Positions 1 through 44,288 of a stretch of DNA of 44,288 bases are shown piece by piece. This DNA comes from Leptolyngbya sp. Prado105 (GTDB lineage: Bacteria > Cyanobacteriota > Cyanobacteriia > Leptolyngbyales > Leptolyngbyaceae), in assembly GCA_025454375.1 (NCBI GenBank), contig JALOOO010000012.1, positions 1 to 44,288 on the forward strand. Direction: 5' to 3'. The notes beneath the pieces are model-generated. The model made no database searches and was not told the origin of the DNA. It saw nothing but the letters and a program-made list of their open reading frames with translations. Every line of letters starts with the position of its first letter. Position 1 is the stretch's first letter. A program made the translations under genes and the position numbers.

Positions 1-52
1 AAAGATTATGATTCATCGCCAAGCTGTAAGCAAGCGGCAGAACTATTATTTG

Positions 53-297
53 GACTGACTCTTTCCGCCTAATCCTCTAGATCGGGAGATTAGACCGAAA
101 ATGGTCGGCATAACATCCTATCAGGGCGATTCAGACTGCTGAGAGTCGGCATAACACCCGAAACTGGGAGATTAGACTGACTTTTTCTTTCTAATACCGG
201 GATTTGGAATATTAGATCGACTCACTTTCCGTATATTACCCCTCGACAGGGGAATTAGCCCGAAAATTTCCGTATTTCTTCTCAAAGAAAGCCTGTA
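53..297. repeat. Six degenerate ~41-bp tandem repeats upstream of the integrase gene
   Basis: Six consecutive units start at 53, 93, 134, 175, 215 and 258, with lengths 40, 41, 41, 40, 43 and 40. The loose consensus begins GACYGA, has TTTCCG near position 10, CTAATACCC in the middle and ends GGGAGATTA. The mid and end blocks are inverted (CTAAT-CCC against GGG-ATTAG), so units 1, 4 and 5 can each form a small hairpin. Units 2 and 3 share TCGGCATAACA; unit 6 is the most diverged. The units are too divergent for a CRISPR array and have no spacers. I do not recognise the family. It sits where an integron would carry attI and cassettes, but no link to recombination is shown. Confidence 0.7.
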
Positions 298-316
298 CTA
301 TTCTGCCTAAAATTCC

Positions 317-348
317 GTTCAACCACCTTCACCTGATAACCGTTGAAC
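317..348. promoter_or_regulatory. Possible attI-like simple site (inverted GTTGAAC heptamers)
   Basis: GTTCAAC (317-323) and GTTGAAC (342-348) are exact inverted repeats 18 bases apart. They match the integron core-site consensuses RYYYAAC and GTTRRRY in the order expected of an att site, and lie immediately before the integrase ATG at 352. A 7-bp inverted pair can arise by chance, and full attC sites are longer than this. The site is therefore a candidate attI or integrase-binding/autoregulatory site, not an established one. Confidence 0.35.
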
Positions 349-351
349 TCG

Positions 352-1317
352 ATGACTTCACCTCCTAAGAAACTGTTAGATCAAGTGCGCGACGCGATCC
401 GAGTGCGTCACTATTCTTACCGAACTGAAGAAACGTATGTGCAGTGGATTCGTCGCTTTATTCTGTTTCACAACAAGCAGCATCCGAAGGACATGGGAGC
501 ATCCGAAGTTGAAGCTTTTCTGACCCATTTAGCAGTGCATGAACAAGTAGCAGCCTCTACGCAGAATCAAGCATTCAGTGCTTTACTGTTTCTGTATCGC
601 GAGGTGTTGCGCTTAGAACTTGATGAGTCAATCAACGCCATTCGCGCCAAGCAACCCAGACAGTTACCCACGGTACTAACGAAAGCAGAAGTGGGCGCAG
701 TCATCCAGCACCTATCAGGCGTACCGCGACTGGTGATTCAAGTGCTGTACGGCAGCGGAGTGCGGCTGAATGAAGGGTTAAGTTTGCGCGTCAAAGATAT
801 TGACTTCGCTCAGCATCAAATTATTGTGCGGAATCCCAAAGGATACGAAAGCCGTGTGACAATGCTGCCGATGAGTTTAGTCGAGCCGTTGAAACTGCAT
901 TTAGAGCGAGTGCGACATGCCCATCAGCAAGACCTCGATCGCGGTTACGGTTCTGTACATTTGCCATTTGCCTTGGAGCGTAAATATCCTCATGCGGACA
1001 AGGAATGGATTTGGCAGTTTGTGTTTCCAGCGATCGGGATGACACGAGACCCGCGCACCGATTTAGTGCGCCGTTATCACTTGCATGAGAGCAGTGTTCA
1101 AAAAGCGCTCAAGCAGGCGGTGCGCTCGGCTGAAATTATGAAACGAGTGGGATGTCATACCTTTCGACATTGTTTTGCAACGCACCTGCTTGAAGCTGGA
1201 TATGATATTCGGACAGTGCAAGAACTGCTAGGTCACAAGGATGTCAAAACGACGATGATTTATACTCATGTGCTGAATCGAGGGGGTAGAGGGGTACGAA
1301 GTCCGCTCGATCCTTGA
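352..1317 (+). CDS. intI: Integron integrase (tyrosine recombinase, IntI family)
   Basis: Site-specific tyrosine recombinase that would act on attI and folded attC sites. Counting from the upstream TTG at 343, the catalytic set is Arg141, Lys166, His272, Arg275, His298 and Tyr307. Each is exactly five less than in IntI1 (R146, K171, H277, R280, H303, Y312). The extra segment that separates integron integrases from XerC/XerD is present at about residues 207-232 ([13 protein letters not shown], then FVFPA). The usual GKGxKDR stretch reads NPKGYESR, keeping the Lys but losing the second K and the D. I start at ATG 352, three codons after TTG 343, because the TTG lies inside the inverted GTTGAAC element. 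No cassette is visible: pdhA follows downstream and the window edge is 350 bp upstream. The gene appears full length (321 aa). Confidence 0.9.
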
Positions 1318-1395
1318 TCTGAATCGCCGTTCAAACGCAAAAAAAAAACATTCCTCACGCACCTACTCTAATCCCTAGAAAACCTCACTGCTTCT

Positions 1396-1426
1396 ATAAA
1401 AAAGGTCGATCCCAAGACCAACCTTT
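1396..1426 (-). terminator. Rho-independent terminator of pdhA
   Basis: Read on the minus strand, AAAGGT (1426-1421) pairs with ACCTTT (1406-1401); an alternative GGTC/GACC stem lies inside. It is followed by a run of T residues (complement of 1397-1403). It starts about 7 bp after the pdhA stop codon. Confidence 0.6.
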
Positions 1427-1432
1427 CATCCA

Positions 1433-2464
1433 CTAATCCTCAGCAAAAATGTACTTGTAAAGCTCACTCGGATCAGGCTCAGGACTCTCAATTCCAAACT
1501 TCACTGCGTCCTCCACCAGCGCTTGAATCTTCTTCTCGATCGCTTTGAGTTCAGTCTGCGTCACCAGATTTTGCTCAATCAAATAAGCCGCAAGCTTCTT
1601 CAGCGGATCACGCGCCAACCAAGCTTCCTTCTCTTCTTTCGATCTCAATTCATCCGGATCAGCCAGCGAATGCCCTCTAAAGCGATAGGTCAAACACTCG
1701 ATCAACGTTGGACCTTCCCCCGCACGAGCGCGTCTGACCGCTTCTTGAGCCACACCGCGAACCGCAAGCACATCCATCCCATCCACTTCATATCCCGGCA
1801 TTCCGAAGACACTCGCCTTCTTGTAAATCTCAGTCTGAGAACTGGCACGATCATGCGCCATCCCGATCGCCCACTTATTATTCTCAACCACAAATAAAAT
1901 CGGCAACTTCCACAACGCCGCCATATTTAGACATTCAAAGAACTGCCCATTATTCGTCGTGCCATCGCCAAAGAAACAAGCCGTAACTTGATCCGAACTC
2001 TCATCACCCATAACTTCGCGGCGATACTTCGACTGGAATGCAGCCCCCGTCGCCACCGGAATGCCTTCACCAATAAACGCAAAACCGCCTAACAAGCGAT
2101 GCTCCGCCGAGAAAAGGTGCATCGAACCGCCACGACCTTTGCTACAGCCCGTCGCCTTCCCAAACAGTTCAGCCATCACCTCGCGAGCCGGAACCCCACA
2201 ACTTAGAGCATGAACGTGATCCCGATAGGTACTACAGACATAATCTTCGCTTTGGCGCATCGATCGAATGACACCCGTCGAAACTGCCTCTTGCCCGTTA
2301 TATAAGTGGACGAACCCGAACATTTTGCCGCGATAATACATTTCGGCACACTTATCTTCAAAGAAGCGACCGAGAACCATATCTTCATACAGCATCAAGC
2401 CTTCCTCGCGAGTCACTTGCGCGGGGACGGTTTGGAATGCGGGAAATGCTCTTTCTTGAACCAT
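1433..2464 (-). CDS. pdhA: Pyruvate dehydrogenase E1 component, alpha subunit
   Basis: E1-alpha of the pyruvate dehydrogenase complex: thiamine-pyrophosphate-dependent decarboxylation of pyruvate and transfer of the acetyl group to the E2 lipoyl arm, feeding acetyl-CoA to the fatty-acid genes and the TCA cycle. At 343 aa it has the normal length of the short cyanobacterial/plastid type. Visible marks are YRDHVHALS near residue 80, the ThDP motif opening [12 protein letters not shown] and closing with VENN, and the [12 protein letters not shown] loop, which corresponds to the region carrying regulatory serines in mitochondrial enzymes. The start is ATG 2464; a GAGG lies rather far upstream. 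The gene stands alone, as is common in cyanobacteria where pdhB is elsewhere, and is divergent from ftn2. Confidence 0.96.
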
Positions 2465-2812
2465 GAGAATCCATTAACCTCGCTGCAACACTCGAGTCTG
2501 AAAGTAATTGAAAACTGCGCCTAAGATTACGCGCCATTCTGAATAATCTAATCTAAAATACCTTCCTGATGTATCAAAGATCAAATGCTCAAACCGGAAA
2601 ACATACCAGACAGCAGATTTTAACAAATTTCAAGAATTATTTAACTTGTAGCTATTTCATCTACTCCCGGATGAGATTATTGTTAGGATCAACTGTCTCT
2701 GAAAGTTACGCGCCCGGAAGCTACCGACTTTGCATCAACAGGGTATGATGGCTGTCAACTTGATCGTCATTCGCTCAATCTTTACTCGATACCACTGCTG
2801 GGGACGTGAACC
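2465..2812. other. Divergent intergenic region pdhA / ftn2
   Basis: 348 bp between the divergent starts of pdhA and ftn2. It must hold both promoters, but no convincing -35/-10 pair, regulator palindrome or small gene could be picked out by eye. A purine-rich GGGGAC precedes the ftn2 GTG start. Confidence 0.6.
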
Positions 2813-4930
2813 GTGCGTATACCGCTCGACTACTACCGAATCTTAGGTCTGCCAATGCAAGCGACAGCAGACCAATTGAAGCAAGCTCACCGCGATCGCA
2901 CTTTGCAACTCCCGCGCCGCGAGTACTCGGAAGCTGCGATCGCGACGCGCCGAAGTCTCTTAGATAAAGCTTATGCGGTGCTGTCTGACCCGACACAGCG
3001 CAAGCAAGTGGACGAAACCCTGCTGAATACTCAGTACGAGACAGAAAATGAAGCCGTCACGATCGAGATTGACGATCAGCAACTGATCGGCGGATTATTA
3101 ATTCTCCAAGAGCTTGGCGAATACGAACTCGTTTTAAAAATTGGTCGTCCCTATTTAAGTAGTGGAACTGCCACCATTAAAGGCGGACAATTTGGGGATC
3201 CCCGGATTGCGCTGTCAGATATTGTGCTGACAATCTCACTTGCCTGCCTCGAACTTGGGCGCGAACAGTGGCAACAGGGACAATATGAAAGCGCAGCCGA
3301 AGCACTCGAAACAGGTCAAGAATTGCTGCTGCGAGAAGGATTATTTGCAGGGGTACGGGGTGAGATTCAATCGGATCTCTTTAAGTTGCGCCCTTATCGG
3401 ATTTTAGAATTGTTAGCGCTTCCGGATGAGCAACATCACGATCGCCAACAGGGATTGCGCTTACTGAAAGATATGTTCAGAGAGCGCGGCGGCATCGATG
3501 GCACTGGAAATGATCAGTCTGGATTAAGCATTGATGACTTTTTGCGGTTTATACAGCAGCTTCGGGGCTACTTAAGTGCAGAAGAACAGCAAGCCCTCTT
3601 TGAAGAAGAATCGCGCCGTCCTTCAGCCGTCGCGACTTATTTAGCGGTCTATGCCCTGCTGGCAAGAGGATTTGCTGAACACCAGCCTGCTTTGATCCGA
3701 CGCGCGAAACACATGCTGTCTCGCCTCGGAAGTCGGCAAGATGTGCATTTAGAACAATCCGTCTGTGCCTTGCTGTTGGGTCAAACTGAAGAAGCAAGCC
3801 GAGTTCTAGAACTGTCTCAGGAATATGAGCCTTTAGCATTCATTCGGGAAAATTCTCAAGGCGCACCTGACCTATTACCAGGGTTATGTCTTTATTCTGA
3901 GCGCTGGCTACAAGATGAGGTTTTCCCACATTTCCGAGATTTGGCAAAACTTGAAGCCTTACTGAAAGAGTATTTTGCAGATGAGCAAGTACAAACTTAT
4001 CTAGAAGAACTGCCGATCGAGGGTGAAGTGGTTTCAGATTGGTCTTTGGCAGAACGAGGACTGCATCGCGAGTTGAGTACCAGCGCTTCGCGCAATGGGC
4101 GATCGCGCAGCACAGTATCAGCCTCGATGGATGGAATCGAAGAAAATCTTGGCGGTTATCGATCTGCAACCGCAACCCTCACCGCAACTGAAACAGCAGC
4201 AATGCCTGCGGCTGAACGATCGCCCAGATCGCCCGAAACCTCCGCAAGAGCCAGTTCAAATGGCGGGTCAAAACCAAAATCTCGATCCGATCGCCCTCGC
4301 AACAATCGCGCTCAGACTCGCTATCAAGCCCCTGATCAAGACGACCCCATCACACCCATACGCGATAAACGTCGATCGCGCCTTTTCTTGCTGCTATTTG
4401 GAATTGCGGCGGCGATGGGATTGGGATTCCTGATGATTCGATCGCTCAGAGCAATTCTGAATCCAAACTCGCAACCTGCTGAGATTACGCTAGTGCAGCT
4501 TGACCAGCCTGTTGTGAACTTGAAGCCCGCAGAAGAAGCCGTTTCGCTCACAGGTGAAATGAATTCGGCACTGGCACAAAAAGCGATCGAAACTTGGCTG
4601 AATGCGAAGAAATCGGCTCTCGGTGACACTCACGATACGTCAAAGCTGTCTCAAGTTCTGGCAGATCCAAAGCTTTCAGAATGGCAACGCGAATCAGAAA
4701 ATGCCAAACGTGAAAATCTTCATATCGAATACGATCATGCCGTCAAGGTTGACGGGGTAGAAATCAGTCAGAGCGATCCCAATCAAGCGATCGTCAAAGC
4801 AACTGTCACTGAGGTTCGGAAATATTTCCCCGCAGGGCAAGCCTCGGAAATTCAAACCGATCGAGATATGGCAGTAAGTTACACCTTGGTTCGCCAAGAT
4901 AATCAGTGGAGAATTAAAAATTGGCAGTAG
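2813..4930 (+). CDS. ftn2: Cell division protein Ftn2/ZipN (ARC6 homologue)
   Basis: Membrane-anchored FtsZ-ring organiser of cyanobacteria, ancestor of plastid ARC6. Order seen: N-terminal DnaJ-like domain (residues 5-70, starting PLDYYRILGLPMQA), a long helical region (about 80-400), a low-complexity Ser/Arg/Asn-rich linker (about 415-520), one transmembrane helix (about 523-543, preceded by RDKRRSR) and a C-terminal IMS/DUF4101 domain (about 590-702). At 705 aa it is close to Synechocystis ZipN. The J domain reads HRD (26-28) where an active DnaJ has HPD, so DnaK stimulation is unlikely. From ARC6 topology the helical part is cytoplasmic and the IMS domain is across the membrane. The start is GTG 2813; the nearby GTG at 2806 is out of frame. 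Confidence 0.93.
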   Translation: MRIPLDYYRILGLPMQATADQLKQAHRDRTLQLPRREYSEAAIATRRSLLDKAYAVLSDPTQRKQVDETLLNTQYETENEAVTIEIDDQQLIGGLLILQELGEYELVLKIGRPYLSSGTATIKGGQFGDPRIALSDIVLTISLACLELGREQWQQGQYESAAEALETGQELLLREGLFAGVRGEIQSDLFKLRPYRILELLALPDEQHHDRQQGLRLLKDMFRERGGIDGTGNDQSGLSIDDFLRFIQQLRGYLSAEEQQALFEEESRRPSAVATYLAVYALLARGFAEHQPALIRRAKHMLSRLGSRQDVHLEQSVCALLLGQTEEASRVLELSQEYEPLAFIRENSQGAPDLLPGLCLYSERWLQDEVFPHFRDLAKLEALLKEYFADEQVQTYLEELPIEGEVVSDWSLAERGLHRELSTSASRNGRSRSTVSASMDGIEENLGGYRSATATLTATETAAMPAAERSPRSPETSARASSNGGSKPKSRSDRPRNNRAQTRYQAPDQDDPITPIRDKRRSRLFLLLFGIAAAMGLGFLMIRSLRAILNPNSQPAEITLVQLDQPVVNLKPAEEAVSLTGEMNSALAQKAIETWLNAKKSALGDTHDTSKLSQVLADPKLSEWQRESENAKRENLHIEYDHAVKVDGVEISQSDPNQAIVKATVTEVRKYFPAGQASEIQTDRDMAVSYTLVRQDNQWRIKNWQ

Positions 4931-4951
4931 CCAACCCAATCATTCGCCCGT

Positions 4952-4986
4952 AAACCAGCCCAAGTTTTACCTACTTGGGCTGGTTT
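4952..4986 (+). terminator. Strong terminator hairpin after ftn2
   Basis: A perfect 14-bp stem (4952-4965 with 4973-4986, core CCAGCCCAAGT/ACTTGGGCTGG) with a 7-base loop, followed by TTTCGTTTT-type T-rich sequence. It lies 22 bp after the ftn2 stop. Confidence 0.85.
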
Positions 4987-5203
4987 CGTTTTGAATCATC
5001 AGGCGAAACAGAAATCAGGATACTGTCGCCTTCTCTTTAGGAAAACTTCATCGTCGCAGCATTAAAACTTCAGCTTTAGGGAACTCTGGAAACAGTCTAC
5101 GGATCGGCTTGATCCTCGTTGCTCCTTCAGATTGCGTAAGTTCATTGAGTTGCAAAATCAATGCGCCTGTTATAAGTCCTTTTAACTGAACCCTGCGCCG
5201 AAT

Positions 5204-7795
5204 ATGACTTCCCTCTCCCCGCATCTGCCCAACCAGTCTCGCCCCCTCAAACAAGATGACCGTACCCTCACCATCGATCTCGATGCTCCCAAACAAGAAT
5301 CGAGTCTTGCAGTAGCAGCAGGCGGCGGACTTGCACCTCAAGGAAAATTCTCGTCATTTCTCGCACCCCTGACCCAGGACAAATTCAAAGAAGTCGTTCA
5401 CGAAGTCGAACACAAATTGCAAATCGTCAATCAAACCCTCTCAATGCTGGACATGCAGGGGTTCGACACGATTTTAGAAGAAATGCTCAACTCGATTACG
5501 GCAAAAACCGGAGAGCTACTCAACGCCGATCGCACAACGATTTATCTTCTAGATGAAGAGAAGAACGAACTTCATACAACTGTAAATGACGGCACAGGTC
5601 GATCGTATGAAATTCGATTTCCCGCTGACCAGGGAATTGCTGGAGAAGTGGCTACTTTCAAGCGTCCCGTCAATATTCCTTACGATTTCTTTAACGATCC
5701 CCGCTCTACTCAAGCGAAAATTCAATACAACAAGACGGGCTATCGAACCTACACGATGCTGACAATGCCGCTGCTTGGAGAGCAAGGAAACCTCGTCGCC
5801 GTTGTGCAGTTGATTAACAAACTTCAGCCACGATGCGATCGCACCACTCCGCTGGATGAACGCATTGCCTTAGAAGGCTTTACCAATTACGACGAGGAAG
5901 TTTTCCGAGAATTTGCGCCTTCGATTCGACTAATTTTGGAATCTTCTCGATCGTTCTACCTCGCGACTCAAAAACAACGCGCTGCCAATGCCCTGATTAA
6001 AGCAACACAGTCTCTAAGCCAGAGTAGTCTCGATCTCGATGACACTCTGAAACGAGTGATGGACGAAGCAAAAGCCTTAATGAATGCAGATCGCAGTACG
6101 CTGTGGCTCATCGATCGCGACCGTCATGAAATCTGGACCCGCATCCCAACCGCTGAAGGAGCGATGAAAGAATTGCGCCTGCCGATTGGGGTAGGCTTTG
6201 CCGGACAGGTTGCCGCATCGGGAGAAGTAATCAACATCCCCTTTGACCTGTACGATCGAGAAGGGGCTGAAACAGCTAAAAAGACCGATCAAGCCAATGG
6301 ATATCGGACTTGTAGCCTCCTCTGTATGCCCGTGCGCAATGCAGATGGAGAATTAATTGGCGTAACTCAACTCGTTAACAAAACCAAACAAGGCGAATTC
6401 CCTCCCTACAATCCCGAAGATTTTCCTCAAGCACCCGATCGCTGGAAAGCAAGCTTCAACCGCAGCGACCAAGACTTCATGGAAACCTTCAACATTCAAG
6501 CAGGGGTTGCACTCCAGAATGCAAAACTGTTTGAAACCGTGAAACAGCAAGAACAAATGCAGCGAGACATCTTGCGATCGCTGACGAATGGAGTCATTTC
6601 AACTGACAAAGAAGGGCATATCATCGCAGCAAACGAAAGCGCGAAAAAACTGTTGGGACTGCGAGAAGAAGACGTGATCGAAGGACAACCGATCACGAAG
6701 TTGATCAAACTCGAAAAAGGCAGCTTCTACCATTGGTTCAACCAATCCATCAGCGCTCGAAATCGCGAACAGTACTATCCTGACCAGACGTTACAGCCGA
6801 TTCGAGGTGAGGAACAGCACAGTATTAACCTGTCGATTAATACGATCGCCGATGCAACCGATCATCAGCGCGTCTCAGGAGCGCTGATCGTTATGGACGA
6901 TATCAGCGATGAAAAGCGGCTCAAGAGTACAATGTATCGCTACATGACTCAAGAATTAGCCGAACAGCTTTTAGAAAATCCCGATGCCGCAAAAATGGGC
7001 GGAGATCGCAAAGATGTCTCGGTTCTGTTCTCAGATATTCGCAGTTATACAACCCTGACCGAGACTTTAAAAGCAGAAGAAGTCGTCGAAATGCTGAATC
7101 AGTATTTTGAGTCAATGGTAGAAGCAGTCTTCATGCACAAAGGTATTCTCGATAAATATATTGGGGATGCAATTATGGCGGTATTCGGATCTCCGTTGCC
7201 CCTAGACGATCACGAATGGATGGCAGTCCAAACAGCGTTAGAGATGCGACAAAGATTGGCAGCATTCAATAAACTACGCCATTCCCGAAATGAACAAACG
7301 ATTAATATCGGCATCGGGATTAATTCCGATACAGTGATCAGTGGCAACATTGGATGCAGCAAACGCATGGAATTTACGGCGATCGGCGATGGGGTGAATC
7401 TCGGTTCTCGCCTCGAAGGAGCTAGCAAAATCTATGGCACAGATATTGTCATTAGTGAGAGTACGTATCGTCCCTGTGCCGATCGCATCTGGACAAGAGA
7501 GCTTGACTTCATCAAAGTCAAAGGCAAAAATAAGCCCGTTGCCGTTTACGAACTCGTCGGACTGAAGTCGGACAAAATCTCCGATCAGAAAAAGCTTGTC
7601 ATTGATCACTACCACGCAGCGCGTCAGCATTATTTGGATCGCAAATTCGCCTATGCGATCGCAAAGTTTGCAGCCATTTTAGAACTTGACAACCAAGACA
7701 AAGCGGCATTGCTTCACATGAAGCGGTGTGAGCATTGGCTGACGACCCCGCCCCCTGAGGATTGGGACGGATCTTGGTCGCTGACTGAAAAGTAG
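5204..7795 (+). CDS. cyaB1: GAF-GAF-PAS class III adenylate cyclase (CyaB1-like)
   Basis: Makes cAMP from ATP. The 863 aa and domain order match Anabaena CyaB1: GAF-A (about 80-250), GAF-B (about 270-445), PAS (about 452-570), cyclase domain (about 595-785) and a TPR-like tail (about 797-845). GAF-A carries the complete cyclic-nucleotide NKFDE signature (Asn205-Lys206, Phe226, Asp230-Glu231). GAF-B has Asn392-Lys393, Phe418 and Asp422, but Gln423 replaces Glu. Catalytic residues: metal-binding Asp611 (FSDIRSYT) and Asp655 (IGDAIMAVFG), adenine-selecting Lys646 and Thr725, and transition-state Asn732/Arg736. Lys and Thr at these positions argue for adenylate, not guanylate, cyclase. CyaB1 is activated by cAMP binding to its GAF domains, so positive feedback is expected. 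The gene is flanked by a terminator upstream and an AT-rich promoter region downstream, so it is probably monocistronic. Confidence 0.93.
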   Translation: MTSLSPHLPNQSRPLKQDDRTLTIDLDAPKQESSLAVAAGGGLAPQGKFSSFLAPLTQDKFKEVVHEVEHKLQIVNQTLSMLDMQGFDTILEEMLNSITAKTGELLNADRTTIYLLDEEKNELHTTVNDGTGRSYEIRFPADQGIAGEVATFKRPVNIPYDFFNDPRSTQAKIQYNKTGYRTYTMLTMPLLGEQGNLVAVVQLINKLQPRCDRTTPLDERIALEGFTNYDEEVFREFAPSIRLILESSRSFYLATQKQRAANALIKATQSLSQSSLDLDDTLKRVMDEAKALMNADRSTLWLIDRDRHEIWTRIPTAEGAMKELRLPIGVGFAGQVAASGEVINIPFDLYDREGAETAKKTDQANGYRTCSLLCMPVRNADGELIGVTQLVNKTKQGEFPPYNPEDFPQAPDRWKASFNRSDQDFMETFNIQAGVALQNAKLFETVKQQEQMQRDILRSLTNGVISTDKEGHIIAANESAKKLLGLREEDVIEGQPITKLIKLEKGSFYHWFNQSISARNREQYYPDQTLQPIRGEEQHSINLSINTIADATDHQRVSGALIVMDDISDEKRLKSTMYRYMTQELAEQLLENPDAAKMGGDRKDVSVLFSDIRSYTTLTETLKAEEVVEMLNQYFESMVEAVFMHKGILDKYIGDAIMAVFGSPLPLDDHEWMAVQTALEMRQRLAAFNKLRHSRNEQTINIGIGINSDTVISGNIGCSKRMEFTAIGDGVNLGSRLEGASKIYGTDIVISESTYRPCADRIWTRELDFIKVKGKNKPVAVYELVGLKSDKISDQKKLVIDHYHAARQHYLDRKFAYAIAKFAAILELDNQDKAALLHMKRCEHWLTTPPPEDWDGSWSLTEK

Positions 7796-7916
7796 CGCTT
7801 CATCCTAAAATTAAAATTCCAGATCGCGGTGACACTCGCAGAGTCGCAATGTTATTCTTAACCCAGGAATCAGCGGGTCGCCTACCTAGGTCATACGATT
7901 TTGCGATCGTAAAGAC

Positions 7917-7922
7917 TATAAT
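7917..7922 (+). promoter_or_regulatory. Putative -10 element upstream of the 60-aa gene
   Basis: Perfect TATAAT about 97 bp before the ATG at 8020; no good -35 at 16-18 bp (TACGAT is the best). The leader that follows has a small hairpin, GCATG-GTGTT-CATGC, near 7937-7951. Confidence 0.4.
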
Positions 7923-8019
7923 GGCGGTATTAAAAGCATGGTGTTCATGCAGACGGTGAAAATCATCGTCAAGAGTTTCGCAGTTATCCTTTTGAAACGA
8001 TTCACCCCTAGCTTAATTT

Positions 8020-8202
8020 ATGTCTTCCTCCAACCAAAACGGTCGCTCTGTCGCAACAGTTTCTGATGAGCAGCAGTTATCGAGTGTGATGAATGACCCT
8101 GAACTGCTTGAGAAGCTTCTGCCGAAAAATCTCAGCAACAACAAGCGAGCAGTGATCGAACGGTTGATCAAACTCCACCAGCAAAACGCAGCTAACCATT
8201 AA
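8020..8202 (+). CDS. Small hypothetical protein, 60 aa
   Basis: I do not recognise the family. It is a hydrophilic protein with a Ser/Asn/Gln-rich start and a helical second half (PELLEKLLPKNL, then RAVIERLIKLHQQ). There is no signal peptide, membrane segment or cysteine. Support for it being real: a clean ATG, host-like codon use, a TATAAT about 100 bp upstream, and isolation in its own intergenic window with hairpins after the stop. There is no obvious Shine-Dalgarno, which is common in cyanobacteria. The charged, repeat-free C-terminal helix could be a protein- or RNA-binding module, but that is a guess. Confidence 0.55.
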   Translation: MSSSNQNGRSVATVSDEQQLSSVMNDPELLEKLLPKNLSNNKRAVIERLIKLHQQNAANH

Positions 8203-8237
8203 GCGCCCTATCTCAAAGAATTGAGCATTTTGATTTG

Positions 8238-8257
8238 CGATCCCGCCCCAGGGATCG
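8238..8257 (+). terminator. Possible terminator hairpin after the 60-aa gene
   Basis: CGATCCC (8238-8244) and GGGATCG (8251-8257) form a perfect 7-bp stem around a 6-base C-rich loop, followed by TTAAAATT rather than a clean T run. It lies 36 bp after the stop at 8202. Confidence 0.4.
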
Positions 8258-8300
8258 TTAAAATTGCACTACAATATAATTCCTAACTCCTATTTGAACT

Positions 8301-8364
8301 GAGAAGGGTCGTTAAATTTACTGAGACCGACCCTTCTCCGTAAAATTATCATTTGGTTTTTACG
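8301..8364 (+). ncRNA. Twin hairpins; candidate small RNA or leader structure
   Basis: A perfect 11-bp stem GAGAAGGGTCG/CGACCCTTCTC (8301-8311 with 8328-8338) is followed at once by a second stem CGTAAAA/TTTTACG (8339-8345 with 8358-8364). A perfect TATAAT (8275-8280) would start transcription about 14 bp before the first stem. This could be a short structured RNA, the 5' leader of the pentapeptide gene (ATG 8444), or a bipartite terminator. No known sRNA family (Yfr1, 6S) was recognised. Confidence 0.4.
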
Positions 8365-8443
8365 AAATCTGATCGAGCCGTTCTGTATTCCTAACTGTGC
8401 AACGTTCTGTGTCCCCACATGGTCTCAGTTAGGCAGGGCAAAT

Positions 8444-9133
8444 ATGATGACCAAAGATCAATCTCTTCACATTCTTCTAGAGTTAATCGAGCAAGTTAAG
8501 ACTGCTAACTCCGACGACTTTTTTGATCTCGCTACAATCGCTGGATTGAACCCGCTTCAAGACTTCTCAGAAGCAGATTTAAGTGGAGTTGATCTGCGAT
8601 CGAAAGATATGACCAATGCGGACTTGATCGAAGCTCAACTCATGGGTGCGAATCTAATTCGCGCAAATTTTACAGACGCTCGTTTGATCAGCAGTAATTT
8701 GACTCAAGCCAACTTGACAGACGCAACACTGACAGGGGCATCTCTGATCAACGCCGACTTGAGCGGTGCAATTTTGGTCAATGCCACCTTAGATAGCGCG
8801 AATCTGACGGGCGCAATTTTGACCAATGCGAAGTTAAGTTATGCCGATCTACGTCGATCGACGATCACGAGTGCCGATTTGAATGGGACAAAGCTGAGCG
8901 AAACCGACTTAAGCTATGCAGATTTAAAGCGGGCACATCTGCTCAATGCTGACTTGAGCGGCGCGATTTTCTATGGGGCGAATTTGGAAGGAGCAGATTT
9001 GCGTGGCGCGGTTCTCGCGGATGTCAATCTGATTGGGGCGAATGTAGAGCGCACTCGGTTCAATGAGCCTCGCTGGTTTTCCAGAGATACAAAGCGAGAT
9101 TTGACTCAGAGAGGCGCAATCTTTGAAGGGTAG
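8444..9133 (+). CDS. Pentapeptide-repeat protein
   Basis: 229 aa. After a ~40-residue helical N-terminus (MMTKDQSLHILLELIEQV), residues ~40-205 are almost continuous A(D/N)LXX pentapeptides (for example ADLSG, VDLRS, ANLIR, ANLTD, ADLSG), which fold as a right-handed quadrilateral beta helix of roughly eight coils. A short non-repeat tail follows. There is no signal peptide or transmembrane helix, so it is probably cytoplasmic. Cyanobacteria carry many such proteins of mostly unknown role, and no fused domain helps here. ATG ATG at 8444/8447 makes the exact start ambiguous. Upstream is the hairpin-rich spacer, which may be its leader. Confidence 0.9.
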   Translation: MMTKDQSLHILLELIEQVKTANSDDFFDLATIAGLNPLQDFSEADLSGVDLRSKDMTNADLIEAQLMGANLIRANFTDARLISSNLTQANLTDATLTGASLINADLSGAILVNATLDSANLTGAILTNAKLSYADLRRSTITSADLNGTKLSETDLSYADLKRAHLLNADLSGAIFYGANLEGADLRGAVLADVNLIGANVERTRFNEPRWFSRDTKRDLTQRGAIFEG

Positions 9134-9252
9134 CAACTTTACTGTTTAGATTGCCGAGTTTTGTAAGAAATCAATTGTCAAACGCTCGGAGCTTTTTGCT
9201 GTTGTAAAATTCAGCCAATCGACAGAGATAGAATTCCGTCATATTTTCCAAG

Positions 9253-11760
9253 ATGAAGCGCGATTCATTAGCGGAAACTCCTATGACAATTGCGAATTCT
9301 GCACCCATCTCTAGCCCTCTAAACTCGGAAGAGTTGCGTCAAATCGATGCCTACTGGCGTGCTGCTAACTATCTTTCGGTGGGACAAATCTATCTTAGAG
9401 ACAACCCTTTACTCAAACAACCTTTAAGACTTGAACATATCAAACCTCGCCTTCTCGGACATTGGGGAACAACGCCTGGGTTGAATTTTATCTATGCCCA
9501 TTTCAATCGGTTGATTCGCCGCTACGATCTCAACTGCATTTACATCGCAGGTCCAGGACATGGCGGACCTGGGATGGTTGCCAATACTTACTTAGAAGGA
9601 AGTTACAGCGAATTCTATCCTCACATCACGCAAGATGAAGAGGGCATGGATAAGCTGTTTACTCAGTTCTCCTATCCCGGTGGAATTCCCAGCCACGCTG
9701 CACCCGAAACGCCTGGTTCAATTCACGAAGGTGGAGAATTAGGGTATTCGATCGCTCATGCCTACGGTGCAGCATTTGATAATCCTGATCTATTAGTCTG
9801 CTGTGTCGTTGGAGATGGCGAAGCGGAAACAGGCGCATTGGCAACGAGTTGGCATTCTAATAAATTTCTCAATCCGGCACGCGATGGTGCAGTCCTACCG
9901 ATTTTGCATCTCAATGGCTATAAGATTTCAAATCCAACCGTTTTGGCACGGTTAAGCGATCGAGAATTAGAAAATCTTTTCGTCGGCTATGGATACAAAC
10001 CCTATTTTGTCGAGGGTGACGATCCAAACATAATGCACCAACTGATGGCGGCAACGCTGGACAAAATGCTGCAAGACATTCAAGGCATCCAACGCGAAGC
10101 GAGAACACATGGATTTAGAGAGCGTCCTGCGTTTCCAATGATGATTTTGAGAACGCCGAAAGGGTGGACAGGTCCTAAAGTCGTCGATGGTGTGCAGATT
10201 GAGAATACCTACCGCGCTCACCAAGTTCCATTAGCTGAAATGGCAAGCAAGCCGGATCATCTTCGCCTATTGGAAGAATGGATGCGGAGCTACAAACCTG
10301 AGGAATTATTTGATCAAAGCGGTCGATTAATTCCTGAATTAGCAGAACTCGCGCCAAAAGGAGATCGACGTATGGGTGCAAATCCGAACGCCAATGGTGG
10401 AGTACTCCTCAAAAATTTGAACCTGCCAAAATTTGAAGCGTACGCCGTTCCGGTCGAGGCACCTGGACAGGTCGAAACCGAATCGACGCGAGTTTTAGGC
10501 AAATTCCTGCGCGACGTAATGCAGCAAAATCAGGAAAATCGCAATTTCCGAGTATTTTCGCCGGATGAGAATAACTCGAATCGCTTGAATGCAGTTTTAG
10601 AAACAACCGATCGCATTTTTACAGGCGAGATTTTGCCCAATGATGACCACATTGCGCTAGACGGTCGCGTGATGGAGATTTTGAGTGAACATCTCTGTCA
10701 AGGTTGGCTTGAAGGCTATCTCTTGACCGGGCGGCACGGGTTTTTCTCCTGTTATGAAGCTTTCATTCACATTGTCGATTCGATGTTCAATCAACATGCG
10801 AAGTGGCTCGAAGCTTGTCGTCATATCGTTTGGAGACGACCGATCGCCTCGCTAAATTATTTACTCACGTCTCACGTCTGGCGACAAGACCACAATGGAT
10901 TTACGCATCAAGACCCGGGCTTCATCGATGTAGTGTTGAACAAAAAGCCATCGGTGACGCGGGTCTATCTCCCGCCTGATGCGAATACATTGCTATCAGT
11001 TACAGATCATTGTTTGAGAAGTCGCCATTATGTGAATGTGATCATTGCCGGAAAACAACCTCAACTGCAATGGTTGGATATGGAAAGCGCGATCGCACAT
11101 TGTACCGCAGGAGTCGGAATTTGGGATTGGGCAAGTAATGACCAGGGGGTTGAACCGGATGTTGTTCTAGCGAGCGCGGGTGATGTTCCAACGCTAGAAG
11201 CATTGGCAGCAGTTGATTTTCTGCGCGCTCACTTCCCGGATCTAAAGATTCGGTTTGTGAATGTGGTCGATTTAATGACGCTGCAACCTCGCTCAGAACA
11301 TCCGCATGGATTATCCGATCGCGATTTTGATTCAATTTTCACAGTCAATAAGCCGATCATTTTCGCATTTCATGGCTATCCGTGGCTGGTTCACCGTCTC
11401 ACCTATCGTCGAACAAATCACCCTAATATTCATGTACGCGGCTACAAAGAAGAAGGAACGACCACAACGCCATTCGATATGGTGGTGCTAAACGATTTAG
11501 ATCGATTCCATCTCGTACAAGATGTCATCGATCGAGTTCCTCGTCTAACGAATATTGGCGGACATGTGAAGCAAATTGCGCGGGACAAATTGACAAAGCA
11601 CAAGCGCTATATCATCGAGAACGGTCGCGATATGCCAGAAGTGGAAGATTGGAAGTGGCAATTCTACAGCGGATCGAATACTCAGAAGCAGGTTTTGCCA
11701 CAGACGGATGGGAATTCGCCAATTCAGCAGGCGGAGGATTTAGCGCGATCGGCGTACTAG
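9253..11760 (+). CDS. xfp: Xylulose-5-phosphate/fructose-6-phosphate phosphoketolase
   Basis: ThDP-dependent enzyme splitting xylulose-5-P (or fructose-6-P) with phosphate into acetyl-phosphate and glyceraldehyde-3-P (or erythrose-4-P), a carbon-sparing bypass of glycolysis. Family signatures are seen in order: [54 protein letters not shown], the ThDP motif [14 protein letters not shown] and the C-terminal [14 protein letters not shown]. At 835 aa it is slightly longer than the usual ~800. The ATG at 9283, ten codons in and preceded by GCGGAAA, may be the true start. It stands alone and converges on the FHA gene. Confidence 0.95.
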
Positions 11761-11774
11761 CCTGAACCGAGGTT

Positions 11775-11825
11775 CGGCTGCACTCACCCCTCATCGAGTT
11801 TCTTAGTATGAGTTGAGCGCAGCCG
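11775..11825. terminator. Bidirectional palindromic element between convergent genes
   Basis: CGGCTGC (11775-11781) pairs with GCAGCCG (11819-11825), continuing inward as CTCA/TGAG after a mismatch, around a ~28-base loop. It resembles the dispersed intergenic GAGCGCAGYCGAA-type palindromes of cyanobacterial genomes. It occupies the whole 70-bp gap between the phosphoketolase stop and the FHA stop, so a shared terminator role is plausible. Confidence 0.5.
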
Positions 11826-11830
11826 AGTCG

Positions 11831-12373
11831 TTAACCCGGACGAGTCGTCTCCCCCCAATCCAAAAATCCTCCCTCCATACTCACGACAAAAAACTCCACC
11901 TGAAGATGGCTCAACGAAATTCGATCGCCATCGATCAGCGCACGTCGCTCCAACACAGGCAATCTTTGCTCTCGTAGGAAAGTTCCATTGCTACTGCCTA
12001 CATCCATGACATAAAACCCCTCAGGGCTGTGACCGATCACCGCATGACAGCGTGAAATCGATGGCTGAGAAACCGAAATTGCACAGTTTCGACTTCTGCC
12101 AATTAGCCAGGTTGAAGAGATCGACGTAAGTTGTGCTTGATCTGGATTGACCAAATTTGTCGTCAGGAAAGCAGTGCGACCAGTCGTAACCGCTTGAATG
12201 TAGTAAGCCGTCGCGCACCGAAGCGGTGCCTCTAAAATTGGCTCAACCAAGGTGGAAATTTTATCGATGTCGTGCCCGCAATCTAATAAGAGCGATCGCG
12301 AAATCGCAGGATAGGTTTTTAAGAATTGGAGCGCACGATCGCCACTATTGCTGGATGGCGGCAGATTTAACAT
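11831..12373 (-). CDS. FHA-domain protein
   Basis: 180 aa. The C-terminal half (about 88-165) is a forkhead-associated domain with the phosphothreonine-binding marks GRSRNC, SISRCHAVI and GSSNGTFL. The N-terminal ~80 residues are a helical region of unknown kind, without transmembrane segments. FHA domains dock onto phosphothreonine in partner proteins, usually targets of Ser/Thr kinases; no kinase is adjacent. The start is ATG 12373. A long gene-free region separates it from plsX, so it is likely transcribed alone. Partner and function are unknown. Confidence 0.88.
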   Translation of the reverse strand: MLNLPPSSNSGDRALQFLKTYPAISRSLLLDCGHDIDKISTLVEPILEAPLRCATAYYIQAVTTGRTAFLTTNLVNPDQAQLTSISSTWLIGRSRNCAISVSQPSISRCHAVIGHSPEGFYVMDVGSSNGTFLREQRLPVLERRALIDGDRISLSHLQVEFFVVSMEGGFLDWGETTRPG

Positions 12374-13206
12374 AACAGGTGTCCGGGCGATAACCGTTTA
12401 ACGAGAGGGGAGAAGAATCGGATGCGACGACAGCAGTAGTACTCGAAACCCTGATTCAGCCAAACTAAGCAATGTTTTACCTTACTAAAACCAAATTGCC
12501 CGCTGGGTGAAGTCTAGGGGTTGGAAACGTTTATCACCCTGAGGGGTGAGATGCACGGAACTACGTAGAATAAACACTACCTTTCAGGGAGAGGCAAGGC
12601 TTCTGGGTCGCTCTTCTTACTAGCTTTATACGGTTGCAGATACTGAGCCGGATCTTTAAAGTTTTATGAATTCTCAGCATAATTGAGCATTCGTTGTCGT
12701 CATCGCTGCTTCGGTATTTACGGATATAACGATAAGGCTAAGGAACACTGTTCTTCTCTACAGTAAGGAAGCGAGCGAATCAGGATTTTCTAATAAAAAG
12801 GTAGAGACGATCGTGCGGATACTGAAGCAGAAAGTCTAAGTTTGCCTGAACTTAAGAGACTAGAACTTAAGAGACTATGGGTTGAGAAAATTTTGTTGAG
12901 AAAATTTCTGACTGCTTGCCATTCAAGTTCATCCACACTGAGAAAAATATCCTTAAAAGCACTCAAGTCGGGGGGCGCTCACCTCACTCAGATGAGCCAA
13001 TCACAGTTTGGGTGACTGAGTACAAGAGCATCGGCAGGAGAAGGGAAACGCAGTTTGTCTAAGCTATTGCACGATACTTCTCAAGATGTCCCCTTATTAA
13101 GGCAGAATAGAGCAATTAAATCTGCACCCATAACAGGTGTGAGATCGAGCGGCAAGTAGAGCAATCTGCTGATAAAATTTGGAAGGTTTTTAAGAACTTA
13201 GAGCCA
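12374..13206. other. 833-bp gene-free region between FHA gene and plsX
   Basis: No plausible coding sequence on either strand. Contents seen: a hairpin TCACCC/GGGTGA (12534-12549), two adjacent short tandem duplications (12848-12908), and a 14-mer GGTAGAGACGATCG near 12801 that is shared with the palindrome at 41972-41999. It must include the promoters of the FHA gene and the plsX operon. No RNase P, tmRNA, SRP RNA or riboswitch signature was recognised. Confidence 0.6.
12848..12908. repeat. Two adjacent short tandem duplications
   Basis: GAACTTAAGAGACTA is perfectly duplicated (12848-12862, 12863-12877). Three bases later a different unit, GTTGAGAAAATTT plus one base, is duplicated (12881-12894, 12895-12908, differing only in the last base). 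Both lie in the plsX upstream region. Confidence 0.9.
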
Positions 13207-14238
13207 ATGGGATCAACGCGGGTAAAAATTGCAATCGATGCAATGGGTGGAGATAATGCCCCGGATGAAATCGTCGCGGGTGCGGTGAGAGCGCAGGCAG
13301 AACTCGATGTCGATGTCGTCTTGGTGGGAGATCCACAACAGGTGGAGGCTGCCCTGAAGCATCATACGCAGTCTTCTGAAATCGAAATTGTGCCCTCCGA
13401 AGGCACGGTCGAAATGGAAGAAGAACCACTCGTCGGGCTACGTCGTAAGCCAAAAGCTTCGATCAATGTAGCAATGGATTTGGTGAAGAAGAAACAGGCG
13501 AATGCTGTGGTTTCGGCAGGGCATTCTGGCGCAGCAATGGCATCGGCTCTGTTGAAGTTGGGGCGACTCAAAGGAATCGATCGTCCTGCGATCGGGGCAG
13601 TTCTGCCAACGCTGATTGCGGGTAAGCCTGTACTCATTCTTGATGTTGGCGCAAATGTCGATTGTCGCCCCAAATTCTTGGAGCAATTTGCTCTGATGGG
13701 GACAATCTATTCTCAATATGTTTTGGGCAACTCAGAACCCAAAGTCGGCTTGCTCAATATTGGCGAAGAACCGAATAAAGGAAACGAATTAGCGATTCAA
13801 ACACACGAATTGCTGAGCGCAAATCCTGCCATTCCGTTCATCGGCAATGCAGAAGGGCGAGATGTCTTATCGGGTCACTTTGACGTGATTGTCTGCGATG
13901 GCTTTGCAGGCAATGTCTTGCTGAAATTTGCTGAAGCGGTGGGAGAAGTCGCCCTGCAAATCCTGCGTGAAGAACTCCCTCGTGGGCTGCATGGAAAAGC
14001 GGGAGTCACTTTACTACGTCCGAATCTAAAGCGCATCAAACAACGGATGGATCACGCAGAGCATGGAGGCGGTCTACTGTTAGGGGTGGATGGCGTTTGC
14101 ATCATCAGCCACGGCAGTTCACAAGCGCCGACGATTTTTAATGCCGCTCGACTCGCAAAAGATGCGATCGACAATACGGTTTTAGATCGAATTCGCTCAA
14201 GTTACGATCCGAGCGTTGCTGTCCGTGCCGACAGCTAA
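13207..14238 (+). CDS. plsX: Phosphate acyltransferase PlsX
   Basis: Converts acyl-ACP and phosphate to acyl-phosphate and ACP, supplying acyl donors for glycerolipid synthesis at the inner face of the membrane. At 343 aa it is typical. Signatures: IAIDAMGGDNAPDEIVAGA at the N-terminus, SAGHSGAAMASAL, LDVGANVDCRP, GNAEGRDVLSG followed by CDGFAGNVLLK, and HGGGLLLGVDGVCIISHGSS near the C-terminus. First gene of plsX-fabH-fabD-plsC, with 15 bp to fabH. The ATG at 13207 has no close Shine-Dalgarno; GGAAGG is about 20 bp upstream. The coding sequence appears intact. Confidence 0.97.
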   Translation: MGSTRVKIAIDAMGGDNAPDEIVAGAVRAQAELDVDVVLVGDPQQVEAALKHHTQSSEIEIVPSEGTVEMEEEPLVGLRRKPKASINVAMDLVKKKQANAVVSAGHSGAAMASALLKLGRLKGIDRPAIGAVLPTLIAGKPVLILDVGANVDCRPKFLEQFALMGTIYSQYVLGNSEPKVGLLNIGEEPNKGNELAIQTHELLSANPAIPFIGNAEGRDVLSGHFDVIVCDGFAGNVLLKFAEAVGEVALQILREELPRGLHGKAGVTLLRPNLKRIKQRMDHAEHGGGLLLGVDGVCIISHGSSQAPTIFNAARLAKDAIDNTVLDRIRSSYDPSVAVRADS

Positions 14239-14253
14239 CTCGCCTCAACACAT

Positions 14254-15270
14254 GTGGAGTCAACGATTTTGGTGGAATACTCAGGGGTCGGAATCGCCAT
14301 CACCGGATGTGGATCCTCCGCACCCAATTCTACGGTTACAAACGACCAACTCAGTCAAGTCGTCGAAACCTCCGATGAGTGGATTGCTTCACGCACCGGA
14401 ATTCGACAACGGCACCTGAGCGACTCTTCAGGAACGTTGGTCGATCTGGCAGCAAAAGCAGCAAAATCTGCGATCGAGATGGCGGGCATTGAGCCGGATC
14501 AGGTGGATTTGATTCTACTCGCGACCTCGACCCCAGATGACCTGTTTGGCAGTGCGTGTCAGGTACAGGCTGCCATCGGAGCCTCCCAAGCCGTTGCCTT
14601 CGACTTGACCGCCGCCTGTTCTGGCTTTGTATTTGGACTGGTCACTGCCGCGCAATATATTCGTACCGGAGTCTATCGCAATGTCGTGCTGATTGGAGCC
14701 GATGTGCTGTCGCGCTGGGTGGATTGGAACGATCGTCGCACCTGCGTCCTATTCGGTGACGGTGCAGGAGCCGTTGTGATTCAGGCAAATGAGCGCGATC
14801 GCCTCCTCGGATTTGAACTGCGGAGTGATGGCACTCAAAATCGCTGCTTGAATTTGGCATATGCAAGCACAGCCAAGCCGCTCCTAGAGGATTGTGAAAT
14901 TGGTCAGGGCAATTTTCAACCGATCACGATGAATGGGCAGGAAGTTTATCGATTTGCGGTGAAGCGTGTGCCGGAAGTCATTGAGAAAGCGCTATTTCGG
15001 GCAAATCTTGGCGTTGACGCGATCGATTGGTTACTGCTGCATCAGGCGAATCAGCGAATTTTGGATTCCGTCGCCGATCGATTAAAGATTCCTTCCGAAA
15101 AAGTAATTAGTAATCTGGCAAAATACGGCAATACTTCAGCCGCATCGATTCCTCTGGCATTAGATGAAGCGGTGCGCGAGGGGTTTGTCAAGACCGGGGA
15201 TACGATCGCGGCTTCAGGGTTTGGAGCCGGATTAACCTGGGGTGCAGCAATTTTTCAATGGGGGCGTTAG
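14254..15270 (+). CDS. fabH: 3-oxoacyl-ACP synthase III (KAS III)
   Basis: Condenses acetyl-CoA with malonyl-ACP, the initiating step of type II fatty-acid synthesis. The catalytic triad is visible with a GTG start at 14254: Cys122 in [11 protein letters not shown], His263 in LLHQANQR and Asn293 in [11 protein letters not shown]. The CoA-binding loop ([16 protein letters not shown]) and the C-terminal [14 protein letters not shown] are normal. Length 338 aa. The start is uncertain because no ATG lies near the expected N-terminus; GTG 14254 or the in-frame TTG/GTG near 14269-14272 are possible. It lies 15 bp after plsX. Confidence 0.96.
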
Positions 15271-15345
15271 CTGAATCTTTCTTGCTTCGTTAGATTGTGC
15301 CCCCTCAAGCGATCGACACACATTCAAACTTATAGATTCACGACA

Positions 15346-16224
15346 ATGGCAAAAACGGCATGGGTGTTTCCTGGGCAAGGATCTCAGGCAATTGGAATGG
15401 GAATCGACTTACTCGAACTTCCCGCAGCGAAGGCAAAATTTGACCAGGCAGAGCAGATTTTAGGCTGGTCAGTTGTGGAAATTTGTCAGCATCCAGAGGG
15501 TAAAGTCTCGCAAACGCTTTACACTCAGCCCTGTCTCTATGTCGTCGAATCAATTTTGGCAGATTTGCTCAAAGAAAAAGGACAAATGCCTGATTTTGTC
15601 GCGGGTCACAGTTTGGGCGAATATTCTGCACTCTATACCGCAGGGGTGTTTGATTTTGCGTCAGGACTGCGCTTGATGCAGCGGCGGGCTGAACTGATGG
15701 ATAGCGCATCAGACGGCATGATGGCGGCTTTACTGGGATTCGATCGAGAACAACTTGAGTCCGTTTTGGCTGAAATATCTGGAGCCGTTTTGGCAAACGA
15801 CAATAATGCAGGGCAGGTGGTGATCTCTGGCACACCTGAAGCCGTTGAAGCTGTGATGTCACAAGTAAAATCGAAAAAAGCACTCAAACTGAATGTCAGT
15901 GGGGCATTTCACTCACCTTTGATGTCCGAAGCGGCCGAGCAATTTAAGAGCGTTCTTGACACTGTTCAGTTCAAGGCGGCTGAGATGCCCGTCTTGTCGA
16001 ATGTCGATCCAATTCCCAGCCGCAATGCAGGGGAGTTGAAAAATCGGCTGACTCGGCAAATGACGGGTTCAGTCCGATGGCGAGAAATTTCGCTACGATT
16101 GCCAGAAGAAAACGTCGATCGAGTCATTGAAGTTGGACCCGGCAAGGTTTTAACTGGAATTATTAAACGGACTTGTCCTGATCTCGTGTTAGAAAATGTG
16201 GGCAGTCTCGCGGATTTGTCATGA
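15346..16224 (+). CDS. fabD: Malonyl-CoA:ACP transacylase
   Basis: Transfers malonyl from CoA to ACP, providing the extender for FabH and FabF. The N-terminal VFPGQGSQAIGMG and nucleophile elbow GHSLGEYSALY (Ser89) are classic; the catalytic His lies in SGAFHSPLM, and Gln11/Arg-type oxyanion elements are in place. The start is taken at ATG 15346 (292 aa); the frame is open from GTG 15295, but those 17 extra residues do not belong to the family. It follows fabH by 75 bp and overlaps plsC by 4 bp (ATGA), indicating translational coupling. Confidence 0.96.
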   Translation: MAKTAWVFPGQGSQAIGMGIDLLELPAAKAKFDQAEQILGWSVVEICQHPEGKVSQTLYTQPCLYVVESILADLLKEKGQMPDFVAGHSLGEYSALYTAGVFDFASGLRLMQRRAELMDSASDGMMAALLGFDREQLESVLAEISGAVLANDNNAGQVVISGTPEAVEAVMSQVKSKKALKLNVSGAFHSPLMSEAAEQFKSVLDTVQFKAAEMPVLSNVDPIPSRNAGELKNRLTRQMTGSVRWREISLRLPEENVDRVIEVGPGKVLTGIIKRTCPDLVLENVGSLADLS

Positions 16225-16889
16225 GCCAAACTTCTGAACGTCCTGTCCCTGAAATGTCTCGCGATCGAGAACCCTTTGTCAGCTTAGTTCTCTATCACCT
16301 GTTTAAATGGTCAGTCGTATCTCCGGTTCTCCACACTTACTTCTGTGGACGAATTTTTGGTGCAGAGAATGTGCCAAAACAAGGACGACTCCTCGTTGTT
16401 AGCAATCACGCCAGCGATTTTGACCCCATGTTGCTATCTTGTGCGATCGGGCGACCCGTGGCGTACATGGCAAAAGAAGAACTGTTCAAAGTTCCGGTGC
16501 TAAAGCAGGCGATTACTGCTTATGGAGCCTATCCGGTAAAGCGAGGAACCGGAGATCGCGCAGCGATGAAAGCGGCAATGACCTCGATCGAATCTGGCTG
16601 GGCGACAGGCGTTTTTCTCGATGGCACTCGGACTCCCGATGGGCGAATTGCAGATCCAAAATTAGGAGCCGCCTGGATTGCAGCAAAAACAAACTCACCA
16701 TTAATTCCGGTGAGCTTATGGGGGACGCATCAGATTTTTCAGTCAGGCAAGTTTCCTCGACCTGTGCCGATTACGATTCGGATTGGCAAAGTCATCGAAG
16801 CACCCAAAACAAGCGATCGAGCCGAACTCGAAGCCGTCACTCAGCGCTGTGCCGATGCGATTCACGACTTACATGACCTCGGACGTTAA
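16221..16889 (+). CDS. plsC: 1-acyl-sn-glycerol-3-phosphate acyltransferase
   Basis: Acylates lysophosphatidic acid to phosphatidic acid, the second step of glycerolipid synthesis; grouping with plsX and fabD/H ties acyl supply to membrane-lipid production. 222 aa. The PlsC HX4D motif is NHASDFD (His63, Asp68), the second block FLDGTRTPDGR replaces the usual FPEGTR, and the third block is SPLIPVSLWG. The protein is probably peripheral or anchored by the N-terminal hydrophobic stretch (about 21-45). It starts inside fabD (ATGA overlap) and its stop overlaps by 4 bp with the stop of the converging RsbW-like gene. Confidence 0.93.
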   Translation: MSQTSERPVPEMSRDREPFVSLVLYHLFKWSVVSPVLHTYFCGRIFGAENVPKQGRLLVVSNHASDFDPMLLSCAIGRPVAYMAKEELFKVPVLKQAITAYGAYPVKRGTGDRAAMKAAMTSIESGWATGVFLDGTRTPDGRIADPKLGAAWIAAKTNSPLIPVSLWGTHQIFQSGKFPRPVPITIRIGKVIEAPKTSDRAELEAVTQRCADAIHDLHDLGR

Positions 16890-17314
16890 CGCAGCGAAGA
16901 CTCCAGCAAATTCGCCTGAAGTTTCAGACAATTTCGTCCATTCACCTGAAGCTGATATTCCACTCGATCCATCAATCGATTCAAAATCAGCCAGCCGTAT
17001 CCATGCTCCTGCATCATTTCAGGCGAGGGAGCAAAATAGGTCGAAATGTCAAATCCCTGCCCATGATCCCAAATCTCGATCGCTAAATCGCGACCCCTCA
17101 ACTCCAGGCGCACAACCACTGGAAGATCAGGCTGATTGCGATGAGCATGACGCACCACGTTCGAGTAAGCTTCAACTAAAGCCAGCCGTAACCGACTCGA
17201 TTGCCGCATCCAATCAATCTGGTCGCCAATCTCAAGCTTAAGACTTTCTAACAACCAAGATTCAACAACGGTTAGAAACCGCAAATCGCTGGGGACATGA
17301 AGTTCAGTTCTCAT
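16886..17314 (-). CDS. RsbW-like anti-sigma/serine kinase (HATPase_c)
   Basis: 142-aa GHKL ATPase of the anti-sigma-factor type. The N box is ALVEAYSNVVRHAHR, the G1 box IWDHGQGFDIS, and a YGWLILNRLMDRVEY segment provides the lid/G2 region. Such proteins phosphorylate or sequester STAS-domain anti-sigma antagonists or sigma factors. The upstream neighbour, 3 bp away on the same strand, is an RsbU-like PP2C phosphatase with a receiver domain, so the two form a partner-switching output of a two-component input. No STAS antagonist is seen in the window. The tail overlaps the plsC stop by 4 bp. Confidence 0.88.
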   Translation of the reverse strand: MRTELHVPSDLRFLTVVESWLLESLKLEIGDQIDWMRQSSRLRLALVEAYSNVVRHAHRNQPDLPVVVRLELRGRDLAIEIWDHGQGFDISTYFAPSPEMMQEHGYGWLILNRLMDRVEYQLQVNGRNCLKLQANLLESSLR

Positions 17315-17317
17315 GGG

Positions 17318-18958
17318 TTATAGAACCTCCAGAGATAGAATGGTTTGATCATCTTCTTGAATCGCGTTGTGTGCTTGAATCTGGGCAAGCAGTTGTTTGA
17401 GATCCAAACTTTCCCCCGTTTGCCGCAGTAATTTCCATAACCCGGTCTGTCTTAACATCGCCCCTGCTGAATCGATCTGAATACCTGATTCCCCTTCCGG
17501 TCGCACCGTTGCTTCAGTAATTCCGTCACTGGTGAGTAATAAGACTTCTCCACCTCGAAGACTTAATTTTCCGGCAATTGCACTCCAATTCGGTAATATC
17601 CCTAGAGGAATGCCTCGCACTTTCAAATAAGTTGGCTCCACTTCGTCCTCGATCGTTTGTCTCGACCAAATCAGAGGGTAAATATGTCCCGCATTGGCAT
17701 AGACCAGTTGATTTGTCGAAGGGGTAAATCGTGCCAAAACCATTGTGATGAAGCAATTCGTACCCATCAAATCCTGCGAGAGAATACTATTTAAGTTGCG
17801 CATCACTTCATCCGGTTCTGGAGAAATTTCCTGCGACAGTTCGCGCCGTAAGACTGAAATTGCACTTGCCATAAATAGCGCCGCCGGAACTCCTTTACCC
17901 GAAACATCTCCGACTGCTAACCAGAGATCGCCTTGAGGATGTTGGTAGACTTCAAAAAAGTCGCCTCCCACCTCGCGTGCCGGATGACAGCAGGCTTGCA
18001 CTTTGAGATTTTCGAGCCGGGGCAGCGTCTGCCTAAGCAAATTGGTCTGAATCTGGCGGGCGACTTCGAGTTCGGCTTGAATCTGTTTGGCTTGCTGCTG
18101 AGTCCGCAAGTAGAGTCTCGCTTGTGAGATGGCAAGAGCCGCTTGTTCGGTCACCACTTCAATTAGCTCTAAATCTTCAGCCGACCAAAAGGGTTTATCT
18201 GCCTCTCGATGCAGCGACAGAATCGCTAATAGTTCTTCCTGATAGCGTAAAGGCAACACAAAATGCGGCGGGTTTTGATTTTTCATTCTCGCCTTGCCAT
18301 CATGCAGCACTTTCTGCACCAGATCTGATTCGCGATCGCGATTCCAATCCCCGATCAGTGAGCCTTCTGTACAGTGCATCGCTGAAGTCGATCGCAGATG
18401 ATCGCCTTCGACCGGATGCAGCATACAGCAACTCACCTCGAACGTGGCTCCGATCGTTTCGACGATCGTTTGCAGCATGTTCTGATAATCGAGTGATTCA
18501 CGAATTGCTGTCGTCATGGCATTAAACGAAGATTCTCGTCTCAGTGCCCGCCGTAAGTCGGTTGTGCGCTGTTTAAGCACTAGATAAGTCTCAGCCGCTT
18601 GCTCGACCACGACTTGAAGCTGTTGCGGCTTCCAGGGCTTGGTGATGTATTTAAACACCTTGCCAGAATTAATCGCATCGACGAGATCCTCAACGTCGGT
18701 GTAGCCCGTCAGCACAATCCGAATCGTATCGGGAAAGAGATCGACCGTGCGACTGAGAAATTCAGTCCCGAGCATTTCGGGCATTCGCTGGTCTGAAATA
18801 ATAATTGCAACTTCGCCTTGTTCATTGAGGACTTCGAGCGCTTCGATCGCACTTTCCGCCCGAATCACGTCGAAGTCTCGGCGGAAGGTGCGGTAAAGCA
18901 GATCAAGATTGTCCGGCTCATCATCCACGATTAACAGCTTGAGTTTTTCTCGCCTCAT
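17318..18958 (-). CDS. Response regulator with GAF and PP2C (SpoIIE/RsbU-type) phosphatase
   Basis: 546 aa. Receiver domain 5-125 with the acidic pocket VDDEPDN and phospho-acceptor Asp56 in IISDQRMPEM; TGY and KPW complete the site. A GAF domain follows (about 140-285), then a short coiled linker with AELEVARQIQTNLL, then a PP2C/SpoIIE phosphatase (about 325-543) with GGDFFEV, LAVGDVSGKGVPAALFM and LLLTSDGITEA metal-binding motifs. The expected role is dephosphorylating a STAS-domain protein when phosphorylated by a histidine kinase, opposing the RsbW-like kinase 3 bp downstream. No cognate kinase is adjacent. The start is ATG 18958. Confidence 0.92.
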   Translation of the reverse strand: MRREKLKLLIVDDEPDNLDLLYRTFRRDFDVIRAESAIEALEVLNEQGEVAIIISDQRMPEMLGTEFLSRTVDLFPDTIRIVLTGYTDVEDLVDAINSGKVFKYITKPWKPQQLQVVVEQAAETYLVLKQRTTDLRRALRRESSFNAMTTAIRESLDYQNMLQTIVETIGATFEVSCCMLHPVEGDHLRSTSAMHCTEGSLIGDWNRDRESDLVQKVLHDGKARMKNQNPPHFVLPLRYQEELLAILSLHREADKPFWSAEDLELIEVVTEQAALAISQARLYLRTQQQAKQIQAELEVARQIQTNLLRQTLPRLENLKVQACCHPAREVGGDFFEVYQHPQGDLWLAVGDVSGKGVPAALFMASAISVLRRELSQEISPEPDEVMRNLNSILSQDLMGTNCFITMVLARFTPSTNQLVYANAGHIYPLIWSRQTIEDEVEPTYLKVRGIPLGILPNWSAIAGKLSLRGGEVLLLTSDGITEATVRPEGESGIQIDSAGAMLRQTGLWKLLRQTGESLDLKQLLAQIQAHNAIQEDDQTILSLEVL

Positions 18959-19100
18959 GCGTATCCTCGAATGCCGTGTAAAGTCTTTATGAAACGTACC
19001 CGTGGTGTCCGGGGAACTAACACAAGAGAGGTAGGGGAATTTACTAAGGATGAGGAGTGAACTTCGTCACGCTTCGCAAGGAGGGCAAGGGTTTGTGGAG

Positions 19101-19880
19101 TTATTTGAGGGTGTTCCAGGCTTGGATGATCGTTTGGAGCGATCGGGGTAATTTTCCTTCTTCAATGTCCGCATATTCTACTGTTCCTTCTGGGCTGGTT
19201 AAAGTCATGATGAAGAAATCAGCAGCACCTTGAGGCGGCGAGTAAGTCTTGCGATTGAAATTTTGAAATTGCTCACGTTTCAGCAGTTCGCGAAATTCCT
19301 GGACTTTTTGAGGGGAAACTTTCCAAGCTCGAAGCGATGCGGACGAGGAAGCGCTTTGAGTCAGCAGAGAATCGCCTCCCATTGCAATGGCTTGCTGCAT
19401 CGTGCCATCGTTTAGCAAAACAGTGTCATAAGTTTGACCCGCAAATCCACCACTCAGGCGCGATCGAAATACAACATTTTGCGGCAGCCTTTCTCGCGGT
19501 TTGAGATCGGCTAATCTCAGCGATCGTCCCTGGAGATCGGTATGATAAACCCAAGTTCGATCGCCTTTCGCAACGACCACTCTCCAGCCTTCAACAAGTT
19601 GCTGCGTACAAAATTCGTCGGGTTTTGCTAATTCAAAGCAACCATCTCCCCAGGTTTTGCGTTCTGCCTCAATTACTCGCAACTCATGCGTGGGGATTCC
19701 AACTCGTCGCGCTAAATCTTTTCGCACGCGCCAACTTAACGCTTTTGGATAAGACGTAGCAAGCAGGGCTGTCGGGTGGCGCATTGGGGCAGCGGTCGCC
19801 TGTAACAGGGGAATGCCACTGACAAGAGACAGGACACTGATGAGGGCAATCGCCGAAATTAACTGGACAGGGAAACGCAT
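19101..19880 (-). CDS. Predicted secreted protein of unknown function
   Basis: 259 aa from ATG 19880. It has a signal peptide (residues 1-30: MRFPVQLISAIALISVLSL, ending ATAAP), then a globular domain. The central part (TWGDGCFELAKPDEFCTQQLVEGWRV) carries two cysteines that could pair, with WVYHTDLQGRSLRL following, as in short periplasmic cyanobacterial proteins. The C-terminal ~100 residues (NDGTMQQAIAMG, REQFQNFNRKTYSPP, TSPEGTVEYADIEEG) look like a second beta-rich module. I do not recognise a named family. The frame is open back to 20432 over the PIN gene, but the extension has non-coding character. It lies 56 bp after the PIN-like gene and may be co-transcribed with it. Confidence 0.75.
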   Translation of the reverse strand: MRFPVQLISAIALISVLSLVSGIPLLQATAAPMRHPTALLATSYPKALSWRVRKDLARRVGIPTHELRVIEAERKTWGDGCFELAKPDEFCTQQLVEGWRVVVAKGDRTWVYHTDLQGRSLRLADLKPRERLPQNVVFRSRLSGGFAGQTYDTVLLNDGTMQQAIAMGGDSLLTQSASSSASLRAWKVSPQKVQEFRELLKREQFQNFNRKTYSPPQGAADFFIMTLTSPEGTVEYADIEEGKLPRSLQTIIQAWNTLK

Positions 19881-19936
19881 AAAAACTTGAGGGCTTTTAG
19901 TTAAGAGATGACGAGTGGAGGCAATCAGAAAGTTTC

Positions 19937-20641
19937 CTATTTGCTTTGTTCGGGTGTATTGGGCATTTGGCGAATCAAGGGTTGGGCTAACCCCCACCCA
20001 AGTGTCAATCCACTCAAAATCAAAACCACAGGCAACCAGCGATCGACCCACGTAGATTGATACATCGGGTGAGGGACAGACTTCGGATAATTTTGAGTCG
20101 AATAATGGGGGGACTGTCTGTGATTTCCCGCACTGAGTAACTGCAAGGAATGAGCTTGCATCGATCGCAGATGTTGGATCACAACTGGAGGCTGACGTTT
20201 TGTGCGGCTCCAAGTCAGAAAGGTACTGACGGGAATTCCAGTGAGATTTCCGACTTGGAGTGCTTGCACCTGCTGGAGTAAAGCCCGATCGTTGGAGAGG
20301 ACGACGACGAGTTGCTTTGGACTCAATCGCGCGAGTTCCTGGGCTGAATTTCGCACCTCGATCGCAAGTCTTGCCCGTCTTGTAAAGGGGCGAGCAGTTT
20401 CGGCTAGAATCGGCGATCGAGCAAGTTGCCAATCGCTTTCGAGCTTAAATCGACAATATTCACGAGCAATGTTCAATTCAGCAATTTCGCGCGGATTCGC
20501 TGCCCAAGCTTCTAGTTCTTGATGAACGGCTTGGGGGATAAAACAGGAACCGATGGGGCTAAACTCCAACCATTCATGCGGTCTACAGGCAAAAAGCGTA
20601 TTGAGATCGATTAACAGAAAGATTTGAGGGGCATCAACCAT
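19937..20641 (-). CDS. PIN-like domain protein with C-terminal membrane anchor
   Basis: 234 aa. The N-terminal 140 residues resemble a PIN/VapC-like nuclease fold: a first acidic strand FLLIDLNTLFA, an IPQAVHQELEAW helix with the second acid, and LVVVLSNDRALLQQ for the last conserved Asp. The tail has one hydrophobic helix (about residues 203-223, WLPVVLILSGLTLGWGLAQP), predicting a tail-anchored membrane protein. There is no antitoxin-like gene beside it, so a classical toxin-antitoxin role is not supported. Nuclease activity is inferred from the acidic pattern only. It lies 23 bp downstream of the S2P protease gene, probably in the same transcript. Confidence 0.72.
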   Translation of the reverse strand: MVDAPQIFLLIDLNTLFACRPHEWLEFSPIGSCFIPQAVHQELEAWAANPREIAELNIAREYCRFKLESDWQLARSPILAETARPFTRRARLAIEVRNSAQELARLSPKQLVVVLSNDRALLQQVQALQVGNLTGIPVSTFLTWSRTKRQPPVVIQHLRSMQAHSLQLLSAGNHRQSPHYSTQNYPKSVPHPMYQSTWVDRWLPVVLILSGLTLGWGLAQPLIRQMPNTPEQSK

Positions 20642-20664
20642 AATCTGAGGAGCAGATGAAAGAA

Positions 20665-22152
20665 CTAGCCGCCAATGCCAAGGCGACCTGCAAGACTAGG
20701 AGTTAGCGGCAGCAGAATTGTCACCATCAAAAATAAAACCACCAGACCAATCGCCGCACGAGCATCATCGGGTTCAGTGAGTTCGTTGAGGCTGGGGCGC
20801 TCTGGATTGCGCTGTAACACCACAATCACGATCGCCCAATACAACGCCAACGGATTGACAAACGAAGCCAGTCCCAAAATCGTAATCGTCGCAACTGTCG
20901 CACGAGCAGCAATTTTGCGCCCGTAGATAGCTTGCACAATGCGACCGCCATCGAGTTGTCCTGCTGGCATGACGTTAATTGCAGTGACAACTAAGCCAAT
21001 CCAACCGAGAACCACTAGCGGACTCACTTCAACAATCGATCGCTGAATCCCCGTTCCCATAATCACACGCGCTAAGGTTCCAACCAAGATTGATCCTTCA
21101 AAGAATTGTGTCGGAACTTTGAACCCGCTGCCTTCATGCGACATCAATAATCCAGCAATCAACATGCCAAAGGCGACGAGTCCCCCTGCAATTGGACCTG
21201 CCACTGAGATATCGAATAACGTCGATCGATTCGGCAGCAGCGATCCAAATTTCGTAATTGCGCCAAACGAGCCAATCTGCCAAGTGGGGATAAAAAATGG
21301 CAAGTTCAGTTTAATCTGATGGCGCTTTGCAACGATCCAATGCCCAAATTCATGCGCTAAGAGAACGGCTAAAATGCCCAAACTAAATGGCAGCACTTCT
21401 TTGTATCGCTCCGGCGAACCATAGAAATCGAATCCGAGTAAGATGCCCCCTGTTTCTAAACTTGCAGCGATCGTGGCGAGAAACAGCACGATCGATAATA
21501 AAGTTTGTGTCAAAGTCAGCGGCTTCGGATCGTTTTTACTCGGTAAAACAACGACGACAGGCTTTTCATCTTGGTTTTCGATCAAAAAGAGTCGGTAGCG
21601 ATCGCCCACTTGCGTTTTCAAATTCTCAGTCAATTTCGCATGAGTCGCATCTGGATCGCCGCGTAAATTTCCTTTAAATATTGCGCCATCTTGATAGGAA
21701 ATAGTCTCTGTCAAAAAGTAAGTATCAATTCCGAAAATGCCTTTAATCGCTTGCAAATCGTCATTCGGAATCGATAGGTTTTCAGGCTGAGACAGGACTG
21801 GGGCTGCGGTCGCCTCATCAGATTTGGGAAAGGCAGATTCGGACATGTTTCCATGAGCCGAAGGCTGCGCAACTTTCGCTGCTGCTCTTTGCGCTAAAAA
21901 TTCCTGCCCTTCCGCTCTCAACTTTCGACCAATCCAGATATAGAACCCCGTCGAAATTACAAACAGCAGCAGCATCCCTGCCAAATTGAGATAAATTCCT
22001 GCGGAAAATAAGCCAAAAAAGATAATCCACGGAGACATCAGCACGACTGACTGAAACCAAGCCAAAATGCCAAGTTTCCCATAAGGACGAGCGCGATTAA
22101 ATCCTACGCCTAAAATTAAGAGCGCGACTAATACGGCAAGTGCAGTAACCAT
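20665..22152 (-). CDS. Site-2 protease family membrane metalloprotease (EGY-like, M50)
   Basis: Intramembrane zinc protease, 495 aa. Zinc ligands: LLAHEFGHWIVAKRH (HExxH) in the middle and NVMPAGQLDGGRI near the C-terminus. A GNLRG segment (FKGNLRGDPD) before the catalytic core is characteristic of the EGY1/EGY2 chloroplast/cyanobacterial branch. Two N-terminal helices (about 1-20 and 35-70), a soluble region (about 75-200), then about six core helices. I start at ATG 22152, preceded by a G-rich stretch; the frame extends nine codons to TTG 22179. EGY-type proteases are needed for thylakoid development in plants; the bacterial substrates are unknown. Divergent from the glycosyltransferase gene. 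Confidence 0.92.
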   Translation of the reverse strand: MVTALAVLVALLILGVGFNRARPYGKLGILAWFQSVVLMSPWIIFFGLFSAGIYLNLAGMLLLFVISTGFYIWIGRKLRAEGQEFLAQRAAAKVAQPSAHGNMSESAFPKSDEATAAPVLSQPENLSIPNDDLQAIKGIFGIDTYFLTETISYQDGAIFKGNLRGDPDATHAKLTENLKTQVGDRYRLFLIENQDEKPVVVVLPSKNDPKPLTLTQTLLSIVLFLATIAASLETGGILLGFDFYGSPERYKEVLPFSLGILAVLLAHEFGHWIVAKRHQIKLNLPFFIPTWQIGSFGAITKFGSLLPNRSTLFDISVAGPIAGGLVAFGMLIAGLLMSHEGSGFKVPTQFFEGSILVGTLARVIMGTGIQRSIVEVSPLVVLGWIGLVVTAINVMPAGQLDGGRIVQAIYGRKIAARATVATITILGLASFVNPLALYWAIVIVVLQRNPERPSLNELTEPDDARAAIGLVVLFLMVTILLPLTPSLAGRLGIGG

Positions 22153-22248
22153 CTCAAACCCCCAAACTCGATCGCTCAATTTCTAGAACACGTACAAGAT
22201 CTACTCTACAACGATAGAATCTGTGCCAGAGATGAGAAAAATGCGATC

Positions 22249-23418
22249 GTGAATTTAAAGTACGCTCTAGTCCATGAATGGCTGACCCCAAAAGCAACAG
22301 GCGGATCAGAACTCGTTGTCCAAGAAATTCTCAAACATGTTGATGCGGATCTGTACGCCCTGATTGATTTTGAATCCGTCAATCCTAAAAGTTACTTGTA
22401 TCAGCGTCAAATCGGCACAACTTTTTTGCAGCGGTTTCCGTTTGCAAGAAACGGCGTTCAAAAATATTTGCCCTTTTTGCCGATTGCGATCGAACAACTC
22501 GATCTCCACGCCTACGACATTATTCTCTCGTCCTATCACGCGGTTGCCAAAGGGGTGATCACCTCTCCCAATCAACTGCATATCTGCTACTGTCATGCTC
22601 CGATGCGATATGCCTGGGATATGACGTTTGAATATCTGCGAAACAGTCGCGCAGGTCACGGAATTCCTGGAATATTGACGCGATATTTACTGCATCAATT
22701 GCGACAATGGGATGTCATCTCATCTCATCGAGTTGATTATTTTATTGCAAATTCTCACCATACTGCGCGCAGAATTTGGCGCTGTTATCGGCGGTCTGCT
22801 GAAGTGATTTACCCTCCGGTTGATGTCGATCGCTTCTCGTTTGAACCGCAAAAACAAGACTATTACCTCACCGTTTCAAGACTGGTTGGCTATAAAAAAA
22901 TCCCGTTAATTGTTCAAGCCTTTAATCAACTCAATCTTCCCTTAGTTGTGATCGGCAGTGGAGCAGAATTGTCAACTCTTAGAAAGATCGCAAAACCGAA
23001 TATCAAAATTTTAGGATGGCAGCCCGATGACGTTGTAGAGCAATATATGAAACAAGCAAAAGCGTTCGTCTATGCCGCCTACGAAGATTTTGGAATTGCT
23101 CCGCTTGAAGCGCAAGCTTGCGGCACGCCAGTGATTGCCTATGGAGTAGGAGGAACGGCTGAAACTGTGAGAGACTTACGGGAATATCATGCTCAAGGTA
23201 CTGGCATTTTGTTTCCAAATCAAACAGAATCCGCGATCGTCGAAGCCGTTCAAATCTTTGAACAGCATCAGGCAATCTTTCAACCCGAAATTGCTCGATT
23301 ATTTGCCTTGACCTTTCACCCGGATATTTTCAAACAGAAATATCTCGATTTCATCGATCGAGCCTATCAAGAATTTCAATCTCGTCAAAAATACTCGCCA
23401 ATTGGGGAGCAAATTTAA
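22249..23418 (+). CDS. Glycosyltransferase family 4
   Basis: 389 aa, GT-B fold, cytoplasmic or peripheral. The N-terminal acceptor domain starts YALVHEWLTPKATGGSELV. The C-terminal donor domain has VSRLVGYKKIPLIVQAF and the E-x7-E signature in YEDFGIAPLEAQACGTPVIAYGVGGTAETV, typical of retaining transferases using nucleotide-diphospho sugars (mannose, glucose or fucose). The NSHHTARRIWRCYRR segment is common in mannosyltransferase-like members. The start is GTG 22249. It opens an exopolysaccharide cluster (sugar transferase, gmd, fcl), so it likely extends a lipid-linked oligosaccharide. The donor sugar cannot be told. Confidence 0.9.
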   Translation: MNLKYALVHEWLTPKATGGSELVVQEILKHVDADLYALIDFESVNPKSYLYQRQIGTTFLQRFPFARNGVQKYLPFLPIAIEQLDLHAYDIILSSYHAVAKGVITSPNQLHICYCHAPMRYAWDMTFEYLRNSRAGHGIPGILTRYLLHQLRQWDVISSHRVDYFIANSHHTARRIWRCYRRSAEVIYPPVDVDRFSFEPQKQDYYLTVSRLVGYKKIPLIVQAFNQLNLPLVVIGSGAELSTLRKIAKPNIKILGWQPDDVVEQYMKQAKAFVYAAYEDFGIAPLEAQACGTPVIAYGVGGTAETVRDLREYHAQGTGILFPNQTESAIVEAVQIFEQHQAIFQPEIARLFALTFHPDIFKQKYLDFIDRAYQEFQSRQKYSPIGEQI

Positions 23419-23484
23419 CGCGAAACGAGTCGATGGCTTTATGATCAAGACTGTGTGTGTGGTGTGGAAAAAGTAAGGAGTAAG

Positions 23485-24207
23485 ATGACTGCCGATAGCC
23501 AATTTGTCCCAGGCAAACGGATTCGGTCGATCTTCAAGCGTGGTAAGCCGTTCGGCAAACCTTCGATTTTCAATACTCGGAATGCGCTTGAAAACGATTT
23601 TGCCAAACGTCTCTTTGATATTGTATTTTCGCTGTCTGTTCTGATTCTTTTCTCTCCGGTGTATTTCATCTTGGCGTTGCTGATTGCCCTGAGTTCGTCA
23701 GGTCCAATTTTCTATGTGCAAGAACGAGTCGGAAAAGATTTCAAACGATTCGGCTGTATCAAATTTAGAACAATGGTAAGAAATGCGGATGAACTACTCG
23801 TCGATCTGATCAGTACTTCACCCCAGATGCGCGAAGAATTTGAAACCACCTTCAAACTCAAATCCGATCCGCGAATCACCTGGATCGGCAAATTCTTGCG
23901 AATTACCAGTCTCGACGAGTTTCCTCAGTTTTGGAATGTGCTGATGGGAGATATGAGCGTTGTTGGACCACGCCCGCTCGTGATTGAAGAACTGCCAAAA
24001 TACGGAACCCACATCGACAAAGTTTTAACCATTCGCCCTGGGATTACGGGACTGTGGCAAGTGTCAGGTCGCAATGACATCCCCTATCCGCAGCGAATTC
24101 GCATTGATGTCTACTATGCGAGTTGTCATAATTTTCTGCTCGATCTCTGGATTATCGTCAAAACGATCGGAGTCGTCGTCTTCCCAAAAGATAACGGCGC
24201 TTACTAA
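23485..24207 (+). CDS. Polyprenyl-phosphate sugar-1-phosphate transferase (WcaJ/WbaP-type)
   Basis: Initiating enzyme of exopolysaccharide repeat-unit synthesis, transferring a sugar-1-phosphate from an NDP-sugar to undecaprenyl phosphate. The 240-aa form corresponds to the catalytic C-terminal half of WbaP/WcaJ: membrane helix (about 30-55, RLFDIVFSLSVLILFSPVYF), RVGKDFKRFGCIKFRTM, SLDEFPQFWNVLMGDMSVVGPRP, and RPGITGLWQVSGRNDIPYPQR followed by DVYY. The start at ATG 23485 is fixed by the AAGGAG at 23473; an open frame back to GTG 23455 is ignored. It lies 66 bp after the GT4 gene. Confidence 0.92.
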   Translation: MTADSQFVPGKRIRSIFKRGKPFGKPSIFNTRNALENDFAKRLFDIVFSLSVLILFSPVYFILALLIALSSSGPIFYVQERVGKDFKRFGCIKFRTMVRNADELLVDLISTSPQMREEFETTFKLKSDPRITWIGKFLRITSLDEFPQFWNVLMGDMSVVGPRPLVIEELPKYGTHIDKVLTIRPGITGLWQVSGRNDIPYPQRIRIDVYYASCHNFLLDLWIIVKTIGVVVFPKDNGAY

Positions 24208-24595
24208 GTCCGTCCGCTAGAAAGCCGAATTTGATACTCAGTAATCCGGATGACTTGAATCACTTCCGTAATGTTTAGCAGCTTTGATTCATTCTGATCC
24301 GCGCGACTTTTAAAGTAAGAACGATCGAGTTTTGTATCAAAAGCGACAACTGCTCGTAACAACCGCCAATCCTCTGAAACTTCAGCCAATCTTGTTCTAA
24401 GTCCACGACTTCTTTACACAGAAACGCACTCATTCGAGTTAAGGTTGAATGTTATTTTGGTGTTACTTGTGCTGAGCTTAGGGTTAACTAGGTACAGCTT
24501 GTTTTCGTATGGCTACATAACGCTGAACGCGAAACAATTCAAGAATTGATTCAATGTCCAGCAGTTTCTGTAATTGCAGGTGAGGAAAGTATAGA
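24208..24595. other. Intergenic region before gmd, with a doubtful minus-strand ORF
   Basis: 388 bp. On the minus strand 24389-24204 an open frame of 61 codons from a TTG (LLRAVVAFDTKLDRSYF, ending IRLSSGRT) has protein-like composition. Another short frame from ATG at about 24432 covers its upstream part, so it may be a frameshifted remnant of a small gene. It overlaps the sugar transferase stop by 4 bp. Toward gmd the sequence is AT-rich; GGTGAGGAAAG before 24596 is the gmd Shine-Dalgarno. Confidence 0.3.
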
Positions 24596-25672
24596 ATGAC
24601 GCAACGTAAACGCGCACTGGTAACGGGTATCACAGGTCAAGATGGTTCCTACTTAAGTGAACTCTTACTTGAGCAAGGCTATGAAGTTCATGGAATTATC
24701 CGAAGAACCTCAACATTTAATACCGATCGCATTGATCACATCTACGAAGACCCACACGTTGAAGGCGCACGCCTCTTTCTGCACTACGGGGATTTGACCG
24801 ACGGGACAACATTTCGCCGGATTCTCGAAGAAGTAAAACCTTGCGAAGTCTACAACTTGGGCGCACAATCGCATGTGCGAGTGAGCTTTGATGCACCGGA
24901 ATATACAGCAGATGCTGTCGGAATGGGCGCATTGAGAATTCTCGAAGCAGTTCGCGACTATCAGCAACGCATTGGCGAACAAGTCCGCTATTATCAGGCT
25001 GGATCTTCAGAAATGTTCGGAAAAGTCCAAGCCGTTCCTCAAACTGAAGAGACTCCGTTCTATCCTCGCAGTCCTTACGCCTGTGCAAAAGTATTTGCCC
25101 ATTGGCAAACCGTCAACTATCGCGAATCGTATGACATGTTTGCCTGTAACGGCATTCTGTTTAATCACGAATCTCCGCGTCGGGGTGAAACATTTGTCAC
25201 CCGCAAAATTACTCGTGCAGTCGCACAAATCGTATCAGGTCGCCAAAAGAAACTCTATATGGGTAACCTCGACGCAAAACGCGACTGGGGCTATGCAAAA
25301 GACTATGTGCGGGCAATGTGGCTAATGTTGCAACAAGAACAGCCCGATGATTATGTCGTTGCAACGGGTGAAACGCATTCGATTCATGAATTTCTAGACA
25401 TCGCTTTCGGGCGTGTCAATTTGGACTGGAAAGATTATGTTGAGTTTGATGCGCGTTACCTGCGTCCGGCAGAGGTGGATTTGTTAATTGGTGATCCAGC
25501 GAAAGCGAAGAAGCAACTCGGCTGGGAACCGTCTGTCACGTTTGAAGAGTTGGTGCATCTGATGGTGGACGCTGACCTCCATGCAGTCGGGATCAGCACG
25601 CCTGGGAATGGGCAGTCTACAGTTGCAGATTACGCCACCATTCGTCAAAACCTGGCTGGGGTATCTTTCTGA
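24596..25672 (+). CDS. gmd: GDP-mannose 4,6-dehydratase
   Basis: First step of GDP-L-fucose synthesis: GDP-D-mannose to GDP-4-keto-6-deoxymannose. SDR fold, 358 aa. The NADP(H) site is [19 protein letters not shown], then [13 protein letters not shown]; catalytic SSEMFGK (Ser/Thr and Glu) and YACAK (YxxxK); nucleotide-sugar binding in [17 protein letters not shown]. It is preceded by a clear Shine-Dalgarno (GAGGAAAG). fcl follows 22 bp downstream, so the two enzymes are co-expressed. The product likely feeds the capsule or EPS made with the upstream transferases. Confidence 0.97.
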
Positions 25673-25691
25673 ACCGCTATACAAGAACTAA

Positions 25692-26645
<954 letters not shown>

Positions 26646-26669
26646 GGTTCCATTGCCTTGTTTGCTGAG

Positions 26670-26698
26670 GGAGATTCTTCGGAATCTCCTTTTTTTTT
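26670..26698 (+). terminator. Rho-independent terminator of the gmd-fcl operon
   Basis: Perfect 8-bp stem GGAGATTC/GAATCTCC (26670-26677 with 26682-26689), UUCG tetraloop and a 9-T run (26690-26698), 24 bp after the fcl stop. Confidence 0.95.
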
Positions 26699-27224
26699 GG
26701 GTTTTTATCTGTTTGATATCCATGTCGATATAAAGTTCTAATAATAGAACCCCGTGTTTTTACGGATATTTTCTCAGGGTAAACGCGGAAAAGAAAAAGG
26801 AGAAATCTGGTATCAAATGTGATCGTTTCTAAGATTTATCTCGCCCCTATGTGCTGAAAATGCGATCATAGAGGAGTTTCAGAAGATACGCGACCAGAAA
26901 AAATCTGAATATTCTGGCTAAACCATATCTTCACGATTCCCTGATGAAGGTTGTCAATCTCCGTAAATACCAGTAAGCTCTTAAATAAGTTAAGCCGTGT
27001 GTACCAGCATCTATCGCTTGTCTATTCATCAAAAAACGCGATCGTTCGCTGTTATCGGCAATATCAGGGGCTTAGATTAATTCCAGCAAATCTTCAACAG
27101 GGTTGCACTATCCAATCGCCATAGAATATGCGGCTTGAGAGTCCTGAGATCAGGCTCTAGCTTGCTGTGCATTCGATTCTCAGGCGACCTGTGATGAAAA
27201 CCCTTCGAGCCATGATTCAGCGCT
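26699..27224. other. Gene-free region and probable leader of the pix-type operon
   Basis: About 525 bp without a plausible gene until the frameshifted start region at 27194. It is AT-rich at the left, with several A runs. A small hairpin AGAG..CTCT (27138-27158) lies near the operon. A TTGCAC near 27104 is followed by TAGAAT, but the 13-bp spacing is poor. The operon promoter should be here; I cannot place it. Confidence 0.45.
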
Positions 27225-28220
27225 ATGGTCAAATCCTATTCCAGCCTGCATCCTCACCGACTCTTGCTTCGCCTGATTCATCAGCGTTTGACGGGATGCC
27301 TAAAGGTTGAAACAAGTATCGCGGACTGGTCAATCTACTTCAGCAAAGGCGAACTCACTTTCGCAACGAGTTCACTTAGCCCTTTTGAGAGACTCGATCG
27401 ACATTTAGGACGGCTGAGTCAGCATGTCCCGGTTCTGGGCGGATCAATGCGCGCTCAGATTCGGGCATTGTTCGATCGTAAATTGCTGAGCGATCACAGC
27501 CGCATCAGTCCCGACTATCAAGCGATTTTGAGACTCGTCGAACAGCGATATCTCTCGGTTGGAGAAGCTCAACAACTGATTGAACAACTCGCGCAAGAAG
27601 TTCTCACCGGATTTCTGATGCTGTATGAAGGGGAAACAGAAGTGATCGAACGCGCAAAGTTTGACCCCTATCCGGAGCTTTGCCGCATTGAGTTACTGCC
27701 GCTCCTTGCCCAGCGCTATCAACCTGCACGGACGACTGCAACGCTGGCACGTGAGAACCGATTTGTCGATCGAGCGGTTGCGGTTGCACCTGTTATGGAG
27801 CGTCCCGTTCAAACGCTAGAAGTAATTCCGCAGCCGATACCAACCTTCGCGCGATCGTACAAAATCGTTTGCATTGATGATAGTCCTTCCATTCTGCAAG
27901 CGATTCGGAACTATCTAGACGAGCAATTTACAGTCTTGATGTTGCATGATCCGCTCAAAGCAGTGATGCAGATTATGCGGCAAAAACCGGACTTAATTCT
28001 GCTTGATGTTGGAATGCCAAACCTCGACGGGTATGAGCTTTGCTCGATGCTAAGACGACATCCTAGCTTTCAAGAAACGCCGATCATTATGGTCACAGGA
28101 CATACCGGATTTATCGATCGAGCGAGAGCGAAACTGGTGGGAGCATCTGGATATCTCACCAAACCCTTTACACAAGCTGAGTTACTTGAGACCGTTGCAA
28201 AGTATCTCCCGGTCATTTAG
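27225..28220 (+). CDS. pixG: PatA/PixG-type response regulator (PATAN domain + receiver)
   Basis: 331 aa as open here. The N-terminal PATAN/DUF4388 region (about 10-160; LTGCLKVETSIADWSIYFSKGELTFA) is followed by a linker and a C-terminal receiver (about 211-330) with the acidic pair CIDDSP, phospho-acceptor Asp261 in LLDVGMPNLDG, VTGH and LTKPF. In phototaxis systems this regulator is the output to type IV pili, phosphorylated by the CheA-like kinase. The start is problematic: PatA-family proteins begin with MKTL and an RY-x5-Q pattern, and such a start (MKTLRAMIQRYGQILFQ) is present at 27194 in another frame, ending at a stop near 27307. The natural N-terminus is probably frameshifted, and ATG 27225 lacks a Shine-Dalgarno. 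First gene of the operon, 20 bp before pixH. Confidence 0.85.
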   Translation: MVKSYSSLHPHRLLLRLIHQRLTGCLKVETSIADWSIYFSKGELTFATSSLSPFERLDRHLGRLSQHVPVLGGSMRAQIRALFDRKLLSDHSRISPDYQAILRLVEQRYLSVGEAQQLIEQLAQEVLTGFLMLYEGETEVIERAKFDPYPELCRIELLPLLAQRYQPARTTATLARENRFVDRAVAVAPVMERPVQTLEVIPQPIPTFARSYKIVCIDDSPSILQAIRNYLDEQFTVLMLHDPLKAVMQIMRQKPDLILLDVGMPNLDGYELCSMLRRHPSFQETPIIMVTGHTGFIDRARAKLVGASGYLTKPFTQAELLETVAKYLPVI

Positions 28221-28240
28221 TTCACCAGGTTAATTTACCG

Positions 28241-28606
28241 ATGATGAGTACCGTTTTAATTGTTGAAGACACCCCATCCGAGCTTGAGCTACTCAGTCAC
28301 TATCTGCAAGAGAGCGGTTATGTTGTAATTGAAGCGGTGAGTGCAAAAGAAGCCCTCGATCGTGTAGCAGAACAGAGACCAGATGTGGTGGTGACCGATG
28401 TGGTGATGCCTGGAATGAGTGGCTTTGCACTTTGCCGCGCCTTGAAAAAGCATCCAGTCACCGAAGACGTTCCGATTATCATTTGCACCTCAAAGAACCA
28501 AGACATCGATCGACTTTGGGGCATGAAGCAGGGTGCAGATGTCTACATCACGAAACCCTTCACTCGCGATCAGTTTATCCGTGCTGTTCAATCTGTAGGA
28601 GGCTGA
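28241..28606 (+). CDS. pixH: CheY-like single-domain response regulator (PixH-like)
   Basis: 121-aa stand-alone receiver: VEDTPSE (acidic pocket), phospho-acceptor Asp53 in VVTDVVMPGMSG, ICTSKNQD (switch Thr/Ser) and YITKPF (Lys). There is no output domain. In Synechocystis the PixH/PilH-type regulator acts beside PixG/PilG as a counter-acting or phosphate-sink CheY. ATG ATG at 28241/28244 leaves the exact start open. It lies 20 bp after the PATAN regulator and 4 bp before the CheW-like gene. Confidence 0.93.
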   Translation: MMSTVLIVEDTPSELELLSHYLQESGYVVIEAVSAKEALDRVAEQRPDVVVTDVVMPGMSGFALCRALKKHPVTEDVPIIICTSKNQDIDRLWGMKQGADVYITKPFTRDQFIRAVQSVGG

Positions 28607-28610
28607 CGAT

Positions 28611-29111
28611 ATGCAAAGTTCAGCGATTACCCTCCGCCCAGTCCCAGAGCGTTTGGGGCAGGTCTATCTCAAATTTGAACTGAGTGCAAAAATCTCGATC
28701 GTTGTTCCCATGACCTACGTGCGAGAAGCGATCTCGAAGTCGCTGCAACAACTCACGCCTATGCCCGACATGCCCCCCTACGTGCTGGGGCTGATGCACC
28801 GTCAAGGTCAAGTCATGTGGGTACTAGATCTTGCTAAATTGCTAGATATCGGAAGCATTCCAACTCCGATCAATTCTCCACTGGCAACACAGGATCTGCT
28901 CATTTTGCGGGTAGGCTCGGCTGCTTTTGCGATCGCAGTCCAGCAGATTCATGGTTCAATCTGGCTTTCCACAGATGAGATCCAGCCCTCCCTCAGCCAT
29001 ACGACCGCGAGATTTTCGCACTACTTAAGCGGTTGTGTCCTGCAAAGACAGGAAGTGTTGTTTGTGCTTGATGCGGAAGCGATCGTTCAATCTCCGAACT
29101 TGCAATCTTAA
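28611..29111 (+). CDS. pixI: CheW-like coupling protein (PixI-like)
   Basis: 166 aa, one CheW fold: FELSAKISIVVPMTYVREAIS, the RQGQVMWVLDLAKLLDIG strand pair typical of CheW, and LLILRVGSAAFAIAVQQIHG. Its job is to link the methyl-accepting receptor to the CheA-like kinase in the membrane array. It is a little long and divergent, as cyanobacterial PixI/PilI proteins are. It starts 4 bp after pixH, so translation is probably coupled; 58 bp separate it from the receptor gene. Confidence 0.88.
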   Translation: MQSSAITLRPVPERLGQVYLKFELSAKISIVVPMTYVREAISKSLQQLTPMPDMPPYVLGLMHRQGQVMWVLDLAKLLDIGSIPTPINSPLATQDLLILRVGSAAFAIAVQQIHGSIWLSTDEIQPSLSHTTARFSHYLSGCVLQRQEVLFVLDAEAIVQSPNLQS

Positions 29112-29169
29112 GCCTAACCGCGGCATCTATTGTTGCTTCATTCACGTTCCCCCAGATACTCATTGACTC

Positions 29170-31932
29170 ATGGTTGATCAATTGTCTTCTACAAATTCAA
29201 GACTGTTCCCGCCTCAATCAACTTACACAGCACCCGATGCTTTACGATCGCGTGCGCGTGGGGTACTGCCCGACTGGCTCAACCGCATGAGCTTAAAGCA
29301 AAAGACTGCGCTTTCTGCCGTTGCGCTGAGTACGGTTCCAATTGCTGCGATGGGAGCCATTAGCTACTTCCTTGCAGATCAAGCGATTACCCAACAGGTG
29401 ACCGGAGCGCAGCAGCTTGCAGCGACGCAATTGAGTGATTTGATCAGTCGATATATGTCCCAGCGTTATGGCGAAGTGCAAGCCTTGGGAAATTTCCCGT
29501 TGCTGACTGAAACGACTGCGCGCAACGCATCTAGTCAAGCTGAAAAGAATGCCGCGCTCACCCGCATTGCGCAAGCCTATGGCAGCTATCGCGATGTTAC
29601 AATTTTTGACCTAGATGGCAATGTTCTTGTTCAAGCGGGCGATCGCACTCATACTAATCAAGCAGGTCAAGCTTACTTTAGAGAAGCGGTTCGCAGTAAT
29701 CGAGCCGGAATTAGCCAGCCGATCGTCAGTTCAGACAGTAAACAGTCAGAGGTGTTTATTACCGCTCCAGTGCGAGACAGTCAAACCGGAAGAACGATCG
29801 CAATTGTCCGAGCGACCTTGCCGCTTGAGAAACTGTCTGAGCATTTAGTCCCCTATACACTGATCGGGCGGGAGTATAGCTTAATCGACCCGGCAACAAA
29901 TCGCATCATTCTCACCTCTCGCCCAGAGCGGTTTAATCAAGAAGCACCTGCGTCGTTCCCTGAGTTCTCAAAGATGCAGTCTGAGGCAAAGGTGACTACG
30001 CGATCGCTCAATGACTCACAAGGCACTTACATTTTCACCTACAGTCCCTGGACAAAGCTTGACAGTTTGCCAGAGTTAAACTGGCATTTGATGTTAGGAA
30101 ACAACGCGGCTAATGCTTTTGCAGCAAGAAGAACCCTGCTGATTGCATTAGCGGCAAGTAGTGTGATTGCTGCGGTGATTGTCGGTTGGATTGCAGCCAT
30201 GCTTGCAAACCGCTTAACTCGTCGAATCGTTTCCGTTGCAAAAGCCGTTCAGCGGATTGGGCAGGGGCAGTTGGATACGAGATTGCGCATGGTTGGCGAT
30301 GATGAGATTACACTGCTCGGTAGCAATATCAACTACATGGCAGGTCAACTTCAGAAACTCATCTTTGAGCAGACCCAGACTTCGCAGAACTTACAGCGAT
30401 TGAATGAGGCAACCTTTAACATTCGCAAAACGTTAGATTCTAATATGATTTTGCAAGCTGGGGTGAGTGAAGTTCGCAAACTGATTGATGTCGATCGCTC
30501 GATTGTGTATTTATTCGACGAACACTGGCGAGGGCATATTGCAGCCGAGTCGGTTGGATTAGAGTTTCCGGCAGCACTAGGAACTCGGATTACTGATCCC
30601 TGCTTTGGAGATCGCTTCATTGAGAAGTATCGCAAAGGTCACGTTCAGACGATTTCAAATATTGAAGATGCAGAGCTTGACCCTTGCTATCAAGGACAGC
30701 TTGAGGAATTTCAGGTAAAAGCGAACATTATTGCTCCCATGATTGTAGACGGCAACCTGATTGGGCTACTCGTCGGACATCATTGCACCTCTGCACACTA
30801 CTGGGAATCTTGGGAGATCAACTTATTCACCCAGATTGCGGTGCATTTGGGCAATGCGCTAGAGCAGGTGAAACTCTCCGAGCAACAGCAGCGAGTCAGT
30901 AGTATTCAAGCGCTGGCTGAAGAACGTCAGCAGACGCAAGAAGCCTTACAAACTCAACTGTTACAGCTTCTTCGCCATGTCGAACGCGCCGCAATGGGAG
31001 ACTTGACCGTCCGAGCAGATGTAACAACGGGTGAAATTGGCACCGTTGCCGACTTCTTTAACTCGATCGTGGAAAATCTCCAGCATTTAGTCGGTCAAGT
31101 TAAAGCGGCATCACTCCAGGTGAATTCTTCTTTGGGCAGTCACGAATATGCGGTACGAGAACTCGCCCATGATGCCTTAAAACAAGCTGAGGAAACTTCT
31201 GCAACGGTTCAATCTGTGCAGAAGATGATGGAATCGATCGAAGCCGTTGCTCAGAGCGCTCAGAAAGCCGCAGAAGTGAGTCGAACTGCCGCCGTCACCG
31301 CAGAAACAGGCGGAGCAGCGATAGATTTGACCGTACAGCAGACCCTAGGCTTGCGGCATACGATCGGCGATACTGCGAAGAAGGTCAAGCGGCTTGGAGA
31401 ATCGTCGCAGCAAATTTCTAAAGCCGTTTCGTTGATCAACCAGATTACGGTACAGACGAATCTCCTCGCGATCAATGCTGGGATTGAAGCAGCACGGGCG
31501 GGAGATGACAGTCAAGGGTTTGCTGCGATCGCGGAAGAGGTCGCAGCATTAGCCGCGCGAGCAGCCGATGCAACCCACGAGATCGAACAGTTAGTTGCTG
31601 GGATTCAGAGAGAGACTAATGATGTCGTAGACGCAATGGAAGAGGGGACATCGCAGGTGGTTGAAGTGACGCACTATGTCGAGAATGCGAAGCAGAGCTT
31701 AGAGCAGATCGTCTCGGTGTCTCACCAAATTGATCAACTGGTGCAATCAATTTCGACCGCAACAGTTTCGCAGGTTGAGACTTCTCATACGATTACGAAC
31801 TTGATGCAGGACATTGCTCAAATTGCAGAGCGTACTTCTGATTCGTCGATCGAAGTCTCCAACTCTCTGCGGAAGACGGTTAACATCGCCCAGGATCTTC
31901 AACAATCCGTTGGGACATTCAAGGTGAGCTAA
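29170..31932 (+). CDS. pixJ: Phototaxis receptor: Cache-like sensor, HAMP, DXCF cyanobacteriochrome GAF, MCP (PixJ-like)
   Basis: 920-aa membrane receptor. TM1 is about 46-69 and TM2 about 322-347; the ~250 residues between them look like an extracytoplasmic double-Cache region ([44 protein letters not shown]). HAMP ~348-400, GAF ~425-565, second HAMP ~595-650, and a methyl-accepting signalling domain whose tip is [20 protein letters not shown]. The GAF has a DPCF motif (Cys478) and a second Cys506 in DPCYQGQ, 28 residues apart as in TePixJ (Cys494/Cys522). That marks a DXCF cyanobacteriochrome, normally binding phycoviolobilin and switching blue/green. Cys506 is followed by Tyr where most have His. 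Bilin binding is inferred. Together with CheW and CheA it should steer type IV pili. Confidence 0.9.
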
Positions 31933-32073
31933 GCTTCGCACCATTGCAAGAAGTCGGAGTGCTTAGGATTCTGAATTTAGTCAAGCCGATGATTGCAAGG
32001 CAGCTTCGTCCTCATCCCCAAACCCTCTCCCATTAAACGCGCAGACCAACCCTCACACTTTCACGCTTAACCT

Positions 32074-34770
32074 ATGCCAAACGACAAGGAAAATGAGATT
32101 CGGCGGCAGTTTCTAGATGAAGCACAGGAATACATTGCTAGCTTAGAAGCTGCAATTCTAGAGATCTCTCAAACTATCAATATTGCGACCATTAATGCTG
32201 CACTTCGAGTGACACATTCCTTAAAAGGGGGTGCGGCAATGATGGGCTTCAAGCTTCTAAGCGAGTTAGCCCATCAGCTAGAAGATGCGCTAAAAGTTCT
32301 CAAGGTCAATGATACTGCACTAGATTCTGAGACAGGGCATCTATTACTCTTGGCGGTAAGCTGTCTTTACCAAATTGTGGACTTTGAGCGCTATGGCGAA
32401 GCGATTAATCCGACCTGGATTAGTAAAGAAGTCGAACCGATTTTTACTGGATTACGATCGCGTTTAGGCAATTCTCAAGAAGAAACAGCGGCTTCAGTGT
32501 TGTCGATCGACAATAATCAAGATCTCGTTCCACTATTGTTTGAGACAGAGGTCGAGGGCTGTCTACAACGACTTGAGACGGTGCTTGCGACCCCAAACCA
32601 GCCTTGCCTACGTGAAGAAGCAACTCTACTTGCACAAGAGCTAGGGGGGCTAGGCGAGATGCTACAACTGCATGATTTTGCCCAACTTTGTGACACGATC
32701 GCTCGGCAAATCGCAGCCTCTCCTGATACGATTCTCATCCCTGTGACCCGTGCTGCATTACAAACTTGGCGACGCGCGCAAACTTTAATCTTGAGCGGAC
32801 AGCTTGATCAAATTCCGCTAGAAATGGACGCGATCGAGATCACGCCAACAGTTTCGGCACAAGTTATTCAGACAATTTCCTCCACTTCAGAAGTCGAAGA
32901 CACCAATCAAACGGTAAGAGTTTCTCTCCGGCAATTGAATCGTTTACAAGATTTATTTGGTGAACTAACTATCGATCGCAATGGATTAGATCTCAATCTC
33001 AAACGACTCAGAGGGTTAACTCGTCAGCTTTCTCAGCGACTTCAGACTCTACAGCATGTCAATTACCAGTTAAGAACTGTTTATGATCGCGTTGCCTTAA
33101 CTAATGCTCCTGTTGCAGTCGGTCGAACAAAAAGGAGTAAGTTTGCGATTCCGACTGAGTTTGATCTTCTTGAGATGGATCAGTACACAGATATTCATCT
33201 TCTTTCTCAGCAAGTGATTGAGACGATCGTGCAATTGCAGGAAGTTGCAGACGATTTGAGCTTAGGATTAGACGACACAGAGCAGAATGCTAGAAATCTC
33301 ACAAAATCTTCTAAGCAATTGCAGTCGGGATTTACACGCTTAAAGATGCGACCTTTCTCAGAATTAGTCGATCGATTTCCACGGGCTTTACATGACTGGT
33401 GTGTTGAATATAGCAAGCAAGCCAAATTAGCAATCTCAGGCGAATCGATTCTGCTCGATCGCAGTGTGCTAGAAACCTTACAAGATCCATTGATGCACCT
33501 CCTGCGAAATGCGTTTGATCACGGCATTGAAGCGCCTTTAACTCGCATTGAGCAAGGCAAACCACCCGAAGGCAAAATTGAGATCCAAGCTTCTCAACAA
33601 GGCAATCGCACTGTGATTACCGTCCGAGATGATGGAGAAGGGATTGCGATCGCAAAAATTCGCGATCGTGCGGCTCAGATTGGGTTAGATCCTGCTCTTT
33701 TAGAAGCAGCGAGTGAGACAGAGTTACTGTCTTTGATTTTTGAACCTGGGTTTAGCACGAGCGATCAGGTGACTGAGCTTTCAGGTCGCGGAGTGGGGAT
33801 GGATGTCGTTCGCACGCATTTACAACAAATCCGAGGCGAGATTACGATTAGTACTGAAGTTGGCGTGGGCACAACCTTTACGCTATCCGTTCCGGTTACA
33901 CTTTCGACTGTCCGAGTTGTCCTCGCTGAGAGTCATGGAATGCTCTTGGCGATTCCCAGCGATGCGATCGCGGAAGTGACAATTTTTGAGCCGCATTGTG
34001 TAATTCAAACAGGACTAGGAGAAGCGATCGACTATCAGGGACAGCCGATCTCTCTGATTCGATTACAGAACCATCTCAGCTTTAACTGTGTCCGGGCAAG
34101 ACATAGCTATGAAACTCCGCCAATGCTGCAATCTGAGAGTGTGGTGATCATCGAGCAAGGCGGAAAACGGACAGCCCTGCAAGTCGATCGCTGCTGGACA
34201 GATCAAGAAGTAACCGTGCGATCGCTGTCGAGCTTTTTGCCGTTGCCGTCTGGATTTAATGGCTGTGCGATTCTAGGAGATGGGCGGGTTGTGCCGTTAG
34301 TCAACGTACCAGAATTCTTGCATCAAATTACGACTCCACCGAGCGATCAGCCTTCTCTGCCCAAATTATTGAGTGCTGCCACAAGTGTTGCATTGCCAAC
34401 GGTTCCAAGTGTGCTAGTCGTCGATGATTCGATCAATGTACGGCGATTTTTGGCTCTCACGCTGTCGCGATCAGGCTATCAAGTCGAAGAGGCAAAAGAT
34501 GGACAAGATGCGATCGAGCAGTTGGAAGCGGGTTTAGCCGTGCAAGCGATCGTCTGTGACATTGAGATGCCAAGGCTAGATGGATTTGGATTGCTGACGA
34601 AGCTCAGAGCAAATCAGAAGTTCAACCATATTCCAGTCACTATGTTGACTTCTCGAAGTGGGGATAAGCATCGACAGTTAGCGAATCAGCTTGGGGCAGC
34701 AGCTTATTTCTCAAAGCCTTACAATGAGCAGGTGTTGTTGCAGACGTTGGATCAGTTGATTCATGCGTGA
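32074..34770 (+). CDS. pixL: Hybrid CheA-like histidine kinase (PixL-like)
   Basis: 898 aa. HPt domain at the N-terminus with phosphorylatable His48 in VTHSLKGGAAMMG; a long spacer; dimerisation/linker (about 290-430); HATPase with N box LMHLLRNAFDHGIEA, G1 VRDDGEGI and G2 GRGVGMDVV; a CheW-like regulatory domain (about 610-740); and a C-terminal receiver from ~778 with VVDDSINVRR, phospho-acceptor Asp829 in VCDIEMPRLDG and FSKPY. This CheA-REC layout is that of PixL/PilL. It would take signals from the receptor and phosphorylate the PATAN and CheY-like regulators; the attached receiver may be a sink or adaptation device. Last gene of the operon, 141 bp after the receptor. Confidence 0.94.
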   Translation: MPNDKENEIRRQFLDEAQEYIASLEAAILEISQTINIATINAALRVTHSLKGGAAMMGFKLLSELAHQLEDALKVLKVNDTALDSETGHLLLLAVSCLYQIVDFERYGEAINPTWISKEVEPIFTGLRSRLGNSQEETAASVLSIDNNQDLVPLLFETEVEGCLQRLETVLATPNQPCLREEATLLAQELGGLGEMLQLHDFAQLCDTIARQIAASPDTILIPVTRAALQTWRRAQTLILSGQLDQIPLEMDAIEITPTVSAQVIQTISSTSEVEDTNQTVRVSLRQLNRLQDLFGELTIDRNGLDLNLKRLRGLTRQLSQRLQTLQHVNYQLRTVYDRVALTNAPVAVGRTKRSKFAIPTEFDLLEMDQYTDIHLLSQQVIETIVQLQEVADDLSLGLDDTEQNARNLTKSSKQLQSGFTRLKMRPFSELVDRFPRALHDWCVEYSKQAKLAISGESILLDRSVLETLQDPLMHLLRNAFDHGIEAPLTRIEQGKPPEGKIEIQASQQGNRTVITVRDDGEGIAIAKIRDRAAQIGLDPALLEAASETELLSLIFEPGFSTSDQVTELSGRGVGMDVVRTHLQQIRGEITISTEVGVGTTFTLSVPVTLSTVRVVLAESHGMLLAIPSDAIAEVTIFEPHCVIQTGLGEAIDYQGQPISLIRLQNHLSFNCVRARHSYETPPMLQSESVVIIEQGGKRTALQVDRCWTDQEVTVRSLSSFLPLPSGFNGCAILGDGRVVPLVNVPEFLHQITTPPSDQPSLPKLLSAATSVALPTVPSVLVVDDSINVRRFLALTLSRSGYQVEEAKDGQDAIEQLEAGLAVQAIVCDIEMPRLDGFGLLTKLRANQKFNHIPVTMLTSRSGDKHRQLANQLGAAAYFSKPYNEQVLLQTLDQLIHA

Positions 34771-35046
34771 GCACTTGAATCCTTAGGCTGGATTTTGCAG
34801 CACTTGAGTTGTGAAAAGCGCTTGTGAATAGGAGTTTTCAGCCGATTGCTAGATCGCGCTTTGAAGCGGCTTAAGGGTCAAGGCGTGAAACACTGCTTCA
34901 CAAACCACGATATTTATTCACTTAAATCAATGACTCTAGCTCGTTAGTCCGTAGTCGATCGTACTGAAATTCCAGGTCAAGTCACAGCTAATAAGACAGG
35001 GGACAATCCATCTTGCGTTCGATCTACTCTCTCTGGAAATTTAATC

Positions 35047-35796
35047 ATGAGTACCACCACGAGCAACCCTCCTATCTCCAACGAAGTTGCTTTGAGAATC
35101 GCTTTAGCAGCTAGAGTCTTACCCGAAATCTCAATCGCAGAATTGATTGAAGCCATTCAAGATAGTGTTGGCGAAGATCTCAGCGAAACCTCACTCAGCC
35201 GCATTACCGTCACCAACTTAAAAACAGCCTTTGGACAAACTTACGATATTGATGGCGAAGAAGACGGCGAAGATGCGAATGCGGGAGACATTGCTGCATT
35301 AAAAGAAGCCGTGCGCATCCTTTGGGGCGCAAAAGATGAAACCGAGGGACTTCCCCCAATCGAACCCTACCAAGAAGGCGAGATGCCCCAGTCCGTCCGG
35401 ATTGCTGTCGCCTCAAACAATCGCGAACGGCTCGACGGTCATTTTGGGTCTTGTTTGCGCTACTTGATCTATCAGCTTTCGGCAACGGATTTGAAACTGG
35501 TCGATATTCGATCGGCATTAGAAGCAGATCTGTCAGACGATCGCAATCGGTTTCGACTGAATTTGATTCGAGATTGCCATGTGGTGTACATTGTCTCAAT
35601 CGGCGGACCTGCGGCGGCAAAGGTCGTTCAAGCGAGTATCTATCCGATGAAAATTCTAGAAGGTGGAGAAGCAAGAGCAATTCTAACTGACCTCCAAAAA
35701 GTGATTGCAACAGCGCCACCCCCCTGGATGGCAAAAGTACTAGGCATCGCAGAGAGCAATCGCGTGAAGAACTACAAAGCGACTGAAGCCCTGTAA
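35047..35796 (+). CDS. NifX/NafY-like dinitrogenase cofactor-binding-domain protein
   Basis: 249 aa. The N-terminal ~65 residues (ALRIALAARVLPEISIAELIEAIQ) resemble the helical N-domain of NafY. After an acidic linker (GEEDGEDAN) comes a NifX/NifB-C-type domain (about 117-230): VRIAVASNNRERLDGHFGSC, then YLIYQLSATDLKLVDIR and HVVYIVSIGGPAAAKVVQASIYPMK. Family members carry FeMo-co or its NifB precursor. The HFGSC segment keeps His and Cys as possible ligands. No nif gene is nearby, so it may serve a distant nif cluster or have another metal-cofactor role. A 276-bp upstream gap with no visible motif precedes it; it converges on the kinase gene. Confidence 0.85.
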   Translation: MSTTTSNPPISNEVALRIALAARVLPEISIAELIEAIQDSVGEDLSETSLSRITVTNLKTAFGQTYDIDGEEDGEDANAGDIAALKEAVRILWGAKDETEGLPPIEPYQEGEMPQSVRIAVASNNRERLDGHFGSCLRYLIYQLSATDLKLVDIRSALEADLSDDRNRFRLNLIRDCHVVYIVSIGGPAAAKVVQASIYPMKILEGGEARAILTDLQKVIATAPPPWMAKVLGIAESNRVKNYKATEAL

Positions 35797-35805
35797 AACA
35801 ATTGC

Positions 35806-35832
35806 ACTTGGGTGGTTTCTAGCTGCCCAAGT
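35806..35832. terminator. Hairpin at a convergent junction
   Basis: ACTTGGG (35806-35812) and CCCAAGT (35826-35832) form a 7-bp stem that overlaps the minus-strand kinase stop codon at 35819-35821. It could terminate both convergent transcripts, though there is no T run. Confidence 0.35.
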
Positions 35833-37300
35833 TGACCATCTTGCGAACAGATATCGGAACCTCGATCGTCAATTCAGTCCCTTTACTGACTTCTGATACG
35901 CAAGACAACGAACCCTGGTGTTGTCCAACCACAATTTGATGCGCGATCGACAATCCTAATCCCGTTCCCTGACCAATTGGTTTTGTGGTGAAAAAGGGAT
36001 CGAAAATTTTAGACAGCACTGACTCTGGAATTCCTTTACCACTATCACGAATTCTTATGATCACAGAGGAAGGTGTCGCCTCCGTTGCAATCCAAATTAT
36101 CCCTGAGTAAGTCGCATCTTCTAAAGCCTCGATCGCATTGCTCAAAATGCTCAAAAAAACTTGATTGAGTTGCCCCGCATAACATTCAACTTTTGGTAAT
36201 GGAGGAAAATCTTTAATGACTTGAATCGTTGAACGGCTTTTTGTGTGCTTTAGGCGATGCTGCAATAGTAAAAGCGTATTTTCTAATCCATCTTGTAAAT
36301 CAACTCGCTTCAATTGTGCTTCATCAAGCCGCGAAAAATTGCGCAGACTGAGTACGATCGCTTGAATTCGATTCGCCCCCTCCTGCATCGAGCCTAGTAA
36401 CTTTGGCAGATCAATCACAATAAATTCAAAATCGCACTTCTCAATGTACTCCTGAATCTCAGGAATGCTCTTTGAACAATGCTGCTGATAGAGGTCAATC
36501 AAGGTCATCAGTTCCGCAAGATACTTTTCAATATGCGTGATATTGCCTGAGATAAACGTTATCGGATTATTGATTTCATGGGCAATTCCTGCCACCATCT
36601 GACCTAAGCTTGACATCTTTTCAGTCTGCAACATCTGAGCCTGTGCCATCTGTAAAGTCTTCAGAGCGGCTGATAGCTTTTCGGTTCGTTCATCGACTCG
36701 TTGCTCAAGTTCTGCATTCGTCTGCTCAAGTGCAATAAATGAAGCTTGCAATTGCTCGACCATGCTGTTAAACGATCGAGCGAGTGTAGCGAATTCATCA
36801 ATTCTGGAGATCTGCACCGTTTGATTGAGATCCCCTTGCGCAATGGCAGAGGAAGCTCGATTTAAGCGATGAATCGATCGAGCAATCCAACGGACTTGAA
36901 ATGATCCCAGGTAAGTTGTAATGACTAAAGCAATGACACAAAGTAAAATCGTCGTCTTTGCATTTTGATTGATCTGCTGAGTAAAGTCAGACTCTGGAAT
37001 TGCCACGACAACTAACCAATCTAACCCATAGCGATCCTGCCAGGGAGTGACTTGAACGAATGAAGTCTGATGATTCAGCCGTAGTTTCAGGTCTTGTCCG
37101 TCTCGGATTTGCTTGAGATCCCCAAACTTTTGAATTAACTGCTGCGTCGCCGCTCGAATGACTGGATTACTGCTTTGTAATCCGTTAATCCGTTGAGGCT
37201 CATTGTTCTGAATACTGTAGGTCTTTGCTTCAGTTGAGTTGGCAACGAGTAATCCATCTCGTTCTAAAATAAATACGATCGCAGAGGAACTCGGACGCAA
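35819..37300 (-). CDS. Sensor histidine kinase, C-terminal part of a stop-interrupted gene
   Basis: 493 aa from a TTG at 37300, the first possible start after an in-frame TAG. It begins in the middle of a double-Cache sensor (SSAIVFILERDGLLVAN, then LDWLVVVAIPESDF), followed by a TM helix (114-134), HAMP (135-190), a coiled coil, a HisKA-type domain with His241 in AHEINNPITF, and HATPase_c with N box ILSNAIEAL, G1 DSGKGIP and G2 GTGLGLSI. The continuous frame with the N-terminal part (37307-37981) shows one ancestral ~720-aa kinase. The kinase module itself is complete, but without the N-terminal half the sensor domain and first TM helix are missing. No receiver or paired regulator is adjacent. 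Confidence 0.8.
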   Translation of the reverse strand: MRPSSSAIVFILERDGLLVANSTEAKTYSIQNNEPQRINGLQSSNPVIRAATQQLIQKFGDLKQIRDGQDLKLRLNHQTSFVQVTPWQDRYGLDWLVVVAIPESDFTQQINQNAKTTILLCVIALVITTYLGSFQVRWIARSIHRLNRASSAIAQGDLNQTVQISRIDEFATLARSFNSMVEQLQASFIALEQTNAELEQRVDERTEKLSAALKTLQMAQAQMLQTEKMSSLGQMVAGIAHEINNPITFISGNITHIEKYLAELMTLIDLYQQHCSKSIPEIQEYIEKCDFEFIVIDLPKLLGSMQEGANRIQAIVLSLRNFSRLDEAQLKRVDLQDGLENTLLLLQHRLKHTKSRSTIQVIKDFPPLPKVECYAGQLNQVFLSILSNAIEALEDATYSGIIWIATEATPSSVIIRIRDSGKGIPESVLSKIFDPFFTTKPIGQGTGLGLSIAHQIVVGQHQGSLSCVSEVSKGTELTIEVPISVRKMVNLGS

Positions 37301-37306
37301 TTTACT

Positions 37307-37981
37307 CTAAAATTCACTAATTCGATGCAGTAAGTAATCGATTCCTACAACACCGATCACCTGATTGCCCTGAATTACAGGATGACTCGACGAAATTGCC
37401 AGCACTTTATCATCATTCCAAAAGTAAATGCTCGTCCAAAGAGGTTTTCTCGCTTTGACTGGATCGGTATACCAGACCTCTTTAAGAGGTTCATAGGGAA
37501 CTTTGTAGGAAGTAAAAGCCGTAGGTTTTCCGTCTTTGATATCGTAGCGGTAGTAAAAGCCTAGATGCGGTGGCTCGATAATATCCATTTGCAGAATGTT
37601 TCGATGATCGCGATTAATCCCGATAAACTTGCCCTGCTGATCTGCAAAATTGATAAATGCAAATTCTGGATGCGCTCGCATCTGTTCCCAGAAGTAATGT
37701 CCGAGTCTGCGAAGATCTCTTGAGAGTAGCCCACTTTCAATGCTACGTGCATTCACTTGATTAATTTGATGCGGAATTGCAAGGTAGCTATCTAAATGCT
37801 GATCCACTCGTTTACTGGATTCGTCGTTGAGTTGGGTTACTAATTGCTCGATCGCAACTTGTCCATGTCGGAGTGATCCATACCCTGTTAGACCAACTGC
37901 AAGAAAAATTTGCGTTATGAAGGGCACAACAAGCACTTGACTCAGCGATATTCTTGGAAATCTGCGGAGAATTTTCATCAC
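37307..37981 (-). CDS. N-terminal sensor part of the stop-interrupted histidine kinase
   Basis: 224 aa ending at TAG 37309-37307. It has one N-terminal TM helix (about 14-36, LSQVLVVPFITQIFLAVGLTG) and the membrane-distal half of a dCache domain (FAFINFADQQGKFIGINRD; FYYRYDIKDGKP; VWYTDPVKARKPLWTSIYFWND; SSHPVIQGNQVIGVVGIDYLLHRIS). The last residues are where intact relatives continue directly into the second Cache lobe and HAMP, which here lie downstream in the same frame. The stop is thus probably a nonsense mutation (one base from TTG or CAG). It follows the rhodanese gene by 58 bp and may share its transcript. Confidence 0.75.
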   Translation of the reverse strand: MMKILRRFPRISLSQVLVVPFITQIFLAVGLTGYGSLRHGQVAIEQLVTQLNDESSKRVDQHLDSYLAIPHQINQVNARSIESGLLSRDLRRLGHYFWEQMRAHPEFAFINFADQQGKFIGINRDHRNILQMDIIEPPHLGFYYRYDIKDGKPTAFTSYKVPYEPLKEVWYTDPVKARKPLWTSIYFWNDDKVLAISSSHPVIQGNQVIGVVGIDYLLHRISEF

Positions 37982-38039
37982 TTGAATGGGGGCATAGAGT
38001 TGCGTTTAGAATACCCTCTAGTCAGGAAAATCTGCTGGA

Positions 38040-38477
38040 TTAGGAGTCGGGCAAATCGCGGTATTTGGGCTGAAGCAACTTTCCCCACTGAGCGTTATAA
38101 GGGTGAACTTTGTGCGCTAATTGCTGACCTCTGTACAGAGAGCGACCTTCGTTTGCCCATTGAAAAATACTGCCTTCAAGGTTCTGTACATTCGTAAATC
38201 CTTGCTGCTGAAGTTGTTGAGCAACTCGCGCACTACGATATCCAATCGAGCAATACACGACGATCGCTTCATCTTGAGAGAGATCGCGGATCTCTTGCTG
38301 AGCCGATTTTAAATGACTCACAGCAAATTCCACGGGAGAGCGTGCGTCAAGCAAAGTAGGCGGTTTTTGGCTAGGATCAGAAAGCCAACGATCGAGGTCT
38401 TCAGTTGAAAGTGATCGAACCGTGGGAAACTGAAGCCTGATCCACAATTTGAGCAGGTTAAATAAAATTCTCATCAC
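38040..38477 (-). CDS. Rhodanese-like domain protein
   Basis: 145 aa, single rhodanese domain: LLDARSPVEFAVSHLKSA (CH2A-like Asp-Ala-Arg) and active-site loop VVYCSIGYRSARVA with the persulfide-forming Cys, then GFTNVQNLEGSIFQWANEG. The six-residue loop CSIGYR suits a sulfurtransferase. A short hydrophobic N-terminus (ILFNLLKLWI) could bind the membrane but is not a clear signal peptide. The substrate is unknown. Divergent from ktrB (49 bp between starts), upstream of the broken kinase. Confidence 0.9.
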   Translation of the reverse strand: MMRILFNLLKLWIRLQFPTVRSLSTEDLDRWLSDPSQKPPTLLDARSPVEFAVSHLKSAQQEIRDLSQDEAIVVYCSIGYRSARVAQQLQQQGFTNVQNLEGSIFQWANEGRSLYRGQQLAHKVHPYNAQWGKLLQPKYRDLPDS

Positions 38478-38526
38478 AAATTAGCCTACAATTCTGCTCG
38501 ATCGTACCGTTCTCCGCCACGTATCT

Positions 38527-39867
38527 ATGACTGTCTCACGTACTATTTGTCTAGGATTTATTGCCCTGATTCTCGCTGGAACACTCCTGCTAATGCTCCC
38601 CATCTCAATCGCAACAGGAGAATGGAACAGCCCTGTCACAGCCTTGTTTACCGCCACTTCAGCCGTCTGTGTAACTGGGTTATCTGTAGTGGATGTGGGT
38701 AAGTTTTATTCATTCTGGGGACAGCTTTTTCTCATGCTGTTGGTGCAGATTGGTGGGCTTGGATATATGACAGCGACGACCGTCTTGCTGCTCTTACTGG
38801 GCAAACGCTTGGGGTTAAGAGAGAAAATTGCAGTCCAGCAATCACTCGACGTGGCAGGACTGTCAGGATTAGCAGGGCTACTGAGATCGATCATCGCCAC
38901 GACCTTGTTGTTTGAATTGACAGGGGTTATTTTGCTGATGATTGTCTTTGTCCCACAGTTTCAAGATCAGCCACTCTTAGCCCTCTGGCAGTCGATTTTT
39001 CATAGCGTTAATGCGTTTAATAATGCAGGATTCGGCTTATTCTCAGATAACCTAGTTCAGTACGTCACAAATCCAGTGATGAATTTTACTATCTCAGGAC
39101 TGATTCTATTTGGTGGTATTGGCTATCAAGTGCTGATGGAACTTTACCAATGGCTTCGCAATCGCGTTTTGAGAAATCCCTCTCGCTCAAATTTCTCGCT
39201 CAACTTTAGAGTTGCAATGAGTACGACGATCGCATTATTAGTTTTCGGCACGATCGCGTTTTATGCGACCGAATTTCGTAATCCCAATACACTTGGAGCT
39301 TTAAGTTTTCCGAACCAGGTCATGGCAGCTTGGTTTCAATCTGTAACGCCTCGAACCGCCGGATTTAACACGATCGACATTACTAAAATGACGACCGCAG
39401 GCTTATTCATCACGATCGCACTGATGTTTATCGGTGCGAGTCCCGGTGGAACAGGTGGCGGGATCAAAACCACAACCTTGAGAGTTTTGCTCGACTGCAC
39501 CAAAGCAGTCTTACAGGGCAAAGAAGTCGTTTTAGGCTCACAGCGGCAAATTCCAGTCGCTCTAATTCTCAAAGCGGTCGGCGTTCTTGTTGGCTCGATC
39601 TCGACTGTAATTGGAGCGACGATTCTGATTGCGCTTACAGATCCTCAACTCGATTTTATTCAAATTCTGTTTGAGGTCGTCTCCGCATTTGCAACCGTTG
39701 GGTTAACTGCTGTCGGCACTGCTAATTTCTCGATTTCGGGACAATTGCTGATTGTTGCGGTAATGTACATCGGACGGGTTGGTATTCTTCTGCTGATGAG
39801 TGCAATTCTGGGCGATCCGAAGCCGAGCTTTGTAAACTATCCTGAAGAAAATTTGCTGGTAGGGTAA
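38527..39867 (+). CDS. ktrB: Potassium uptake channel subunit KtrB (TrkH/NtpJ family)
   Basis: 446 aa, eight predicted core helices arranged as four M1-P-M2 repeats. The selectivity-filter glycines can be seen in SAVCVTGLSVVD, NAFNNAGFGLFS, TPRTAGFNTIDI and FATVGLTAVGT. The third M2 has a GASPGGTGGGIKTTT loop, the gating loop described for KtrB. In cyanobacteria Ktr is Na+-dependent and important for osmotic adaptation. It lies 49 bp before ktrA, the regulatory nucleotide-binding subunit. Short intracellular N-terminus, as in KtrB rather than TrkH. Confidence 0.95.
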   Translation: MTVSRTICLGFIALILAGTLLLMLPISIATGEWNSPVTALFTATSAVCVTGLSVVDVGKFYSFWGQLFLMLLVQIGGLGYMTATTVLLLLLGKRLGLREKIAVQQSLDVAGLSGLAGLLRSIIATTLLFELTGVILLMIVFVPQFQDQPLLALWQSIFHSVNAFNNAGFGLFSDNLVQYVTNPVMNFTISGLILFGGIGYQVLMELYQWLRNRVLRNPSRSNFSLNFRVAMSTTIALLVFGTIAFYATEFRNPNTLGALSFPNQVMAAWFQSVTPRTAGFNTIDITKMTTAGLFITIALMFIGASPGGTGGGIKTTTLRVLLDCTKAVLQGKEVVLGSQRQIPVALILKAVGVLVGSISTVIGATILIALTDPQLDFIQILFEVVSAFATVGLTAVGTANFSISGQLLIVAVMYIGRVGILLLMSAILGDPKPSFVNYPEENLLVG

Positions 39868-39916
39868 CATTTTCAAATTATTATGAACAGTTAAGAGTCA
39901 TATTGAGGAATTTGAC

Positions 39917-40618
39917 GTGAACTTATCGTCCCTGGGCTTCTTTCACAGTTTGCGATCGGACAATCGAAATCGACAATTTGCGGTGATTGGATTGGGTCGA
40001 TTTGGGCGGGCAGTTTGCGCCACAATGCACAGTTCTGGCTACGAGGTTCTGGCTGCCGATTTTGATAAGTCCAAAGTCGATCAAGCTCTCAACGATCGCA
40101 TTGTGACCCACGCCCGCCAAATTGACTCGACTCAACCTGCTGCGCTACGAGAAGCAGGAATTTTTGAACAAGATACGGTGATTATTGCGATCGGCAATTA
40201 CGTTCAAGAAAGTATCATCACCACCATGAACGTCAAAGAAGGCGGCGTGCGCCATGTGGTTGCCAAAGCTTCGTCAGAAATTCACGAAAAACTCTTAAAG
40301 AAAGTAGGAGCCGATCACGTCGTCTTTCCAGAGCATGAAATGGGCTGCACTTTAGCTCGATCGTTGACCAAACCTGGAATTTTAGAACGGTTTGAACTCG
40401 ATCCCGAAAATAGTATTGTTGAACTGATCGTGCCCGAAAGCTTCCACGGAAGAACGATCGCTGAATTGAGACTGCGATCGCACTATGGCTTGAATCTCCT
40501 CGCCTTTAGCCACAATGGTAAATTTGTGATTAACCCCGATCCCAATACTTATCTGTCCAAAGGCATCGCGATCGTGGTCATCGGGGCGAATCGCGATATC
40601 GATCGTTTGCCAATTTAA
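39917..40618 (+). CDS. ktrA: Potassium uptake regulatory subunit KtrA (RCK/TrkA)
   Basis: 233 aa cytoplasmic protein. N-terminal RCK Rossmann fold with VIGLGRFGRAVC (GxGxxG) and the acidic end of strand 2 in VLAADFDKSK; C-terminal RCK_C domain (about 150-230; FELDPENSIVELIVPESFHGRTIAEL). It binds ATP/ADP/NAD(H) and gates KtrB as an octameric ring. The start is GTG 39917 with GAGG 10 bp upstream. A third cyanobacterial partner (ktrE) is not adjacent. A hairpin follows about 70 bp downstream. Confidence 0.94.
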   Translation: MNLSSLGFFHSLRSDNRNRQFAVIGLGRFGRAVCATMHSSGYEVLAADFDKSKVDQALNDRIVTHARQIDSTQPAALREAGIFEQDTVIIAIGNYVQESIITTMNVKEGGVRHVVAKASSEIHEKLLKKVGADHVVFPEHEMGCTLARSLTKPGILERFELDPENSIVELIVPESFHGRTIAELRLRSHYGLNLLAFSHNGKFVINPDPNTYLSKGIAIVVIGANRDIDRLPI

Positions 40619-40689
40619 ACCGCGATCGCAGCACTTTCAGGTTAAATATCGTACATTAAAAAATAAGGTGCATTTCCGTGATTATCCGG

Positions 40690-40724
40690 GGCTGCATTTT
40701 AAGCTTGTGTAAAATAACGCAGCC
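40690..40724. terminator. Hairpin between ktrA and the PEP-CTERM gene
   Basis: GGCTGC (40690-40695) pairs with GCAGCC (40719-40724), and inside it ATTTTA (40696-40701) pairs with TAAAAT (40710-40715), with a 3-base bulge. There is no T run after it. It may end the ktr transcript or fold in the leader of the next gene. Confidence 0.45.
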
Positions 40725-40875
40725 ATCCCTAGAAAAAATTGGGAGATTTTGTTAGAAATACTTATCTCTCTTTGGAACAGTTCGCTTATTCTTCTCAAGA
40801 GTGCGCTTTCAGCGTTCTCATCTGGATTACGGGGGCATTTACCAAAAACTCCGTCTTCCTGTAAGGTCTGTGTGT

Positions 40876-41961
40876 ATGCCAAAACGTCCTCCTGGTTTGA
40901 TCCGCCCTAGATCAACCGTCTGCTTAGCCAGCGTTACAAAATCGGCTTCCTGTTCAGTCTCTGCCGATACTCAAGGCATCACGGCTGAACCTGCTCCAAA
41001 ACACGCTTTAAAGCGATCGTTTACGTTAATCACCCTTGGAATAACAGGGGGATGGCTTTTTAGCAATCTGTGGCTTCCGGCTCGCGCTGCCACCATGATT
41101 AATAATTCAGGACTTGAATTCGATCAAGATACAACGCTTGATTCTAATTTTGTCGAGTCTCACGGTGCGTATCAATCGACATTTGGAGTTTTAGATCTCA
41201 CGACGAGAAAGAAAACGCCGTTGATCACCGAAACAAAACCGTCTGATAACGCAGAATCGATTTTTAAGCCTTCGAGTCGCCGTAGTCATATAGGGACAGA
41301 TGTTGACTTTCAGGGAACACCAGGAAATGCAGTTGCCAATCCCACTGCCCAATTTACGTTTAAGGCAAACAAAAGATATGTTTTGTACTTAGAATCTAGC
41401 TTTAATGGTCGTCCGACAGGCATTCTTTACTCAAGCGACGTTCTCAATCCAAATCGGGAACAGCAAGTCAAATTTGCTGGGGCGGCGACTGACCTCTGCA
41501 CCAGTGGAGTTATGGTGAACTGGGATGATACAGGCTCCAAGCTTGTTCGCAACCGCAAGCAACAGGATCGCGATTTTGACGATTTTATCGTGCAGTTGAA
41601 AGGAACGACCTGTGCGATCGGAGGAGGAGAACTTCCGCCAATCGTCTCGCAGGTTCCGCCCCCTCCCTCTGTCGGCAAATTGCCTCCTCAAACTGCGAGA
41701 GGTCGCTTTCCTTGGGCAGCTTTACTACCGTTTGGAGCAATCCCCTTTATTAGAAGCGGCGGCGGCAGTCGCTCGAATCCTCCAACATTGATTGGCGGTG
41801 GTGGTAGTATTCCTCCAACATTGATTGGTGGCGGCGGTAGTACTCCTCCAACCAACAAGCCTCCAAAGGAAGCCGTTCCAGAACCCATCACGATGTTGGG
41901 AACCGGAAGCGCGATCGCATTTGGCGCATTAATGCAACGGCGCAGAAAACGGAAACGCTAG
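40876..41961 (+). CDS. PEP-CTERM surface protein
   Basis: 361 aa from ATG 40876 (AAGG 10 bp upstream); the frame is open from GTG 40801. After ~50 polar residues comes a signal-peptide-like stretch (SFTLITLGITGGWLFSNL, cleavage probably after ARA). The mature body (about 75-265) includes an acidic RDFDDFIVQLKGT segment that recalls DUF4114-type extracellular domains, with a CTSGVMVNWDD stretch. A Pro/Gly-rich low-complexity part carries near repeats (GGGGSIPPTLI, GGGGSTPPTN). The end is a canonical PEP-CTERM tail: VPEP, a hydrophobic helix (ITMLGTGSAIAFGALM) and RRRKRKR. The exosortase would cleave the tail. Its exosortase and accessory gene face it 33 bp away. The function of the protein is unknown. 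Confidence 0.9.
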   Translation: MPKRPPGLIRPRSTVCLASVTKSASCSVSADTQGITAEPAPKHALKRSFTLITLGITGGWLFSNLWLPARAATMINNSGLEFDQDTTLDSNFVESHGAYQSTFGVLDLTTRKKTPLITETKPSDNAESIFKPSSRRSHIGTDVDFQGTPGNAVANPTAQFTFKANKRYVLYLESSFNGRPTGILYSSDVLNPNREQQVKFAGAATDLCTSGVMVNWDDTGSKLVRNRKQQDRDFDDFIVQLKGTTCAIGGGELPPIVSQVPPPPSVGKLPPQTARGRFPWAALLPFGAIPFIRSGGGSRSNPPTLIGGGGSIPPTLIGGGGSTPPTNKPPKEAVPEPITMLGTGSAIAFGALMQRRRKRKR

Positions 41962-41971
41962 AAGGTCACAG

Positions 41972-41994
41972 GAGACGATCGCAGCGATCGTCTC
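41972..41994. repeat. Palindromic hairpin between convergent genes
   Basis: GAGACGATCG (41972-41981) and CGATCGTCTC (41985-41994) form a perfect 10-bp stem with a CAG loop; the minus-strand stop codon at 41994-41996 touches it. Read on the minus strand the element starts GGTAGAGACGATCG, the same 14-mer seen near 12801. It is like the dispersed GTAGAGACG-type palindromes of cyanobacteria and may act as a shared terminator. Confidence 0.65.
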
Positions 41995-42686
41995 TACCGT
42001 ATGGGTTCAGCAGGATAGTTTTTTTGCCACCACTGAATCCATTCTGTCCAGGCTTGATCGAGGTCTTGCTCAGTTTTAGCAGGTGTATTTGCGTCGATCG
42101 GTAAAGAGATTTTTGTCCAAAGACAGCGAATATCTCTCAGCGGCTTCTGCCCAATAAACCAAGGCAAAAATCGCTGCCCCAAAAGAGCGGGTTGGTTTTG
42201 TGCGCCTCGCAATTCGCCATCGCTGATCGTAGTTTCAAGCGTTGGAGGAATGCAAGCTGAAAAGTAAAGTCGATTTGCTTGCTGATAGACAAATCGAGTC
42301 CCGACTTGCGATCGCTCTGTATTCCAATCCAGTTTTTGAGCATTAATCGTCAAATCGCGCAGAATGTCCGAAACGTTCGTATAAGTTGCAATGAAGTAAC
42401 GCATTTCGATCTCTAGCGGGCGACCATTGCGAAGATAGCGATATTGCTTTCCCGATATCGTTAAATCATCCAACGCTGTTGCGAGAGAGGGTGTGTAGCG
42501 CTTCTGAATCGCGATCGGGGTCGCCTTGACAAATTCCCAACGAGAGAGCGGAATCGCTTCTGGAAAGGTATAACTCGGTTGAGGTGGCTTTTCGATCGGC
42601 GTAACTAGAAGTTTTAGTAGCACTAAACTACTACTTGCGAGCGCTGCCGCTAGCCAATAATTCCGCACAGTTGTCCAAGTCTTCAT
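41994..42686 (-). CDS. Cyanoexosortase A system-associated protein
   Basis: 230 aa. One N-terminal hydrophobic anchor (about 11-29, WLAAALASSSLVLLKLLV) and an extracytoplasmic domain (YTFPEAIPLSRWEFVKATPI, RYLRNGRPLEIEMRYFIATYT, RLYFSACIPP). Its start overlaps the exosortase stop by 4 bp, the usual arrangement of this accessory family, which resembles EpsI-type exosortase companions. Its role is likely assisting processing or export of PEP-CTERM proteins. Family assignment rests on position, length and topology as well as sequence. Confidence 0.82.
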   Translation of the reverse strand: MKTWTTVRNYWLAAALASSSLVLLKLLVTPIEKPPQPSYTFPEAIPLSRWEFVKATPIAIQKRYTPSLATALDDLTISGKQYRYLRNGRPLEIEMRYFIATYTNVSDILRDLTINAQKLDWNTERSQVGTRFVYQQANRLYFSACIPPTLETTISDGELRGAQNQPALLGQRFLPWFIGQKPLRDIRCLWTKISLPIDANTPAKTEQDLDQAWTEWIQWWQKNYPAEPIR

Positions 42687-43537
42687 ACCTGCACCTCGTC
42701 ATTCTCAGTTGCTCGATCGGCTTGTTCGAGCAAGAAGTAGCACAGCAAGCCGAACAACGCGACGGAGATCATCGAGAAAATCAGTGACCCTGTGCCTAAG
42801 TGCCAGTAGTCAAAGGCTTCTCGTTGATTTTGAGCAAACAGCACTGCCATCAGCGCGACTCGGACACAGTTGACGATAAATGCGATCAGCATTCCAGCTA
42901 AGGGCACAAACAGCGATCGAATTAACCCGATCGGAAACAACATAATGAATAAGAACCCTAGCGATAAATGCTGCCAAATTAGCTGAATCCCAGAGCATCC
43001 GGGGTAAACTTCTACACTTCCCGTCGGCAAATGCAGTAAGACACCTTCTTGCACGACTCGAAATCCGGTATACCAGAGCAAATTGCTGCTGAAATCTGCG
43101 GTCAATTGTGAAATATCAATCTGTGCGAGAAGTGTCGTCGTTGGAATCGTCATCCAGGCTAAAACGAGCAGTTCACGCCAGTATCGTCTCAGTGCAAAGC
43201 CAGAGGCAAGCAATGCAATACCGAGTCCCGACACGAGCGGCGCAAATCTGAGAAAAGAATCGTATTCAGAAACAGCGAGGCTTCTGAGCAAAACCCAAGC
43301 GACACAAGCTAGCCCGATCGTACTAGCAGCGGGAGTACTTTCAAGTCTCAAACTTTCATGTCTGCGCCAAACTAAGAACCAGGTTGCAGCCCAGCAGATG
43401 AGCGCCGCTTCTAAAAATTGTCCATGATGCCCACTCTTCCAAATCAGTTGAAGATGTATGGCAGTGAGGGCTGTGCTGATTGCCAGCAGAAGGTAGGGGG
43501 GATTGAAGAACCCATTCATGAACAGTAATTTTGTCAA
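42683..43537 (-). CDS. Cyanoexosortase A
   Basis: Multi-spanning membrane transpeptidase, 284 aa, that cleaves PEP-CTERM tails at the outer face of the inner membrane. The catalytic Cys-Arg-His triad is visible: Cys181 in VEVYPGCSGIQL, Arg226 in VNCVRVALM and His246 in DYWHLGTGSLIF. About seven to eight hydrophobic helices. It is followed with a 4-bp overlap by its system-associated gene, and the PEP-CTERM substrate gene faces it. The alternative start Met7 is possible. A typical DNA region of 213 bp with a small hairpin (CAGAAGA/TCTTCTG, around 43676-43706) separates it from the next gene. Confidence 0.93.
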   Translation of the reverse strand: MTKLLFMNGFFNPPYLLLAISTALTAIHLQLIWKSGHHGQFLEAALICWAATWFLVWRRHESLRLESTPAASTIGLACVAWVLLRSLAVSEYDSFLRFAPLVSGLGIALLASGFALRRYWRELLVLAWMTIPTTTLLAQIDISQLTADFSSNLLWYTGFRVVQEGVLLHLPTGSVEVYPGCSGIQLIWQHLSLGFLFIMLFPIGLIRSLFVPLAGMLIAFIVNCVRVALMAVLFAQNQREAFDYWHLGTGSLIFSMISVALFGLLCYFLLEQADRATENDEVQV

Positions 43538-43750
43538 AGCATTTTAGGCAGTTTGGAGTTAGATTACTAGATTTTTCCAGGAATTTCGAGTCCATCAGGA
43601 TAGATTTTTTCTTCTTTTAATACCAGGTTGATGCCGAATGCTGATTTTCTGCCCAAAAATTAGGCACAATCTCACAGAAGAAGATTTGAATTTTTAACTC
43701 TTCTGAAAAACGATTTGACCGATTTACTGGCACTCAAATTCCCTCTGCGA

Positions 43751-44288
43751 CTATCTAATATTCCAGCGTCGTCGCCAGTTTGAGGTAGATTCGACCTGAC
43801 TCGATCGCTGTTCTAACTCATGTCGTGCCAAAATTTCTGTGGCTGAATCTTGTAAGGTGCGATCGCGATAGGGAATCGCAGCCCGAGTATGCAAATGTTC
43901 CTGCTCCATCTGAGATAGAGGATGCAATGTTTCATCTCTCCAAGCCGCGATCGTGCCCTGCGACCATTCATGCGGTAAATGCACTTCTCTGAGGGGAATT
44001 GTGCCAATTTTCAACCCTACTGCAACGAGAGCCGTCCGTACAGAAGCCGATCGAGAATAAGTTGCAAGCTTCCCGGTCGGGGCGAGACAGTTAGAGACAA
44101 GCTGAAAAAACTCGATCGTCCAAAGTTGTGGACATTTACGAGGAGAAAATGGATCAAAGAAAATTGCATCTGCATCGAATCGAGATAACTGCTGAATCGT
44201 TTGCCTTGCATCTCCGATCAGAAGTTTTGCCTGGACATGACTTTGATGACATTCATGCTGATTAGCAAGTACCTTGAGAAGGGTCTGA
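43751..44288 (-). CDS. MnmC/MnmD-like SAM-dependent tRNA methyltransferase, partial
   Basis: C-terminal ~178 codons; the start is beyond the right edge. The frame reads (from the edge) QTLLKVLANQ, then LLIGDARQTIQQL, ADAIFFDPFSPRKCPQLWT, LAPTGKLATYSRSASVRTAL and VGLKIGTIPLREVHLPHEWSQGT. The D-x-x-x-P-F-S-P..LW and TYS..VR blocks are those of the Methyltransf_30/DUF752 family, including the methyltransferase part of MnmC (tRNA wobble mnm5s2U). The tail (RHELEQRSSQVESTSNWRRRWNIR) extends past the core. No FAD-oxidase domain follows, so it is an MnmD-type stand-alone enzyme. Its true length cannot be judged. Confidence 0.85.
   Translation of the reverse strand, partial: QTLLKVLANQHECHQSHVQAKLLIGDARQTIQQLSRFDADAIFFDPFSPRKCPQLWTIEFFQLVSNCLAPTGKLATYSRSASVRTALVAVGLKIGTIPLREVHLPHEWSQGTIAAWRDETLHPLSQMEQEHLHTRAAIPYRDRTLQDSATEILARHELEQRSSQVESTSNWRRRWNIR

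Follow-up and report, generated by a model that had tools for sequence, protein, structure and literature searches.

A PixJ-type receptor of Leptolyngbya sp. Prado105 that carries a dCache domain ahead of a DXCF cyanobacteriochrome GAF and probably has two inputs

The gene that we analysed here lies in a window of 44,288 nucleotides (the entire stretch of DNA under study, a contig of Leptolyngbya sp. Prado105). The initial annotation read it as a phototaxis receptor in which an extracytoplasmic, Cache-like ligand sensor is joined to a DXCF-type cyanobacteriochrome (CBCR), and set it apart from the known PixJ proteins. This raises the questions whether a single receptor might combine a chemical and a light signal and whether such a receptor is new.

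The anatomy given in the initial annotation is right. The reading frame of the receptor is intact, and Pfam searches and hydropathy gave the order TM1, dCache_1, TM2, HAMP, GAF and MCP (Table 1). Hydropathy revealed exactly two transmembrane peaks, thus residues ~70–322 are extracytoplasmic, and the double Cache domain located between the two helices scores above the Pfam cut-off of 45 bits. The GAF domain contains both the DXCF motif and the canonical cysteine and has TePixJ (3vv4) as its closest PDB match, and the MCP output domain was likewise recovered. Orthologues with 78–89% identity have kept the same features, showing that these are not due to chance. A scan of contigs for relatives yielded one true relative (L001), while two further matches (L002 and L003) were unrelated.

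Table 1. Positions in the window of the receptor, its parts and the neighbouring operon genes.
Feature	Position	Strand	Details
PixG/PilG-type response regulator, DUF4388 (PATAN-region domain) and receiver	27225..28220	+	Pfam DUF4388 41.3 bits, Response_reg 94.5 bits
PixH/PilH-type single receiver	28241..28606	+	Pfam Response_reg 104.4 bits
PixI/PilI-type CheW	28611..29111	+	Pfam CheW 84.2 bits
Receptor (PixJ-type MCP), 920 aa	29170..31932	+	ATG start, no internal stop, ORF intact
TM helix 1, residues 51–69	29320..29376	+	Kyte-Doolittle peak 1.74
dCache_1, extracytoplasmic, residues 71–291	29380..30042	+	Pfam 71.8 bits, E 8.3e-20
TM helix 2, residues 323–341	30136..30192	+	Kyte-Doolittle peak 2.53
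HAMP, residues 345–395	30202..30354	+	Pfam 58.3 bits
CBCR GAF, residues 426–564	30445..30861	+	Pfam 62.6 bits; PDB 3vv4 E 4.1e-31
DXCF motif D476-P-C478-F479, second Cys	30595..30606	+	aligned with TePixJ D492-P-C494-F
Canonical bilin Cys C506 in DPCY (504–507), followed by Y507	30679..30690	+	aligned with TePixJ C522-H523
MCP signalling domain (MCPsignal), residues 702–885	31273..31824	+	Pfam 123.2 bits
PixL/PilL-type CheA: Hpt, dimerisation, HATPase, CheW, receiver	32074..34770	+	Pfam

The gene is located in a motility-type che operon. It is the fourth of five consecutive genes (PATAN-REC, REC, CheW, MCP, CheA) and represents the J gene of a complete pixGHIJL-like operon. Four orthologous loci have the same order (in that of L001 the contig ends inside cheA), and so do paralogous loci and that of TePixJ; the PATAN-REC protein is 75–85% identical across the orthologous operons. 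The genome encodes two haem oxygenases, four ferredoxin-bilin reductases, five T2SSE-type ATPases and four CheR-type proteins, thus it has bilin, ATPases for the pilus and a means of methylating MCPs at its disposal. At least five further large MCPs are present in the same genome (L004–L008, on C155, C60, C49, C380 and C75): a paralogue that has just the canonical Cys, a dCache receptor with four GAFs, an orphan MCP whose GAF is degenerate, a further receptor with four GAFs, for which no dCache match was obtained, and a TPR-HAMP-MCP; four of them are placed in pix/pil-like operons. Directly downstream of the cheA gene a NifX/DIMCO_N-type protein is encoded (35047–35796, + strand; Pfam DIMCO_N 106.9 bits, NCBIfam NifX 102.7 bits, slightly below the cut-off of 112). 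It is followed on the opposite strand by a histidine-kinase gene (35819–37981) with one in-frame stop codon, which separates a dCache-like N-terminal half (37310–37981) from a HAMP-HisKA-HATPase part (35822–37300). This gene is probably broken; alternatively, the stop codon is a sequencing error.

The claim that the receptor differs from the known PixJ proteins did not hold, since TePixJ itself has a dCache-HAMP-GAF-MCP layout and lies in an operon of the same order. TePixJ has been described as a protein of 940 residues with TM, HAMP, GAF and MCP regions (PMC6955287). We found a 941-aa stop-to-stop frame (L029/L104) whose GAF shares 100% identity with the TePixJ domain of the crystal structure (PDB 3vv4), and dCache_1 is detected in this protein with 54.8 bits, above the Pfam cut-off. 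Ten other receptors tested, including the four-GAF dCache receptor of the same genome, also exceeded this cut-off, and profile matches to the dCache region occur in 76 of 386 genomes of the cyanobacterial phylum. The survey of Cache-HAMP-CBCR-MCP layouts that had been suggested therefore rules out a rare architecture: it is present in TePixJ and in many other cyanobacterial CBCR-MCPs. The receptor belongs to the TePixJ kind, and its layout is already known. A search of the open-access literature found no paper that links Cache to PixJ or to chemotaxis receptors of the cyanobacteriochrome type; the Cache domain of PixJ has apparently not been discussed.

Structure prediction gave a mixed picture of the proposed Cache fold. 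Two AlphaFold models of the dCache region, each computed from two sequences, with and without the TM helices, were of low confidence (pLDDT 49.6 and 45.0) and their top Foldseek matches reached a TM of about 0.3; however, these matches were overwhelmingly Cache sensor domains, and the order of helices and strands fits a stack of two PAS-like lobes set on a long helix at the N-terminus. Family profiles support a Cache fold: a dCache profile built from 58 relatives matches the solved dCache domains of PctA (E 8e-12, spanning both lobes), KinD (1e-9), PctC, CtaA and TlpA.

Assignment of a ligand by the known dCache motifs was tried, and none of them fits the receptor. The motif of amino acid sensors includes R126, W128 and D173 of PctA (PMC10104139, PMC11245519). 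In our alignment this dCache_1AA motif is absent, with R126 replaced by Q167, W128 by Y169, Y129 by F170 and D173 by T216, and the Asp of the amine sensors (dCache_1AM), which is equivalent to PctA D173, is absent at T216 as well. The Asp of the purine sensors (dCache_1PU), D169 in McpH (PMC11245519), corresponds to T198 in an indirect alignment transferred through PctA A157. Q167, Y169, F170 and T216 are invariant in five orthologues, as is an N-Q-x-x-Q-x-Y-F stretch in the dCache domain. The dN/dS of this domain among the orthologues is 0.08–0.17, a rough value due to saturated dS, and with 67–80% identity it is the least conserved folded domain (GAF 80–88%). The dCache domain is under purifying selection; no ligand can be assigned to it, and there may be none.

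The light-sensing half is conserved more strongly. None of the residues D476, C478, F479, C506 and L511 varies among the five orthologues, and the dN/dS of the GAF domain is 0.04–0.09, again a rough value since dS is saturated. The residues of TePixJ that we take to be D492, C494, R507, C522 and H523 in structure 3vv4 serve as a reference for the bilin pocket. At the position of R507 the receptor has H491; 63 of the 73 two-Cys GAFs have Arg here, and His is confined to the five orthologues. (Residue 491 is encoded at 30640–30642; the orthologues with His are L101, L102, L103 and L062/L001, and among all GAFs of the set with a retained canonical Cys, His instead of the near-invariant Arg occurs nowhere else.) The position of H523 is occupied by Y507, and the two-Cys GAFs have either His (44/73) or Tyr (29/73) at this site. 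The receptor thus lacks the TePixJ-like Arg/His pair, a trait that is typical of the DXCF group but does not define it. DXCF GAFs typically convert PCB into PVB and switch between blue and green (PMC11284453), and for the receptor a blue dark state is our best guess. Because of H491 and Y507 the assignment as blue/green is not certain, and the colour or even the stability of the bilin could differ. H491 is a candidate position for colour tuning; regarding the effect in DXCF GAFs of a Tyr that follows the canonical Cys, a literature search gave nothing decisive.

The history of the two sensors was followed in a tree of 95 dCache-MCPs from which the GAF columns had been excluded; a protein counted as light-competent if one or more of its GAFs had the canonical Cys. 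The tree is a quick, unrooted one in which several branches are long. It shows at least 11 changes of light competence, and the dCache domain stays; proteins were sampled by similarity to the receptor or its dCache domain, hence such counts are not frequencies. One clade of 32 includes a supported group of 26 that has either other residues in place of the cysteines (Y/G, Y/S, Y/A, G/S) or no GAF at all. Two-Cys receptors (L011, L017, L021, L043 and L105) branch outside this group, and the dCache domain is kept in all. This looks like a decay of the light input, a direction that we infer from an unrooted tree. Members of the group are L014–L016, L018, L019, L022, L057, L106–L112, L114–L122 and L140–L142, of dCache-HAMP-MCP type, and its GAF-deleted proteins are about 740–790 aa long. 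The sister groups of the receptor include two-Cys and canonical-only forms.

The DNA itself gives the parts and their order, i.e. the domains, both cysteines, the operon, the close kinship with TePixJ and the genes for bilin and pili. We think it likely that they form a membrane-spanning phototaxis receptor of the PixJ type, with TePixJ architecture, in which light and a second input through the dCache domain would converge on one MCP linked to pilus motility. The cytoplasmic GAF would most likely bind phycocyanobilin at C506, with a reversible second link at C478, and light would isomerise the bilin between a dark state absorbing at short wavelength, presumably blue, and a product at longer wavelength, green to orange. 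The putative second input would most likely come from the extracytoplasmic dCache domain via TM2 and HAMP. Both sensors would act on one MCP tip and thereby tune the neighbouring CheA, whose phosphoryl groups would be passed to the PATAN-REC and REC proteins and bias type IV pilus motility. This proposal is based on the domain set, the alignment of both cysteines with TePixJ 3vv4, the same operon in the TePixJ locus and in four orthologous loci, purifying selection on both sensors, the bilin and T2SSE-type genes of the genome, and the retention of dCache where relatives have lost the light sensor. H491 and Y507, the lack of the amino acid-sensor motif and the low-confidence dCache models speak against it. 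Dual sensing of ligand and light is plausible.

It might also be possible that the receptor senses light only and that the dCache domain is a structural or assembly module, or senses the state of the surface or membrane without a small-molecule ligand. The replaced amino acid-sensor residues and the comparatively low conservation of the domain would agree with this, but its low dN/dS and the invariant N-Q-x-x-Q-x-Y-F stretch do not, and the persistence of dCache in relatives without a light sensor makes most sense if the domain does something; we regard this possibility as rather unlikely. The converse, a chemoreceptor in which the cysteines persist and the bilin is unbound or not photoactive, appears quite improbable. 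Loss of light competence has occurred repeatedly in related clades and H491 and Y507 are specific to this one, yet D476, C478, F479, C506 and L511 are invariant, the GAF has a dN/dS of only 0.04–0.09, and 29 of 73 two-Cys GAFs have a Tyr at the site of Y507.

The output might be a motility response other than phototaxis, e.g. adaptation of photophobotaxis, pilus biogenesis or aggregation. PixJ of P. lacuna is a light-induced down-regulator of photophobotaxis (PMC13383048), and for N. punctiforme PixJ has been reported, as cited in PMC9090330, not to be responsible for phototaxis, thus a role in phototaxis should not be assumed from the architecture. However, loss of the Synechocystis tax1 cluster, which holds pixJ1, turns positive into negative phototaxis (PMC5812497), and PixJ of S. 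elongatus UTEX 3055 has been reported, again as cited in PMC9090330, to be a directional sensor. A different output is in our opinion not very likely, and we favour the PixJ-type phototaxis receptor with two inputs.

Taken on its own, the receptor found in this window is ordinary. Tentatively, and with some doubt, the reading can be extended to PixJ-type receptors in general, including TePixJ: they may be dual-input proteins that combine a putative dCache ligand with light on one MCP, and their light half may have decayed and been deleted in several cyanobacterial lineages, leaving pure chemoreceptors (or the reverse). If the dCache domain binds a ligand, the textbook phototaxis receptor of cyanobacteria would also be a chemoreceptor, and puzzling observations on PixJ, such as phototaxis that is reversed and not lost or the absence of a phenotype in some species, could reflect a chemical input. 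The question of the ligand is directly testable, since the photochemistry of TePixJ is in hand and a dCache domain alone is a standard screening target.

One of the closest known systems is TePixJ of Thermosynechococcus (PDB 3vv4, 4glq and 6p58), which shares dCache_1, HAMP, a single DXCF GAF and MCP as well as the gene order of the locus; it is 40% identical over residues 42–920 of the receptor and differs in the Arg/His pair of the pocket. Synechocystis PixJ1/TaxD1, encoded in the tax1 operon, has two TM helices, a blue/green CBCR GAF, an MCP domain and che genes in common with the receptor but contains two GAF domains (PMC5812497). Within the same genome, the paralogue on C155 (L004) has the dCache-HAMP-GAF-MCP layout in a full operon and is 48% identical over its entire length, but possesses only the canonical Cys and no DXCF Cys, whereas the receptor on C60 (L005) has dCache_1 (48.8 bits) ahead of bilin GAFs and MCP but contains four GAFs, again with the canonical Cys only. 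Chemoreceptors of the PctA/PctC/CtaA type share the extracytoplasmic dCache_1; they lack a CBCR, and their amino acid motif residues are not conserved in the receptor. A precedent for a chemical and a light sensor in one receptor is UirS/SynEtr1 (Slr1212), in which an ethylene domain is combined with a CBCR and which affects phototaxis (PMC5812497, PMC6682694); it differs in being a histidine kinase with an ethylene-binding membrane domain and has neither Cache nor MCP.
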